This document shows, one piece after another, positions 1 to 64,000 of a stretch of 64,000 bases of DNA. Position 1 is the stretch's first letter. The number at the start of each line of letters is the position of its first letter. The DNA is taken from the NCBI RefSeq assembly GCF_014137865.1, contig NZ_JACGWU010000001.1, positions 558,001-622,000 of the forward strand. Reading direction: 5' to 3'. The position numbers and the translations under genes are program-made. The notes below the pieces were generated by a model. That model had not been told where the DNA came from. It searched no databases and saw only the letters and a program-made list of their open reading frames with translations. The DNA is from Alpinimonas psychrophila (GTDB taxonomy: Bacteria > Actinomycetota > Actinomycetes > Actinomycetales > Microbacteriaceae).

Positions 1-1
1 C

Positions 2-400
2 AAGGCGGGAGAACCGAGCATCGTTGGTCGGGGAGCTATCCCGGGCCAGGTTGCGACCATCGAATTGCCGTTGATTGCTAGCATGTTGGCCCAGCCAACG
101 TACACCGGTGCCTACGGGGTCATGACATCAGAATCGCCTGATCCCATCGAGGCTCCCCCGGCATCCGTTCAACGACCCCAGTTAGACGAGGGCCCCCACT
201 TGAGCTACGCGTTCCAATGGATTCTTTTCGCGATTATGGGTTTCATTGGGCTCGGCTGGGCCATTCGTAACGAGTGGCGCATCCGTAATGCCGACGATCC
301 GAAAGAGATCGAACGAAATGCTGGCGTGCGGGCTAAGAAAGCTCTTCGTTCTCCATCAGATGCCGAGATCGAAGATCAACTGATGGATGAATCACACTGA
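2..400 (+). CDS. SURF1 family cytochrome oxidase biogenesis protein, C-terminal part
   Basis: The reading frame is open from the window edge, so only the last 132 residues are visible and the start lies upstream. The end resembles the C-terminus of actinobacterial SURF1 proteins: a GPHLSYAFQW-like segment leads into a single membrane helix (FAIMGFIGLGWAI) and a charged cytoplasmic tail. SURF1 proteins help assemble heme-copper cytochrome c oxidase in the membrane, which fits with ctaA and ctaB in this window. The gene converges on the ABC-F gene with 21 bases between them. The family call rests on the C-terminal motif alone. Confidence 0.75.
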   Translation, partial: KAGEPSIVGRGAIPGQVATIELPLIASMLAQPTYTGAYGVMTSESPDPIEAPPASVQRPQLDEGPHLSYAFQWILFAIMGFIGLGWAIRNEWRIRNADDPKEIERNAGVRAKKALRSPSDAEIEDQLMDESH

Positions 401-421
401 CCGATTCTGGTCCGTGAGGTC

Positions 422-2020
422 CTATTCGAGACCGATGAGGTCGAAGTAATCCTTGTTCCAGTGGTCTTCAACGCCATCAGGCAAGATAAGTACGCGTTCG
501 GGGTTGAGGGCCTCGACAGCGCCCTCATCGTGGCTCACGAGAACGACGGCACCCTTATAGGATGCCAAAGCACCGAGGATCTCCTCACGACTGACGGGGT
601 CCAAGTTGTTCGTCGGCTCATCCAAGAGCAAGAGATTGGCGCTGGAGACGACGAGCATCGCCAAGGCCAGACGAGTCTTTTCACCACCGGACAGAACTCC
701 GGCAGGTTTTTGCGAATCGTCCCCACTAAAGAGGAACGAACCGAGGACCCGGCGCGCTTCCATCTCCGTAAGGTGAGGGGATGCGCTGACCATGTTCTCC
801 AACACGGAACGCTTTACATCTAGGGTTTCGTGCTCTTGGGCGTAGTAGCCGATCTTTAGACCAAAACCAGGAATCAGCTCCCCGGTGTCGGGCTTGTCGA
901 CTCCTGCGAGAATACGGAGGAGGGTGGTCTTTCCGGCACCGTTGAAGCCCAAGATAACGACCTTGGAACCGCGGTCGATGGCCAGGTCCACGGCGGTAAA
1001 GATCTCGAGCGAACCGTAGCTGCGCGAGAGATCGGTGGCCATGAGCGGCGTTTTGCCACACGGTGCGGGATCGGGGAAGCGTAGCTTGGCAACGCGATCG
1101 GTGGCGCGAACGTCGTCCAGTCCAGCCATGAGAGTCTCGGCACGCTTGACCATCTGCTTGGCAGCTACGGCACCCGAGGCACGGGCACCCATCTTGGCTG
1201 CCTGGGTTTGGAGCGTCGTGGCTTGACGTTCGGCGTTGGTGCGTTCACGTTTGCGTCGTTGTTCATCCGTCTCACGTTGACGCTGGTAATTCTTCCAGTT
1301 CATGTTGTAGATGTCGATGACCTGACGATTTGCATCGAGGTAGAAAACCCGGTTTACCGTGTCGCCAACGAGTTCGACATCGTGGCTGATCACGATCAGG
1401 CCACCTTTGTAGCCCTTCAAAAATTCGCGCAACCAGACGACGCTGTCGGCATCGAGGTGGTTCGTGGGCTCATCGAGAAGCATGGTCTCGGCGCCGGAGA
1501 AGAGAATGCGGGCAAGCTCAATGCGGCGGCGCTGACCACCGGAGAGGGTGCTCAGGGGCTGATCGAGGATGCGGTCGGGCAGGCTCAGGTTGCTGGCGAT
1601 CGATGCTGCTTCGGCTTCGGCCGCGTAACCCCCGAGCGCCATGAAACGGTCGGAGAGATCACCGTAGGATTTCATCGCTGCTTCGCTGACCTTGAGGTCG
1701 GTGCTGGCCATGCCATCCGTTGCTTCGCGCATCTGCAGAACGATGGAACCGAGACCTCGGGCATCGAGGATGCGTGTGCGCGCAAGGTCTTCCGGGTTGC
1801 CAGAACGCGGGTCCTGGGGAAGGTACCCAATCTCGCCAATGCGTTCGATGGAACCACCGGAAGGCTGTAAGTCCCCGGCTAATGTCTTGGTGAGGGTGGT
1901 TTTACCCGCACCGTTACGACCCACAAGGCCGATTTTGTCCCCGTTAGAGACGCGGAACGACACATTCTCCATGAGAACACGAGCGCCTACGCGAAGCTCA
2001 AGGTCTTGGACGTTGAGCAC
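422..2020 (-). CDS. ABC-F family ATPase (ribosome-associated type)
   Basis: The 532-residue protein has two ABC ATPase domains in one chain and no membrane segments, which is the ABC-F layout. The first Walker A (GRNGAGKTT) is at residues 34-42 and the second (GFNGAGKTT) near residue 360. Each domain has an LSGG signature followed by an LLDEPTN Walker B. A basic, Gln/Arg-rich linker (about residues 240-300) joins them, as in factors that bind the ribosomal E site. ABC-F proteins act on translation or give antibiotic resistance; the subfamily cannot be assigned here. The start is GTG, with little Shine-Dalgarno sequence before it. The gene is divergent from bioY. Confidence 0.9.
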   Translation of the reverse strand: MLNVQDLELRVGARVLMENVSFRVSNGDKIGLVGRNGAGKTTLTKTLAGDLQPSGGSIERIGEIGYLPQDPRSGNPEDLARTRILDARGLGSIVLQMREATDGMASTDLKVSEAAMKSYGDLSDRFMALGGYAAEAEAASIASNLSLPDRILDQPLSTLSGGQRRRIELARILFSGAETMLLDEPTNHLDADSVVWLREFLKGYKGGLIVISHDVELVGDTVNRVFYLDANRQVIDIYNMNWKNYQRQRETDEQRRKRERTNAERQATTLQTQAAKMGARASGAVAAKQMVKRAETLMAGLDDVRATDRVAKLRFPDPAPCGKTPLMATDLSRSYGSLEIFTAVDLAIDRGSKVVILGFNGAGKTTLLRILAGVDKPDTGELIPGFGLKIGYYAQEHETLDVKRSVLENMVSASPHLTEMEARRVLGSFLFSGDDSQKPAGVLSGGEKTRLALAMLVVSSANLLLLDEPTNNLDPVSREEILGALASYKGAVVLVSHDEGAVEALNPERVLILPDGVEDHWNKDYFDLIGLE

Positions 2021-2146
2021 AGAAATACCCGATCTTTTGTGACGCGATTGCTAAGCCCGAGTTGTCGGGGGCTCCTCTAGTATAAAAGCAAGGCGAAGAC
2101 TCTGCGGAGCACCGCCTGTAATATTCCCTTTGACTCTAGGAGACCT

Positions 2147-2752
2147 GTGTCCAATTTGACTCTCGCGCCAACGCGTACTGTATTAGTTGATCGGCTTGGT
2201 GCCCGCAGCGCGGCGGCAAATATCACGATGGTTGTTGCCGGAGCTGCCTTGACCGCGGGAGCGGCTCAGCTTGTCATTCCAATGTGGCCCGTGCCGATTA
2301 CCGGTCAAACATTCGCTGTGCTCCTCGTAGGGACGACCTTGGGCGCGCTCCGGGGTGCCCTTTCCATGGTGCTCTACATCGCGCTTGGGGCAATCGGCCT
2401 TCCGATCTTTACTGAAGGTTCCGCCGGCTGGCACGTCATCGCTGGCCCCACCGGTGGTTACCTTGTCGGCTTTGTCCTTGCGGCCGTGCTCACAGGCTGG
2501 CTCGCACAACGCTCGTGGGATCGTCAGATTGTCGGCGCCGCTGTCGCGTTCTTGGCCGGTACCGCTGTTATTTATGCTGTGGGACTCCCCTGGCTTTCCG
2601 TTGCCCTGGGGCAACTGGGGTACCCCAATGACATGGGTGCCACGCTTCAGGCCGGTTTCTTGCCTTTCGTCCCCGGTGACATTCTCAAGGCCGTTGCGGC
2701 CGGAGTGCTTTTGCCCGTGACCTGGAAACTCGTCTCTCGCGCCAAGAAATAG
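2147..2752 (+). CDS. bioY: Biotin transporter S component BioY
   Basis: The 201-residue, very hydrophobic protein has about six membrane helices and matches BioY, the substrate-binding component of ECF-type biotin transporters. The conserved early segment WPVPITGQTF and the later GPTGGYLVGF are both present. The GTG start (GTG TCC AAT TTG) is supported by a CTAGGAGA ribosome-binding site about 4 bases upstream. No bioM or bioN lies next to it, so it would work alone or with a shared energising module. A hairpin terminator follows the stop. The 126-base gap shared with the divergent ABC-F gene holds a TATAAA box near 2081, but no convincing -35 and no recognisable BirA or BioQ operator. Confidence 0.9.
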   Translation: MSNLTLAPTRTVLVDRLGARSAAANITMVVAGAALTAGAAQLVIPMWPVPITGQTFAVLLVGTTLGALRGALSMVLYIALGAIGLPIFTEGSAGWHVIAGPTGGYLVGFVLAAVLTGWLAQRSWDRQIVGAAVAFLAGTAVIYAVGLPWLSVALGQLGYPNDMGATLQAGFLPFVPGDILKAVAAGVLLPVTWKLVSRAKK

Positions 2753-2766
2753 GCGTCTTTGACGAC

Positions 2767-2800
2767 AATCGGCCCTCTCCTGTGACGGAGGGGGCCGATT
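2767..2800 (+). terminator. Rho-independent terminator after bioY
   Basis: A 14-base stem (AATCGGCCCTCTCC pairing with GGAGGGGGCCGATT, one mismatched position) encloses a 6-base loop and is followed by GCCTTTTCC. It begins 14 bases after the bioY stop and could also slow transcripts arriving from the opposite strand. Confidence 0.75.
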
Positions 2801-2841
2801 GCCTTTTCCTGGTGGCTGGCGGTCGGCAGTGAAAGGCGACT

Positions 2842-3864
2842 CTAGAGAAGGTGCGGGTGATGAGCTGCGACCACATTGGGATGGGCCCGGACCCGACTCT
2901 TGAGCCAATTTTGCCCATAGACCGAGTGAATAATGTTGCCGGGGTCCGTGGTGATTCCCTGTGCGGCATTGCGGTATTCAAGGTCGAGATCAATGACATT
3001 TATGTGAGCGTCCAGTCGAGGTCCGTAGAAAAACGGCAAGGAGATTCGGTCCTCTCCCTCCTGAGACGAGATAACGCGGTGCAACGTTGCCTTGAGATAA
3101 CCGTCTGTCGCAATCTCCAATAGCTCTCCGATATTGACAACGAAGGCGTGACTCACGGGCGGAGCATCGATCCACTGACCGTCATGTTGGACCTGCAATC
3201 CTTCCTTTCCCTCTTCGACATAGAGCAACGTCAACACGCCCAGGTCCTTGTGAGCACCGACGCCTTGCACTGGCTCTTGGCCCGCTCCCGCGCGCGAGCC
3301 TGGATAGCGCGCAATCTTGAGGTGAGGTGACGGCATGCGATCAAAGGCCGTGTCGAACGTGTCGCGCGGGGCTCCAAGAGCCACCGCCCACTCGGCCAAG
3401 AGCGTGCGACTTATGTCTCCCAGACGTTCCATCCAATCGATGGCGGCAGGTTCAAGTTGAGGGAGATTTTCTGGCCAGAGATTGGGCCCCTGTAGGACCC
3501 AAAAATCGTCTTGCTGATCAGTGGCGGAGACGGCGTGGCGTTCCGCACCGATATCGATTTGCTCACGCCAGTCCGTCTTGCCCTGCGTCAGCTCTCCACC
3601 CATTCTGGTGTAGCCCCGAAAATGGGGACTGTTCGTATTCTCGATAGCGAGCTTCTCGAACTCCGGGAGGGCGAAAAATTGTCGCGATACCTCCATCATG
3701 TTGTCGATGACAGCCGTCGGAATTCCGTGGCCGATCAGATAGAAGAACCCAACTTCGTGAGTTGCCCTGCGCAGTTCTTCACGGAATTCTCGAACGTCGG
3801 CCTCAGATCCCGCTAGGAGAGAGAGATCAATTACGGGAAGCGTCGTTGTGGTGGGGGTCGTCAT
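2842..3864 (-). CDS. Isopenicillin N synthase-like 2-oxoglutarate/Fe(II) dioxygenase
   Basis: The 340-residue protein has the two-part structure of IPNS-like oxygenases: an N-terminal DIOX_N region (about residues 8-130) and a C-terminal double-stranded beta-helix. The iron ligands are visible as His205 and Asp207 (AHKDLG) and His262 (TLHRVIS). Arg273 and Ser275 (DRISL) match the RxS motif that binds 2-oxoglutarate. The substrate is unknown; relatives act on amino acids, hormones and secondary metabolites. It starts 10 bases after the metB-like gene and is probably co-transcribed with it, so a role in oxidising a sulfur compound is possible but only inferred. Confidence 0.85.
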   Translation of the reverse strand: MTTPTTTTLPVIDLSLLAGSEADVREFREELRRATHEVGFFYLIGHGIPTAVIDNMMEVSRQFFALPEFEKLAIENTNSPHFRGYTRMGGELTQGKTDWREQIDIGAERHAVSATDQQDDFWVLQGPNLWPENLPQLEPAAIDWMERLGDISRTLLAEWAVALGAPRDTFDTAFDRMPSPHLKIARYPGSRAGAGQEPVQGVGAHKDLGVLTLLYVEEGKEGLQVQHDGQWIDAPPVSHAFVVNIGELLEIATDGYLKATLHRVISSQEGEDRISLPFFYGPRLDAHINVIDLDLEYRNAAQGITTDPGNIIHSVYGQNWLKSRVRAHPNVVAAHHPHLL

Positions 3865-3874
3865 CAGATGCTCC

Positions 3875-5041
3875 TTAAGCGTTGTTCGCTAGCGAGTCGA
3901 GCGAGTCGAGGGCGGCGACAATGTCGTCGGTGAGATCGTCGACGTCTTCGATGCCGACGCTGAGGCGAACGAGATTCTCGGGAACGGCGAGGGCGGTTCC
4001 GGCGACCGAGGCGTGCGTCATGGCAAAGGGGAATTCAACGAGGGATTCCACGCCGCCCAGAGACTCCGCCAGGGTAAAGAGATGCGTGTTGGCAACGACA
4101 TGACGAGCGGCCGCCTCTCCCCCGGTGACGGTGATCGAAATCATGCCGCCGAATCCTGACATCTGAGCCCGAGCAATGTCATGACCAACGTGTGAGGGAA
4201 GCCCGGGGTAGAAGACATTTTCTACCCGCGGATGCGACTGAAGGCGCTCAGCAATTGCCCCCGCGTTCTGCGAGTGACGGTCCATGCGTACCGCAAGTGT
4301 CTTGATGCCGCGAACTGTGAGGTACGAGTCAAAAGGTGAGGCAATGGCACCGGCCGCGTTGTGGAGGTACGCCACCTGCTCGGCGAGCGTGTAGTTCTGC
4401 AAGATGACGGCACCTCCCACGACATCACTGTGCCCACCGAGGTACTTTGTCGTGGAGTGAACCACCGCGTCGGCACCGAGCGAAAGTGGTTGCTGGAGTG
4501 CGGGCGTGGCAAATGTGTTGTCGACCACGACGACGGCGCCAGACGCGTGAGCAACCTCAACCATGGCGGCGATGTCAATGATCCGAAGCATGGGGTTGGA
4601 GGGTGTCTCGATCCAGACCACCTTAGGCTTCGTGCTGGCGATGACGGCACGGGCACCCTCAGGATCACTCATGTCGATGGCGGTATGGGTGATTCCCCAT
4701 TTGCTGAAAACACCGTTGATGAGACGGTACGTACCCCCGTAAACGTCATTGGCAATAACGACGTGATCCCCTGGTTGAAGCAGGGACCGCAGAAGCGTGT
4801 CTTCGGCGGCAAGGCCGCTGGAGAATGCAAAGGCGTGCGATCCTCCCTCGAGCGCCGCGAGGTTTGTTTGCAGGTTGGCCCGGGTCGGGTTGCCGCTGCG
4901 AGAGTACTCATAGCCGGCCCGCATGTTGCCCACGCCGTCCTGTTTGAAGGTCGAACTGAGGTGCAGCGGCGGGATCACGGCGCCGGTTGCGACGTCGACA
5001 TCTTGACCGGCATGGACGGCGAGGGTATTGAATTTTGACAT
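3875..5041 (-). CDS. metB: Cystathionine gamma-synthase or gamma-lyase (copy 1)
   Basis: This 388-residue PLP enzyme of the Cys/Met metabolism family has the cofactor lysine at residue 199 ([11 protein letters not shown]), the PLP-contacting Asp in VDNTFATP (about 174) and the phosphate-binding YSRSGNPTR segment near 46-54. It makes cystathionine from an activated homoserine ester, or splits cystathionine to cysteine; sequence alone does not decide. It lies 37 bases downstream of the cystathionine beta-synthase gene, and that pairing favours a gamma-lyase role in reverse transsulfuration. A close paralogue is at 7877-9031, roughly 60 percent identical by eye. Confidence 0.9.
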   Translation of the reverse strand: MSKFNTLAVHAGQDVDVATGAVIPPLHLSSTFKQDGVGNMRAGYEYSRSGNPTRANLQTNLAALEGGSHAFAFSSGLAAEDTLLRSLLQPGDHVVIANDVYGGTYRLINGVFSKWGITHTAIDMSDPEGARAVIASTKPKVVWIETPSNPMLRIIDIAAMVEVAHASGAVVVVDNTFATPALQQPLSLGADAVVHSTTKYLGGHSDVVGGAVILQNYTLAEQVAYLHNAAGAIASPFDSYLTVRGIKTLAVRMDRHSQNAGAIAERLQSHPRVENVFYPGLPSHVGHDIARAQMSGFGGMISITVTGGEAAARHVVANTHLFTLAESLGGVESLVEFPFAMTHASVAGTALAVPENLVRLSVGIEDVDDLTDDIVAALDSLDSLANNA

Positions 5042-5078
5042 GGCAAAGCTCCTTTATTGGGGGTAAGTGGTCGCCGTT

Positions 5079-6101
5079 TTAGGCGAAAATAGGGTCGAGG
5101 ACGGCGGCGATCCGCGCGCGAAGCTCAGCTTGCTCAGGGGTTATCGCCACGTCGTAGCCGTGGTCGATCATCCATTCGTCATTAAAGATTTTGCCGAGGT
5201 AGCCGCGTCCACTGTCGGGAAGCAAAGCTACGACAACGTCATCTTTGGTCAGGGCTGCGGCTGCCTTGAGAGCGGCAACCACGGCCATGCCGGATGATCC
5301 GCCGACGAGCAAACCCTCCTCACGGGCAAGGCGACGTGTCATGGCAAAAGATTCAGCATCCGTGACCATGATGACGTCATCGGGCAGGCTCGCGTCGAAG
5401 GCGCCGGGCCAGAAGTCCTCACCGACTCCCTCGACGTTATAACCGTGGATCGGTCCGCCCGAGTAGATGGATCCTTGGGGGTCGGCACCAATGATCGTGA
5501 CGCGGCCGTCCGATGCTTCTTTTAAGAAACGACCGGTGCCGGTGATGGTGCCGCCGGTACCAACCCCCGCGACGAAATGGGTGACTCCGCCATCGGTATC
5601 GTTCCAGATTTCGGGACCGGTGGTGGCGTAGTGGCTCGCAGGTCCGTTGGGGTTGTCATATTGGTTGGGCTTGAAGGCTCCGGGAATCTGCCGGGCGAGA
5701 CGATCCGAGACGGAGTAGTACGATCGCGGATCGCTGGGTTCGACGTTTGTGGGAGTGGAGATAACCTCGGCGCCATAGGCACGCATCGTGTTCTGCTTAT
5801 CGAGGGAGACCTTGTCGGGAACAACGAAGATGGTTTTGTATCCCCGTTGCTGGGCAAAGAGTGCCAGCCCAACGCCCGTGTTGCCCGAAGTTGCCTCGAC
5901 GATGGTGCCGCCCGGCAAGAGAAGGCCGTCGCGCTCGGCAGCATCAAGGATGCGTTCAGCAATGCGATCTTTTGAGGATCCCCCTGGATTCGCGTACTCA
6001 ATTTTGACGAGGATTGTGGCCGTTATTCCTTCGGTGACGGAGGTCAGGCGGACGAGGGGGGTATTGCCGATGGTGCCCGTAATGGCGTGTGAATACTTCA
6101 C
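5079..6101 (-). CDS. Cystathionine beta-synthase-like enzyme lacking the CBS domain pair
   Basis: The 340-residue PLP fold-type II enzyme has the cofactor lysine at residue 44 (GGSSKDR), the substrate loop TSGNTG (71-76) and a glycine-rich phosphate loop (GVGTGGTITG). The segments QYDNPNGPASHY and EGVGEDFWP resemble cystathionine beta-synthase more than O-acetylserine sulfhydrylase. Actinobacterial relatives are usually about 460 residues with a C-terminal pair of CBS domains that senses S-adenosylmethionine; here the chain stops after the catalytic core. It heads a likely operon with the metB-like and dioxygenase genes. It could also be a cysteine synthase. Confidence 0.82.
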   Translation of the reverse strand: MKYSHAITGTIGNTPLVRLTSVTEGITATILVKIEYANPGGSSKDRIAERILDAAERDGLLLPGGTIVEATSGNTGVGLALFAQQRGYKTIFVVPDKVSLDKQNTMRAYGAEVISTPTNVEPSDPRSYYSVSDRLARQIPGAFKPNQYDNPNGPASHYATTGPEIWNDTDGGVTHFVAGVGTGGTITGTGRFLKEASDGRVTIIGADPQGSIYSGGPIHGYNVEGVGEDFWPGAFDASLPDDVIMVTDAESFAMTRRLAREEGLLVGGSSGMAVVAALKAAAALTKDDVVVALLPDSGRGYLGKIFNDEWMIDHGYDVAITPEQAELRARIAAVLDPIFA

Positions 6102-6204
6102 GTAGAGGGTTCCCTAAAGATGAGGGAGAGCATCCCCTGTGAAAGAGGAAACGTCTCGAAATTGTTGTGTGGGGGCGTGCGCTACAGATGGCACGCAAAC
6201 GAAC

Positions 6205-6222
6205 TAGTTCAGTTATGAACTA
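6205..6222. promoter_or_regulatory. Inverted repeat, candidate operator upstream of the CBS-like gene
   Basis: TAGTTCA-GTTA-TGAACTA has perfect 7-base arms around a 4-base spacer. It also overlaps the 10-base palindrome GAACTAGTTC at 6201-6210. It lies about 104 bases upstream of the CBS-like start in a 213-base gap. Size and symmetry suit a dimeric regulator such as a MarR-family protein; the regulator is not in the window. Confidence 0.5.
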
Positions 6223-6303
6223 GAGACAACAACAACAGAGACGAGTGTTTATCACGATGGGGCAACGTTAGCACGAAGCAGCGTGACCCCTTTCGCGGAT
6301 GAT

Positions 6304-6323
6304 GAATTGTTACGTCACAATTC
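6304..6323. promoter_or_regulatory. Palindrome overlapping the monooxygenase stop codon
   Basis: GAATTGT-N6-ACAATTC forms perfect 7-base arms around TACGTC. It covers the TGA of the upstream monooxygenase gene (6315-6317). No U-tract follows on either strand, so a protein-binding site is more likely than a terminator. Confidence 0.4.
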
Positions 6324-7718
6324 CGTCGCGCTACGTGAACTGACGACGGGTTTGCTGACTTTGTATTGATAACCGCGGTGGGCGGGGGCCAGGTGATCAC
6401 CCTTATTGAACAGTTTTTGGCGGAATGTTCCGGTGGCGTATTCGGTCGGGTATACGCCCCGACGTTGGAGTTCAGGGACGATCCACTTCACTATGTCCTC
6501 GAACGTCCCGGGGGTAACGGCGTAGGCCAAGTTGAAGCCGTCGGCATCCGTGAATTCTGCCCACTCTTCGAGCTGGTCGGCAATCTCACCAGGGTCGCCA
6601 ACAATGACGGAGCCGAAACCGCGCACCTTGGAATATTCAGCGATGTCGCGCACGGTCCACTCCCCCGCAGGCTTGTCACCCTCCTGCTGGGCAGCGGCAA
6701 TAGACTGTATGGCGTTTGATTTGATGTTGCCGAGAGGTTCATCGAGATCGAACTCCGAGAGGTCCACACCCATCCAGCCCGACATCAGGACCAGCGCGGC
6801 CTCCGGCGAGGCGTAGTCAAGGTATTCCTGGTGCTTGGCATGCGCCTTCTCGTTCGACTCGTCGACGATGACCGTGAGCATGGCATAGATGCGCGCCGAA
6901 TCACGACCGCGACCGGAGGCTTCGAGGGCTTCGCGAATCTCGGTGACCTGACGAGCCACAATTTCTTTCGTCGGACCCGCAACAAAGATCGCCTCGGCGT
7001 TATCGGCAGCAAACGCGATGCCACGCTTCGACGCTCCTGCCTGGAAAATAACGGGGGTGCGCTGCGGCGAAGGTTCAACCAAGTGAATGCCGGGAACCGT
7101 GAAAAACTCGCCTTTGTGGTTGATGCTGTGCACCTTAGCGGGGTCGGTGTACACGCCGGTCTCGCGGTTGCGAATCACCGCGTCATCTTCCCACGAGCCT
7201 TCCCAGAGTTTGTAGAGCACCTCGAGGTATTCATCGGCATGGGCATAGCGCGCGTCATGCTCGAGCTGATCTTCGTTGCCCATGTTGCGGGCAGCTGAAG
7301 GCAAGTAGCCCGTCACGATATTCCAACCGATGCGACCCTTCGTCAAATGATCCAATGTAGACAGACGGCGGGCGAAAGGGTACGGATGCTCGTAAGAAGT
7401 TCCGGCGGTCACACCGAACCCCAAGTGTTTTGTGGCTGCAGCCATGGCCGACACCACCATCAAGGGATCCGTCACAGGGACCTGTGCGGCGTGAGCGATA
7501 GCGGCATCGTGGTTGCCGCCGTAGACGTCGTAGGTTCCCAACACGTCCGCAATGAAGATGCCGTCAAAGATGCCCTTTTCTAGCAACTGGGCGAGCTCGG
7601 TCCAGTAGTCGATGTCTTTGTAGCGGGACGCTTGGCTGTCGGGGTGGCGCCAGGTTCCCCCGGTGACATGCCCGACGCAGCTCATATCGAAAGCGTTGAA
7701 TCGAATCTGACGGGCCAT
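6315..7718 (-). CDS. FMN-dependent monooxygenase, NtaA/SnaA/DszA family
   Basis: The 467-residue luciferase-like protein shows features of the NtaA/SnaA/SoxA(DszA) group: an N-terminal FNAFDM strand, the TGGTWRHPD region, GRIGWNIVTG in the barrel and QAGASKRGIAFAA toward the flavin site. Such enzymes use FMNH2 from a separate reductase to oxidise nitrilotriacetate, pristinamycin IIB or organic sulfur compounds. Its place between two transsulfuration genes suggests release of sulfur from an organosulfur compound, which is inference from context. No flavin reductase is adjacent; the azoreductase-like gene at 41717 is distant. The ATG is preceded by AAGAGGA about 8 bases upstream. Confidence 0.87.
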   Translation of the reverse strand: MARQIRFNAFDMSCVGHVTGGTWRHPDSQASRYKDIDYWTELAQLLEKGIFDGIFIADVLGTYDVYGGNHDAAIAHAAQVPVTDPLMVVSAMAAATKHLGFGVTAGTSYEHPYPFARRLSTLDHLTKGRIGWNIVTGYLPSAARNMGNEDQLEHDARYAHADEYLEVLYKLWEGSWEDDAVIRNRETGVYTDPAKVHSINHKGEFFTVPGIHLVEPSPQRTPVIFQAGASKRGIAFAADNAEAIFVAGPTKEIVARQVTEIREALEASGRGRDSARIYAMLTVIVDESNEKAHAKHQEYLDYASPEAALVLMSGWMGVDLSEFDLDEPLGNIKSNAIQSIAAAQQEGDKPAGEWTVRDIAEYSKVRGFGSVIVGDPGEIADQLEEWAEFTDADGFNLAYAVTPGTFEDIVKWIVPELQRRGVYPTEYATGTFRQKLFNKGDHLAPAHRGYQYKVSKPVVSSRSATEL

Positions 7719-7816
7719 GGTGTGGAGTCCTCTTGTTATTTCGCGTCACTTTCACGAGGCGAATGGGTACGCCATAAGCATGCAGTGAAAGCCCGGGATG
7801 AGGAATTTGAGTTGAG

Positions 7817-7857
7817 ACTTGTAACGACTTGTGACGTTATGTAACCTCATAAGTCGT
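7817..7857. repeat. Ten-base direct repeats inside an inverted repeat upstream of the monooxygenase
   Basis: ACTTGTAACG (7817) is followed directly by ACTTGTGACG (7827) and a weaker third copy TTATGTAACC (7837). The block overlaps an inverted repeat ACGACTT (7824-7830) / AAGTCGT (7851-7857). It lies 99-140 bases upstream of the monooxygenase start and just after the second metB stop. The 10-base period matches one helix turn, which suits cooperative regulator binding. Confidence 0.45.
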
Positions 7858-7876
7858 ATCTTGACGCACCGTTTTG

Positions 7877-9031
7877 CTATCGATTGCTGAGGGAGTCCAA
7901 TGCCTGGGTAATGTCCGCGAGTAGATCCTCGATGTTTTCGATGCCGACACTGAGGCGAACGAGGTTATCGGGCACTTCAAGCACGGTGCCTCCGACCGAT
8001 TGATGGGTCATGGCACTCGGGTATTCAATGAGAGACTCGACGCCGCCCAGTGATGGCGCGAGAATGAAAAGTTCCGTGCGTGTTTGAAGGGCACGGGCTG
8101 CTGCGGAACCGCTGGCAAGTTGAAGGGACAGCATTCCACCGAAGGCGCTCATCTGCCGGCGAGCAACATCGTGCAACGGATGCGAGGCAAGACCCGGGTA
8201 CAACACGCGGGAGATTGCGGGGTGACGCTCCAACGCTTCGGCAAGCGTTTGGGCGTTACTGGAATGGCGCCCCATCCGAAGGCCAAGCGTCTTGATCCCG
8301 CGGAGGGTGAGGTAAGCATCGAAGGGCGAGGAAACGGCGCCGAGCCAGTTCTGAATCTGCGCGACTTTCTCGGCAAGTTCGTCATTGTTGACAACAACAG
8401 CTCCGCCAATAACGTCACTGTGGCCCCCGAGATACTTCGTTGTGGAGTGCACGATGGCATCCGCTCCGAGCTCAAATGGACGCTGCAAAGCAGGCGTTGC
8501 AAAGGTATTGTCCACGAGGACCAGCGCTCCGTGCTGATGGGCAATGGCGCTCACGCCGGCAACATCGACGATGGTCATCATCGGATTCGTGGGGGTTTCA
8601 ATGCGAACAACGCGTGGTTTCGTGGCGCTGATGACCTCGGCCACATGGGCCAGATCGGTGAAGTCGATACACGAGTGGGAGACCCCCCACGGAACAAGGA
8701 TGTTGTCGATGACGCGGTAAGTTCCTGCATAGGCATCGTTGCCTAAGACAATGTGGTCGCCAGGCTTGAGCGTTGCCCGCAGGAATGCATCCTCGGCCGC
8801 CATCCCGCTGGCGAAGGAATAGGCGTGCGTTCCGCCCTCCAGAGACGCCAGATTTGCTTCCAGAGCAGATCGCGTGGGGTTCGCGCAGCGCGAATATTCG
8901 AAACCGCCAAGTGGCTCTCCTGGAACGTCTTGCCGAAAAGTAGTTGTGAGATACAAGGGCGGGACGACAGCGCCCGTGACGCGATCAGGTTCCTGTCCAG
9001 CGTGAATAGCACGAGTGTTGAAGCCAGTCAT
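7877..9031 (-). CDS. Cystathionine gamma-synthase/lyase paralogue (copy 2)
   Basis: This 384-residue PLP enzyme belongs to the same family as the gene at 3875, with the cofactor lysine at residue 199 ([11 protein letters not shown]) and VDNTFATP. The frame is open further upstream, but the ATG at 9029-9031 is chosen because it has an ACAGGAGA site 8-10 bases before it, gives the family's N-terminus and avoids overlap with the ABC transporter gene. One of the two copies may be the synthase and the other the lyase or a sulfhydrylase. It follows the iron ABC transporter by 43 bases and may be transcribed with it. Confidence 0.9.
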
Positions 9032-9074
9032 TTTCGTGGATCTCCTGTTCGACGAGGTATCCCAAAACTTTAGC

Positions 9075-10196
9075 TCAGGGGGCATACCCCAATGCTGGAG
9101 CGGTGAGTTTAACGTCATAATTCGCCCCGATGAGAGGCATCTGGCGGGCGGCTACCAATACCTGAAGCACCGGAACGGTGGTATGCGAACGTGCCGCAAG
9201 GGGCGTTTTCGTATCAGCGACTAGGGTGACTAGCCCGTCATGCCCAGCGAACGAGGTCTCGGTTACGCGCCACCCCTGGCCCGTAACGAGAGAGAGTGAT
9301 TCTGGGCGAACCATGAGGGAAACAAGCTCTCCAGGAACTGGTTGCGTGCCACCTTCCATCCAGGTCATTGGCGTGATTCCAAGAGCACTTAACGCTGAAT
9401 CATGAGGGCCATTTAAGCCGTTGGGATCGCTTTCGCCCTGAACCGTCGTGGCGTGAAGAACGTTCGCGTCCCCCAAAAACTCGGCGCACCACACCGTAGC
9501 TGGCGACGAATAAACGTCCAGCGGAGATCCGGCTTGCTCAATGATGCCGTCATGCATGAGAGCGACATGAGACGCCAACGAAAGGGCTTCCGTTTGGTCG
9601 TGGGTGACGAGCAACGCGGCCGTTTGGGCACGCGCCAAGATGGCTTTGACTTCGGAACGCAGATCAGACCGCAGGATGGGGTCGAGGCCAGCAAACGGTT
9701 CGTCGAGCAAAACGAGTTGAGGCCGGTTCGCTAGCGCTCGCGCAAGGGCCACCCGCTGGGCCTGACCTCCTGAAAGTTCGTGGGGCATGCGAAGCCCAAA
9801 TGCGGTGAGGGAAACGAGCTCTAGAAGCTCTGCCACCCGGTTACTGCGGGCGGCCTTCTTGACTCTCCTGAGCGATGTTGCCAACCCAAAAGCAATGTTT
9901 TCCGCGACGTTGAGGTGAGGAAAAAGAGAGGCATCTTGGGGAACCCAACCGATATTACGTTTGTGAGGGGCGAGGTGAATGCCGTGAGTGGTCAACATCT
10001 GAGTGCCGAGGCGCATGTCGCCGGATGTTGCCCGCTCAAGACCGGCGATTGTGCGCAAAAGTGTCGTCTTTCCGCATCCACTCGGGCCCACAATGGCGGT
10101 GAAATCAGCATCGGATACATCCAACGTGATTCCGCGTAAGACGGGGGTTGCACCGTAACCAACTGTGAGATCAGTGATGCTGAGAAAAGCGGTCAT
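9075..10196 (-). CDS. fbpC: Fe(III) ABC transporter ATP-binding protein (FbpC-like)
   Basis: The 373-residue ATPase has Walker A GPSGCGKTT at residues 37-45, the signature LSGGQAQR and Walker B LLDEPFAGLDP. A C-terminal beta-rich extension of about 130 residues is of the TOBE type found in iron, molybdate and sugar importers. It overlaps the permease gene by 4 bases (ATGA junction), so the two are translationally coupled. With the periplasmic-type lipoprotein and permease it forms a complete iron importer, probably iron-repressed through the operator at 12915. Confidence 0.9.
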   Translation of the reverse strand: MTAFLSITDLTVGYGATPVLRGITLDVSDADFTAIVGPSGCGKTTLLRTIAGLERATSGDMRLGTQMLTTHGIHLAPHKRNIGWVPQDASLFPHLNVAENIAFGLATSLRRVKKAARSNRVAELLELVSLTAFGLRMPHELSGGQAQRVALARALANRPQLVLLDEPFAGLDPILRSDLRSEVKAILARAQTAALLVTHDQTEALSLASHVALMHDGIIEQAGSPLDVYSSPATVWCAEFLGDANVLHATTVQGESDPNGLNGPHDSALSALGITPMTWMEGGTQPVPGELVSLMVRPESLSLVTGQGWRVTETSFAGHDGLVTLVADTKTPLAARSHTTVPVLQVLVAARQMPLIGANYDVKLTAPALGYAP

Positions 10197-11737
10197 AGCG
10201 GGGAACCTCCGCGGCGATCAGATTGGGAGAGCAGAAAAGCAGGAATGGCGGCCAACACTATAAGCATGAGGGCGTACGGGGCAGCCGCTCCGTAGGACGC
10301 CACATCTGTTCGGGACCAGAGCAGTGTTGCCAGGGTGTCCATCCCCGTAGGTCGAAGCATGAGGGTGGCAGGAAGTTCTTTCATCGCCGTGACCATGACC
10401 AGGAGTCCCCCGAGAAGGAATCCGGGGCGCGATAGCGGCCCGGTGACAGAGCGCCAACTCTGGAGCGGGGTGTAGCCGAGCGTTCTCGATACGTCATTAA
10501 GGGATGACGGGATAGCCGCCACTCGAGATCGGATTCCGCCGATTGCCTTGGGGAGAAACATGAAGCCGTAGGCGAGGGCCAGCAGAAAAGTTGTTTGGTA
10601 GAGCGCTGGTGCTGTCCCCAAAGCGAAAAAGACAAGTGAAAGACCGACGACGACTCCGGGGAGGGCCAGGGGAAGATATCCGGCTGATTCAATGGCGCCG
10701 ACGAGGCGACCACCATAGCGCGCCGCCAGAAGGGCAATGGGAGTTGCGAGGGCCACGGCAACCAGAGCTCCACCAAGACTGAGGATGAGAGTATTGACCG
10801 TCGCTGACCATAATCGCGCCGGATCAAGGCTCGCCAGGGCCTCGGCTGAAAACATTCGAAGGAGCATGACGGTCACGGGAATCACTACCACTGCGAAAGC
10901 GGGAAAGGAAAGAACCGCAAACAACGGTGTTAGTCGTGGGTGAAGGTCACTAATTCGCGTTCGCCCGACAGTGAGCCTCGAGACATTTCTGGTCCGGGCT
11001 TTTCCCCTGGCGAGCCGTTCGCCAAACACAATGATGATCGCCAGGGTGATTAGGATAAGGCTCAGAACGGCGGCCAAGTTTCTGTCGTAGCTTGCCCCGT
11101 ACGCCTGGTATATGGCGGTCGTCAATACGGGAAAGCGAAAGAGGGCCACTCCCCCAAAATCGGAAATTACGTAAAGAAAAACAAGTAGTGAACCGGCAAG
11201 CGCGGGGGTGCGAACGTTGTGCCACGACCCTGACAGCAATGCGGAGAAGGGTGACCTTCCCAAGGTTCTCGCGACATCTTCAAAGTCGGTTGTTGCCGAC
11301 TGCAAGGCTGAGGCGACCGGCAGCGTGATGTAAGGAACCGTGACCATGGTCAAGACGAGCCATGCTGCCGCGAATCCCTGCATGGTAGGAAACGCTGCCA
11401 GAAGTCCGTACGCGGCAAGGTAGCTGGGAACGGCAAGTGGAAGAGCGGCTATCACCATCCAGAATGCGCGCAGCGGGATTCTGACGCGAGAGAGGAGAAA
11501 AGCACTGGGGAGGCCAATTGCAAGGGCACTGAACGTAACGGTGATGGCCAACCCCAGAGAATTACCAATCAGGAGCGGGAGGCGCGGACGCTCCAAGAGG
11601 CTCAGAAATGATTCGCCACCTTCAGCAAATGCCCGAACGAGGAGGTAGCCAACGGGAATCACCGCGACAAGCGCGGCGACGGCGGCTACCGCGACAAGAG
11701 GTCGGGGTAGCCGCTGATTTGCTACGGTACGTGGCAC
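10193..11737 (-). CDS. fbpB: Fe(III) ABC transporter permease (FbpB-like)
   Basis: The 514-residue integral membrane protein has about twelve predicted helices in two homologous halves, each with a binding-protein-dependent permease module. This fused two-module form is typical of FbpB/SfuB ferric iron permeases. The EAA-like loops are visible around DVARTLGRSPFSA (first half) and DVSRTLGYTPLQS (second half); these dock onto the ATPase. It lies 43 bases after the binding-protein gene and overlaps the ATPase gene by 4 bases. Confidence 0.9.
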   Translation of the reverse strand: MPRTVANQRLPRPLVAVAAVAALVAVIPVGYLLVRAFAEGGESFLSLLERPRLPLLIGNSLGLAITVTFSALAIGLPSAFLLSRVRIPLRAFWMVIAALPLAVPSYLAAYGLLAAFPTMQGFAAAWLVLTMVTVPYITLPVASALQSATTDFEDVARTLGRSPFSALLSGSWHNVRTPALAGSLLVFLYVISDFGGVALFRFPVLTTAIYQAYGASYDRNLAAVLSLILITLAIIIVFGERLARGKARTRNVSRLTVGRTRISDLHPRLTPLFAVLSFPAFAVVVIPVTVMLLRMFSAEALASLDPARLWSATVNTLILSLGGALVAVALATPIALLAARYGGRLVGAIESAGYLPLALPGVVVGLSLVFFALGTAPALYQTTFLLALAYGFMFLPKAIGGIRSRVAAIPSSLNDVSRTLGYTPLQSWRSVTGPLSRPGFLLGGLLVMVTAMKELPATLMLRPTGMDTLATLLWSRTDVASYGAAAPYALMLIVLAAIPAFLLSQSDRRGGSPL

Positions 11738-11780
11738 GGTCGCAGAATCCCTTGGGTTACTGGTTTTAGGTTCTCGGGGT

Positions 11781-12836
11781 TTACAGGAGACCGTGCTTGG
11801 CGAGCATTCTTTGGGTGTCGCTGAGAGACTCTAAATCGTCAAGATTCAACTCTACATTGGCAAGACTTGAGAGGGACGGCAATCCAACCGGAGCATCGAT
11901 TCCCGGCAACAACGGGTATTCGAAGGTCTCATTGACAAAATACTGCTGGGCTGCGGATGAAATCAAAAAGCGGAGAAATTGCAGTGCTTCCGCATTGGAC
12001 GCCGAGCCTTTCATGATGCCGGCTCCGGTAACGTTGACGATTCCACCGGCGTCTCCTGGCAAGAATTTCAATTGCGCGCGCATGTTCTCAACCCCTAACT
12101 CTGCGGCACTCTGGTACCAGTAGTAGTGGTTGATCAACGCAATATCGAGTTGCCCAGAATTGACGAGGTCGAGGGTTGCACCATTCTTCTCGGTCAAAAC
12201 GGGGCTGTTAGCGGCCATATCTGACACCCATTGCTCAGCTACGGTTTCACCCTCAATCACACGCAAAGCGGTGACGAACGACTGAAAGCTGGCGTTCCCG
12301 GGAGGGAACCCTACGCGACCGCTCCATTGGGGCGCCGTTAGCTCTAGGACGGAATCGGGAACATCCGTGGCCGCAATTTTTTGAGAATCATATGCAATAA
12401 CACGAGCGCGGCCGGTTACCCCAACCCAATCGCTATTGGTCGAGGAAAAGTCCTGAGGAATCACTTCAGTGATGTCGTTGGGGAGGCCCGCCAGTAGGTC
12501 AGCGGTTGACAGGGCACCTAACGCCCCTGCATCCTGCGAGAGAAAGACGTTGGCCGGAGACCTATCTCCCTCTTCAATCAACAGCGCGGCGAGTTCTGGG
12601 CTCGTGCCGTAACGCACGTCCACTGCGATGCCGGTCTCTGCCGTGAACATTTCCAGTAACGGAGAAATCAGAGCCTCATCGCGACCGGCATAGATTGTGA
12701 GGACGCCAGCGTTTGTTGTGCCGCTGCCCGAGCCAACTTCGGCGCTGGTGGCGCCGGCGCAACCCGTCAGGGCAAGAGCTGACGCGGCGATTAGTGAGAT
12801 AAAGGGAACGGTGCGTGACCGTGTGGAGAGACGCAA
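11781..12836 (-). CDS. fbpA: Fe(III) ABC transporter substrate-binding lipoprotein (FbpA-like)
   Basis: The 351-residue protein begins with a lipoprotein signal peptide: basic N-terminus, hydrophobic core and lipobox LTGC with the lipidated cysteine at residue 26. The mature part (GVLTIYAGRDEALISPLL) matches the extracellular solute-binding family 1 iron proteins, and INHYYWYQ contains the paired tyrosines that coordinate ferric iron. The start is TTG with no strong Shine-Dalgarno; a TGA lies nine codons upstream in frame, so the true start cannot be much earlier. It is the first gene of the iron operon, directly behind the iron box. Confidence 0.88.
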   Translation of the reverse strand: MRLSTRSRTVPFISLIAASALALTGCAGATSAEVGSGSGTTNAGVLTIYAGRDEALISPLLEMFTAETGIAVDVRYGTSPELAALLIEEGDRSPANVFLSQDAGALGALSTADLLAGLPNDITEVIPQDFSSTNSDWVGVTGRARVIAYDSQKIAATDVPDSVLELTAPQWSGRVGFPPGNASFQSFVTALRVIEGETVAEQWVSDMAANSPVLTEKNGATLDLVNSGQLDIALINHYYWYQSAAELGVENMRAQLKFLPGDAGGIVNVTGAGIMKGSASNAEALQFLRFLISSAAQQYFVNETFEYPLLPGIDAPVGLPSLSSLANVELNLDDLESLSDTQRMLAKHGLL

Positions 12837-12907
12837 AAGGAGACTACTTTCAGCAATGTTTCAGTAATAGTTCAGGACACAAGCTAAAACAAGCCCGGCC
12901 GAGCCAT

Positions 12908-12936
12908 GTCTTACTTAGGTAAGCCTAACCTAACAA
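12908..12936 (-). promoter_or_regulatory. DtxR/IdeR iron box over the fbpA promoter
   Basis: The 19 bases at 12915-12933 (plus strand TTAGGTAAGCCTAACCTAA) match the DtxR/IdeR consensus TTAGGTTAGCCTAACCTAA with one difference. On the minus strand a -35 TTGTTA (12931-12936) and -10 TAAGAC (12908-12913), 17 bases apart, flank the box, so the repressor would cover the spacer and block the promoter when iron is plentiful. The box ends 79 bases upstream of the fbpA start. Confidence 0.85.
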
Positions 12937-12973
12937 ATCTAACAATGCTAGAGGGAGAAACGAGATCGAAAAA

Positions 12974-13303
12974 CTAGATGGAGAAGCCGAGGGCGCGCAT
13001 CATGTCACGACCGTCATCCGTGATTTTCTCAGGTCCCCAGGGTGGCATCCAAACCCAGTTAATGCGAAAGGCATTCACGACGTTATCGAGCGACTCGGCG
13101 GTCTGTTCCTCGAGAACATCGGTCAGGGGGCAGCCGGCGCTCGTGAGGGTCATGTGAATGATGAGAGCGTCATTCTCCTCGTCCCACGCGAGGTCATAAA
13201 TGAGACCGAGGTCGACAATGTTGATGCCGAGCTCGGGGTCCATGACCTCTTTCAGGGCCTCAATGACCTCGTTGTACTTCTCGTCGCTCAGTGAAACAGA
13301 CAC
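12974..13303 (-). CDS. sufT: SufT-like Fe-S assembly factor (MIP18/DUF59 family)
   Basis: The 109-residue protein matches the MIP18/PaaD-like family: MDPELGINIVDLGL at the start of the domain and TSAGCPLTDVL with the conserved cysteine in the middle. SufT helps mature or transfer iron-sulfur clusters. It is the last gene of the SUF operon, starting 2 bases after the sufC stop. Only about 40 bases separate its stop from the iron box of the fbp operon, and no terminator is visible there, so some read-through into iron uptake genes is possible. Confidence 0.88.
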   Translation of the reverse strand: MSVSLSDEKYNEVIEALKEVMDPELGINIVDLGLIYDLAWDEENDALIIHMTLTSAGCPLTDVLEEQTAESLDNVVNAFRINWVWMPPWGPEKITDDGRDMMRALGFSI

Positions 13304-13305
13304 TC

Positions 13306-14064
13306 TTAAACGGCTAACTCAAGGAAACGGTCGTATCCCTCGTTTTCGAGGCGATCGGCCAGTTCAGGACCACCCTCTTCGGCAATGCGGCCATTCACGA
13401 AGACGTGAACAAAGTCGGGCTGAATGTAGCGAAGAATGCGGGTGTAGTGCGTGATGAGGAGAACGCCAAGACCGGTGCTTTCCTTCGCGCGGTTGACGCC
13501 TTCCGAAACAATCTTGAGCGCGTCTACGTCGAGGCCTGAGTCGGTCTCATCCAGAACCGCAAAGCGAGGCTTGAGTAATTCGAGTTGCAAGATTTCGTGA
13601 CGCTTCTTCTCGCCGCCGGAGAATCCTTCGTTGACGTTGCGCTCGGCGAACGTCTTGTCCATGCGCAAGCTTTCCATGGCAACGCGAACATCCTTGATCC
13701 AATTACGGATGGCCGGTGCTTCCCCGTCAATAGCGGTCTTGGCGGTGCGCAAGAAGTTGGTGACGGTGACGCCAGGAATCTCAACGGGGTACTGCATCGC
13801 CAAAAATAGGCCGGCACGGGCACGTTCGTCGACGGTCATGGCCAAAACATCGGCACCGTCCAGCGTGATTGAACCACTCTCGACTTTGTACTTCGGGTGA
13901 CCCGCGATGGTGTATGCGAGCGTTGACTTGCCGGAACCGTTGGGACCCATGATGGCGTGGGTTTCGCCCGAGTTGATTATCAGGTCGACTCCGCGCAGAA
14001 TCTGCGTGGTGCCCTGTTCGGTCTCGACGCTGACATGCAGGTCGGTGATCTTCAGTGTTGACAT
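13306..14064 (-). CDS. sufC: Fe-S cluster assembly ATPase SufC
   Basis: The 252-residue ABC-type ATPase carries Walker A GPNGSGKST near residue 40, the FSGGEKKR signature specific for SufC and Walker B AVLDETDSGLD. It powers the SufBCD scaffold that builds clusters in the cytoplasm. The gene lies 3 bases after the Rieske gene within the SUF operon. Confidence 0.95.
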   Translation of the reverse strand: MSTLKITDLHVSVETEQGTTQILRGVDLIINSGETHAIMGPNGSGKSTLAYTIAGHPKYKVESGSITLDGADVLAMTVDERARAGLFLAMQYPVEIPGVTVTNFLRTAKTAIDGEAPAIRNWIKDVRVAMESLRMDKTFAERNVNEGFSGGEKKRHEILQLELLKPRFAVLDETDSGLDVDALKIVSEGVNRAKESTGLGVLLITHYTRILRYIQPDFVHVFVNGRIAEEGGPELADRLENEGYDRFLELAV

Positions 14065-14067
14065 GAG

Positions 14068-14394
14068 TTAGATCTCTTTCGTGAGCGTTGGGTCAATGTA
14101 AATGTCACCGTCGATGGTCACGACAGTAAACACGGGAACGGGTTCGTAGGCAGGAAGCGTGAGCGGCTTCCCGGTGCGCAGCTCGAACTTTGAGCCGTGA
14201 GCCCAGCATTCGAGGGTGTCATCTTCAACGAATCCTTCGGAGAGGGAAATGTCACCGTGCGTGCACGTGTCACCAATGGCGTGGATGTCACCAGCCGAGT
14301 CCAACACCAGTGCCATGGGAATTCCACCGACGATGACGCGCTTGGCGGTGTTTAACGTGAGCTCTGATACGGAGCAGACTTTTTCTTGAGCCAT
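14068..14394 (-). CDS. Rieske-type ferredoxin in the SUF operon
   Basis: The 108-residue protein has a complete Rieske [2Fe-2S] motif: CTH (Cys and His ligands) followed by CWAH, with the surrounding THGDISL and CWAHGSKFEL typical of ferredoxin subunits of non-heme iron oxygenases. It overlaps the sufD stop by one base and precedes sufC, a placement common in actinobacterial suf operons. It may supply electrons for cluster assembly or be a target of it; its exact role is not established. Confidence 0.9.
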   Translation of the reverse strand: MAQEKVCSVSELTLNTAKRVIVGGIPMALVLDSAGDIHAIGDTCTHGDISLSEGFVEDDTLECWAHGSKFELRTGKPLTLPAYEPVPVFTVVTIDGDIYIDPTLTKEI

Positions 14395-15614
14395 TAGCGA
14401 AGACTCGCAATGTGAACGTTCTCAAGTTCGCTATCGAGCGCCGCATGAATGTCGGCTTCGAGCGCGGGAACATGCAATTGCTGAACAATTTCGTTCAAGA
14501 ATCCGCGCACAACCAGTTTGCGAGCCTCTTCTTCGTTGATGCCGCGAGCTTGCAGGTAGAAAAGCTGTTCGTCATCGAAGCGCCCTGTGGCACTCGCGTG
14601 ACCAGCGCCGGCGATGTCGCCCGTTTCAATTTCAAGGTTCGGGATCGAATCGGCACGGGTGCCTTCGGAGAGAACAAGGTTGCGGTTCTGCTCGTAGCTG
14701 TCGGTTCCGATCCCCTTGGAACCGATGAGTACGTCACCGATCCAAACGGTGCGAGCACCCTTGCCTTGAAGGGCGCCTTTGTAGGTGACCCGAGACTTGG
14801 TCTGGGGTGCATCGTGGAAAACGTAGACCTGCTGCTCGATGTGCTGGCCGGCGTCGGCGAAGTACAGACCGAGCAGCTCAACGGATCCCCCGGCTTCGGC
14901 AAGGTGGGCGGAGGGGTTGATACGAATCACATCGCCGCCGAGTGAAACAAGGGCGTGTTTGAGGTTGGCGTCGCGTCCAATGCGTGCAAAATGCGACCCC
15001 AAGTGGACGGCGTCGGCATTCCACTGTTGAACAGAGATCACAGACAGATTCGCACTCTCCCCCGCCAGAATCTCCACGTTCTCGACGAGCTGAGCGGCGC
15101 CAGTGTTGCGAATAATGACGGTTGACTTTGAGAATGGAGCGGCCTCAATGATGATGTGCGCGGCGCGCGGCGCGGAACCCAGAGCATCGCGCGTGATTGT
15201 GACCTCGCTCACGTCCTCCGCACCGATCGACACGAGAAGCACCTCAGTTGCGGCGCTCCACGCATTGGCCGATGCTCGATCCTCGGGGATGCCGACCGAA
15301 CCCACGCGGGGGTCGGTCACGGGAATCCAAGAGAAGCTCACACCGGCAGACTCCGTTGCGGAGTATGGAAAACGCGAACCGTCGAGGTCGCCACCGGTGA
15401 AAGCTGTGAGCTTGGCGACCGGGGAATGCTTCCAGTCGAGTTCGCGACCGTTGACGGCCTCGAAATCTTCGGGGTGAGTGGATTTAAAACGCGCCGAACG
15501 CGTCTGAACGGGCGCAACCCGGCCGGCTCCATTGGAATGGGCCTTGATGCCGTGCTGTTCGGTTGTCGTTGTAGGGGTGGTTGTCGTAGCGGTATCGGGT
15601 GAGGCGAGGGACAT
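14394..15614 (-). CDS. sufD: Fe-S cluster assembly protein SufD
   Basis: The 406-residue protein belongs to the SufB/SufD beta-helix family. The C-terminal segment GHASATGRFDDEQLFYLQARGI is the family's signature region and aligns with the matching part of SufB. The N-terminal 30 residues are Thr-rich and low in complexity. SufD pairs with SufB on the SufC dimer to form the scaffold complex. It is directly adjacent to sufB with no spacer. Confidence 0.94.
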   Translation of the reverse strand: MSLASPDTATTTTPTTTTEQHGIKAHSNGAGRVAPVQTRSARFKSTHPEDFEAVNGRELDWKHSPVAKLTAFTGGDLDGSRFPYSATESAGVSFSWIPVTDPRVGSVGIPEDRASANAWSAATEVLLVSIGAEDVSEVTITRDALGSAPRAAHIIIEAAPFSKSTVIIRNTGAAQLVENVEILAGESANLSVISVQQWNADAVHLGSHFARIGRDANLKHALVSLGGDVIRINPSAHLAEAGGSVELLGLYFADAGQHIEQQVYVFHDAPQTKSRVTYKGALQGKGARTVWIGDVLIGSKGIGTDSYEQNRNLVLSEGTRADSIPNLEIETGDIAGAGHASATGRFDDEQLFYLQARGINEEEARKLVVRGFLNEIVQQLHVPALEADIHAALDSELENVHIASLR

Positions 15615-17033
15615 TTAGCCGACGGACCCTTCCATGCCCATTTCAATGAGCTTGTTGAGTTCGAGCGCGTATTCCATGGGCAACTCGCGGGCAATGGGTT
15701 CGATGAAGCCGCGCACAATCATGGCCATGGCTTCGTCTTCGGGCATGCCGCGAGACATCAGGTAGAACAACTGTTCTGCGCTGACTTTCGAGACGGTCGC
15801 TTCGTGACCCAGTTGCACATCATCGACACGAATATCGATGGCAGGGTAGGTGTCACTTCGGGAAATGGAATCAACCAAGAGCGCGTCGCAACGGACGGTA
15901 TTGGCGGAGTGGTGTGCGTTGGCATCAATTCGTACTTCGCCGCGGTAGCCGGCTCGGCCACCGCCACGGGCCACAGACTTCGAGATGATTGATGACTGAG
16001 TGTACGGAGCCATGTGAATCATCTTCGCGCCGGCATCTTGATGCTGACCGGGGCCGGCAAACGCTACGGACAGAGTCTCACCCTTGGCGTGCTCGCCCAC
16101 CAGGTAGATCGAGGGGTACTTCATCGTGACTTTGGAGCCGATGTTGCCATCGATCCATTCCATGGTGGCCCCCTCGTGCGCTATGGCACGCTTGGTCACA
16201 AGGTTGTAGACGTTATTCGACCAGTTCTGGATGGTCGTGTAGCGAACGCGCGCGTTCTTCTTCACGATGATTTCCACAACTGCAGAGTGCAACGAGTCGC
16301 TCTTGTAGATCGGGGCGGTGCAACCCTCGATGTAGTGAACGTAGCTTCCCTCGTCGGCAATGATAAGCGTTCGCTCAAACTGCCCCATGTTCTCCGTGTT
16401 GATGCGGAAGTAGGCCTGGAGAGGAATCTCCACGTGAACGCCGGGCGGCACGTAGACGAACGAGCCACCGGACCACACCGAGGTGTTGAGCGCCGCAAAC
16501 TTGTTGTCTCCCGCGGGGATAACCGTCGCAAAATATTCCTTGAACAATTCAGGATGCTCGCGAAGCGCCGTGTCGGTATCCATGAAGATGACGCCCTGAC
16601 GCTCGAGGTCCTCGTTGATCTGGTGATACACAACTTCAGACTCATACTGTGCCGCCACACCGGAGACGAGACGTTGACGTTCTGCCTCGGGAATTCCAAG
16701 GCGTTCGTAGGTCTCTTTGATCTCGTCGGGAAGATCGTCCCACGTTTGGGCTTGCTTTTCCGTGGAGCGAACAAAGTACTTAATGTTGTCAAAGTCGATG
16801 CCCGAGATGTCGGCGCCCCATTTTGGCATGGGCTTGCGCAGGAACATCTTGTAGGCCTTAAGGCGTGCGTCCAACATCCACTGAGGCTCGCTCTTGAGGT
16901 TAGAAATATCGGTGACGACATCCTCGTTGATTCCGCGGCGAGCACTGGCTCCAGCGGCGTCTTTGTCGTGCCAGCCGAATTCGTATGTCCCTAAGCCATC
17001 AAGTTCGGGCCGGTCGATTAGTACGTCTGACAT
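15615..17033 (-). CDS. sufB: Fe-S cluster assembly protein SufB
   Basis: The 472-residue scaffold protein has the SufB markers [18 protein letters not shown] in the core, IEGCTAPIY with its conserved cysteine, and [20 protein letters not shown] near the C-terminus. It is the first gene of sufB-sufD-Rieske-sufC-sufT. The ATG is preceded by GAGAGGAAG. No sufR-type repressor and no sufS or sufU is in the window; the 292 bases to the divergent ctaA start show no clear iron box or SufR site. Confidence 0.95.
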
Positions 17034-17325
17034 GGCTTCCTCTCATTGCGTTGTGTTCTTTAATAAGTCACGCGCGCATCAATGCATTCCCGCCTTGTTA
17101 CGAAAGCGAAAGAGAACGTCGACCAAGGCGACTCCAGCGAATCTAGAATGATGAAAGAACTCGAAAGGCAATCACGAAACCCGCAGGTACCTTGCGTGTC
17201 CTCGCCTTCGAGATATCAGCTTGCGCTGACCACACTGAACTCCCCTAAGTCTAGCCCGGGGGCTGCAAAATCAACAGGCTTTGTTGTTCTTCATGAGCGA
17301 ACAGATTCTTCCAAGGAGTAGCACG

Positions 17326-18252
17326 TTGGCACAACTTATTGATTCAACTCGCAACGTGTTAAACGCCTTCATAAGGTGGTTGCCCGCCACCGTTGACCGT
17401 CGTGTTCGGGTTGCGGCCTGGGGCACCTTCGTTGTGCAGACCCTGATTGTGGTCACCGGCGGGGCTGTTCGCCTCACGGCCAGTGGCCTGGGCTGTCCGA
17501 CGTGGCCCAAGTGCACCGCTGACTCTCTCGTGAACACCTCCGAGATGGGAATTCACGGCGTCATCGAGTTCGGTAACCGAATGCTCACGTTTGTGCTCGT
17601 GATCGTTGCCATTGCGGCGTTCGTTCTCATCCTGCGGATGCGGAAGCAACGTCGTGATCTCTTCTGGCTCACCCTGCTCATCGGCCTGGGTATTCCCGCG
17701 CAGGCGGTTATTGGCGGTATCTCTGTTCTCATGAAGTTGAACCCCTACGTGGTTGGATTTCACTTCGTGGTCTCCATCGGTTTGATCATCCTCTCGACGA
17801 TCTTGGTTTTTCGCGTCTACCGTGGCAACGCACCACGATCGTGGCGGGTATCGCCGGCACTGGTCTGGATTGCGTGGCTTATGGCTGCTTTTCAGACAGT
17901 CACACTCACCGTGGGAATTCTGACTACCGGCTCAGGACCGCACGCCGGGGACGCCGCCGCACCACGAAACGGACTCGACAGCGAGCTTCTGCAACACATT
18001 CACTCGTACCCCGCTTACATTGCGCTGGGGCTCGCGGTACTGCTTCTGGTATTGGCCGGTATTTTTCGGCAATCGGCGCTGCGCAAGGCAATGATTGCCC
18101 TCATCGCCATAAACATTGCTCAGGCAGTTGTCGGCATCGCCCAATCTCGTCTGGGGCTGCCGGAGCTACTGGTGGGCACGCACATGTTCCTAGCGTGCCT
18201 CGTCACGGCCGCGGTGACGCTGGTGCTACTCAACCTCCGAAAGCCCGTTTAG
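17326..18252 (+). CDS. ctaA: Heme A synthase (COX15/CtaA)
   Basis: The membrane protein has about eight helices and the four conserved heme-coordinating histidines, visible in GIHGVIEFGNR, GFHFVVS, HIHSYPA and GTHMFLA. The cysteine pair CPTWPKC lies in the first external loop. It oxidises heme O to heme A for cytochrome c oxidase. The TTG at 17326 is preferred because AAGGAG sits 7 bases before it and gives a 308-residue protein; in-frame ATG at 17293 and TTG at 17281 have no such site. It is divergent from sufB and converges on the small helix-turn-helix gene. Confidence 0.9.
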   Translation: MAQLIDSTRNVLNAFIRWLPATVDRRVRVAAWGTFVVQTLIVVTGGAVRLTASGLGCPTWPKCTADSLVNTSEMGIHGVIEFGNRMLTFVLVIVAIAAFVLILRMRKQRRDLFWLTLLIGLGIPAQAVIGGISVLMKLNPYVVGFHFVVSIGLIILSTILVFRVYRGNAPRSWRVSPALVWIAWLMAAFQTVTLTVGILTTGSGPHAGDAAAPRNGLDSELLQHIHSYPAYIALGLAVLLLVLAGIFRQSALRKAMIALIAINIAQAVVGIAQSRLGLPELLVGTHMFLACLVTAAVTLVLLNLRKPV

Positions 18253-18259
18253 CTTTTTT

Positions 18260-18637
18260 CTAAAGTTGTTGCGTTCGCTTGGCATGCGCAATCGCCGAGC
18301 CCATTGTGATGCGGCGGTGAGTGCCACGGTATTCGGCCTCAAGAAGGCCTTTGTCAATCAATTGGATGACATAGGTGCGCGAAATCCCTAAGAACTCGGC
18401 GGTTTGTCCGGTCGTCATGAGTTCATCCACCGAACCTACGAGCACTCCCTTGCCTTCGGCCAGTCGGGTCAACATGTCGATGACGGACTGCACAATGTTC
18501 TCTGATATGTCCAGCTCGTGGCCATTGATCACGAGGCTGTGGTCGACGTCACCCGGAAGCGTCTCGAGGGAATGGGCCAAAGCCCGCCGATCCGAATCCG
18601 AAAGCTGCAATGTGGCGCGCTTTTCGTAAATGCTCAT
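18260..18637 (-). CDS. Excisionase-family helix-turn-helix protein
   Basis: The 125-residue protein has a C-terminal MerR-like/excisionase DNA-binding motif (TTGQTAEFLGISRTYVIQLI followed by GTHRRIT). Related actinobacterial proteins are often antitoxins encoded before a PIN-domain toxin. Here no toxin follows: the gene runs into ctaA with 7 bases between the stop codons. The sequence ends only 16 residues past the HRR motif, shorter than I expect for the family, so the C-terminus may have been lost. Function unknown. Confidence 0.8.
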   Translation of the reverse strand: MSIYEKRATLQLSDSDRRALAHSLETLPGDVDHSLVINGHELDISENIVQSVIDMLTRLAEGKGVLVGSVDELMTTGQTAEFLGISRTYVIQLIDKGLLEAEYRGTHRRITMGSAIAHAKRTQQL

Positions 18638-18656
18638 GTGCTAGAGAATCCTTGTG

Positions 18657-19577
18657 TTAAAAGGGAAGGAGCGGATCAATCGCAATCACGAGAAAGATAA
18701 TAGAAAGATAGGCGTTTGAGCCGTGGAAGAGGCGCATGGGCGACGGGTCAGTGTGACGAATGGCGCGTCCATATAACCGGTGGCTCTCGGTGACAAACCA
18801 AATTCCCGCAACCAGGGCGACGGCACTATAAAGAACGCCCATTTGGGCAACGGGAATCAAAAGAAGGGTTGCCGCGAGCGTCGCCCAGGCGTAGAGCACT
18901 ATCTGCAAACCGACGGTGACCCGACCGCGAACGACCGTCAGCATGGGGACGCCAGCATCCTTGTAATCCTGACGATAACGCCAGGACAGGGGCCAGTAAT
19001 GCGGTGGTGTCCACAAGAAAATAATGGCGAACAGGATGACCGGCGCCCACGTGAGGGAATCGGTCACGGCCGCCCAGCCGATAAGAACCGGGAAGCCTCC
19101 GGCAGCGCCGCCCCAGACGATATTCTGCGGGGTGCGTCGCTTGAGAAGAAGAGTGTAGATGACGACGTAGAACGCAATCGCGCCCACGGAGAGCAACGTC
19201 GCCAGAAGATTCGTGAAGACGGCAAGCCAAATGGTGGAAACAATCGCCAATGTCCAGGCGAACACAAACGCCTCGCGATCGCTGAGCTCTCCGGTCACGA
19301 GAGGTCGACCCTTGGTTCTGCGCATGAGGCGGTCGATATCGCGGTCAATATAACAGTTGAACGCTCCCGCGGCACCGGCGCTCATCGAGCCCCCGATGAG
19401 CACGGCGAGAACGAGAAGGAGATTCGGAATGCCCCCTTGGGCTAAGAACATGGTGGGCACGGTGACGGCCAGCAAAAGCTCCATGACGCGGGGCTTCGTG
19501 AGAGAAAGATACGCGGCTGCCTTACGACGGAACCCAATGTGCTGGGCTCCTAGTCGAGGATCAAGGGCAACGTTCAT
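18657..19577 (-). CDS. ctaB: Protoheme IX farnesyltransferase (heme O synthase)
   Basis: This 306-residue UbiA-family prenyltransferase has about nine helices and both Asp-rich motifs: NCYIDRDIDRLMRRT near residue 80 and a second region around YRQDYKDAGVPML. It transfers a farnesyl group to heme b, the step before CtaA. AGAGGA precedes the ATG. It is divergent from tkt, as commonly seen in actinobacteria. Confidence 0.95.
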   Translation of the reverse strand: MNVALDPRLGAQHIGFRRKAAAYLSLTKPRVMELLLAVTVPTMFLAQGGIPNLLLVLAVLIGGSMSAGAAGAFNCYIDRDIDRLMRRTKGRPLVTGELSDREAFVFAWTLAIVSTIWLAVFTNLLATLLSVGAIAFYVVIYTLLLKRRTPQNIVWGGAAGGFPVLIGWAAVTDSLTWAPVILFAIIFLWTPPHYWPLSWRYRQDYKDAGVPMLTVVRGRVTVGLQIVLYAWATLAATLLLIPVAQMGVLYSAVALVAGIWFVTESHRLYGRAIRHTDPSPMRLFHGSNAYLSIIFLVIAIDPLLPF

Positions 19578-19676
19578 GGTTCCTCTAAGGCAGGTGTTTA
19601 CAAGGTCGTCAAAATTCTACGTCACAATGCACGGTAGCAACGAGCCCGAGACAAGTCGTTCTGTTGTCGAAAACCC

Positions 19677-19682
19677 TATAAT
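19677..19682 (+). promoter_or_regulatory. Consensus -10 box upstream of tkt
   Basis: A perfect TATAAT lies in the ctaB-tkt gap. The matching -35 region is poor. A start near 19689 would give tkt an untranslated leader of roughly 145 bases. Within it, CCACT/AGTGG and CAGTG/CACTG around 19731-19755 could form alternative short hairpins, but no known riboswitch is recognised. Confidence 0.5.
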
Positions 19683-19835
19683 TGAGGGACGGTGTTGGGT
19701 GACCCCTGGCAGGAACATTCTCTGAATTTCCACTCAGTGCGAGTGGTCACTGGCTTGTCGGTGTCATGTTCTTCCCAACATTTCCTGCGAATAATCTTCG
19801 CGCTGAAAAACGACACCTCGAAGGGCCACCAACAC

Positions 19836-21929
19836 ATGGCACATCTTGACTGGAATGAACTCGACAGCAAAGCAGTAGATACGGCCAAGATTCTTGCTGC
19901 GGATGCCGTTGAGAAAGTAGGAAATGGCCACCCCGGCACCGCGATGAGTTTGGCTCCCGCGGCATATCTCCTCTTCCAAAAGATCATGCGCCGTGACCCC
20001 AGCGACGACACCTGGGTTGGCCGTGACCGCTTTATTCTCTCCGTCGGTCACTCTTCGTTGACGCAATACGTGCAGTTGTATCTGGGCGGCTACGGTCTTG
20101 ATCTGGAAGACCTCAAGGCGTTGCGTACCTGGGGCTCCCTCACTCCCGGCCACCCGGAATACGGTCACACCAAAGGGGTCGAAATTACCACCGGTCCCCT
20201 CGGCCAAGGCCTGGCATCGGCCGTGGGCTTCGCCTACGCTTCCCGTTTCGAACGCGGCCTCTTCGACCCCACGGCTGACACCGGCATGAGCCCCTTCGAT
20301 CACTTTGTTTATGTGATTGCGGGCGATGGCGACATGCAGGAGGGCGTCACGGCAGAGGCTTCCTCTCTTGCCGGCCACCAGCAGCTCGGCAACCTGATTG
20401 CCATCTACGACTCAAACCAGATTTCGATTGAGGATGACACCACCATTGCCTTCACCGAAGATGTGGCGAAGCGCTACGCGGCCTACGACTGGCATGTTCA
20501 GACGGTCGATTGGAAGAAGACCGGTGTGTACGTTGAAGACGTAGCCGCCCTCAACGACGCGATTGCAGCAGCCCAGGGTGTCACCGACAAACCTTCGCTC
20601 ATCATTCTGAAGACCATCATCGGGTGGCCGTCGCCCAAAAAACAGAACACCGGCAAGATTCACGGGTCTGCCCTTGGCGCCGAGGAACTCGCCGGACTCA
20701 AAAGTGTTCTGGGCTTTGACCCCGAGCAGAACTTCGCTGTCTCTAACGACGTCATCGCCCACACCCGCGGCGCTCTTGCTCGTGGGGCCAACGCGCGTGC
20801 CGAATGGCAAAAGGGCTTCGATGCCTGGGCGCTCGCCAACCCCGAAAACAAACGACTCTTTGATCGCCTCGAGACCGGTGCCCTTCCGACCGGTGTCGAA
20901 GCAGCACTGCCCGTCTTCGCGGGGGGAACCGAGGTTTCGACCCGCGCCGCATCCGGCAAGGTATTGAACGCCCTCGGGCCCGTTATCCCTGAGCTGTGGG
21001 GCGGATCGGCTGACCTTGCCGAGTCGAACAACACCACGATCGAAGGAAACAAGAGCTTTGTTCCCGCGCAGTGGTCAACCCATGAGTGGACCGGAGACAT
21101 CTACGGTCGCGTTTTGCATTTTGGAATTCGCGAACATGCCATGGGCGCCATCCTGAACGGCATCGTCTTGCACGGCAAGACCCGCGCGTTCGGCGGAACG
21201 TTCCTCATCTTCAGTGACTACATGCGCCCAGCGGTTCGTCTGGCGGCCCTCATGAAGGTGCCCTCGATCTTCGTCTGGACCCACGACTCTGTTGCCCTCG
21301 GCGAAGACGGGCCCACTCACCAGCCGATTGAACAGCTTGCAACATTGCGGGCCATTCCCGGACTGGATGTCGTTCGGCCAGCCGATGCCAATGAGGTCGC
21401 CTACGCCTGGAAGACCATTCTGGAGCGCCGCGAAGGTCCTGCAGGAATTGCGTTGACCCGTCAAAACATTCCTGTGTACGAACGTGGTGACGGCGTTGCC
21501 ACCGGCGACACGTTTGCTCATGCTCGCGAGACGGCGAAGGGTGCCTACGTGCTCATCGATGCCGCCAACGGTATGCCCGATGTCATCTTCATTGCCACGG
21601 GATCCGAGGTTCAGCTCGCGGTTGCCGCTCGCGAGCAACTTGCTACTGAGGGTGTTCACGCTCGTGTCGTCTCGGTCCCCTGCCTCGAGTGGTTCCACGA
21701 GCAATCTACTGCGTACCAAGAAAGTGTCTTGCCCGCCGCCATTACGGCTCGTGTCTCGATTGAGGCCGGCCTTGCCCTCACGTGGGACAAGCTCGTGGGA
21801 ACCCGTGGTCGCAGCGTCTCAATCGAGCACTTTGGTGCTTCTGCTGACTACAAAACCCTCTTCAGCAAGTTTGGGATCACTACCGACCATGCCGTTGCGG
21901 CAGCGCACGAATCCATCGCCGCACTTTAA
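19836..21929 (+). CDS. tkt: Transketolase
   Basis: The 697-residue thiamine diphosphate enzyme exchanges two-carbon units between sugar phosphates. It shows GNGHPGTAMSLAPAAY near the N-terminus, the cofactor motif GDGDMQEGV ending in YDSNQ, and the pyrimidine-domain segment GIREHAMGAI. The frame is open 48 codons upstream, but ATG 19836 gives the standard N-terminus (AHLDWNELD) and has GAAGGG 10 bases before it. It opens the operon tkt-tal-pgi-zwf-opcA-pgl. Confidence 0.95.
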   Translation: MAHLDWNELDSKAVDTAKILAADAVEKVGNGHPGTAMSLAPAAYLLFQKIMRRDPSDDTWVGRDRFILSVGHSSLTQYVQLYLGGYGLDLEDLKALRTWGSLTPGHPEYGHTKGVEITTGPLGQGLASAVGFAYASRFERGLFDPTADTGMSPFDHFVYVIAGDGDMQEGVTAEASSLAGHQQLGNLIAIYDSNQISIEDDTTIAFTEDVAKRYAAYDWHVQTVDWKKTGVYVEDVAALNDAIAAAQGVTDKPSLIILKTIIGWPSPKKQNTGKIHGSALGAEELAGLKSVLGFDPEQNFAVSNDVIAHTRGALARGANARAEWQKGFDAWALANPENKRLFDRLETGALPTGVEAALPVFAGGTEVSTRAASGKVLNALGPVIPELWGGSADLAESNNTTIEGNKSFVPAQWSTHEWTGDIYGRVLHFGIREHAMGAILNGIVLHGKTRAFGGTFLIFSDYMRPAVRLAALMKVPSIFVWTHDSVALGEDGPTHQPIEQLATLRAIPGLDVVRPADANEVAYAWKTILERREGPAGIALTRQNIPVYERGDGVATGDTFAHARETAKGAYVLIDAANGMPDVIFIATGSEVQLAVAAREQLATEGVHARVVSVPCLEWFHEQSTAYQESVLPAAITARVSIEAGLALTWDKLVGTRGRSVSIEHFGASADYKTLFSKFGITTDHAVAAAHESIAAL

Positions 21930-21964
21930 TCCTTTTTCACCCTTAGCTAGGAGTACACGAACAC

Positions 21965-23074
21965 ATGTCAGAAACTTCCACCACCCACCTTTCCGCCGCA
22001 GGCGTTAGCATTTGGCTCGATGACCTTTCTCGTTCGGCGCTGACGTCTGGTTCCTTGCAGAGATTCATCGACGAGATGAATGTCGTCGGCGTAACCACGA
22101 ACCCGACCATCTTCGCTGGCGCTTTGACCGATGGTCGAAGCTACGCCGACCAGGTTGCGCAGCTCGCTACTGCCGGCGTAAGCGCCGATGAAGCAGTCTT
22201 CGAAATTACAACGGATGACGTGGCGAACGCCTGCACCATGTTCCGTGGCATCTACGACGCCACTAACGGTGTCGATGGTCGCGTCTCCATCGAGGTATCC
22301 CCCACCCTTGCGCACGATGCTCCCGGAACGATCGCCGAGGCTAAACGCCTCTGGGCAAAGGTTGACCGCGAGAACGCGCTCATCAAGATTCCCGCTACGC
22401 TCGCAGGTCTCGATGCCATCACCGAGGTCATCGGTGCCGGTATTAGCGTCAACGTCACGTTGATTTTCAGCCTGGACCGTCACAAGGACGTCATCGATGC
22501 TTACCTTGCCGGGCTGGAAAAGGCCCGCACTGCCGGTATCAACCTGGCAGAAATTCACTCCGTTGCCTCATTCTTCGTGTCACGCGTTGACACCGAGGTT
22601 GATGCGCGTCTTGTCAAAATCGGAACTCCTGAGGCGCTTGAGCTCAAGAGCAAGGCTGGAATTGCCAACGCACGTCTCGCGTACCAGCTGTTTGAGAACG
22701 AGTTCAACACACCGCGAGCAGTCTCATTGCTCGCCTCTGGTGCGAACCCGCAACGTCCCCTTTGGGCTTCGACCGGTGTCAAAGATCCGTCGCTTCCCGA
22801 CACTCTGTATGTCACGGAACTCGTGGCCGCGGGGGTCGTGAACACCATGCCCGAAAAGACGCTTCGGGCTACTTTCGATCACGGAATCGTCACGGGCGAC
22901 TCCATCACCGTCAACTACGGCGATGCCGAGGCCGTGTTCGCTGCTCTCGCGGCGGTTGGTGTGGACATTGATGATGTCACCGCTCAGCTCGAGCGAGAGG
23001 GTGTCGAAAAGTTCATCATCTCGTGGGGCGAACTCCTGGATACCGTTCGCATTGCCATGGAAGGCGCAAAATGA
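21965..23074 (+). CDS. tal: Transaldolase
   Basis: The 369-residue enzyme is of the long actinobacterial/cyanobacterial type. The Schiff-base lysine is Lys141 in ALIKIPAT, and VTTNPTIF near residue 43 is the conserved phosphate-side loop. It exchanges three-carbon units in the pentose phosphate pathway. A GCTAGGAGT ribosome-binding site precedes the ATG by about 11 bases. Its TGA overlaps the pgi ATG. Confidence 0.95.
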
Positions 23075-24681
23075 GTTTTCGCATTCGTGTCTCGGGGGCG
23101 GCCGAAGAAGCAGTTAACCGTCATCTTCCCTCTCTCGTCGCTGATCTCGTGGCCTCGAGTATTACCGATCTGAACCCAACCCTCTGGGGTGTCGCTGCTG
23201 TCGATGAGGCAGCGGTGCGTCTGGGGTGGACGGAGTCTGTTGCTGTGTCTCGTCCGCTGGTCGCCGAGATCGAAGCGCTGCGTGATGAGCTCCGGGCTCA
23301 GGGGCTGACCCACATCGTTTTGGCGGGAATGGGCGGATCCTCCCTCGCGCCTGAGGTCATCACCCGGACATCCGGTGTTGAACTCACGGTTCTGGACTCA
23401 ACGGAACCCGGACAGGTTGCCGATGCCCTGTCGGATCGTCTGGAATCCACGGTCTTGGTGGTTTCGAGCAAGTCGGGATCGACTGTAGAGACTGATTCGC
23501 AGCGTCGTGTTTATGAAGGTGCTTTCCGCGCGGCTGGTATCGATCCGGTTGGGCGCATCATCATCGTTACCGATCCCGGGTCACCGTTGGACGTATCGGC
23601 TCGTGCCGCGGGCTATCGCGTCTTCAACGCGGATCCCAATATCGGCGGGCGATACTCGGCACTCTCGGCATTCGGGTTGGTGCCCTCGGGCCTCGCCGGG
23701 GTCAACGTGGGTGAGCTTCTTGATGAAGCCGAAGCCATCATGCTTCTCCTCGCCATCGACAACGAAGACAACCCGGGTCTTATTCTCGGTTCCGCCATTG
23801 CCGGGACGATCCCCCTGCGGGACAAATTAGGGCTTGTCCCCGATGGTACTCACCTCGTCGGATTCCCGGATTGGGTCGAGCAACTCATCGCGGAGTCCAC
23901 CGGCAAGGAAGGCACCGGGATCCTTCCCGTTGTGCTGGATGTTGTGGCCCCCGAGCTCAGCGAGAATCTTCCGGATCTGCAGATTGTGCGCCTCGTAGAG
24001 GACGCCCATGAGCACCACCTGCTGAACCGCGATCGGCACGAAGGTGAGATCCTGGTTTCCGGCACCTTGGGCGCGCAATTCCTCGTCTGGGAATACGCGA
24101 CGGTCATCGCGGGCCGCATCCTCGGAATTAACCCGTTTGATCAGCCCGATGTCGAATCGGCAAAGATTGCGTCGCGCAGCCTTCTCGATTCCCGCCCGGC
24201 GCCAACCGCGCCCATTTTTGTGGCGGATGGTATTGAAGTTCGGGCGCACGGTGAATTTCTGGGCGAGGCATCGACCGTACGAGATGCCATTTCGGCGATT
24301 CTGGGCGAAGTCCCCGAAAACGGCTACGTCTCTATTCACGCGTATGTCAACCGTGTCGCGATGCCACAGCTCTCGGGTGTCCGTCAGCTCGTTGCGGCTC
24401 GAGCTGGGCGCCCCGTCACCTTTGGTTGGGGGCCACGGTTCTTGCACTCCACCGGGCAATTCCACAAGGGTGGACCGGCTGTAGGGGTCTTCATCCAGAT
24501 CCTTCAGGCTTCCGAATTTGAGGTTGTCATTCCCGAGCGTCCCTTCACCTTTGGGGAGCTCATTGCTGCTCAGGCTGCGGGAGACGCGAATGTCCTTGCG
24601 GACCACGGTCGCCCCGTGCTCACGCTGACGCTCACTCATCCAGAAGCTGACCTGACGTCACTTTTTGAAGCATTCAACTAG
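23071..24681 (+). CDS. pgi: Glucose-6-phosphate isomerase
   Basis: The 536-residue protein shows [11 protein letters not shown] and [10 protein letters not shown], the phosphate-binding loops of the SIS fold, and [11 protein letters not shown] near the C-terminus, matching the PGI signature with its active-site lysine. It interconverts glucose- and fructose-6-phosphate. The ATG at 23071 forms an ATGA overlap with the tal stop, which fixes the start; an in-frame upstream start lies inside tal. Confidence 0.93.
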
Positions 24682-24728
24682 ATCACTCGGCGTTCCCCAA
24701 CTTCGGTTCAACCTGTACAAGGAGTTTA

Positions 24729-26270
24729 ATGTCGCCTGTTGACATCACACCCGAATTCAACCCCCTTCGCGTTGCCGAGGATCGTCGGCTGAACCGCATT
24801 GCCGGGCCCTCCGGGCTCGTCATCTTTGGTGTGACGGGAGACCTGTCACGCAAGAAATTGATGCCGGCGGTTTACGACCTGGCGAACCGCGGACTGCTTC
24901 CCCCGGGGTTTGCCCTCGTGGGGTTTGCGCGGCGTGATTGGGTTCATGAGGACTTTGCTCAGGTCGTGCATGACTCCGTCAAGCAATACGCCCGGACAGA
25001 GTTCAAAGAGGACGTCTGGAAGCAGCTTGCGAAGGGCATCCGTTTCGTTAAAGGGACGTTTGACGATGACGCTTCCTTTGACCGTCTGAAGTCCACGATT
25101 GAGGAGCTGGATCGCAAACGAGGAACCATGGGGAATCATGCGTTCTACCTGTCGATTCCCCCGCGATCATTTCCCCAAGTGACGGAGCAGCTCCGTCGGT
25201 CTGGTCTCGCCGAACAGGTCGTGGGCCAATGGCGTCGCGTGGTGATTGAGAAACCTTTCGGCAGTGACCTCAAGACGGCGCGCGAATTGAATGATGTTGT
25301 GGAGTCCGTTTTCCCGCCGGACGCGGTCTTTCGAATCGATCACTACCTCGGCAAAGAGACCGTTCAGAATATCTTGGCGTTGCGTTTTGCTAATCAACTT
25401 TTTGAACCACTGTGGAATGCGGAGCACGTGGATCACGTGCAAATCACCATGGCCGAAGATATTGGTGTCGGGGGGCGCGCCGGATATTACGACGGCATTG
25501 GTGCCGCCAGAGACGTCATCCAGAATCATCTTCTGCAACTCCTGGCCTTGACCGCAATGGAGGAGCCCATCTCCTTTAACGCGGAAGATCTTCGTGCCGA
25601 GAAAGAGAAAGTCTTGGCAGCGGTTCGCCTTCCGAAGGACTTGGGTGCTGCTACGGCTCGCGGTCAGTACTCGAGCGGCTGGCAAGGCGGCGAAAAGGTC
25701 GTCGGTTTTCTGGAGGAAGACGGCATGAACCCGGAGTCCATGACCGAAACGTATGCGGCCATGCGTCTCGACATTGGAACCCGTCGGTGGGCCGGGGTGC
25801 CCTTCTACCTTCGGGCGGGAAAGCGGCTCGGGAGACGAGTGACCGAGATCGCCGTCGTCTTCAAGCGCGCACCCCAGTATCTTTTTGCTGACCACCAGAC
25901 GTCTGCTCTGGGACAAAATGCTCTCGTTATTCGGGTCCAACCTGATGAGGGTGTCACCATTCGCTTCGGTTCTAAAGTGCCCGGCGCCGGCATGCAGGTG
26001 CGCGATGTGACCATGGACTTCGGTTATGGCCACGCTTTCACTGAGGCCAGCCCCGAGGCCTATGAGCGCCTTATCCTTGACGTCCTCCTGGGCGATCCTC
26101 CCCTGTTTCCCCGTCATGAGGAAGTGGAATTGAGCTGGAAGATTCTCGACCCCATTGAGGAGTTCTGGCGTGCTCAAGGACAACCCGAGCAGTACAGCCC
26201 GGGAACGTGGGGCCCCTCCTCCGCTGACGAAATGATGGCCCGTGACGGCCGAGTTTGGAGACGTCCATGA
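24729..26270 (+). CDS. zwf: Glucose-6-phosphate 1-dehydrogenase
   Basis: The 513-residue enzyme has the NADP-binding GVTGDLSRKKL at residues 34-44 and the active-site motif RIDHYLGKE at 202-210 with the catalytic histidine in the usual downstream position. It makes NADPH at the first oxidative pentose phosphate step. CAAGGAG lies 5 bases before the ATG. Its stop overlaps the opcA start (ATGA). Confidence 0.96.
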   Translation: MSPVDITPEFNPLRVAEDRRLNRIAGPSGLVIFGVTGDLSRKKLMPAVYDLANRGLLPPGFALVGFARRDWVHEDFAQVVHDSVKQYARTEFKEDVWKQLAKGIRFVKGTFDDDASFDRLKSTIEELDRKRGTMGNHAFYLSIPPRSFPQVTEQLRRSGLAEQVVGQWRRVVIEKPFGSDLKTARELNDVVESVFPPDAVFRIDHYLGKETVQNILALRFANQLFEPLWNAEHVDHVQITMAEDIGVGGRAGYYDGIGAARDVIQNHLLQLLALTAMEEPISFNAEDLRAEKEKVLAAVRLPKDLGAATARGQYSSGWQGGEKVVGFLEEDGMNPESMTETYAAMRLDIGTRRWAGVPFYLRAGKRLGRRVTEIAVVFKRAPQYLFADHQTSALGQNALVIRVQPDEGVTIRFGSKVPGAGMQVRDVTMDFGYGHAFTEASPEAYERLILDVLLGDPPLFPRHEEVELSWKILDPIEEFWRAQGQPEQYSPGTWGPSSADEMMARDGRVWRRP

Positions 26271-27205
26271 TCGTCGAATTCCCGAACACGACATCCGCCA
26301 AGGTTGCCAAGGAACTGGTCAAGATTCGTGAAGAAGGTGGCGCTGTTGCGCTCGGGAGGGTGCTGACCCTGCTTATCGCAACGCATCCCGGTGAAGAAGA
26401 AGAGGCTATTTCGGCCGCCAACGAGGCGTCGCGGGAACATCCCATGCGCGTCATTGTGGTGAGCATTCCCGAGGAATCCACGGGCATCACAAACCGTCTC
26501 GACGCCGAAGTGCGGGTCGGCGGCGACGCCGGGGCAAGCGATGTCATCGTTCTGCGCGCCTATGGTGATGTCGCCTCCGACCCGCAAGGTCTCGTGATGG
26601 GCCTGCTGCTGCCCGACGCCCCCGTCGTGGCGTGGTGGCCTGGCAAGGCTCCCGCGATCGTTTCCCAGTCGTCTTTGGGGCAAATTTCCCAGTGTCGCAT
26701 CACGGATGCGGCCACGCAGATTGATCCCATTGCCACGATTGAGGCGCTGGCCAAGACCTATTCCCCGGGCGATGCGGACTTCGCGTGGACGCGACTCACG
26801 TTATGGCGCACGCAACTCGCCGCCGTTCTCGATCAGCCGCCCTACGAGCCGATTATCGAGGCTCACGTGACGTCTACGCTCGATTTCCCGTCAGCCAAGT
26901 TGCTGGCCGCCTGGCTGCAGCTTCAGCTCAAGGTGCCGGTGTCCTGTGATCACGGGCACAAGTCCAGCACGTGGCAGGGAATCTTAGGAGTTCGACTCGT
27001 CCGCGCTTCTGGTGAAATCCAGCTCCAACGCGTTGAACCAGGAATCGCGCGCTTGAGCCAGCCTAACCAGCCCACCCACGACATCTCGATGCCGTTGCGC
27101 AACCTCCGTGACTGCCTCTCTGAGGAGTTGCGTCGACTAGACCCCGATACGGTCTACGGCCGCGTCATTCAAGAGGGCATCCCCCTCGTCAGCGTTAAGG
27201 CGTAA
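26267..27205 (+). CDS. opcA: Glucose-6-phosphate dehydrogenase assembly protein OpcA
   Basis: The 312-residue protein begins MIVEFPNTTS, typical of actinobacterial OpcA, and carries LLLPDAPVVAWWPG in the middle. OpcA promotes assembly or activity of Zwf. The ATG at 26267 overlaps the zwf stop and has TTGGAG 6-11 bases upstream, so the slightly longer in-frame start inside zwf is not needed. Confidence 0.93.
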   Translation: MIVEFPNTTSAKVAKELVKIREEGGAVALGRVLTLLIATHPGEEEEAISAANEASREHPMRVIVVSIPEESTGITNRLDAEVRVGGDAGASDVIVLRAYGDVASDPQGLVMGLLLPDAPVVAWWPGKAPAIVSQSSLGQISQCRITDAATQIDPIATIEALAKTYSPGDADFAWTRLTLWRTQLAAVLDQPPYEPIIEAHVTSTLDFPSAKLLAAWLQLQLKVPVSCDHGHKSSTWQGILGVRLVRASGEIQLQRVEPGIARLSQPNQPTHDISMPLRNLRDCLSEELRRLDPDTVYGRVIQEGIPLVSVKA

Positions 27206-27210
27206 CTTTC

Positions 27211-28029
27211 GTGAGTGCCGTTTCGGGCGAAGGCGTTATTCGCGTTGACCACGGCGTGACGCGCGAACTGATGGTGGCGGCAGGTCCCGAAGCCCTGATT
27301 GCAATCATCGATCAGCGTTTTGAGAGCGTGGTTTCGGAACTGCTCGAAACTCAAGCCCTGGTTCATGTCGTGCTCACGGGAGGGACGATCGGAATCGGTC
27401 TTCTTCGCCCCTTAGACGGTGAGAATCGTCTCGATTGGTCGCGCATTCACGTGTGGTGGGGCGATGAGCGCTGGGTTGCGGCCGGTCACTCCGACCGAAA
27501 CGAGGGCCAGGCGGCACAAGCGCTGTTGAACCGTGTTCCCATCCCCACTGATAACGTGCACCGCTTTCCTGCGTCGGATGCTGGACTCACCCTTGATCAA
27601 GCGGCGCGGGCGTACCAATCAGAACTAGAGAGCTTTGCTCCCGCCTTGAAGCGTGCCGATTTTCTCGGCGCAACCTTCAACGGCACGGAAGCCTTCCGTA
27701 CACCAGCCTTCGACATCACCTTTCTCGGGGTCGGGCCGGATGCGCACGTGGCAAGCCTCTTCCCCGGACTCGGGGGAATTTCGGCCAAGAACGCTTCGGT
27801 CATTGCCATTCGTGACTCCCCCAAGCCACCCGCCGAACGTCTAAGCCTCACGTTGCCGGTTATCAACGCGTCTGCGCGGGTCTGGGTGGTCGCCGCGGGC
27901 GCCGACAAGGCCGAAGCTGTTCATCAGGCGTTCCATGCCTCAGATCCCGCCACAGCGCCCGTGAGTGGTGTTCACGGAACCCTGGAGACGGTTATCTTTG
28001 CGGATGCTGCGGCAGCGGCGCGGCTTTAG
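27211..28029 (+). CDS. pgl: 6-phosphogluconolactonase
   Basis: This 272-residue member of the glucosamine-6-phosphate isomerase-like family shows LTGGTIGIGLL, WWGDERWV and FLGVGPDAHVASLFPG, the strands around its active site. It hydrolyses the lactone made by Zwf. It starts with GTG 5 bases after opcA and closes the operon, followed by a bidirectional terminator. It is a little longer than many homologues because of an insert near residues 130-155. Confidence 0.93.
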   Translation: MSAVSGEGVIRVDHGVTRELMVAAGPEALIAIIDQRFESVVSELLETQALVHVVLTGGTIGIGLLRPLDGENRLDWSRIHVWWGDERWVAAGHSDRNEGQAAQALLNRVPIPTDNVHRFPASDAGLTLDQAARAYQSELESFAPALKRADFLGATFNGTEAFRTPAFDITFLGVGPDAHVASLFPGLGGISAKNASVIAIRDSPKPPAERLSLTLPVINASARVWVVAAGADKAEAVHQAFHASDPATAPVSGVHGTLETVIFADAAAAARL

Positions 28030-28091
28030 AGCTTAAACGACGTCTCACTCAATGTTCCGTTCGGCCGTTCCGGCCCTCCCGTTGGATTAAG

Positions 28092-28135
28092 CAAAAGAAT
28101 GTCCTCGCGTTTAAGACGTGAAGACATTTCTTTTG
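28092..28135. terminator. Bidirectional terminator between pgl and rbpA
   Basis: A 13-base stem (AATGTCCTCGCGT with ACGTGAAGACATT, two non-Watson-Crick positions) is extended by flanking CAAAAG and CTTTTG. This supplies a U-run on either strand. It sits between the convergent pgl and rbpA stops. Confidence 0.75.
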
Positions 28136-28148
28136 AGTACGTTTTTGA

Positions 28149-28511
28149 TTACGCCTTGGCGGTGCCGCGACGAACGCGGAGCTGGTGCAAGGCGTCATCA
28201 AGAATCTGCTCGGCCTCTTCGGTCGTGCGACGCTCCTTGACATAGGCCAAGTGCGTTTTGTAGGGCTCGAGCTTTGCGAGCTGAGGAGGATTGGCTTGAT
28301 CGCGACCAGCAGGAAGGCCCGACTGGGGGCTGTCAATAGTCTCGGGGATTTCATCCTCGGGAAGAGTTGCCGAGAAGAAACGTTGCGTGTGGTTCCCCAA
28401 CGCGTCCCAATATGAGACCGCTACGCGATCAGCGTGAACGCCATGATCTTGTTCGCCCATGGGACCAGCGCCAACGCGCGAACCCCGAATTGCACTGCCG
28501 CCCGAGGCCAT
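28149..28511 (-). CDS. rbpA: RNA polymerase-binding protein RbpA
   Basis: The 120-residue protein has the RbpA layout: basic N-terminal tail (GGSAIRGSRVGAGP), core domain around VSYWDALGNHTQRFF, and the C-terminal sigma-interaction region (KTHLAYVKERRTTEEAEQIL). It stabilises promoter complexes with the primary sigma factor and is specific to actinobacteria. Several core-domain cysteines found in some RbpA proteins are absent here. Its ATG overlaps the secG stop by one base. Confidence 0.95.
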   Translation of the reverse strand: MASGGSAIRGSRVGAGPMGEQDHGVHADRVAVSYWDALGNHTQRFFSATLPEDEIPETIDSPQSGLPAGRDQANPPQLAKLEPYKTHLAYVKERRTTEEAEQILDDALHQLRVRRGTAKA

Positions 28512-28759
28512 TATGCTCCTTGAAACTTAGTAATGAGGCCCAGGATCACGATGCACGTGATCCAGATGAGGCCCAAAATGATGGTGATGCGGTTAAGGTT
28601 TCGCTCGGCGACCCCGGAAGAACCAAGGGTTGATGACATACCGCCGCCGAACATGTCGGAGACACCGCCGCCACGTCCCTTGTGCAGCAGGATGAGGAGC
28701 GTCAGCAGGAGGCTGGTAATACCCAGCAGGACCTGCATGATGACTTGGAGGATCTCCAC
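28511..28759 (-). CDS. secG: Preprotein translocase subunit SecG
   Basis: The 82-residue protein has two membrane helices joined by a Gly-rich loop (KGRGGGVSDMFGGG) that is the SecG hallmark. It assists SecYEG. It starts with GTG, follows tpiA by 72 bases, and lies in the common actinobacterial order gap-pgk-tpiA-secG. Confidence 0.95.
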   Translation of the reverse strand: MEILQVIMQVLLGITSLLLTLLILLHKGRGGGVSDMFGGGMSSTLGSSGVAERNLNRITIILGLIWITCIVILGLITKFQGA

Positions 28760-28831
28760 AGAAAAAACCTTTCACACGTTCTTGGTACACCCGACGAACA
28801 CTGTCGCAGTGCGCCTTGTAACTATATCTGA

Positions 28832-29617
28832 CTAGATGACGTGCTTTTGAAATCGAGCAATGCTGGAAAACTCGGCCACGTCGAGGCTAGCCCCGCCGAC
28901 AAGGGCGCCATCGATGTTCGTTTGGCGCATGAACCCCGCAATATTCGTTGACTTCACCGAACCGCCATAGAGGATTCGGGTTCGCTCCGCCGCGTCTGTT
29001 CCGAGTTCTTCGGCCAAAGCAACGCGAAGAGCGGCACAGACTTGTTCGGCTTGCTCCTCTGTTGCCGCGAGCCCCGAGCCGATTGCCCAGACGGGCTCGT
29101 AGGCGATGACAATATTTGCGTCAGCGGAAACTCCGGCGAGGGCAGCGCGCATTTGAGCTACGGGCACGGCGCTCGGACCAAATTCCTCGAGGTCCTCGGC
29201 CGTTTCCCCGACACACAACACGGGAACAACGTTGTGCTTGAGCGCAGCCTTGACCTTGGCATTCAAGAGTTCGTCGTTCTCACCGTGGTACTGGCGTCGC
29301 TCGGAGTGGCCCACAATGACGTAGGTGCACTCAAGCTTGGCGAGAAACGCGCCGGAAATCTCGCCGGTATAGGCACCGGAATCGTGAGCCGAGAGGTCTT
29401 GGCCACCGTAGACAATGTCGAGCTTGTCCGCCGCGATCAGGTTTTGCACGCTGCGGAGATCGGTAAAAGGCGGGAAGACGGCCACTTCGGCCTGGGTGTA
29501 ATCGTGGTGGGCGTCTTTGAGCGTCCACGCCAGCTTCTGAACGAAAGCGATGGCTTGGAGGTGATCCAAGTTCATCTTCCAGTTGCCCGCAAGTAGGGGC
29601 GTGCGTACAGTTACCAT
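28832..29617 (-). CDS. tpiA: Triosephosphate isomerase
   Basis: The 261-residue TIM-barrel enzyme has Lys in NWKMN, the catalytic His in GHSERR, the catalytic Glu in AYEPVWAIGSG and the phosphate loop YGGSVKSTN. Its ATG lies inside the end of pgk (7-base overlap), indicating coupled translation. Confidence 0.97.
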   Translation of the reverse strand: MVTVRTPLLAGNWKMNLDHLQAIAFVQKLAWTLKDAHHDYTQAEVAVFPPFTDLRSVQNLIAADKLDIVYGGQDLSAHDSGAYTGEISGAFLAKLECTYVIVGHSERRQYHGENDELLNAKVKAALKHNVVPVLCVGETAEDLEEFGPSAVPVAQMRAALAGVSADANIVIAYEPVWAIGSGLAATEEQAEQVCAALRVALAEELGTDAAERTRILYGGSVKSTNIAGFMRQTNIDGALVGGASLDVAEFSSIARFQKHVI

Positions 29618-30822
29618 CCGAGGACCTCCAGGCCTGGCAGACGCTTGCCTTCGAGGAACTCGAGGCTGGCACCGCCTCCGGTTGAAATGTGACCAAATTG
29701 GTCATCAGTGAAGCCAAGAACGCGAACGGCAGCGGCCGAGTCGCCGCCACCAACGACCGAGAGGCCGTCGACTTCAGTGAGCGCTGCGGCAATAGCACGC
29801 GTTCCTTGGGCAAAAGCAGGGAATTCAAACACGCCAGCCGGTCCGTTCCAGAATACCGTCTTGGAAGCACGGATGCGACGGGCGAAGTCTTCGGCCGTTG
29901 CCGGGCCAATATCGAGTCCCAGGCCTTTTTCCGCGAAGGGAGTATCTTCAATGCCGTCGATGGGGGTGACGACGAAGTCTGCGTCTGGCCCAAACTTGGC
30001 GGCGACGACAATATCGGTCGGAAGCACAATTTCAACACCGCGTTCGGCAGCATCGGTTAGATAGCCACGAACCGTATCGAGTTGGTCAACCTCTAGAAGG
30101 CTCGCCCCTACCTTGTGGCCAGCCGCCGCCAGGAACGTAAAGACCATTCCGCCACCGACCAATATAGTGTCGACCCGGGGCAGGAGATGAGCAATGACGC
30201 CCAACTTGTCGCTGACCTTGGAACCGCCGAGAACGACCGTGTAGGGGCGCTCGGGGTTCTCCGTCAAACGATCCAGAACTTTGAGTTCCGTTTCTATCAG
30301 CAGGCCAGCGGCGCTGGGCAAAAGTTCGGCCAGCTCAAAAACGCTGGCCTGTTTGCGGTGAACGACACCGAAGCCGTCGGAAACAAAGGCATCGCCAAAC
30401 GCCGCAAGCTGTGAGGCAAAAACCCGCCGCTGGTCGGCATCCTTGGAGGTTTCACCCGGGTTGAAACGCAGGTTCTCAAGGACGGCGAGTTCGCCATCTT
30501 CGAGAGCGGCAACGGCCGTTTTTGCCGAGTCCCCCACAGTGTCCGTGGCGAAGGCTACAGGTTTACCGATGAGCTCGGCCAAGCGCTCGGCAGCCGGCTT
30601 CAAGCTAAAGCGAGCTTCTGGAGCGCCGTCAGGGCGCCCGAGGTGCGAAATTATCACAACTCGAGCTCCCTGAGCGAGCAGAGCATTCAGTGTGGGCAGT
30701 GACGCCCGGATGCGACCATCATCCGAAATTTTTGAATCTGACAGTGGAACGTTCAGATCACAGCGAACGATGACGCGTTTTCCGGAAAGGGATCCCAAGG
30801 ATTCCAAGGTGCGCAGGGCCAA
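29611..30822 (-). CDS. pgk: Phosphoglycerate kinase
   Basis: The 403-residue enzyme shows VIVRCDLNVPL and SHLGRPDG in the N-terminal substrate domain and GGGDSAAAV near the C-terminus. The start chosen is TTG at 30820-30822, which gives the usual N-terminus (LALRTLESLGSLSGKRV) and falls 38 bases after the gap stop. The ribosome-binding site is weak (AGAGAAACGAG). A CTG immediately before or a start inside gap are less likely. Confidence 0.93.
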   Translation of the reverse strand: MALRTLESLGSLSGKRVIVRCDLNVPLSDSKISDDGRIRASLPTLNALLAQGARVVIISHLGRPDGAPEARFSLKPAAERLAELIGKPVAFATDTVGDSAKTAVAALEDGELAVLENLRFNPGETSKDADQRRVFASQLAAFGDAFVSDGFGVVHRKQASVFELAELLPSAAGLLIETELKVLDRLTENPERPYTVVLGGSKVSDKLGVIAHLLPRVDTILVGGGMVFTFLAAAGHKVGASLLEVDQLDTVRGYLTDAAERGVEIVLPTDIVVAAKFGPDADFVVTPIDGIEDTPFAEKGLGLDIGPATAEDFARRIRASKTVFWNGPAGVFEFPAFAQGTRAIAAALTEVDGLSVVGGGDSAAAVRVLGFTDDQFGHISTGGGASLEFLEGKRLPGLEVLGW

Positions 30823-30860
30823 CAGTGCTCGTTTCTCTAGAAGTGGTGCAGAGACTGTAT

Positions 30861-31895
<1,035 letters not shown>

Positions 31896-31970
31896 TCAGG
31901 AGGGCTAATTCGCATTAATTGAAAGGGAACATTTCGGAACAACCGGCGATGTGGCCGGGAGAACAAGAGA

Positions 31971-31999
31971 GGGTGCCCTGAAAAACTCTCAGGACACCC
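31971..31999 (-). terminator. Terminator after sod
   Basis: On the minus strand GGGTGTCCTGA pairs with TCAGGGCACCC (one G-U pair) around a 7-base loop, followed by TCTCTTGTTCT. It begins just after the sod stop codon, upstream of gap. Confidence 0.7.
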
Positions 32000-32007
32000 A
32001 TGTCTAA

Positions 32008-32634
32008 TTACGAGAATAGCAGGACGCTTGCTGCACCCTTGCGTGACGCCTCGAAGCGCGCAGAAACATCTGCCCAGTTGATGATGTTCCAGAAGGCAGT
32101 GACGTAGTCGCCCTTTACATTCTTGTAGTCCAAGTAGAAGGCATGTTCCCACATGTCGAGCATGAGCAAGGGGACGGTACCGGCGGCAATGTTACCTTGC
32201 TGGTCATAGAGCTGCTCAATGATGAGCTGCTTTCCCACGGCGTCATACGCGAGGAATGCCCAGCCGGAACCCTGAAGGCCCAAAGCGGCAGCGTTGAAGT
32301 GGGCACGAAATTTGTCAAACGAACCAAAGAATTCGTCGATGGCGGCAGCAAGCTCGCCTGAGGGGCGCTCTTCGGAGTCAGGGGTGAGATTCTTCCAAAA
32401 AATGGAGTGGTTCGTGTGTCCACCGAGGTGAAAAGCGAGATCCTTTTGCAACTTGTTGATGTTGGTAAAATCGCCTGCGTCGCGGGCTTCGGCGAGTTTG
32501 TCGAGGGCGGTGTTCGCGCCATCGACATAGGCTTTGTGATGCTTGCTGTGGTGCAGTTCCATAATTGTCGCGCTGATATGCGGCGCGAGGGCGGCGTAGT
32601 CGTAGGTCAGTTCCGGTAGCGAATATGTAGCCAC
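32008..32634 (-). CDS. sod: Superoxide dismutase (Mn/Fe family)
   Basis: The 208-residue enzyme carries all four metal ligands: His28 in MELHHSKHH, the His in HTNHSIFW, and the Asp and His in [11 protein letters not shown]. It detoxifies superoxide in the cytoplasm. GTG at 32632-32634 is preferred because AAGGAG precedes it by 8 bases and the protein then begins [12 protein letters not shown] as in homologues. Mn or Fe preference cannot be settled by eye. Confidence 0.95.
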
Positions 32635-32717
32635 AGTGTTATCTCCTTGATTGAGAGGCCGTGCGCCGGACGTAATAATCGTCGGCCACACGCCCCAGTT
32701 TACTCTTGCGAAAAGGG

Positions 32718-33698
32718 TTATTCCACGTCGAAGTCATCTGGTACAGCAGACTCTGTGCCAGGGATACCGAGCTCTAGTGCACGCTTATCGGCCATGGCCA
32801 GGAGGCGGCGAATACGACCGGCAACGGCATCTTTTGTCATGGGGGGATCAGCGTGGTGCCCGAGCTCGTCGAGGCTGGCGTCTCGAAAATTCAATCGCAA
32901 GGCACCGGCGTATTTGAGGTGGTCCGGAATATCTTCGCCGAGAATCTCGAGAGCGAGAGCCACTCGGGCGCAGGCGGCGACGGCGGCTTGGGCCGAGCGA
33001 CGAAGGTTAGCATCGTCGAAGTTGACGAGCCGGTTTGCGGTGGCGCGAACTTCTCGACGTTGGCGCAATTCCTCCCATTTGTGAACGGTCTCCTTGGCGC
33101 CCATGATCGTCAGCACGGCGCTAATGGCCTCGTCTTCACGGATCACAACACGGTGAACACCACGAACCTCCCGCGCTTTCGCAGCGATCCGAAGGCGGTT
33201 GGCAGCGCCGACGAGGGCCATCGCCGCTTCATTAGTCGGGCACACTATTTCAAGGGCGGCCGAGCGACCGGGATCCGTGAGGGTTCCGGTCGCAAGGAAA
33301 GCCCCGCGCCAGATGGCGGAGAGGTCTTCGAGGTTTCCGGTTGTGAGTTTATTGGGCAGGCCACGAATGGGCCGACGCCTCGCATCTAACAAACCTGTTT
33401 GGCGGGCCAGGGTCTCGCCCCCTTCGACAACGCGCACGAGGTAGGTGGGGGCAGTTTTGGCTCCGGAATTGGAAGAGATTTTACCTTCACTCCGCACACC
33501 ATAGATCTCCGCTAGATCCTTGCGAACCCGTGTTGCGAGTTCCTGCGAGTCGAGTTCTGCTTCGACCGCAATGCGACCCGAAATCGTGTGGAGCCCTCCC
33601 GCAAACCGCAGAATAGTCGCGAGTTCGGCCGTGCGAACGCTGGTCTTGCCGGCACCAACGGTAATGAGCTCTTGTTTGACGTTGTCTGTTAATCCCAC
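32718..33698 (-). CDS. whiA: Sporulation/cell-division regulator WhiA
   Basis: The 326-residue protein has an N-terminal LAGLIDADG homing-endonuclease-like domain (about 1-210) without endonuclease function in this family, and a C-terminal helix-turn-helix (around [26 protein letters not shown]). WhiA affects sporulation in Streptomyces and cell division elsewhere. Its position after uvrC and rapZ in the reading direction is the standard actinobacterial order. Confidence 0.95.
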
Positions 33699-33737
33699 GC
33701 TAAATTCCTCTGTCTACCAACTGAAAACTGAAATGAA

Positions 33738-34616
33738 CTATTCGCGCCCGAGGTCGCGATGTTTGATGCGAACAACGACACCAGGAAGTTTGGCCAGCTC
33801 AATTGCTAAAGCCTGCGCTAGTGCAACGGAGCGATGTTTTCCTCCGGTGCAGCCAATCGCAATTGTGGCGTGGCGCTTGTTTTCGCGCTGGTAGCCCGCC
33901 ATGACCGGAGATAAAGCCACCGCATAGGCCTGAACAAATTCGCTTGCTCCGGGCTGGGACAGAACGTACTCGGAAACTTCCTTGTCGAGTCCCGTAAATG
34001 CCCGAAGCTCCGGCATCCAGAAGGGGTTGGGCAGAAAACGCCCATCGGCAATGAGGTCAACATCGGTTGGTGTTCCGTATTTGAAGCCGAAACTCATCAA
34101 CGTCAGACGTACGCCGGCCGTGTCTTCTTGTGCGAATGTTTCAGTGATATTCGTGGCCAGCTGGTGAATATTGAGGTCGCTGGTATCGATGACCATGTCG
34201 CTATTTTCTCGCATCTCTCGCATGCGTGAACGTTCAGCCACGATGCCATCAATAATGGTGCCGTCACCTTGCAAGGGGTGTGGCCTGCGCACGGACTCGA
34301 AGCGACGAACGAGAGACTCATCGGTGGCATCAAGAAAGAGAATGCGTAACTTGGTGCCCGAACGAATCGATTGAATAATTTCTTGCAGGTCAGCAAAAAA
34401 GTTGCGACCACGAACATCCACGACAGCAGCGATTTTCGGAAGGTTTGTTCCGGCCTTTTCTGCTAGTTCGACCAAAGGCCTTAGCATCTGGGGCGGGAGG
34501 TTGTCGACGACGTACCAACCGAGGTCTTCAAGGGCATTGCCTACGGTTGAACGCCCGGCACCGGACATGCCCGTCACAATGAGCACCTCTTGCTCGGTGT
34601 TGGTCGTTTCTGGCAT
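33738..34616 (-). CDS. rapZ: RapZ/YvcJ-like nucleotide-binding protein
   Basis: The 292-residue protein has the loop GMSGAGRST near residue 16, in which Arg replaces the usual Walker A lysine, then GWYVVDNLPP and the C-terminal GCTGGKHRSVALAQ. In other bacteria the family binds RNA or regulates cell-wall precursor enzymes. ATG 34616 is chosen over a GTG two codons upstream because AAGG lies 5 bases before it. Its neighbours uvrC and whiA form a conserved cluster. Confidence 0.93.
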   Translation of the reverse strand: MPETTNTEQEVLIVTGMSGAGRSTVGNALEDLGWYVVDNLPPQMLRPLVELAEKAGTNLPKIAAVVDVRGRNFFADLQEIIQSIRSGTKLRILFLDATDESLVRRFESVRRPHPLQGDGTIIDGIVAERSRMREMRENSDMVIDTSDLNIHQLATNITETFAQEDTAGVRLTLMSFGFKYGTPTDVDLIADGRFLPNPFWMPELRAFTGLDKEVSEYVLSQPGASEFVQAYAVALSPVMAGYQRENKRHATIAIGCTGGKHRSVALAQALAIELAKLPGVVVRIKHRDLGRE

Positions 34617-34678
34617 AGCCACCTTCGTCTTTTATTTGCTTCGTTAAACTCTACTCACTCGCGACACGCCCGGGCGAC

Positions 34679-36610
34679 CTAAGCCTTCAACGCATCCTTG
34701 ATAGTTGTCGCCAGAGCGTGATTGATTCCCGAAAGCGATGCAATTTCTTCCACCGTCGCATTCTTCAAGACCGTGACAGAACCAAAATGACTGAGCAGTT
34801 TCTTGATGCGAGTGGGCCCTAAACCGGGAATGTCATTCAGCACGGTATTGATGTCGCGCTTGCGACTGGTTCGTTGAAAGGAGATGGCAAAGCGGTGAGC
34901 CTCGTCGCGGACCTGTTGAAGCAGGAAGAGACCCTCCGAGTTGCGGGGCAAGATGATGGGATACGACTCCCCAGCCACCCACACTTCCTCGAGACGTTTG
35001 GCGAGACCAACGAGAGGAATGTGGCCGAGGCCAGCTTCGGCGAGGGCCCGTTGAGCTGCGTTGACCTGGGGCTGTCCTCCATCGACGATGAGGAGCCCCG
35101 GGGGATACGCGAAGGATTTCTTTTTTGGCACGGTCGTGACAATCTCCCCCTCGGCGACCGGATCGATTTCCCCGCTGAAGCGGGGAGCCTCCGGGTCCTG
35201 TACGGCTCCCGTGAGGTAGGCCAAGCGACGGGAGAGGACCTGGTGCATGGCGTCAGTGTCGTCTCGTGCCTCGGGAATGGCGAACTTGCGATAGTCACTT
35301 TTTTTGGCGAGACCGTCTTCGAAGACAACCATGGAAGCGACGATGCGCGTGCCCGAAAGGTGAGAGACGTCGAAGCACTCGATGCGGAGCGGGGACGCTG
35401 GCAGACCGAGAGCGATCTCAAGTTCGGCCAACGCTTTGCTCCGGGAGATGTAATCGGCGCTGCGTCTGGTCTTGAACAGCATGAGGGCCTGTTTTGCGTT
35501 TTTTTCGACCGTTGCGGCGAGGGCTGCCAAGTCGCCCCTGGATGCCACTCTCAATTTGACCCGTGCTGCGCGGGGGTCACTTGTTCGTTCGCGACGAATC
35601 TCTGTCAGCCAGTCTCGAACGGCATCCTCGTCATCGGGGATCAGTGGCACGATGACGTCCCGGGGCGGCGAATCCTCTGTCTCATATGCCACGCGAAGCA
35701 TATTGTCGACAAGCTCGCCATCCTCTACGTCTAGGGCGATATCCACAGTCCAGGAACGAACACCACGCACACGGCCACCGCGCACGATGAACTGCTGCAC
35801 GGCCGCGGAGAGTTCGTCACGGGCGAGACCAAAGACATCGGCATCAACTTCTTCGGGTAAGACCACGGAGCTCTTCGAGGCGACAGTCTCCAGGGCCGCA
35901 ATGTTGTCGCGATATTTTGCGGCGCCTTCGTAATCCTGGTTTTCTGACGCATCAAACATTTTCTGTTTGAGCTGCTTGAGGTGTCCATCATTTTTTCCGC
36001 TCATGAAGGCCGAAAGGTCTAAGGCGATGGAACGGTGCTCTTCCGGAGTCACGCGACCAGCACAGGGCGCCGCGCAACGACCGATGTCACCGAGGAGGCA
36101 GGGACGCTTTGCTGCCTCCGCTTTCTTATAGATTCCATCACTGCAGCTGCGCATCGGAAAGACGGGAAGGATGAGATCAAGCGTCTCGCGAATGGCCCAG
36201 GTCTTCGTGTAGGGCCCAAAGTATCGGGCGTTTGGAATCTTGTGGTTGCGGGTAATGAGAACCCGGGGCACCTTCTCCCCCAACGTCAAGGCAAGGTAAG
36301 GGTAGGACTTGTCGTCCCGGAACTGGATGTTGAACGGAGGCTCAAACTCCTTGATCCAGGTGAACTCCAGCTGCAGCGCCTCGAATTCAGTACGGACGAC
36401 CGTCCACTCCACGCTTGCGGCTGACGTGACCATCCGACGAGTTCGCTCGTGGAGTTTTTCCAGCGGAGCAAAATAACTCGTGAGGCGGGCACGCAGGTTC
36501 TTGGCCTTGCCGACGTACAGAATGCGCGCGGTCGCATCCCGAAATCGGTACACCCCCGGATTCGTGGGGATGTCACCGGTTTTGGGGCGATAGCTGAGCA
36601 TGTCGGCCAT
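34679..36610 (-). CDS. uvrC: Excinuclease ABC subunit C
   Basis: The 643-residue nuclease has the N-terminal GIY-YIG domain (GVYRFRD to [14 protein letters not shown]), a UVR motif near residues 200-235, an RNase H-like C-terminal nuclease domain ([19 protein letters not shown]) and terminal helix-hairpin-helix motifs ([13 protein letters not shown]). It makes both incisions in nucleotide excision repair. It starts 8 bases after uvrA. Confidence 0.97.
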
Positions 36611-36618
36611 AGGCGTCG

Positions 36619-39483
36619 TTAGACCTTGAGAATCTCGCGGAGGAAGGTTGCCGTATGGCTCTTCTTAGATTTTGCAACGGTTTCGGGGGTTCCCACAGCG
36701 ATGATCTGGCCTCCCCCGGCGCCACCTTCCGGACCCATATCGATGAGCCAATCGGCACTCTTGATGACGTCAAGGTTGTGCTCAATAACGATGACGGTGT
36801 TGCCCTTCTCAACGAGGGAGTTCAGCACCAAAAGCAATTTGCGCACGTCTTCGAAGTGAAGACCCGTGGTGGGCTCATCCAGAACATAGACGCTGCGGCC
36901 GTTGGAGCGCTTCTGCAACTCTGTTGCAAGCTTCACTCGCTGGGCCTCGCCGCCGGAGAGTGTCGTGGCACTCTGACCGAGACGAACGTAGCCGAGGCCC
37001 ACCTCGACGAGGGTGAGGAGGAAACGGTGGATGGACGAAATGGGTTCGAAGAAGTCTGCTGCTTCGCTGATGGGCATATTCAGTACCTCGGCAATGTTTT
37101 TGCCCTTGTACTTCACCTGCAGAGTGTCGCGGTTATAGCGGGCACCGTGGCAGACATCGCAGTCCACATAGACATCCGGCAAGAAGTTCATCTCGATCTT
37201 GATCGTGCCATCACCGGAACACGCCTCGCACCGGCCGCCCTTGACGTTGAAGCTGTAGCGACCGGGAAGGTAACCACGTGTCTTGGATTCGGTGGTCTCC
37301 GAGAACAGAGTGCGAATCTTGTCGAAAACACCCGTGTAGGTCGCCGGGTTCGATCGGGGGGTGCGACCGATGGGGTTCTGGTCGACGTGGATGACCTTGT
37401 CGAGGTTTTCCAGGCCCGTGACGCGGGTGTGCTTTCCGGCCACCGTGCGGGCACCGTTGAGCTTGTTGGCAAGCACCTTATAGAGAATGTCGTTGATGAG
37501 CGATGACTTGCCCGAACCAGAGACGCCTGTCACAGCAACGAATAGGCCGAGGGGGAACGTGGCCGTGACTTTGCGCAGGTTATTGGCCTGGGCGCCGATG
37601 ACGGTGATTTCGCGGCCGGGTTCGGCCTGACGCCGCTGGGGGGGAATCGCGATTGACTTGCGACCGGAAATGTAGTCGGCTGTGAGAGACTCGGTGTTCT
37701 TCAGGAGAGACTCGTAATCTCCTGAGTGCACAACCTTGCCGCCGTTGACGCCGGCACCCGGGCCAATGTCAACAATCCAGTCTGCGGTCTGGATGGTGTC
37801 TTCGTCGTGCTCCACGACAATCAGCGTGTTGCCGAGGTCTCTGAGTTTGAGGAGGGTATCGATGAGTCTGCGGTTGTCTCGTTGGTGCAGACCGATGCTG
37901 GGCTCATCCAAAACATAGAGAACTCCGGTCAGGCCTGAACCAATCTGGGTCGCAAGACGGATTCTCTGCGCCTCTCCGCCGGAGAGAGATCCAGCGGCAC
38001 GCGCGAGATTCAAGTACGTCAGGCCCACTTCGATGAGGAAGTCGAGACGCGCACGAATCTCTCGCAGAACCTGAGCGGCGATGTGCGCCTCGCGGTCTGT
38101 GAGGACGAGCTCATCCATGAAGGTACGGGCAGCTGTCAAAGGAAGTTCGGCGATGTCGGCAATCGACTTGTCGTTGATGAGAACCGCGAGAACCTCGGGG
38201 CGCAGACGTTTGCCACCACAGTCGATGCATGGAACCTCACGCAGGTACTCTGCCCAGCGGGCGCGTTGAACATCGGTCTCGGCCTGCAGATACTGACGCT
38301 CAATGTAGGGAACGACACCCTCGAAGCCCGAGCTATAGGCAACCTCGCGGCCGTAGCGGTTCTTCCAGCGCACCTTGACGTTGAAGTTGTTGCCGTTCAT
38401 GACGGCCGTGCGCACGCCGGCCGGCAGCTTGTTCCAGGGGGTGTCGAGCGAGAAGTCGAGGTCATCGGCCAGGCCGGTGAGTAATTTCTCATAGTACTGA
38501 AAGAGGCCCTTGCCCTGAGTTGCCCACGGGATGATGACGCCCTCGTTGACGCTAAAGTCGGGGTCGCCGAGAAGGAGGTCTTCATCCACGGACATTCGAG
38601 TGCCGAGCCCCGAGCACGTGGGGCAGGATCCAAACGGTGCGTTGAAGGAGAAGGTGCGAGGCTCGAACTCGGCCACGGAGATGGGGTGGTTGTTCGGGCA
38701 CGATAGTTTCTCGGAGAAGGACAGCCACGCATCGTCGCCTTCCTCGTCGATGAAATTGATCATGACGGTACCGCTGGAGAGTTTGAGGGCCGTCTCGAGT
38801 GAGTCGGTGAGGCGCGAGAGTAGTTCCGGGCCAGCAACAAGACGATCCACGATGACGGAGATATCGTGCTTGAAGCTTTTCTTGAGCAACGGTGGTGCGC
38901 TGAGCTGAATCTGATCGCCGTCGACGAGAGCACGGGCGTAGCCGCTTGCGGCCAGCTCGGCGAAGAGCTCAACGAACTCGCCCTTCTTCTGGCTCACAAT
39001 GGGGGCTACGACTTGGTAACGGGTCTCGGGCTCAAGTTCCATCAGGTGGTCGGCAATTTGCTGAACCGACTGAGCTTGAATCTTCTCGCCGCACTCAGGG
39101 CAGTGGGGAATACCGATGCGGGCCCAGAGAAGACGCATGTAGTCGTATATTTCGGTAATCGTGCCTACGGTCGAGCGCGGGTTGCGGTTCGTTGATTTCT
39201 GGTCAATGGAGACGGCCGGACTCAAACCCTCGATGAAGTCCACATCGGGTCGATCTACCTGGCCGAGAAACTGGCGGGCGTAGGCCGAAAGAGACTCAAC
39301 GTAACGACGTTGTCCCTCGGCAAAAATGGTGTCAAAGGCGAGAGAAGACTTTCCCGAACCTGATAGTCCCGTGAAAACAACGAGAGAATCGCGAGGAATC
39401 TCTAGATCAATGTTTTGCAGATTGTGAACCCTGGCGCCTTTGACGCTGAGCGTGGAATGAGAGGTTACCTTCGAGACAGACAC
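36619..39483 (-). CDS. uvrA: Excinuclease ABC subunit A
   Basis: The 954-residue protein has two ABC ATPase modules with Walker [10 protein letters not shown] near residue 40 and GVSGSGKSS near 655, two LSGGEAQR signatures, and zinc-binding cysteine clusters ([21 protein letters not shown] and CDVC). It recognises DNA damage. The annotated start is GTG with GAAGGG only one base away, so an in-frame TTG three codons upstream is a possible alternative. Confidence 0.97.
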
Positions 39484-39550
39484 CCTTCAAGTCTACGAGT
39501 GTAAAGACACTGCTTGAGGCGTGGTCAGCCTTCGTGGACAGTCTTCATGA

Positions 39551-41626
39551 CTAGGCATGCCCTGCCTTCTCAATCTGGCGCAATTCACGTTTCATCTCGG
39601 AGACCTCATCCCGCAAGCGAGCGGCGAGCTCGAACTTCAGCTGTGCGGCAGCCTCCAGCATCTGGGTGTTCAGATCGGAGATGATGCCTTCCAATTCCCG
39701 AGCACCCTCCTGGCCGATACCGGTGCGCACGGGAGCGCTCTTGCCGCCGCCGGACTTGTTCTTGCCCGAACCGCTGGAACGCGCCAGGAGATCGGCAGTG
39801 TCGGCATCCTCCCGCGACAGCATGGCCGTAATATCGGCAATCTTCTTGCGCAACGGCTGAGGGTCAATTCCGTGTTCGGTGTTGTACGCAACCTGGCGCT
39901 CGCGACGACGGTTAGTCTCGTCGATAGCAAGTGTCATCGATCGCGTCATCACGTCGGCGTACATGTGAACCTCGCCGGACACGTTTCGGGCAGCGCGCCC
40001 GATGGTCTGGATGAGGGAGGTCGCCGACCGCAGGAAGCCCTCCTTATCGGCATCCAAAATGGCCACGAGTGAGACCTCGGGGAGGTCGAGACCCTCACGC
40101 AAGAGGTTAATCCCCACGAGCACGTCGTAAACGCCCTGACGCAGTTCGGTCAGCAGTTCCACGCGGCGCAGAGTGTCGACGTCGGAGTGAAGATAGCGAA
40201 CGCGCACTCCGGCTTCGGTGAGAAAGTCGGTGAGCTCCTCCGCCATTTTCTTGGTGAGAGTAGTGACGAGAATGCGCTCATCCTTGGCAGCACGAACACG
40301 AATCTGCTCCAGCAGATCATCAATTTGGCCCTTGGAGGGTTTGACGACGACCTGGGGGTCGATCAGGCCGGTGGGGCGGATGATCTGCTCGACGACGCCA
40401 TCCGCAATTTCCATTTCGAACTTTCCGGGGGTAGCCGAGAGGTAGACCGTCTGGCCGACGCGTTCCTTGAACTCATCGAACCGAAGGGGCCGGTTATCCA
40501 GAGCACTGGGCAGGCGAAACCCATGTTCGACGAGCGTGCGTTTGCGCGAGGCGTCGCCAGCGTGCATCGCACCAATTTGGGGAACGGTGACGTGGGATTC
40601 GTCGATGACGCACAGAAAATCATCCGGAAAGTAATCGAGAAGACACTTGGGAGCCTCGCCGGGTTCGCGAACGTCGATGTGGCGAGAGTAGTTTTCAATG
40701 CCCGAACAGAAGCCGATCTGTTCCATCATCTCAAGGTCAAAGGTTGTGCGCATCCGGATGCGCTGGGCCTCGAGAAGCTTCCCCTCCTTTTCTAGCTCGG
40801 CGACGCGAACCTCCATCTCGGCTCGTATCGTGATGACCGCGTTTTTCATGATGTCGGGATCGGCCACGTAGTGGGAACCGGGAAATACTGAGACAAACTC
40901 AAGCTTCTCCACAACATCCCCGGTGAGAGGATGGAGGCTATAGAGCGCCTCCACCTCGTCGCCAAAGAACTCTATGCGGATGGCGAGCTCTTCGTACATG
41001 GGAATAATCTCGATCGTGTCGCCGCGCACGCGAAAGTTGCCCCGCGAGAAATCGATGTCATTGCGTTGATATTGCATCGCCACAAATCTTCGGATCAGGT
41101 TGTCGCGCCCTAAGCGATCCCCCACGTTGAGTGTCACCATGGCATTGAGGTACTGCTCGGGAGCGCCGAGGCCATAAATGCAGGAGACCGTGGAAACGAC
41201 AATGACATCTCGGCGCGTGAGCAGGGAGTTTGTGGTGGAGTGGCGAAGGCGCTCAACCTCGGAGTTGATGGAGGAGTCTTTCTCGATGAAGGTGTCGGTC
41301 TGCGGCACGTACGCTTCGGGTTGGTAGTAGTCGTAGTACGAGACGAAATATTCGACCGCATTATTGGGCATGAGTTCGCGAAATTCCGTAGCCAATTGAG
41401 CGGCCAGAGTCTTGTTGTGAGCCATGACCAAGGTCGGCCGGTTCACGGCCTCGATGAGCCACGCCGTGGTCGCAGACTTACCCGTGCCGGTGGCGCCGAG
41501 CAGAACGACATCCGTCTCACCAGCATTGATACGCCTCGTCAGATCAGCAATGGCGGTGGGCTGATCTCCGCTGGGAACGTAGTCGCTAATGACCTCGAAG
41601 GGGCGTCTTTCGCGGCGAGTATCCAT
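39551..41626 (-). CDS. uvrB: Excinuclease ABC subunit B
   Basis: The 691-residue helicase-like protein has Walker [12 protein letters not shown], the beta-hairpin region [24 protein letters not shown]-type DESH, motif [11 protein letters not shown] and a C-terminal UVR domain that contacts UvrC. It loads on damage with UvrA. The gene appears leaderless: a TACAAT box ends 6 bases before the ATG and no Shine-Dalgarno fits. Confidence 0.97.
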
Positions 41627-41632
41627 GTCTCT

Positions 41633-41638
41633 ATTGTA
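41633..41638 (-). promoter_or_regulatory. -10 box placing the uvrB transcript start at the ATG
   Basis: On the minus strand TACAAT is followed by AGAGAC and then the uvrB ATG, so transcription would begin at or next to the start codon. The -35 is not clear, and no LexA/SOS box is evident nearby. Confidence 0.45.
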
Positions 41639-41716
41639 CGAAGGGCACTGTTCAGCTTTCGCGTAATTCGTTAGAAGCGGAACCTGCGTGGGGTTTTGGT
41701 GATGGTTGCTCGGAAA

Positions 41717-42361
41717 CTAGCCGAGTCGCCGAGCGGCGCGAATAGCGCTTTCGTGGGCTGCAGCTAGCTCAGAGTGCTGGAGAGTGACTTCGGCGGCAGG
41801 TGCCCCGAAGCGTTCGCTGAGCGTTCGGGTGGAGATGATGGTTTCCAATGACATGCCGAGCGCATCCCGCAGGATGATCGACAGGGCGGGAATCGCGTGA
41901 TCATCGAACTCGGTGGGAGTACCTGTGTCATAGGCGCCACCCCGTGTTGAAATCAAAACGACGGGGCGGCCCTTCATCGGTTGCGTCTCGACAGGGCCAA
42001 ATGAAGCCGTGACGGCCGGAACGTGAATATAGTCGACCCATGTCTTGAGGGTCGCGGGCATCGAGTAGTTGTAAAGCGGCACGCCGATGAGGACGACGTC
42101 GGCGCCTAGCAATTCATTGATGATCCTCTGCTGAAGAAGCTCCTGTGCGGCGTCGGGGCTGGCATCAGCCGGGCGGAGGTGGGCAGGAAAGTGCAGATTG
42201 GCATCCGTCAGGTAAGGCAAGGGCTCCCGGTGCAGGTCGCGGTAGACGACCGTGTGGTCGTTGCTGAGGTTCCGCCACGTGTCAGCAAAGGACGCCGTAA
42301 TCGCCCTCGATCGTGAGGTCTTCAGGTCGGCAGAGGAATCCAGGTGCAACAAAACGGGCAT
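41717..42361 (-). CDS. FMN-dependent NADH azoreductase-like flavoprotein
   Basis: The 214-residue flavodoxin-fold protein matches the AzoR/NAD(P)H quinone reductase family: N-terminal LHLDSSADLKTSRSR phosphate loop for FMN, the PLYNYSMPATLKTWVDY segment and STRGGAYD flavin contact. It reduces quinones or azo compounds in the cytoplasm. It starts 9 bases after the GNAT gene. A TAGTCT box 6 bases before the ATG could also give a leaderless transcript. Confidence 0.87.
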   Translation of the reverse strand: MPVLLHLDSSADLKTSRSRAITASFADTWRNLSNDHTVVYRDLHREPLPYLTDANLHFPAHLRPADASPDAAQELLQQRIINELLGADVVLIGVPLYNYSMPATLKTWVDYIHVPAVTASFGPVETQPMKGRPVVLISTRGGAYDTGTPTEFDDHAIPALSIILRDALGMSLETIISTRTLSERFGAPAAEVTLQHSELAAAHESAIRAARRLG

Positions 42362-42370
42362 GATTCAAGA

Positions 42371-42895
42371 CTAGAGGACTGATTTTTCGACAACGCTCAA
42401 CGTAGCTGGGGTGCGGGGTGCATGCTCAACCCAACGCGTCTCGCCGTCAACTTCATGCAACGTGAGCCATTCGATCATTGCCGTTGTCGCCTCGGACGCG
42501 CAGCCCTTGCATTGCCAGGCAGGAGAAATTACCCACGCAATGTCGGCCACGAGCCGCGATTGCACGGATTGCCCGGATTGCACCGTGGCCTGCACGAACC
42601 CTATTGACTCATTCGTGGCTGTGTGGCGCAGAATCCAATTGAGCCACCATTGTGATTCGTCAGCGGAGTGTCCAACGGTCTGCCGTGCATAGCGCTCCTG
42701 AAGCTCGTCGAGCGAGGGGGCTTCGCCTCCGGTAAAAACGTATAACGAAGGATGCGCCAAGACGGAAACCATGGATGGCGCGTGATTCACCGACAGAGGC
42801 TCGAGCACCAATCGTGCTGTTGAGATTCGTTCAGGATGCGGCCTGCGTGAGAAGCCTGCTCTGCCTTCAGCTTCCAACGCGAGCCCAGAATGCAT
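42371..42895 (-). CDS. GNAT-family N-acetyltransferase, apparently shortened
   Basis: The 174-residue protein resembles RimJ/RimL-type acetyltransferases: ISTARLVLEPL at the start, WILRHTATNESIGF on the central strands and the acetyl-CoA loop QCKGCASEA (residues 128-136). After IEWLTLHE the chain jumps to DGETRW, a segment I associate with the family's C-terminal end, so the last acetyl-CoA-binding strand and helix seem to be missing. It may be inactive. ATG 42895 overlaps coaE by 29 bases; a TTG at 42877 is an alternative start. Confidence 0.7.
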   Translation of the reverse strand: MHSGLALEAEGRAGFSRRPHPERISTARLVLEPLSVNHAPSMVSVLAHPSLYVFTGGEAPSLDELQERYARQTVGHSADESQWWLNWILRHTATNESIGFVQATVQSGQSVQSRLVADIAWVISPAWQCKGCASEATTAMIEWLTLHEVDGETRWVEHAPRTPATLSVVEKSVL

Positions 42896-43463
42896 CGACC
42901 TGATCGAGAGTGTGCTGCAGCTCTCCCCCGGTGTCGATGACAACATCAGCAATGGCAAGGCGTTTGGACTCAGGTGCCTGGGCTCGGATGCGAGCGCGTG
43001 CCGCTTCATCGGTCATGCCGCGCAACTCGATCATGCGCTGCACCCGAATGTCTTCGGGGGCACTCGTGACAACAATTTCGGCATAATTGTGGGCCACGTC
43101 GGCTTCCACCAGGAGGGGTACGTCGTAGACGATGACGGCGTCGGGGTTTTCAGCCTTCGCGCCGGCTAAAAGCTCGGCGGTTCGTGCCTTGACAGCGGGA
43201 TGCACGATGGCGTTTAGCTCTTCCAGTTGTTCAGAATTTCCGAAGACGATGGCGCCGAGCTTTGAGCGATCCAAAGCACCGTTGGCATCGAGAAGTCCGA
43301 GACCGAATTGCGCGGCAATTGCAGCAAGTGCTGGGGTTCCGGGGGCAACAACCTCACGCGAAACGACGTCGGCGTCAATAATGATGGCCCCGTGTTCGGC
43401 CAGTCTGCGAGCCACCGTAGATTTGCCCGAGGCGATTCCACCGGTGAGACCTATGAGATACAT
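42867..43463 (-). CDS. coaE: Dephospho-CoA kinase
   Basis: The 198-residue kinase has the P-loop GLTGGIASGKST at the N-terminus, DADVVSREVV as the substrate region and the lid sequence RMIELRGMTDEAARARI. It performs the last step of coenzyme A synthesis. It lies downstream of rpsA behind a strong hairpin, so it is probably transcribed separately or at a reduced level. Confidence 0.95.
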   Translation of the reverse strand: MYLIGLTGGIASGKSTVARRLAEHGAIIIDADVVSREVVAPGTPALAAIAAQFGLGLLDANGALDRSKLGAIVFGNSEQLEELNAIVHPAVKARTAELLAGAKAENPDAVIVYDVPLLVEADVAHNYAEIVVTSAPEDIRVQRMIELRGMTDEAARARIRAQAPESKRLAIADVVIDTGGELQHTLDQVDAFWARVGS

Positions 43464-43479
43464 GGCCCTAGCTTAAACG

Positions 43480-43517
43480 ACTGTCGGCCGGACTCAAGAA
43501 AGAGCCCGGCCGACAGT
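43480..43517 (-). terminator. GC-rich hairpin after rpsA
   Basis: ACTGTCGGCCGG and CCGGCCGACAGT form a perfect 12-base stem with a 14-base loop, 15 bases after the rpsA stop. The run after the stem is short (CGTTTAAG), so termination may be partial, which would suit the adjacent coaE. Confidence 0.65.
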
Positions 43518-43531
43518 GGAACGAAGAAAAA

Positions 43532-44995
43532 TTATGCTTCGTCGTTACCGTTGGTCAGCTTCGCACGAAGGGCCGCGAGTGCCTCGTCGTCGGCAAGCGT
43601 TCCAGCCGAAGCTGATTCGCTCGAGAACGTGGATGCGTCGCTTGTGCCCGTTGCGATTGCTTCGATCTCGGCTTCGTTGGAAGCCTTGACCTGAATCTTG
43701 TGCTGCTCCCAGCGAGCTTGAGCAGCTGCGTAGTCCAGCTCCCACTTCTCGCGCTGGGTGTCGAAGCCTTCACGCCACTCGTTGGTCTCGGAGTCGAAGC
43801 CCTCGGGGTACTTGTAGTTGCCCGCCTCGTCATACTCTGTGAGCATTCCATAGAGAGCAGGCTCGAACTCGGTACCTTCGGGGTCAACACCGTCGTTAGC
43901 CTGCTTGAGGCTGAGCGAGATGCGGCGACGCTCGAGGTCAATGTCGATGACCTTGACGAATACTTCGTCGCCAACCGAAACAACCTGCTCGGCGAGCTCA
44001 ACGTGCTTGCCGGAGAGCTCGGAGATGTGAACGAGACCTTCGATGCCATCGGCAACGCGAACAAAGGCGCCGAAGGGAACGAGCTTCGTGACCTTACCCG
44101 GAGCAACCTGACCGATTGCGTGGGTGCGGGCGAATACCTGCCAGGGGTCTTCCTGCGTGGCCTTGAGCGACAACGAAACGCGCTCGCGCTCCATGTCGAC
44201 CTCGAGGATCTCGACGGTAACTTCCTGGCCAACTTCAACAACCTCAGAAGCGTGTTCGATGTGCTTCCAGCTGAGCTCAGAAACGTGGACGAGACCGTCA
44301 ACGCCGCCGAGGTCAACGAATGCACCGAAGTTGACGATAGAGGAGACAACACCCTTGCGGATCTGGCCCTTCTGAAGGTTCGTCAGGAACGTGCTGCGGC
44401 TTTCAGACTGAGTCTGCTCGAGGAGGGCGCGACGCGACAGCACAACGTTGTTGCGGTTCTTGTCGAGTTCGAGAATCTTGGCTTCAATTTCTTGGCCAAG
44501 ATAAGGCGTGAGGTCGCGGACGCGACGCAGCTCGATGAGCGATGCGGGAAGGAATCCACGAAGACCGATGTCAACGATAAGTCCACCCTTGACGACCTCG
44601 ATGACCGAACCGGTAACAACACCATCGGACTCTTTGATCTTCTCAACGTCGCCCCATGCACGCTCGTACTGTGCGCGCTTCTTGGACAGGATGAGGCGGC
44701 CTTCCTTGTCCTCCTTCTGGAGAACGAGTGCCTCGATGGTGTCACCAACCTTCACAACCTCATTGGGGTCAACGTCGTGCTTGATCGACAGTTCGCGAGA
44801 GGGGATAACACCCTCGGTCTTGTAACCGACATCGAGGAGAACCTCGTCGCGGTCGATCTTTACAACGGTTCCTTCAATAAGGTCGCCGTCGTTGAAAAAC
44901 TTGAGTGTTGCTTCGACAGCGGCGAGGAAATCCTCAGCCGAGCCGATGTCGTTGATGGCTACCTGTGTGGCTGCCTTTTTTGCTACTAGCGTCAT
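43532..44995 (-). CDS. rpsA: 30S ribosomal protein S1
   Basis: The 487-residue protein contains four S1 RNA-binding domains (from about residues 34, 120, 208 and 293), with VDLGGVDGLVHVSELSWKH in the third and the parallel VRVADGIEGLVHISELSGKH in the fourth. The tail is acidic and low in complexity, as in actinobacterial S1. It binds mRNA on the small ribosomal subunit. The 178 bases upstream contain no obvious autoregulatory structure. Confidence 0.95.
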   Translation of the reverse strand: MTLVAKKAATQVAINDIGSAEDFLAAVEATLKFFNDGDLIEGTVVKIDRDEVLLDVGYKTEGVIPSRELSIKHDVDPNEVVKVGDTIEALVLQKEDKEGRLILSKKRAQYERAWGDVEKIKESDGVVTGSVIEVVKGGLIVDIGLRGFLPASLIELRRVRDLTPYLGQEIEAKILELDKNRNNVVLSRRALLEQTQSESRSTFLTNLQKGQIRKGVVSSIVNFGAFVDLGGVDGLVHVSELSWKHIEHASEVVEVGQEVTVEILEVDMERERVSLSLKATQEDPWQVFARTHAIGQVAPGKVTKLVPFGAFVRVADGIEGLVHISELSGKHVELAEQVVSVGDEVFVKVIDIDLERRRISLSLKQANDGVDPEGTEFEPALYGMLTEYDEAGNYKYPEGFDSETNEWREGFDTQREKWELDYAAAQARWEQHKIQVKASNEAEIEAIATGTSDASTFSSESASAGTLADDEALAALRAKLTNGNDEA

Positions 44996-45173
44996 GTAGA
45001 AACTGCTCCAGTATTAACTTAATTCGGGCCCATCCACACGACCTACGGTCGAGAAAAGTGGAAGGCATACGGATATAACTGCACAAAACGTGCCCTGTTA
45101 GCATAGCCGACCAAAGCCAGTCCCGCGAATGCTCGGTAACTAGTCAGGCTCTTTGGGGTGGCCGACCGTTTCC

Positions 45174-46571
45174 CTAAGCAGCGTGGCTTCGACGGTACTT
45201 TCGCATCAGGACAAGCAGCCCGGCGCCGATAAGCAATGTCAGGACTCCCCCAACGCCCCAAGGCAGAACATCGAATCCGGTGGTTGCCAAAACAGACCCA
45301 ACGGCCGCGTATGCGAACCCGCCCGTGCTCGTCGCCGTGCCACCAGGGGTGGTTACTACAACATTCACGGCGCCTGCAGCATGTGCGGGGCTGGTCACGG
45401 TGATACTTGTCGCCGAGACCACCACCACGCTTGTGCCCGCTACACCGTCAAAGCTGACACCGGTGGCACCGGTGAAGCCTGTACCGGTCAATGTCACTGA
45501 CGTGCCGCCAGCGGCTGGACCGCTAGAGGGCGTGACACCGGTCACTGTCGGTGTGTAACTGGTCATCACCCGATTCCCCGTACCGCTGTCGGCGACGGCA
45601 ACGAGCAGGCCACTCGCATAGGTGACCGAGCCCCAGCTGTTGTCGACGGGGGTGGTGCGGATCGTCCAGGCGATGCCATCAGGGCTGGTCATGACCCGGT
45701 TCCCGGCACCGGTGATGGCGACGGCAACGAACAGGCCACCGCCATAGGTGACCGAGTACCAGGCGTTGTCGGCGGCGCTGGTGCGAGAGGTCCAGGCGAT
45801 GCCATCAGGACTGGTCATGACCCGGTTCCCTGCACCGGTGATGGCGACGGCAACGAACAGGCCACCCGCATAGGTGACCGAGAGCCAACTGTTGTCGACG
45901 GGGGTGGTGCGGATCGTCCAGGCGATGCCATCAGGACTGGTCATCACCCGGTTCCCGGCACCGGTGTAGGCGACGGCAACGAACAGGCCACCGCCATAGG
46001 TGACCGAGTACCAGGCGTTGTCGGCAGCGCTGGTGCGGGTCGTCCAGGTGATGCCGTCAGGGCTGGTCATCACCCGGTTCCCGGTACCGGTGACGGCGAC
46101 GGCAACGAACAGGCCACCGCCATAGGTGACCGAGAGCCAACTGTTGTCGACGGGAGTGGTGCGGATCGTCCAGGTGATGCCGTCAGGACTGGTCATCACC
46201 CGGTTCCCGGTACCGGTGACGGCGACGGCAACGAACAGGCCATTGCCATACGTGACCGAGACCCAGGCGTTGTCGGCAGCGCTGGTGCGGGTCGTCCAGG
46301 TGATGCCATCAGGACTGGTCATCACCCGGTCCCCGGCACCGGTGATGGCGACGGCAACGAACAGGCCACCCCCATACGTCACCGAGCGCCAGCTGTTGTC
46401 GGCGGCGCTGGTGCCGATGACCCAGTCCGTACCTGCCAGAGCCGATGCCGGCGTTGCCGTGCTGACTAAACCAGCCCCGACCACAAGCAGGATCGTCCCA
46501 AGTGCGACTAAACGTTGCGCCCAGCGAGAGCGTCTAACTATGCGACGCGCGCGGCCGGAGGGGGTAATCAT
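45174..46571 (-). CDS. Secreted cell-wall-anchored seven-repeat (beta-propeller) protein with IPT/TIG domain and LATTG signal
   Basis: The 465-residue protein starts with a basic, hydrophobic signal peptide probably cut after PASA near residue 44. Residues 54-347 are seven near-identical 42-residue repeats of the type DNSWxSVTYGGGLFVAVA, ending RVMTSPDGITWTxR. Seven such units suit a closed beta-propeller of the sialidase/BNR-like kind. An IPT/TIG immunoglobulin-like domain follows (about 341-425). The end is a sortase signal: LATTG at 428-432, a hydrophobic helix and a basic tail (RKYRRSHAA); LAxTG is used by class E sortases. The partner or ligand is unknown. It sits between polA and rpsA. 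Confidence 0.85.
   Translation of the reverse strand: MITPSGRARRIVRRSRWAQRLVALGTILLVVGAGLVSTATPASALAGTDWVIGTSAADNSWRSVTYGGGLFVAVAITGAGDRVMTSPDGITWTTRTSAADNAWVSVTYGNGLFVAVAVTGTGNRVMTSPDGITWTIRTTPVDNSWLSVTYGGGLFVAVAVTGTGNRVMTSPDGITWTTRTSAADNAWYSVTYGGGLFVAVAYTGAGNRVMTSPDGIAWTIRTTPVDNSWLSVTYAGGLFVAVAITGAGNRVMTSPDGIAWTSRTSAADNAWYSVTYGGGLFVAVAITGAGNRVMTSPDGIAWTIRTTPVDNSWGSVTYASGLLVAVADSGTGNRVMTSYTPTVTGVTPSSGPAAGGTSVTLTGTGFTGATGVSFDGVAGTSVVVVSATSITVTSPAHAAGAVNVVVTTPGGTATSTGGFAYAAVGSVLATTGFDVLPWGVGGVLTLLIGAGLLVLMRKYRRSHAA
45531..46412 (-). repeat. Seven tandem 126-base coding repeats
   Basis: The repeats encode the seven propeller blades. Two sub-types alternate, one beginning TSAADNAW and one TTPVDNSW, so blades 2-3, 4-5 and 6-7 form a 252-base higher-order unit. 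Some copies differ by only a few bases over 100, which points to recent duplication or gene conversion and to possible copy-number variation. Confidence 0.9.
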
Positions 46572-46581
46572 GTGCTCTAAA

Positions 46582-46608
46582 CTAGCAGGCTCGATCCCTC
46601 CTTGCTAG
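46582..46608 (-). promoter_or_regulatory. Hairpin holding a Shine-Dalgarno far upstream of the propeller gene
   Basis: On the minus strand CTAGCAAGG and CCTGCTAG form an 8-pair stem with one bulged A. The best ribosome-binding sequence (AAGGAGGG, 46596-46603) lies partly in this stem and 24 bases from the ATG, too far for normal use. A TAGTTT box (46579-46584) 7 bases before the ATG offers a leaderless alternative. Confidence 0.4.
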
Positions 46609-46617
46609 AAAGTCCCT

Positions 46618-46637
46618 AGGGCCTTTTCAAAGGCCCT
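46618..46637 (-). terminator. Hairpin after polA
   Basis: AGGGCCTT and AAGGCCCT form an 8-pair stem with a TGAA loop, 13 bases after the polA stop. No U-run follows, so it may be a weak terminator or an mRNA-stabilising end before the propeller gene. Confidence 0.45.
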
Positions 46638-46650
46638 GCAAACTAGCGAA

Positions 46651-49398
46651 TTAGTGCGCTGCTTCGTTCCAGTTCTGGCCTTTGCCGACTTGAACATCCA
46701 GCGGAACGCTCAGTTTGGCGGCGTTCTCCATGCGATCGACGACGAGCTTCTCGACGACGTCCCATTCTCCCTCGAATACTTCGAGCACGAGTTCGTCGTG
46801 TACTTGAAGGAGCAGGCGTGACTTGAGATCGAGGTTGGCAATGTCTTGTTCAATACCGAACATCGCAATCTTCATGATGTCGGCGGCAGTCCCTTGCATG
46901 GGGGCATTCAAAGCTGCGCGTTCGGCGTTGTCACGAAGCACGCGGTTGGGGCTGGCGAGATCTGGGAACGGACGGCGGCGGCCGAAAAGAGTCTCCGTGT
47001 AGCCCTTGATGCGAGCATCTTCGACGACGCTGCGCAGGTAATCGCGCACTCCCCCGAATCGCTCGAAGTAATCAGACATCAGTTTCTTGGCGGCACCGTT
47101 GTCAATTTTTAACTGCTTGGCCAGACCGAAGGCGCTCAGTCCATAGGCCAGCCCGTAGCTCATGGCCTTGACATGTGAGCGCATGTCGCCCGTGACGTCT
47201 TCGGGAGCAACGCCGTAGATTTGCGATCCCACAAAACGGTGCAGGTCTTCGCCAGACTTGAAAGCCTCGATCAGCCCGGCATCCTTGGAGAAGTGCGCCA
47301 TGATGCGCATTTCAATCTGGGAATAGTCGGCGGTCAATAGCGTTTGAAAACCGACCCCCACCTCAAATGCTTCACGGATGCGGCGTCCGTCGGCGGCGCG
47401 CACGGGAATGTTTTGCAGGTTGGGATTGATCGAGGAAAGGCGACCCGTGCTCGTGCCGGTCTGTACATACGTCGTGTGGATGCGGTGGTCGCTGCCGATC
47501 GCGGTGTCGAGGGATTCCACAATCTGACGAAGTTTGGTGACATCGCGGTGTTCCAGAAGATATCCCAAGAACGGATGGGGACTCTTTTCCTGGAGGTCAA
47601 CGAGCGCCGCAGCATCCGTGGTGTAACCGGTCTTGGTGGCCCGGGTTTTGGGCATGTTCAACTGATCAAAGAGAACCTCTTGGAGTTGCTTGGGAGAAGC
47701 GAGGTTTACCTCTTTGCCAATTTCGGCGTAGGCGCTGGTCGCTGCGGCCGCAGCGCGATCGCCGAGCTCGGTGCTGAGAGCCGAGAGCTTCTCGTGGCTG
47801 ACGGTCACACCGCGCAGTTCCATAGCGGCAAGAGCCACGAGGGTGGGGATTTCAATTTCGAGCAAAAGGGCCAGAGATCCGGCATCGAGTTGCAAACGGA
47901 TGGCCTTCGACAGGCGCTCTACCAGCCAGGCATGTCCGGCGGCGCCGAGTTCATCTTCCTCGGGAACAAGTTGATTGGGGTCTGGCGTCGACAGGGTCTC
48001 ACCGAGGTAGAGACCAACGAGTTCGGACAACTCGCGCTTAGAGGAGTCTGGCCGAATGATCCAATCTGCAATCTCCGTGTCGAATGCCATACCAGCTACA
48101 GGGATGCCGGCGGCAGCAAGAGTCTTTATCTGCTGCTTGGCCCCGTGCATGAGCTTGGGGCTGGGACCGGCCAGCCAGTGCACCAAGGGAGCCATATCGG
48201 CATGACCTGGCGAGAAAGGCACGAACGCCGTTTCCATTTCTGTGGCCAGCCCAAAGCCAGCAATCCCACTGGCGTAACTTTCCACGACAACGGCGACACC
48301 CAGCGGTGCGGCGTCTGTAGCGCGCTCGAGCCAGCCACGCAGTTCCTCGTCGAGAAGGTTTTGCGTGCGCGGTGCTACGCGGACCGGGTTTAGTTCTTCG
48401 GGCATCGTAGGGGCGGAATATGCGGACGCCGAGGTCGAAGACCCGTCGGAGGTTTTTGCCGCTGAGACAGCGGCGCCGGATGCGGGGAAAGAATCGGCCG
48501 ACGGAGCTCCCCCGCCGAGCTTGATCACCCGCTCCAGCAACGAGCGAAACTCGAGACGGCCAAAAACTTCGCGCACCGCATCGAGGTCAAAAGCATTGCG
48601 CTCAAGGTCGTCAGGCAGAACGGGAAGCTCGACGTCGGTTACGAGGTGATTGAGGCGACGGTTGCGAACAGCATTTTCGGAGTGCTCGCGCAGGCTCTCG
48701 CCAACCTTGCCACCGATCTCATCGGCGCGGCGCAGAATTTCATCGAGAGATCCATACTCGTTCAACCATTTGACGGCTGTCTTCTCGCCGACCTTCGGAA
48801 TGCCGGGAAGATTATCGCTCGTTTCCCCTACGAGAGCAGCGACCTCGGGGTACTGGTGGGGCTGAACGCCGTACCGCTCAAATACTTTTTCAGCGTCGTA
48901 ACGAGTGAGCTCGGCAACCCCTTGTTTTGAGGGGTATAACAGTGTGACGTTGTGATCGATCAGTTGGATGGTGTCGCGGTCCCCCGAGACGACCAATACT
49001 TTGTAGCCGGCGGCTGAACCCTGGTGTGAGAGCGTCGCCAGAATGTCATCCGCCTCGAAGTCCTCTTTGGTGATGGTGGTAATCCCCATGGCGTGAAGAG
49101 CATCCTGCAAAAGGGGAACCTGGCCAATGAACTCGGGCGGAGTCTCGCCACGGGTTCCCTTATATTCCGCATACTCGCGCGTTCGAAACGAATAGCGCGA
49201 GATATCGAAGGCAACCCCGAGGTGCGTGGGCTTCTCTTTGGCCAGCAGGTTTAGGAGCATGGAGATGAAACCGTGGATGGCGTTTGTGTGCTGGCCATCG
49301 CGCGTCTTGAAACTGTCGAGGGGAAGCGCATAAAACGCCCGGAATGCGAGTGAATGCCCGTCGATGAGCATGAGGGTAGGCTGTTCGCTAGTGGTCAC
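46651..49398 (-). CDS. polA: DNA polymerase I
   Basis: The 915-residue enzyme has an N-terminal 5'-nuclease domain (about 1-300), a 3'-5' exonuclease-like domain (about 330-510) and the polymerase domain with TADYSQIEMR and QVHDELVLE. In the exonuclease-like part the first metal-binding motif (DTE in E. coli) reads VVES, so proofreading is probably lost, as in other actinobacteria. The start is GTG. It repairs DNA and replaces Okazaki primers. It is divergent from the thioesterase gene with 55 bases between them. Confidence 0.96.
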   Translation of the reverse strand: MTTSEQPTLMLIDGHSLAFRAFYALPLDSFKTRDGQHTNAIHGFISMLLNLLAKEKPTHLGVAFDISRYSFRTREYAEYKGTRGETPPEFIGQVPLLQDALHAMGITTITKEDFEADDILATLSHQGSAAGYKVLVVSGDRDTIQLIDHNVTLLYPSKQGVAELTRYDAEKVFERYGVQPHQYPEVAALVGETSDNLPGIPKVGEKTAVKWLNEYGSLDEILRRADEIGGKVGESLREHSENAVRNRRLNHLVTDVELPVLPDDLERNAFDLDAVREVFGRLEFRSLLERVIKLGGGAPSADSFPASGAAVSAAKTSDGSSTSASAYSAPTMPEELNPVRVAPRTQNLLDEELRGWLERATDAAPLGVAVVVESYASGIAGFGLATEMETAFVPFSPGHADMAPLVHWLAGPSPKLMHGAKQQIKTLAAAGIPVAGMAFDTEIADWIIRPDSSKRELSELVGLYLGETLSTPDPNQLVPEEDELGAAGHAWLVERLSKAIRLQLDAGSLALLLEIEIPTLVALAAMELRGVTVSHEKLSALSTELGDRAAAAATSAYAEIGKEVNLASPKQLQEVLFDQLNMPKTRATKTGYTTDAAALVDLQEKSPHPFLGYLLEHRDVTKLRQIVESLDTAIGSDHRIHTTYVQTGTSTGRLSSINPNLQNIPVRAADGRRIREAFEVGVGFQTLLTADYSQIEMRIMAHFSKDAGLIEAFKSGEDLHRFVGSQIYGVAPEDVTGDMRSHVKAMSYGLAYGLSAFGLAKQLKIDNGAAKKLMSDYFERFGGVRDYLRSVVEDARIKGYTETLFGRRRPFPDLASPNRVLRDNAERAALNAPMQGTAADIMKIAMFGIEQDIANLDLKSRLLLQVHDELVLEVFEGEWDVVEKLVVDRMENAAKLSVPLDVQVGKGQNWNEAAH

Positions 49399-49453
49399 AG
49401 TCCAAGCCTACACAGGGCAGTGGGCCAGAATCTTTGAGAAGGACAGCGGCGTT

Positions 49454-49882
49454 ATGTCAACAGAATATGTGCGTCCTCCGGCTCTCGACCTAGAGGTAAT
49501 GGCCGGGCGAGGTGCGGGTCCGCTCTCCGTGAAGATGGGCATTCAATTTCACAAACTAACGGCTGAGCATTCCATTGCGACGATGCCTGTTGAAGGCAAC
49601 ACGCAGTCATTTGACATCTTGCACGGTGGCGCGCATGTCGTTCTTGGTGAGGGCCTAGGTTCCATTTCGGCGAACATTCACGCCGGAGAAGGCCGAAACG
49701 CTGTTGGCATCGAAATCAACGCGACGCACACAGGAAGCGCCGCTCATGGTTTTGTCATCGCCGAGTGCCGTGCTCTTCATCTCGGACGCACACTGACATC
49801 GCACGAAATTGTGGTGAGAGACGAAGACGGCCGCCGACTATCGACCATCAGAATCACAAACCTCATCAAAGAGGCGCAGTAA
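49454..49882 (+). CDS. PaaI-family hotdog-fold thioesterase
   Basis: The 142-residue protein has the PaaI-type hotdog motif around FDILHGGAHVVLGEGLGS, followed by the strands GIEINATHTGSA and GRTLTSHEIVVRDEDGRRLST. Such enzymes hydrolyse acyl-CoA thioesters in the cytoplasm; the acyl group is unknown. ATG 49454 has GAAGGA 11 bases upstream and gives the usual length; an earlier in-frame start would run into the polA promoter. Confidence 0.88.
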   Translation: MSTEYVRPPALDLEVMAGRGAGPLSVKMGIQFHKLTAEHSIATMPVEGNTQSFDILHGGAHVVLGEGLGSISANIHAGEGRNAVGIEINATHTGSAAHGFVIAECRALHLGRTLTSHEIVVRDEDGRRLSTIRITNLIKEAQ

Positions 49883-49901
49883 ACGAGAGCCCGAAAAAAG
49901 G

Positions 49902-50507
49902 CTACTTCTTGGTCCCCAGCTGATCGACGATGGTAACGGCCACGTCTTTCATGGTGAGGCGACGATCCATGGATGCTTTCTGAATCCAGCGGAAGGCTTC
50001 GGGCTCGGTGAGGCCCATCTTTTCGTTCAGGATTCCTTTGGCGATGTCCACAATCTTGCGCGTCTCGAAGCGTTCGGACAGGTCAGCAACCTCGTTCTCA
50101 AGGGCAACAATCTGGGCCCATCGCGAAAGGGCAATTTCAATCGCGGGGAGAAGATCATTGGGAGTAAAGGGTTTTACCACGTAGGCAAGGGCGCCGGCCT
50201 CTGTGGCTCGCTCCACGAGCTCTTTCTGACTGAAAGCGGTCAACAGCACGACAGGGGCAATGTGCTCCTTGTTGAGCTTGTCCGCGGCCGTGATGCCATC
50301 CATCTTGGGCATTTTTACGTCCATGATGACCAAGTCCGGGCGTAATTCCATGGCTAAGGCAACAGCGGCCTCACCGTCGGCAGCCTCACCGACGACATCG
50401 AAGCCATTGTCACGAAGGATTTCGACAATATCCATGCGGATAAGCGACTCGTCTTCGGCTACAACTACACGGCGGGCGATGGGCTTTTCGATCTCTTGGT
50501 CAGTCAC
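49902..50507 (-). CDS. pdtaR: ANTAR-domain response regulator (PdtaR-like)
   Basis: The 201-residue protein has a receiver domain (about 12-130) with the acidic pocket AEDES, phosphoacceptor Asp63 in LVIMDVKMP and Lys in VVKPF. A C-terminal ANTAR RNA-binding domain (about 140-195) contains [26 protein letters not shown] proteins bind paired hairpins in mRNA to prevent termination. The GTG start has a GGAGG site. No cognate histidine kinase is in the window. It converges on the thioesterase gene. Confidence 0.93.
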
Positions 50508-50523
50508 ACCTCCAGCCTAGGAT
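50496..50523 (+). promoter_or_regulatory. Candidate promoter of tRNA-Leu
   Basis: TTGGTC (50496-50501) and TAGGAT (50518-50523) are spaced 16 bases apart and end 22 bases before the tRNA. It overlaps the start of the divergent pdtaR gene. Confidence 0.35.
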
Positions 50524-50545
50524 ATTCTTGGTCGTGTTGTGTTCA

Positions 50546-50626
50546 GCCGAATTGGCGGAATGGCAGACGCGGAGCACTCAAAATGCTTTGTCTTCGGACG
50601 TGTGGGTTCAAGTCCCACATTCGGCA
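50546..50626 (+). tRNA. tRNA-Leu (anticodon CAA)
   Basis: The acceptor arm GCCGAAT/ATTCGGC, the anticodon arm GAGCA-CTCAAAA-TGCTT with anticodon CAA, a long variable arm and the T arm GTGGG-TTCAAGT-CCCAC are all visible. The discriminator base is A, as required for leucine, and the long variable arm fits a class II tRNA. The 3' CCA is not encoded. It reads UUG codons. Confidence 0.95.
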
Positions 50627-50631
50627 CAACG

Positions 50632-50672
50632 AAATATGGCCCTGTTCTGAGATGAACAGGGCCATATTTTTT
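50632..50672. terminator. Strong terminator between tRNA-Leu and pyk
   Basis: AAATATGGCCCTGTTC pairs perfectly with its complement around a 6-base loop and is followed by TTTTTTG on the plus strand. The A-rich base also gives a U-run on the minus strand, so it can end both the tRNA and the pyk transcript. Confidence 0.9.
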
Positions 50673-50720
50673 GTCTCTCAGAACTCTTGTGAAGCCCTAA
50701 GAAAACTCACTCAAGGTCTC

Positions 50721-52169
50721 TTATGGGAGATTCGCGTACGCAGGGGCTGCGGCGTTTCGTGCATCGCCCACGCGGTGCACACGAAGGTCGTTCGTGGAAC
50801 CTGTGATTCCTGGGGGTGTTCCCGCGATTACCACGACCTTGTCGCCAATTTCAGCGAGACCGTTTCCGAGCAGAATTTCATCTACCTGGGCAAACATGGC
50901 ATCCGTGTGCGTTACTGGCTCAACGTGGTACGACTGAACGCCCCACGTCAGTGCCATGCGGCGACGGATGTTCTCATGAGGAGTGAAGACCAACATGGGG
51001 ATCGGCGAACGCAGACGTGCCATTCTGCGTGGCGAGTCACCCGACTCTGTGAAGATGCAGAGGTATTTTGCATCGACGAAGTCCGCAACCTCGGCGGCCG
51101 CCAAAGTGATGGCGCCACCCTGGGTGCGTGGCTTGGTGCCCAGCGCAGGAATGCGCTCGAGACCATGTTCCTCAGTCGATTTGATGATGCGAGCCATCGT
51201 CTCGACCGTAACGACAGGGAAGTCACCGACGCTGGTCTCGCCCGAGAGCATGACAGCGTCGGTTCCGTCGAGGACTGCATTTGCACAGTCGGAGGCCTCG
51301 GCACGGGTCGGGCGCGGGCTGGAAATCATTGATTCCAAAACCTGGGTGGCCACAATGACGGGCTTGGCCCACCGGCGAGCGAGCTCCACAGCTTGCTTCT
51401 GGACGATGGGGACTGCTTCGAGTGGCAACTCCACGCCGAGGTCTCCACGAGCCACCATGATGGCGTCAAAGGCATCCACGATGGCTTCGAGGTTCTCTAC
51501 AGCCTGAGGCTTCTCGATTTTGGCGATAACGGGAAGGCGGATGCCTTCCTCATCCATGATCGCGTGAACGCGAACAATGTCGGAAGCATCACGCACGAAG
51601 CTCAAGGCGATGTAGTCGGCACCCAGGCGAATACCCCACCGCAGGTCGGCTTCGTCCTTTTCGGAGAGCGCCGGAACGTTCACTGCAACACCGGGAAGGT
51701 TAATGCCCTTGTTGTTCGAAATAGAACCGGGAACCTCTACGACGGTGGTGACAACGGTACCGTCGGTTTCGAGAACGCGTAGGCCCACTTTGCCATCATC
51801 GATCAGCAAAGGATCGCCCGGCTTCACGTCGCCGGGGAGACCCTTGAATGTGGTGGAGGAGATTTCTTTGTTACCGATGATGTCGTCAATGGTGATTTTG
51901 AAAATATCGCCTTCGGCCAAATCGTAGGGTCCGTTCTCGAACTTGCCGAGACGAATTTTGGGACCTTGAAGGTCAACCATGACCGCTACAGACTTGCCCG
52001 CGTCAGCCGCAGCACGACGAACGTTTTTGTAGACCTCTTCGTGCACGTCATAGGTGCCGTGGCTGAGGTTCATTCTGGCAACGTCAACACCGGCCTCGAT
52101 GATTGCCAGGAGGCTTTCATAACTGGATGTTGCCGGCCCGAGGGTCGCGACAATTTTTGCTCTTCTCAT
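50721..52169 (-). CDS. pyk: Pyruvate kinase
   Basis: The 482-residue enzyme begins [13 protein letters not shown], contains the catalytic lysine region [12 protein letters not shown], the metal site [10 protein letters not shown] and the conserved ATQVLESM with [18 protein letters not shown]-type sequence. It makes pyruvate and ATP at the end of glycolysis and is probably controlled by sugar phosphates through its C-terminal domain. It lies 60 bases downstream of gltD on the same strand; no terminator is visible between them. Confidence 0.96.
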
Positions 52170-52229
52170 GAAACGGTCTCTTTCATTTCGGTGGTGCAGG
52201 CGCCGAGGGAGGGATCCACGGCGAGGATA

Positions 52230-53687
52230 CTAGACAGAAAAACCTCTGTCCGAGGCAACGATGGGAACGGGTAGGAGGGTCTCGCCTTCGAGGAAAGCAT
52301 CGACCGCGGCGGCCGCAGCGCGACCTTCGGCGATGGCCCAAACGATGAGCGACTGACCGCGACCAGCGTCTCCGGCGACAAAAACACCAAGCTCACTCGT
52401 GGCGTACGTATCATCCCGCGAAAAGTTACCGCGGCCATCCGTGTGCAAGGAAAGTTGCTCTTGGGCGTGAGCCGTTTCGGGACCGGTGAAGCCCATAGCG
52501 ATCAACACAAGATCGGCCGGTATTTCTCTTTCCGTTCCGGATTTTGGAACCCGGAGTCCGTCCACAAATTCTGTCTCGGCGATGCGAACGGCGCGAACGT
52601 TGCCGTTTCCATCGTTCAGGAACTCGACGGTGGAAACCAGGAACTCACGGTCACCGCCTTCTTCGTGAGCGGAAGAGATCTCGAAGAGGTTGGGGAACGT
52701 CGGCCACGGCTGGTGGTCAGCGCGCTCCTCTGGGGGGCGCGTGCCAATGGCAAGGTTCGTCACGCTCAGTGCCTGCTGGCGGTGCGCGGTTCCGATACAG
52801 TCGGCTCCGGTATCGCCACCACCGAGAATCACGACGTGCTTACCTTTGGCTGTGATCTGGTCGCTAACCGTTGCCCCTCCGACAACGCGGTTGGACTGCG
52901 TTAGAAAGTCCATAGCGAAGTGAACGCCGGCGAGATCGCGGCCTGGGATCGGAAGATCGCGGGGCACCATGGCACCCGTCGCCACAATGACGGCGTCGTA
53001 GCGTGCCTTGAGGTCGGCCCATGAAATGTCAACGCCGATGTTTATCCCGACGCGGAAGCGGGTTCCTTCGGCCTCCATCTGCACGAGACGTTTGTCAATA
53101 TGGACTTTCTCCATTTTGAAATCCGGGATACCGTAACGAAGCAGTCCCCCAATTTTCTCATCGCGCTCAAAGACTGCCACCGTGTGGCCGGCGCGCGTGA
53201 GTTGCTGTGCGGCGGCGAGCCCGGCAGGCCCGGATCCGACGACCGCAATCCTCTTGCCCGTCAGACGCTCCGGGATGTGGGGTTTCACCCATCCGTTATC
53301 AAACGCGTCATCGATGATCGACACTTCAACCTGCTTGATCGTAACTGCGGGCTGGTTGATTCCCAAAACACAGGAAGACTCGCACGGAGCAGGACAGAGG
53401 CGTCCCGTGAATTCAGGGAAGTTATTGGTGGCGTGGAGGCGCTCGATTGCTCCTTCGCCGTCGCCGCGCCAGACGAGGTCGTTCCACTCAGGAATCAAAT
53501 TTCCCAGGGGGCAACCCTGATGACAGAAGGGGATCCCGCAGTCCATGCAACGTCCCGCTTGACGCTTCAGTACCGCCAGGTCCCCCTTCTCATAGACCTC
53601 TTTGTAGTCCATGAGCCGAATGGGGACGGGGCGCCGTGCGGGAGTCTCTCGAACCGTTGTGTTGAGAAAGCCTTTTGGATCAGCCAC
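52230..53687 (-). CDS. gltD: Glutamate synthase small subunit
   Basis: The 485-residue flavoprotein has an N-terminal region for [4Fe-4S] clusters with cysteines in [17 protein letters not shown] and CPAPCESSC, an FAD-binding [11 protein letters not shown] and an NADPH-binding GGGDTGADC. It passes electrons from NADPH to the large subunit. The GTG start overlaps the end of gltB by 8 bases and has GGAGG upstream, so the subunits are translationally coupled. Confidence 0.96.
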
Positions 53688-56600
53688 CAGTTACCTCCAA
53701 GATTTTCTTCCACGTCTGTTCACCATCGGGGTCAAGACCAGCGGCTTCCGCCGAACTTCGCGTCTCCAAGACTGCCGCGTAGTCACGTGGAAGTACCTTG
53801 GTGAAGTTCACACTCTCCGTGGCGAACTCCGCCAGAAGATGCGTGGCTCGAGGTGACCCGGTCTCAGCAACGTGACGTTCGAGAAGATCCCGCACTATTT
53901 CACTGTCGGCACTGCCGAGTTCCAGGAGCCGCAATTCTCCCGAGGAGCGTGAATCCTTGTTCACCTTGGCCACGTCGAGATTGTGAATGTACGCGGTTCC
54001 GCCGGACATTCCTGCGCCTAAGTTACGACCGGTCTCTCCCAGGATGACTGCCAGTCCCCCGGTCATGTATTCGAGGGCGTGATCTCCCACACCTTCGACT
54101 ACCGCCGTCGCTCCGGAGTTGCGCACGAGGAATCTCTCACCGACGCATCCGGAAATGAACATACTTCCCGAAGTCGCGCCATAGCCGATCACGTTACCGG
54201 CAATCACGTTCTCTTCGGGAGCAAATGTTGCGGCGGGGTGCGGGCGCACAATAATGCGGCCCCCGGAAAGTCCTTTTCCTACGTAGTCGTTGGAGTCACC
54301 AATGAGACGGAGCGTAATGCCGCTTGGAACGAATGCCCCAAAAGACTGTCCGGCCGAACCACGCAGGGTGATGTCGATGGTGCCTTCCGGCAGACCGTGC
54401 TCACCATATTTCAACGTAAGTTCATGGCCGAGCATCGTGCCGACAGCACGTTCCGTGTTCTGAATGGGCAAGTCGATGACCACGGATGTTCCATTGGCCA
54501 ACGCACCACGACTCAAGTTGATGAGCTCGTTGTCGAAGTGCTTCTCGATCTCGTGTTCTTGCTCGCGACCGTGGCGCCGAGGCTCCGCAGCGGAGAACGT
54601 TGGGCCGACGAGAATTGGGGCGAGGTCAAGACCATCAGTTTTCCAATGCTCAATTGCCTCGTTCACGTTGAGGAGATCGTTCCGACCAATAATCTCGTCA
54701 AGGCTGTGGAAGCCGAGCTCGGAGAGGTACTGACGCACTTCCTGGGCGATGAATTCGAAGAAGTTGACGACAAATTCTGGCTTGCCAGTGAAACGCTCCC
54801 GCAGGAGTGGGTTCTGAGTGGCAACACCCACGGGGCAGGTGTCGAGGTGACAGACGCGCATCATTACGCAGCCGGAAACCACGAGCGGAGCTGTGGCGAA
54901 GCCAAACTCTTCGGCGCCAAGCAGAGCGCCAACGATAACGTCACGCCCTGTCTTCAGCTGGCCATCTACTTGGACCGAGACGCGGTCACGCATGCCGTTG
55001 AGCATGAGAGTCTGCTGGGCTTCGGCAAGGCCGAGTTCCCACGGTGTGCCAGCATGCTTGAGTGAATTGAGCGGGCTGGCGCCAGTCCCACCGTCGTGCC
55101 CGGAGATCAGGATGACGTCGGCCAAGGCCTTGGACACCCCCGCAGCAACGGCGCCAATACCGGACTGGCTCACGAGCTTGACATGAACCCTGGCCGTGGG
55201 GTTGGCGCGCTTCAAATCGAAGATGAGTTGCTTGAGATCTTCGATCGAATAGATGTCGTGGTGCGGTGGTGGTGAAATGAGCCCGACACCGGCAGTGGCA
55301 TGCCGCGTGCGCGCGATCCAGGGGTAGACCTTGTTATTGGGAAGCTGGCCGCCTTCACCCGGTTTCGCACCTTGGGCCATTTTGATCTGAATATCATCGG
55401 CGTGCGTCAGGTACATACTGGTCACGCCGAAACGACCGGAGGCAACCTGCTTCACGGCACTGCGACGTTCGGGGTCCAGGAGACGGGCAACGTCTTCGCC
55501 GCCCTCGCCCGTGTTGGACTTGGCGCCAAGGCGGTTCATCGCAATCGCGAGAGTCTCGTGGGCTTCGGGTGAGATGGAGCCGTAGCTCATCGCTCCTGTA
55601 GAGAAACGCTTGACGATTGACTCAATCGACTCAACCTCATCGAGGGGAACGATCGGGCGTTCCCCCGTGTTGAATTCGAAGAGACCACGAAGGGTCATCA
55701 AGTCACGCGACTGGTCGTCGACAAGTTTCGTGTACTCGCGGAACGTGTCGTAGCGGCGCTCACGTGTGGAATGTTGAAGTTTGAAGACCGTCTCGGGGTT
55801 GAAGAGATGCGGGGCGCCATCGCGGCGCCACTGATATTCGCCGCCCGTGGCCAAACGTTCGTGGCTCGGAGCGGCACCGTCCGTTGGATACGCACTCTCG
55901 TGACGCCGACTGTTCTCCGTAGCAATGACATCGAGCCCCACACCACCAAGCTGGCTTGAGGTGCCGGTGAAGTACTGATCGATGAACGTTTGGTCCAGAC
56001 CAATCGCTTCAAACGTCTGAGCGCCCGAATAGGAAGAGACAGTTGATATCCCCATCTTCGACATGATTTTAAGGACACCCTTGCCGAGTGCTTTAATCAG
56101 GTTCTTCGTGGCTTGCTCGGGGGTTACCTCTGTAATGAAGCCCGTACGAACCATTGTTTCGCAGGATTCCATGGCGAGGTAGGGGTTGACGGCTGAGGCG
56201 CCATACCCAATGAGGAGCGCAACATGATGCACCTCACGAACGTCACCGGCCTCCACAACAATCCCTACGCGCATGCGGTTTTCGGTGCGGATGAGGTGGT
56301 GATGAACGGTGGAAAGCATGAGCAGGGATGGAATGGGGGCAAATTTATTGTTGGCATCCCGGTCCGAAAGAACGATAAAGGAGGCGCCGTCATCGATGGC
56401 GTCGTCAACCTCTACACACATCGCGGCGAGACGGGCTTCCATCGCCTTGGGCCCGCTATCAACGGAATAGAGGCCCTTCAGCAACACGGACGCGCGGGAA
56501 CCATTGTCGTGCCGAATGTGTTCGATCTTGGCGAGCTCGTCGTTGTTGATGACGGGAAAATCAAGGACAACTTGATGGGCGTGTTTCGCCGTTGCCGTCA

Positions 56601-58242
56601 AGAGGTTGCGTTCTGGACCAAGGCCCAGGCTCAGGCTCGTGACGACTTCCTCGCGAATGGAGTCCAAGGGAGGATTCGTTACTTGAGCAAACTGCTGCAC
56701 GAAGTAGTCAAAGAGCAGGCGGGGTCGCTTGGACAGAATGGCGATGGGGGTATCGGAGCCCATAGCACCGAGGGGTTCGCCACCCGTGCGCGCCATGGGC
56801 GCTAGCTGAATCCGAAGCTCTTCCTCGGTGTATCCAAAGGTGCGCTGGCGCCGGGTGACTGAAGCCGGTGTGTGCACAATGTGTTCGCGCTCCGGAAGGG
56901 CCTCAAGGTTGATGCGGCTCTGATCGATCCACTCCTGCCACGGTCCGCTGCGAGCGAGGTCGTTTTTGACTTCATCATCGGTGATGATGCGACCGGCAAC
57001 AGTGTCGACCAAGAACATCTGCCCGGGGCGAAGGCGACCCTTTTGCACGATGCGGGCAGGATCCACGTTGTGGACGCCAATCTCGCTGGCGACAACGATG
57101 AGGCCTTCATCCGTCACGAGGTAGCGTCCGGGGCGTAGGCCGTTGCGGTCCAGCGTGGCACCGACGAGAGAACCATCGGTGAAGGCGATGGCTGCGGGCC
57201 CATCCCACGGTTCCATCATCGAAGAGTGATACTCATAAAATGCACGACGCTCGGCGTCCATCTCGGGCTGGTTTTCCCATGCCTCGGGAACCATCATCAT
57301 GATGGCGTGAGGAAGCGAACGACCCGACAGGGTTAGCAGTTCAACGACTTCGTCGAACGATGCGGAATCGCTGGCCCCCGGGGTGCAGATGGGTAGGAGG
57401 TCGGCGATGTCGCCCAACACTTCAGATTCGAGCTGGGATTGGCGCGCACGCATCCAGTTTCTATTTCCCTGCACGGTGTTAATTTCACCGTTGTGGGCGA
57501 TGAAGCGGAAAGGGTGTGCCAACGGCCAAGAGGGGAACGTGTTGGTGGAATACCGAGAGTGCACCAAGGCGAGGGTGGAGGCAAAACGAATGTCTGAGAG
57601 GTCGGGGTAGAACGGTTCAAGCTGCAGAGTCGTGACCATGCCCTTATAGACCAGGGTTTGGCTTGAGAGCGAAGCAAAGTAGATGTTGCACTCCCGTTCG
57701 ATGCGCTTGCGCAGCCGATACGTGAGGCGGTCGAGAGCAATCCCCGACAGGTCAGCCGTGCTGCTGGTGACAAAAAGCTGCCAAATTGCGGGCATAGCTT
57801 CGCGAGCCAAGATTCCGAGATCCTCGGGCGAGGTAGGAACGAGTCGCCAGCCGATAACGATGAGTCCCTCTTCGTGAGCCACAACCGCGAGGCGGGCAAG
57901 AATCGAATTGCGTTCGGTGTCATCGAGAGGAAGAAACGCGTTGCCAACGGCGTAGTGACCGGCAGCGGGTAGTGAAAAACCTGAAACCGCGCGCAGGAAA
58001 GCGTCGGGTACCTGAGTCATGATGCCGGCGCCATCGCCGGTTCCAGCGTCGGAACCAACGGCGCCACGGTGTTCAAGGTTGCGAAGCGAGGAGAGGGCAA
58101 CATCAATGATGTCGTGCCCGGGCGTTTTGCGCAGAGTGGCGACCATGGCAAGGCCACAGGCGTCTTTCTCCGAGGCAGGGTTATAGAGACCTTGGGCCGC
58201 AGGGACCATGGAAAAGCGCTGGTAGGGAGTCGTTACCGACAT
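53680..58242 (-). CDS. gltB: Glutamate synthase large subunit
   Basis: The 1520-residue protein has a class II glutamine amidotransferase domain whose nucleophile is Cys29 in KDACGLA, exposed after removal of the N-terminal peptide. The FMN-binding synthase barrel includes [10 protein letters not shown] and [12 protein letters not shown], with the [3Fe-4S] cysteines in [11 protein letters not shown], and a C-terminal beta-helix ([18 protein letters not shown]) follows. It makes two glutamates from glutamine and 2-oxoglutarate. ATG 58242 is preferred over the TTG one codon upstream because AAGGAGG lies 5 bases before it. Confidence 0.97.
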
Positions 58243-58335
58243 CAAACCCTCCTTATAAAAAACCGGGAGCAGAAAGGGACGTCGTCGGCCCAGGGGTCAA
58301 AATTGTTGAAATAGCGGTAAATAAACGCTGGGCGG

Positions 58336-59340
58336 TTAGCTCACGGGCTTATTGGGTTTTCTGAATACTGTGCGCCCAGTTGTGGCGGTCGCTTTTGTTT
58401 TCGAATCTGAACTATTGGAGGCGTCGCCGCCGGTGCCCACAGTGCTGGATGTGCTACCTGAAGAGTTTAGCGCAGGTCGCGGCTCCTCCCTTCCTGCTTG
58501 GTAAACAGAAAGCTCGAGGCCAGTATGACGCTTACTTTGAATGATCAGGATGACGATGCCCACGACGATCGCAAGCCAAGAGGCCCAGATATTGGACCGT
58601 ACGCCCAGGAACATTTCACTCGGATCAATGCGGATCGATTCAAACCAGCTGCGGCCGATTCCATACCAAATAATGTAGACGGCGAAAGCACGGCCCCACC
58701 GCAGATTAAAACGACGTTCAAGCGCCAGGATGAGGATCACGCCGATCAGGTTCCAGATGATCTCGTAAAGAAATGTCGGGGTGAAGAGTGTTCCTGAGGG
58801 AAGTCCCGCAGGGAATGCTGCGTTCGTCGATTCAATTTCGAGGCCCCACGGCAACGTAGTTGGAACACCGAAGAGTTCGTGGTTGAACCAGTTCCCGAGG
58901 CGCCCCGTAGCCTGGGCGACCAGCATGGCCGGCGCCACGGCATCGGCAAAGGACCAGAATCGTACGCCTGTTTGGCGACAACCGATGTACACACCGAGTG
59001 CCCCGCCAATGAGGGAACCGAAGATCGCGTTACCGCCCTCCCAAATGTAGAGAGTGCGCAGGAGGTCTGCTCCTGGGTAGAAATAGTCGTTGACGTGCGT
59101 CAGCACGTGGTAGATGCGGGCACCAACGATGCCGAGGGGGACGGCCCACAGAACGATGTCGAGGACGGCACCGGAACGGCCGCCGCGAGCCGTGAGTCGT
59201 GAAGATGTCATCCATACGGCAAGAACGATTCCCAGAAGGATGCACAGCGCATAGATGTGAATGCGAAAGGGGCCTAGGTCAAAAAAACTCACCGGTGGGC
59301 TCGGGATACTGGCGTGCAATGCTGTTGCAAGAACGTTCAC
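58336..59340 (-). CDS. lgt: Prolipoprotein diacylglyceryl transferase
   Basis: The 334-residue membrane protein has seven or so helices and the Lgt signature GRLGNWFNHELFG. It attaches diacylglycerol to the lipobox cysteine of lipoproteins such as FbpA in this window. The last 60 residues form a Ser/Thr/Gly-rich cytoplasmic tail beyond the family core, as in other actinobacteria. The start is GTG. It follows trpA by 62 bases, probably on the same transcript, and precedes gltB. Confidence 0.94.
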   Translation of the reverse strand: MNVLATALHASIPSPPVSFFDLGPFRIHIYALCILLGIVLAVWMTSSRLTARGGRSGAVLDIVLWAVPLGIVGARIYHVLTHVNDYFYPGADLLRTLYIWEGGNAIFGSLIGGALGVYIGCRQTGVRFWSFADAVAPAMLVAQATGRLGNWFNHELFGVPTTLPWGLEIESTNAAFPAGLPSGTLFTPTFLYEIIWNLIGVILILALERRFNLRWGRAFAVYIIWYGIGRSWFESIRIDPSEMFLGVRSNIWASWLAIVVGIVILIIQSKRHTGLELSVYQAGREEPRPALNSSGSTSSTVGTGGDASNSSDSKTKATATTGRTVFRKPNKPVS

Positions 59341-59402
59341 AGGAGGGCGAACCTTTCGGGTGGATGAGTCTTTAGTCTAAAAGATAAGGAGGTTGGCGGA
59401 TC

Positions 59403-60179
59403 TCACTTGGGGGAAAGTTCAGCGGCGCAACGTCCGACGGCGGGCACTCCCCCATCAGCGAGGGCCTTGACCAAGACCGAACCGACAATAGCGCCCTCGG
59501 CGTAGGACAGGACTTCGGTGACTTGGTCTGCGGTTGAGATTCCCACACCAACCCCGATGTGGGTAGCGCCGACAGAGCGGAGGCGTGTGACGAGTGAGTG
59601 CGCCGCTGCATCAACATCGGTGCGAGCGCCGGTGATGCCCATTGTGGACACGGCGTAGACGAATCCGCGACACTGCTTGACAGCTTGGGCGAGACGCTCA
59701 TCCGTGGAGGACGGCGCGGCAAGAAACACGCGGTCGAGATCGTATTTCTCGGCCGCGGCAATCCACTCGTGCGCTTCGTCTGGGATGAGATCTGGCGTTA
59801 TCAGACCAGCGCCTCCGGCGGCGGCAAGATCCCGAGCAAAGTTGTCGACACCGTACTGGAGGACGGGGTTGTAATACGTCATGAGAAGAACGGGCGCACT
59901 CACGCGAGCCGTGATCTCTTTGACGGCCGTAAAGGCATCGCTCAGACGAAAACCGCCGGCAAGCGCCGTCTGAGTGGCCTCTTGGATGACCAGGCCATCC
60001 ATCACAGGGTCCGAGTATGGGACGCCGAGCTCGAGAATATCAACACCATTTTCGACCAGTGTTACCGCTGCTTCGATGCTCTCGGCCAGCGTGGGAAAGC
60101 CCACGGGCAGGTAACCAATAAGGGCACCGGTACCCGTGACTTTAAGTGCGTCGAGAACGGCCTCTACTTTCGAGGTCAT
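59403..60179 (-). CDS. trpA: Tryptophan synthase alpha chain
   Basis: The 258-residue TIM barrel has the catalytic Glu50 in [12 protein letters not shown] and Asp61 in PVMDG. It cleaves indole-3-glycerol phosphate to indole, channelled to TrpB. Its ATG overlaps the trpB stop (ATGA). Confidence 0.96.
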
Positions 60180-61381
60180 TTCGTCTCTCCATCAAGAATT
60201 CCGAAGTACTTCGCGGCGGTTTCCATGTCTTTGTCTCCACGCCCGCTGTTATTGATCAGAATGATCGAGTCCGGGCCCAATTCGCGACCCAGCTTCAATG
60301 CCCCAGCAAGGGCATGGGCAGTCTCGATGGCAGGAATAATTCCCTCGGTTCGGCTCAACAGACGCAACGCATCCATTGCCTCTGCATCGGTAATCGACCG
60401 GTACGTAGCCCGGCCAATGTCTTTGAGCCATGCATGCTCCGGACCGACGCCCGGGTAATCTAGTCCAGCAGAAATGGAATGCGACTCGACGGTTTGGCCG
60501 TCGGCGTCTTGAAGCATGTAGCTCCGAGCACCGTGCAAGACTCCTGGGCGACCCATTGCCATTGTGGCGGCATGTTCGCCTGTCTCAATTCCGCGGCCGG
60601 CGGCCTCGAACCCAACGAGTTTGACGTCAACATCGTCAAGGAATGCATGGAAAATGCCGATGGCGTTTGAGCCGCCACCCACGCATGCCGTTACGACGTC
60701 GGGAAGGCGACCGGTGAGGGCGAGAACCTGTTCGCGTGCTTCCTCGCCAATGATTTTATGAAAGTCACGAACCATGACCGGGAACGGATGCGGGCCGGCG
60801 ACAGTGCCCAAAAGGTAGTGAGTGTTATCAACATTGGCTACCCAATCGCGCATGGCCTCGTTGATGGCGTCCTTGAGGGTTTTGGAGCCTGTGGTCACCG
60901 GAACGACTTCGGCCCCCAATAACCGCATGCGAGCAACATTCAAGGCTTGACGAACGGTGTCGACCTCGCCCATGTAAACGACGCACTCCATACCAAACAA
61001 GGCGGCAGCCGTTGCGGCAGCAACTCCGTGTTGGCCGGCTCCCGTCTCCGCAATAATGCGGGATTTACCGAGGCGTTTTGCCAAGAGTGCTTGGCCGAGA
61101 ACATTGTTGATCTTGTGGGAGCCCGTGTGGTTGAGGTCCTCGCGCTTCAAGATGATGCGCGCTCCGCCGGCGTGCTCGGCGAAACGCGGTACCTCCGTGA
61201 TGATGGAGGGTCGTCCCGTGTAGGTGCGATGCAACTCTGTGAGTTCAGATTGAAAGGAGGGGTCGAGCTTGGCGGTCATGTACGCAGCCGACAACTCATC
61301 CAGAGCCGCAACGAGTGATTCTGGAACGAAGCGTCCCCCAAATTCACCAAAATAGGGGCCCAATTCATCGCGCAGTGCCAT
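60176..61381 (-). CDS. trpB: Tryptophan synthase beta chain
   Basis: The 401-residue PLP enzyme has the cofactor lysine Lys90 in [17 protein letters not shown] and the phosphate loop [10 protein letters not shown]. Glu in FEAAGRG marks the substrate pocket. It condenses indole with serine. Its ATG directly follows the trpC stop. Confidence 0.97.
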
Positions 61382-62152
61382 TTAGATCTCCAAAAATGAG
61401 GCGAGGGTGACCAGAGGGTCGCTGGTGACGAGGGCCTCACCAACAAGGACGACGTCGGCGCCTGCGGAGCGGTAGTGCCGAATGTCGTCAACGTTTCGCA
61501 CGCCGGACTCGGCGACACGGATGCTGCCGGAAGGGAAACGGTCAGTGAGACGCTCGAAGAGGTCGCGATCTAACTCAAACGTGCTGAGATTGCGGGCGTT
61601 GACTCCGATGAGCTGAGCGCCGAGATCAATGGCACGTTCGAGCTCGTCGCCAGAGTGCGTCTCCACCAAAACGGTCATACCGAGTTGAGTGGCCAGGTCG
61701 TAAAGCTCCTGCATGTGAGCCTGCTCCAGTGCGGCAACGATAAGGAGCACGAGGTCCGCGCCCGCGGCACGCGCCTCAAACACTTGATACGTCTCGGCCA
61801 TAAAGTCTTTGCGGAGGAGCGGCACGGAAACGGCCTGACGCACCTGGCGAAGATCGTCTAGCGACCCCAGAAACTTGCGTTCCTCGGTCAGCACGCTGAT
61901 GGCGGATGCTCCGCCGGCGGCGTAGGAAGACGCGAGTGCCGCGGGGTCAACAATGCTTGCCAGGGAACCCTTTGAGGGGCTCGCTCGTTTGACTTCCGCA
62001 ATAATTTTGACGTGCTCCGAGGGCGCCAAGGCTGCCAGGGCATCGAGCGCAGGAATCTGGGCGAGCGCGAGACGTTCGACTTCGTTCAGGGAGACGGTCT
62101 CTCGGCGACGCTGGGCGTCCACAAGCGCTCCGGCCGTTAAATCGGCAAGCAC
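61382..62152 (-). CDS. trpC: Indole-3-glycerol phosphate synthase
   Basis: The 256-residue TIM barrel shows IIAEVKRASPSKG with the catalytic lysine, LLRKDF, IGVNARNL and RVAESGV, all family signatures. The start is GTG, 2 bases after the stop of the small membrane gene and without a clear Shine-Dalgarno, so it probably depends on coupling. trpD and trpF are not in the window; many actinobacteria use PriA instead of TrpF. Confidence 0.95.
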   Translation of the reverse strand: MLADLTAGALVDAQRRRETVSLNEVERLALAQIPALDALAALAPSEHVKIIAEVKRASPSKGSLASIVDPAALASSYAAGGASAISVLTEERKFLGSLDDLRQVRQAVSVPLLRKDFMAETYQVFEARAAGADLVLLIVAALEQAHMQELYDLATQLGMTVLVETHSGDELERAIDLGAQLIGVNARNLSTFELDRDLFERLTDRFPSGSIRVAESGVRNVDDIRHYRSAGADVVLVGEALVTSDPLVTLASFLEI

Positions 62153-62154
62153 TA

Positions 62155-62391
62155 TTACGAGTGGTGAGACTTAGGAATGTACTTGGGCCCGTTTACGCCG
62201 AAACCCGCGCGCGACAGGAACCAACCGGTTCCAATGCCGACGACTAAGAGTCCGACAGAAGCCCAGACAAGCCACGGAACCTCCAGCACAAAGGCAACAG
62301 TGCCGAGGGTGATGGCAAACAGCATCGAAAGAACGCCGGTCCATGCTGCGGGAGAGTGGCCCTCGCCCAGGTCGTCAACTTCGTTGCTCAT
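62155..62391 (-). CDS. Small two-helix membrane protein of the HGxxPAAW type
   Basis: The 78-residue protein has a short acidic N-terminus, the motif EGHSPAAW, two membrane helices and a C-terminal tail with PKYIPKSHHS. It resembles the small actinobacterial proteins defined by the motif HGxxPAAW that lie beside trp genes; here the first histidine is Glu. Function unknown. TAGGAGC precedes the ATG. Its place between the Trp-associated membrane gene and trpC is probably conserved. Confidence 0.8.
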   Translation of the reverse strand: MSNEVDDLGEGHSPAAWTGVLSMLFAITLGTVAFVLEVPWLVWASVGLLVVGIGTGWFLSRAGFGVNGPKYIPKSHHS

Positions 62392-62457
62392 GGTGCTCCT
62401 AGATTGGCGGAAATGTACTCGCTCATTCTAACGTGAGACGGATACTCGGCTGGGGAT

Positions 62458-63096
62458 TTAGGAGGTGGGATCTCCGCCACGGGACAGATCGTCCCACGCG
62501 TCAATGCGGGCATGACTCGCGTCGATTTCCTCCGTTTGCCGCGCTGGGTTCAAGGGGGCTACCGTCGGATCAACAGGTGCGGTGGGAGCAGCATACTTTC
62601 GCCCAGACTGAGGCCACGAACGTGATGAAACAATGACGAGGATTCCGGATACAGCCGTCAGGACGCCAAAGATCAGGCTGACGAAAGGCCAGGCCGTAAA
62701 GACTTCTTGGGTGACGAGGTCCTTCAGCGCTGGAACATCCTGAATTCCGGTGAGGACAATCAGGGCAGGGGCGGCTGCGGCTACGGGATCACTCACTACA
62801 CCGATTGTGGTGACGACTATTCCCGCGCCGAGTGCAAGTTGGACTCCGCCAAGGATAAGGCGAAAAATGACCCCGGCGAGGGCTAAAGCGGCCAACAGAG
62901 CGAGGCTGGTAAGCCCAAACGCGCTCAGACCGGGAGCCATTGTCTGGCCGGTTACCGGCAGGAGGGTGTCGCCAGCAGCCCCTGAGGTCAATGCGAGAGT
63001 GGCCCACGGTTGACTCCAGGCAACCATCGTGGCAGCGGCACACAGTGCGACGAGGAGAAGAATTCGCGATTTCACTTTTGAACCGGTCATCGGCAT
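62458..63096 (-). CDS. Trp biosynthesis-associated membrane protein
   Basis: The 212-residue protein has four predicted helices, a first external segment SQPWATL after helix 1, and a cytoplasmic tail ending in an acidic region. It matches the actinobacterial family of Trp operon membrane proteins (TIGR02234 type). The biochemical role is not known; its place beside trpE and trpC suggests a link to tryptophan, perhaps transport or enzyme localisation. Its start overlaps the trpE stop by one base. Confidence 0.85.
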   Translation of the reverse strand: MPMTGSKVKSRILLLVALCAAATMVAWSQPWATLALTSGAAGDTLLPVTGQTMAPGLSAFGLTSLALLAALALAGVIFRLILGGVQLALGAGIVVTTIGVVSDPVAAAAPALIVLTGIQDVPALKDLVTQEVFTAWPFVSLIFGVLTAVSGILVIVSSRSWPQSGRKYAAPTAPVDPTVAPLNPARQTEEIDASHARIDAWDDLSRGGDPTS

Positions 63097-63999
63097 TACA
63101 GCTTGACTAACGAATTAGCGATGGCAACCGCTCTCAACGGAGCCGCCGCTTTGTTTTGAGTCTCGACATACTCGGTCTCGGGGTCGGAGTCCATGACGAG
63201 TCCAGCTCCGGCCTGCACGTAGGCCATGTTGTTGATGAGAGTCGCCGTTCGGATGGCGATGGCCAGGTCAGCATCCCCGGCGAAACCAAAGTATCCCACT
63301 ACCCCGCCATAAGGGCCTCGTTGTGATGGTTCGAGGTCATCAATGATGCGCAAGGCACGGGGCTTAGGAGCACCCGACAGGGTTCCCGCGGGAAAAGTCG
63401 CCCGAAAGGCATCCACGGAGTTGAGGCCCGGAGTCAGGTCCCCCTCTACAGAAGAAACGATGTGCATGATGTGGCTAAAACGTTCTACGCGCATGAACTC
63501 GGTTACTTCGACGCTGCCGGGCTGACAGACTTTGAGTAGATCGTTACGCGAGAGATCAACCAGCATGAGGTGCTCAGAGCGTTCCTTCTCGTCTGCCAGC
63601 AGTTCGTGTTCAAGCTCGTTGTCACGTTCCGGGGTGTCACCACGAGGACGCGACCCAGCAATGGGGCGCGTAAAGACACGACGATCAGAAATTTTGACGA
63701 GTGCCTCGGGTGAGGAGCCAACGATGGCGTAGGGCACGTTATCGACCGTCTCGAGTGCTAAAAGGTACATGTATGGACTCGGGTTCAAACTTCGCAAGAC
63801 CCGATATACGTCAATGGGGTCAGCGTTGTTGTGGATATCAAAACGCTGCGACAGGACTACCTGGAAGACATCACCGTCGACAACGTGACGCTGCGCCGTG
63901 ACAACGGAGGCGAGAAAGTCCGCGTGGGCTGTGCGCATGGCCGCGCTGGGGGGCGCTTCTAAATCAATGCGGGCGAGCCCAACTTCTGCTGGTTGTGCT
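63096..63999 (-). CDS. trpE: Anthranilate synthase component I, C-terminal part
   Basis: About 300 residues are visible and the frame is open to the window edge, so the N-terminal part is missing. The chorismate-binding domain shows [51 protein letters not shown] and the GGVVGYFGF region with the metal-binding glutamates nearby. It makes anthranilate from chorismate and heads this part of the trp operon. Regulation cannot be judged because the leader is outside the window. Confidence 0.95.
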
Positions 64000-64000
64000 A

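Follow-up and report, generated by a model that had tools for sequence, protein, structure and literature searches.

In Alpinimonas psychrophila (GCF_014137865.1), a 64 kb stretch of DNA (NZ_JACGWU010000001.1, positions 558,001-622,000; hereafter the window, to which all coordinates refer) contains a gene for a secreted protein that is probably a displayed, non-catalytic binding head. By prediction, this head is a closed β-propeller of seven short-Asp-box blades, in which three positions per blade vary from blade to blade. The fold, the modules, the insertion of the gene, the relatives in other display systems and the site variation were computed; attachment to the wall, binding and the class of ligand are what we infer from them. 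A preliminary description had noted a signal peptide, seven 42-residue repeats, an IPT/TIG domain and a LATTG-helix-basic tail, and all of these are seen in the 465-aa open reading frame (Table 1). Beyond that description, the analysis revealed a period-two order of the blades, the three variable positions in each blade and relatives both on viral contigs and in other phyla.

Table 1. Features of the propeller gene and its surroundings (window positions).
Feature	Position	Strand	Basis
DNA polymerase I (polA), neighbour, same strand	46651-49398	-	PF00476, 1.1e-139
Hairpin close behind polA and ahead of the inserted propeller gene, a possible terminator of polA	46618..46637	-	stem AGGGCCUU/AAGGCCCU
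Propeller gene, full length; secreted surface protein of 465 aa, sortase type	45174..46571	-	ORF list; one match in the own genome
Signal peptide (residues 1-46): basic N-region, then a hydrophobic core and ATPASALA	46434..46571	-	judged by eye from sequence
Velcro strand at the N-terminus (residues 47-58, GTDWVIGTSAAD), by which blade 7 is completed	46398..46433	-	sequence register; strand predicted at fragment residues 8-10
Six complete short-Asp-box repeats of 42 residues (blades 1-6, residues 59-310), with blade types in the order A B A B A B	45642..46397	-	repeat register, model, blade comparison
Blade 7, inner three strands only, residues 311-338	45558..45641	-	repeat register and model
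IPT/TIG Ig-like domain, residues 341-421	45309..45551	-	PF01833, E 6.8e-13
Sorting signal of class E type (residues 428-465): LATTG, then a hydrophobic helix and a basic tail	45177..45290	-	sequence
Four-S1-domain protein as expected of rpsA, neighbour, same strand	43532-44995	-	PF00575, 1.7e-81

The gene is present in a single copy in its own genome, its frame is intact with no stop, and its GC content is 0.648 (window, 0.582). The blades start at residues 59, 101, 143, 185, 227, 269 and 311, with a spacing of exactly 42; at the DNA level, Tandem Repeats Finder scored the array 1242 at a period of 126 bp and 1386 at 252 bp, and at its default threshold it found no other tandem array in the 64 kb window. 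Only the first 28 residues of blade 7 are present before the TIG domain begins, the Asp-box loop and the outer strand being missing. The N-terminal stretch GTDWVIGTSAAD resembles this missing outer part, in the manner of the usual Velcro closure of a seventh blade. The IPT/TIG domain belongs to PF01833 by score (48.9 bits, gathering score 20.9), with low AlphaFold2 confidence in this part (blocks with pLDDT of 60 or below), and the protein ends in LATTGFDVLPWGVGGVLTLLIGAGLLVLMRKYRRSHAA, which comprises LATTG, a hydrophobic stretch and RKYRRSHAA.

A single-sequence AlphaFold model was rejected (pLDDT 48.7). The AlphaFold2 model of residues 44-428 was built on an alignment of 67 rows, the window protein and the 66 of 72 relative segments that passed the filter (L033, L047, L075, L132, L129 and L134 being left out), and it reached a mean pLDDT of 86.2 and a pTM of 0.83. 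In this model the propeller, with pLDDT 94-99 in 28 of 30 ten-residue blocks and 80 and 81 in the first and last ones, is a closed ring of seven blades, each with four strands (positions 3-9, 12-17, 25-28 and 35-37 in blade 1), so that the protein is a β-propeller by prediction. The closest solved fold by Z score is virginiamycin B lyase, 2z2o (Z 33.2, rmsd 2.3, 279 aligned residues, 12% identity), itself a seven-bladed ring; nvWrap-T, titled a seven-bladed symmetric propeller, was matched at Z 27.8, and Ycf48 was the best Foldseek match in the PDB. The closed seven-bladed propeller suggested in the preliminary description is thus borne out both by a model that closes and by seven-bladed rings among the nearest solved folds. 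DUF6242 (PF19755) was matched barely over its gathering cut-off (31.5 bits, cut-off 29); membership was not adopted, and this match, like those of the repeats to the EPTP, DUF4982, MHC and rhabdovirus Pfam families, was read as propeller-repeat similarity, whilst phmmer matches in the PDB to designed beta-trefoils were read as chance repeat matches.

The Asp-box, SxDxGxxW, and the short Asp-box (s-Asp-box), SxDxxxW, with one residue less, lie between strands 3 and 4 in propellers (Quistgaard and Thirup, PMC2716378). In the window protein the motif SPDGxxW occurs in all six complete blades at positions 28-34, between strand C (25-28) and strand D (35-37) of the model, that is, in the hairpin between the outer strands 3 and 4, which places the protein among the s-Asp-box propellers. 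It is one residue shorter than the canonical SxDxGxTW, a form found as STDDGVSW in a relative of 44% identity (L197). The hairpin repeated between strands 3 and 4, together with the Foldseek match to Ycf48, is what the protein shares with Asp-box propellers such as Ycf48, sortilin and sialidases, from which it differs by the shorter motif in every complete blade, by the near-identity of its blades, by three hypervariable positions and by a predicted wall anchor.

These three positions emerged from 219 gap-free blade units of 57 proteins, 24 of them with four or more units. The pattern by which units were picked fixes positions 3, 30, 31 and 34 and restricts 5, 6 and 28, and conservation at these positions is therefore partly by construction. 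When blades were compared in pairs within each of the 24 proteins, the residues differed at position 2 in 0.78, at position 4 in 0.80 and at position 18 in 0.81 of the pairs; positions 36 (0.58) and 19 (0.57) came next, and all others were at 0.40 or below. Positions 2, 4 and 18 were chosen on the same data on which they were tested, and the split sets agree, the same three ranking first in 21 genome-derived and in 15 virus-derived proteins (three or more units each) analysed apart. At the three codons, first- and second-base differences amounted to 0.61, against 0.38 at fourfold sites. Of the 36 proteins that had at least three units, 28 showed this excess over synonymous change (sign test, 0.0012), 14/15 being virus-derived and 14/21 genome-derived, and in the other 8 it failed; five other positions, taken as a control, gave an excess in 7/36, position 19 alone in 23/36 and position 36 alone in 18/36. 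A single virus contig carries two of the proteins, L078 and L090, which have no identical blade unit in common; without L090 the same three positions ranked first and the excess was found in 27/35 proteins.

In the window copy, positions 2, 4 and 18 differ in 0.73 of the blade pairs, the remaining positions in 0.12 and fourfold sites in 0.13, with a saturation of 0.68 expected from the codon use of five window genes. From blade 1 to blade 7, one reads S A S A S A S at position 2, R V L Y L Y G at position 4 and I V V Y I I D at position 18, position 2 being S or A only. According to the predicted strands, positions 2 and 4 lie at the start of the inner strand 1 and position 18 just after strand 2, which would put all three on the top face as defined in PMC2716378. 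In that paper, the top face of Asp-box propellers, made up of the N-terminal part of the inner strands and of loop 2-3, is described as extremely variable and as the sole face serving function in those known in 2009, the Asp-box face being structural; variation on the top face is a further likeness of the window protein to this group. In the single close orthologue pair examined (L111 and L115), 5 of 21 variable positions differed as against 22 of 265 others (Fisher p 0.036); positions 2, 4 and 18 are thus mostly kept, which counts against rapid ongoing change.

Blades 1-6 of the window protein are 74-98% identical in pairwise amino acid comparisons, a level typical of recently amplified propellers (median blade identity over 60%). 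For each of the six, the best DNA match lies inside its own protein (0.90-0.97, against 0.73-0.79 in the other proteins compared), and with the variable codons masked the best match was within the same protein for 113 of 156 units from 24 proteins. In six nucleotide columns all odd blades share one base and all even blades another, and the other nine ways of splitting the blades 3+3 gave at most one such column; the array therefore looks, and is likely, to have been amplified from a two-blade unit of 84 residues (252 bp). This reading is based on six blades, with the parity split as the best of 10 and 0.1 (72/720) as the smallest share that a permutation can give. High internal identity, with 6/6 blades closer to each other than to outside ones, is shared with the recently amplified propellers of Pereira and Lupas (2022, PMC9218822), from most of which the window protein differs by its two-blade look: that paper reports such amplification once, for a 47-bladed NACHT protein of a fungus, and the present array would likely be a second case. 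The same source reports independent re-amplification in close relatives and puts the Asp-box group at up to 5% of its recently amplified set.

The preliminary description had regarded the gene as an accessory insertion, and the comparison of genomes supports this. In the only same-genus genome compared (G001, 87% complete), the gap between polA and rpsA is 196 bp and holds no propeller, while the end of polA up to its stop and a block upstream of rpsA, to about 45108, are conserved; the gene thus looks like an accessory one set between the two. A scan of 44950-46750 found no promoter, so that what could be taken for an rpsA promoter is merely a conserved upstream block. The same scan gave 6 terminator-like matches, 4 of them inside the repeats; the hairpin behind polA is a doubtful terminator, with a z-score of -1.55 for the 63-nt stretch and 15 of 200 shuffles folding equally well. 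A search of 59 genomes matched 17 others, all from query residue 315 on, that is, on the TIG side and not in the blade array. Of 30 relatives, 9 had polA within the locus, at a polA-rpsA gap of 122-1210 bp, whereas 21 had it more than ~1.5 kb away or on a contig that broke off before it. When 398 genomes of the family were searched for the propeller at a threshold of 1e-10, there were 4 with a match, the own genome included, the others being G240 (68%), G327 (44%) and G283 (30%). In the G240 protein, a hydrophobic stretch at the N-terminus is followed by seven blade starts and an LAATG-helix-basic tail, with no TIG match in Pfam; neither polA nor rpsA was found within 6 kb around its gene, and no class E sortase was found in this genome (82% complete) or in G327. 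Close to this gene, on the minus strand, lies another one (L199, 4350-5360) for a secreted-looking protein with a C-terminal LVNTG-helix-basic tail. In G283, a frame of 1062 aa (L198) has 19 matches to a loose canonical Asp-box pattern and an N-terminus that is prepilin-like by eye.

Alternatively, the window protein could be a young repeat protein that has not yet settled on a function: a recently amplified propeller that a secretion and anchor cassette has captured, and that is drifting and may soon be lost. The high identity of the window blades, the absence of the gene from the same-genus genome and the restriction of position 2 to S or A would all suit such a protein, as would the non-trivial number of disrupted propellers among the recently amplified ones reported in PMC9218822. 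We nevertheless judge it unlikely: the frame is intact, an LAATG propeller recurs in another genus, and unselected drift would not yield a scaffold that varies as little as fourfold sites do next to positions 2, 4 and 18 that vary several times more.

Relatives of the propeller are widespread, with identities of the aligned propellers of up to 77%. The genome scan gave 59 pattern matches in 40 loci, 8 of them labelled Actinomycetota and the other 32 carrying labels such as Bacteroidota, Verrucomicrobia, Acidobacteria, Patescibacteria and Proteobacteria; phyla were read from record titles, many records are MAGs and some labels look doubtful. The viral scan gave 89 matches and 83 relatives, of which 80 were kept, in 76 loci; of all 117 loci (L033-L149), 8 were dropped for having no ORF with two motifs. 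Some loci are copies of one contig stretch (L076/L077, L078-L080, L084/L085, L090-L092, L095/L096 and L102-L104). When SPDGxxW-like motifs were counted in 66 distinct closed ORFs, six was the most frequent number (23/66), which is the expectation for seven blades with a Velcro strand; five motifs were present in 14 ORFs and twelve or thirteen in 5, the rest ranging from 2 to 19. Among proteins picked for their C-termini, the propeller is joined to T9SS sorting domains (L034, L035 and L036 over the cut-off, L042 below it), to IPTL-CTERM (L045), to OmpA (L046) and to a BspA-type LRR (L052). Nine proteins of viral contigs were scanned as well: L112 and L118 have strong matches to tail families, L095 matches a baseplate wedge family weakly (1.2e-6) and, besides, a family whose function is unknown, as do the families matched by L084 and L087 lack an assigned function; L109 resembles an amidase family and L094 a minor head protein, and L081 has no match. 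An HNH endonuclease PHROG on L074 was discarded, the match arising through the repeats. No description of this propeller with its variable positions was found in the open-licence papers searched. In Synechococcus phage B23 (MN695335.1), at 6001-6870 (L033), an open propeller frame of 323 codons faces two hypothetical genes recorded on the opposite strand, and it looks as though the propeller gene was missed in the annotation.

With so many viral copies, the window protein might have been captured from a phage, where it served as a receptor-binding head, or it might act as a decoy or shield by competing with phages for one ligand. The 76 loci on viral contigs, the tail domains within the same polypeptide in L112 and L118 and, weakly, in L095, the B23 propeller at 53% identity and the first viral structure match (an auto-processing chaperone-domain protein of a Caudovirales phage) are in line with it; a Hokovirus collagen-repeat protein was also among the first viral model matches. 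Against this, the ORFs of the 40-51 kb region, read by eye, include no recognised phage gene, and T9SS sorting domains mark the top three loci from the genome scan as bacterial surface proteins; we hold this reading to be rather unlikely.

Display on the wall is predicted from the C-terminus and from the sortases of the genome. The preliminary description had called for a class E sortase, and one is there: of two PF04203 sortases, L002 scores 203.4 bits on NF033747 (curated cut-off 160) and has one Cys, in ITITTCNPLLG. The protein has what a class E substrate needs (LAxTG, a hydrophobic segment, a positive tail and a class E sortase in the genome) and is predicted to be linked to the cell wall through LATTG; LAXTG is the signal of class E sortases in soil and freshwater Actinobacteria (PMC5148588). 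LATTG, helix, basic tail and sortase are shared with the class E substrates there treated, the Streptomyces chaplins, from which the window protein differs by its cargo, a propeller, and by a sorting that is predicted from sequence. A Propionibacteriaceae assembly has a 71% identical tail on a secreted protein that is unrelated (L073), so that the sorting signal appears as a shared module. The sortase is not tied to the propeller gene, since G001, with no propeller at the locus, has a class E sortase too (207.4 bits). NF058582 (LAVTG surface proteins) scored below its threshold of 27 (17.5 bits; 22.8 in the genome search), and this family and a three-row tail alignment gave no second convincing LAxTG substrate in the own genome: the weak tail matches inspected were rejected for having no L[AP]xTG tail (L184, L185, L186) or for ending like ordinary membrane proteins (L201 and L184). 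The second sortase, L003, stays below the class E cut-off (60.1 bits on NF033747). This protein (844-2127, own genome C1 near 95,400) is sortase-like, has no cysteine, lies just upstream of a gene for an ABC-transporter ATPase (PF00005, of the phosphate type by reading) and is probably not a working transpeptidase; the same-genus genome has a sortase-like match (L207) of about the same score.

As a displayed binding head, the secreted protein would consist of a closed seven-bladed short-Asp-box propeller carried on one Ig-like TIG domain and linked to the wall by the class E sortase through LATTG. The near-invariant frame would present three residues per blade (2, 4 and 18), hence 21 altogether, on the top face around the central channel, and it is their differences from blade to blade that may set the ligand, which could be a polysaccharide, another cell or the surface of a particle. 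The same frame would be reused across bacteria and phages, each time joined to the local display system, the window copy having been built by amplification of a two-blade unit as an accessory between polA and the rpsA block. The preliminary description knew no function, and none was found described. A wider reading, which we put forward only tentatively and hold to be somewhat doubtful, is that nature uses the SPDGITWT propeller as a general-purpose scaffold for binding, much as it does repeat-based receptors: a seven-blade frame that stays fixed and offers ~21 selectable top-face residues, which spreads between phyla and phages, is re-amplified locally, is plugged into the surface or tail attachment of each lineage and shifts its specificity by blade swapping. 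If so, one frame with three variable positions per blade, common to bacterial surfaces and phage tails, would be what designed repeat binders have as their counterpart in nature, with a blade code open to direct testing on glycan and cell-binding arrays.

An enzyme, for instance a lyase like Vgb or an Asp-box glycosidase, is suggested by the closest fold and by the statement in PMC2716378 that glycosidases are the majority of the medically important Asp-box propeller proteins. Such a function is very improbable because the 294-residue propeller contains no C, E, H, K or Q. Likeness to virginiamycin B lyase ends with the seven-bladed ring: identity is low, and the title of 2z2p, a catalytically inactive H270A mutant of Vgb, indicates that its chemistry needs a histidine, which the window propeller lacks.

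That the variable codons are rewritten by a diversity-generating retroelement, as the constant NNC codons at position 4 of the window copy and the invariant third bases of L074 (see below) might suggest, can be dismissed as extremely improbable, with no RVT_1 match in the own genome (0/1; 97.5% complete) or in 50 records with relatives (0/50; 49 virus records, possibly fragments, and phage B23), with blade DNA that matches, in the own genome, just its own array and short partial stretches, and with codons such as CAA, CAG and AAA at the variable positions of relatives. In L074 (5028-6227 of a viral contig of 27.7 kb with no reverse transcriptase), the three variable codons of seven units vary at the first and second bases (0.65 and 0.60) and never at the third (0.00), whilst fourfold sites elsewhere in the gene do vary (0.21).
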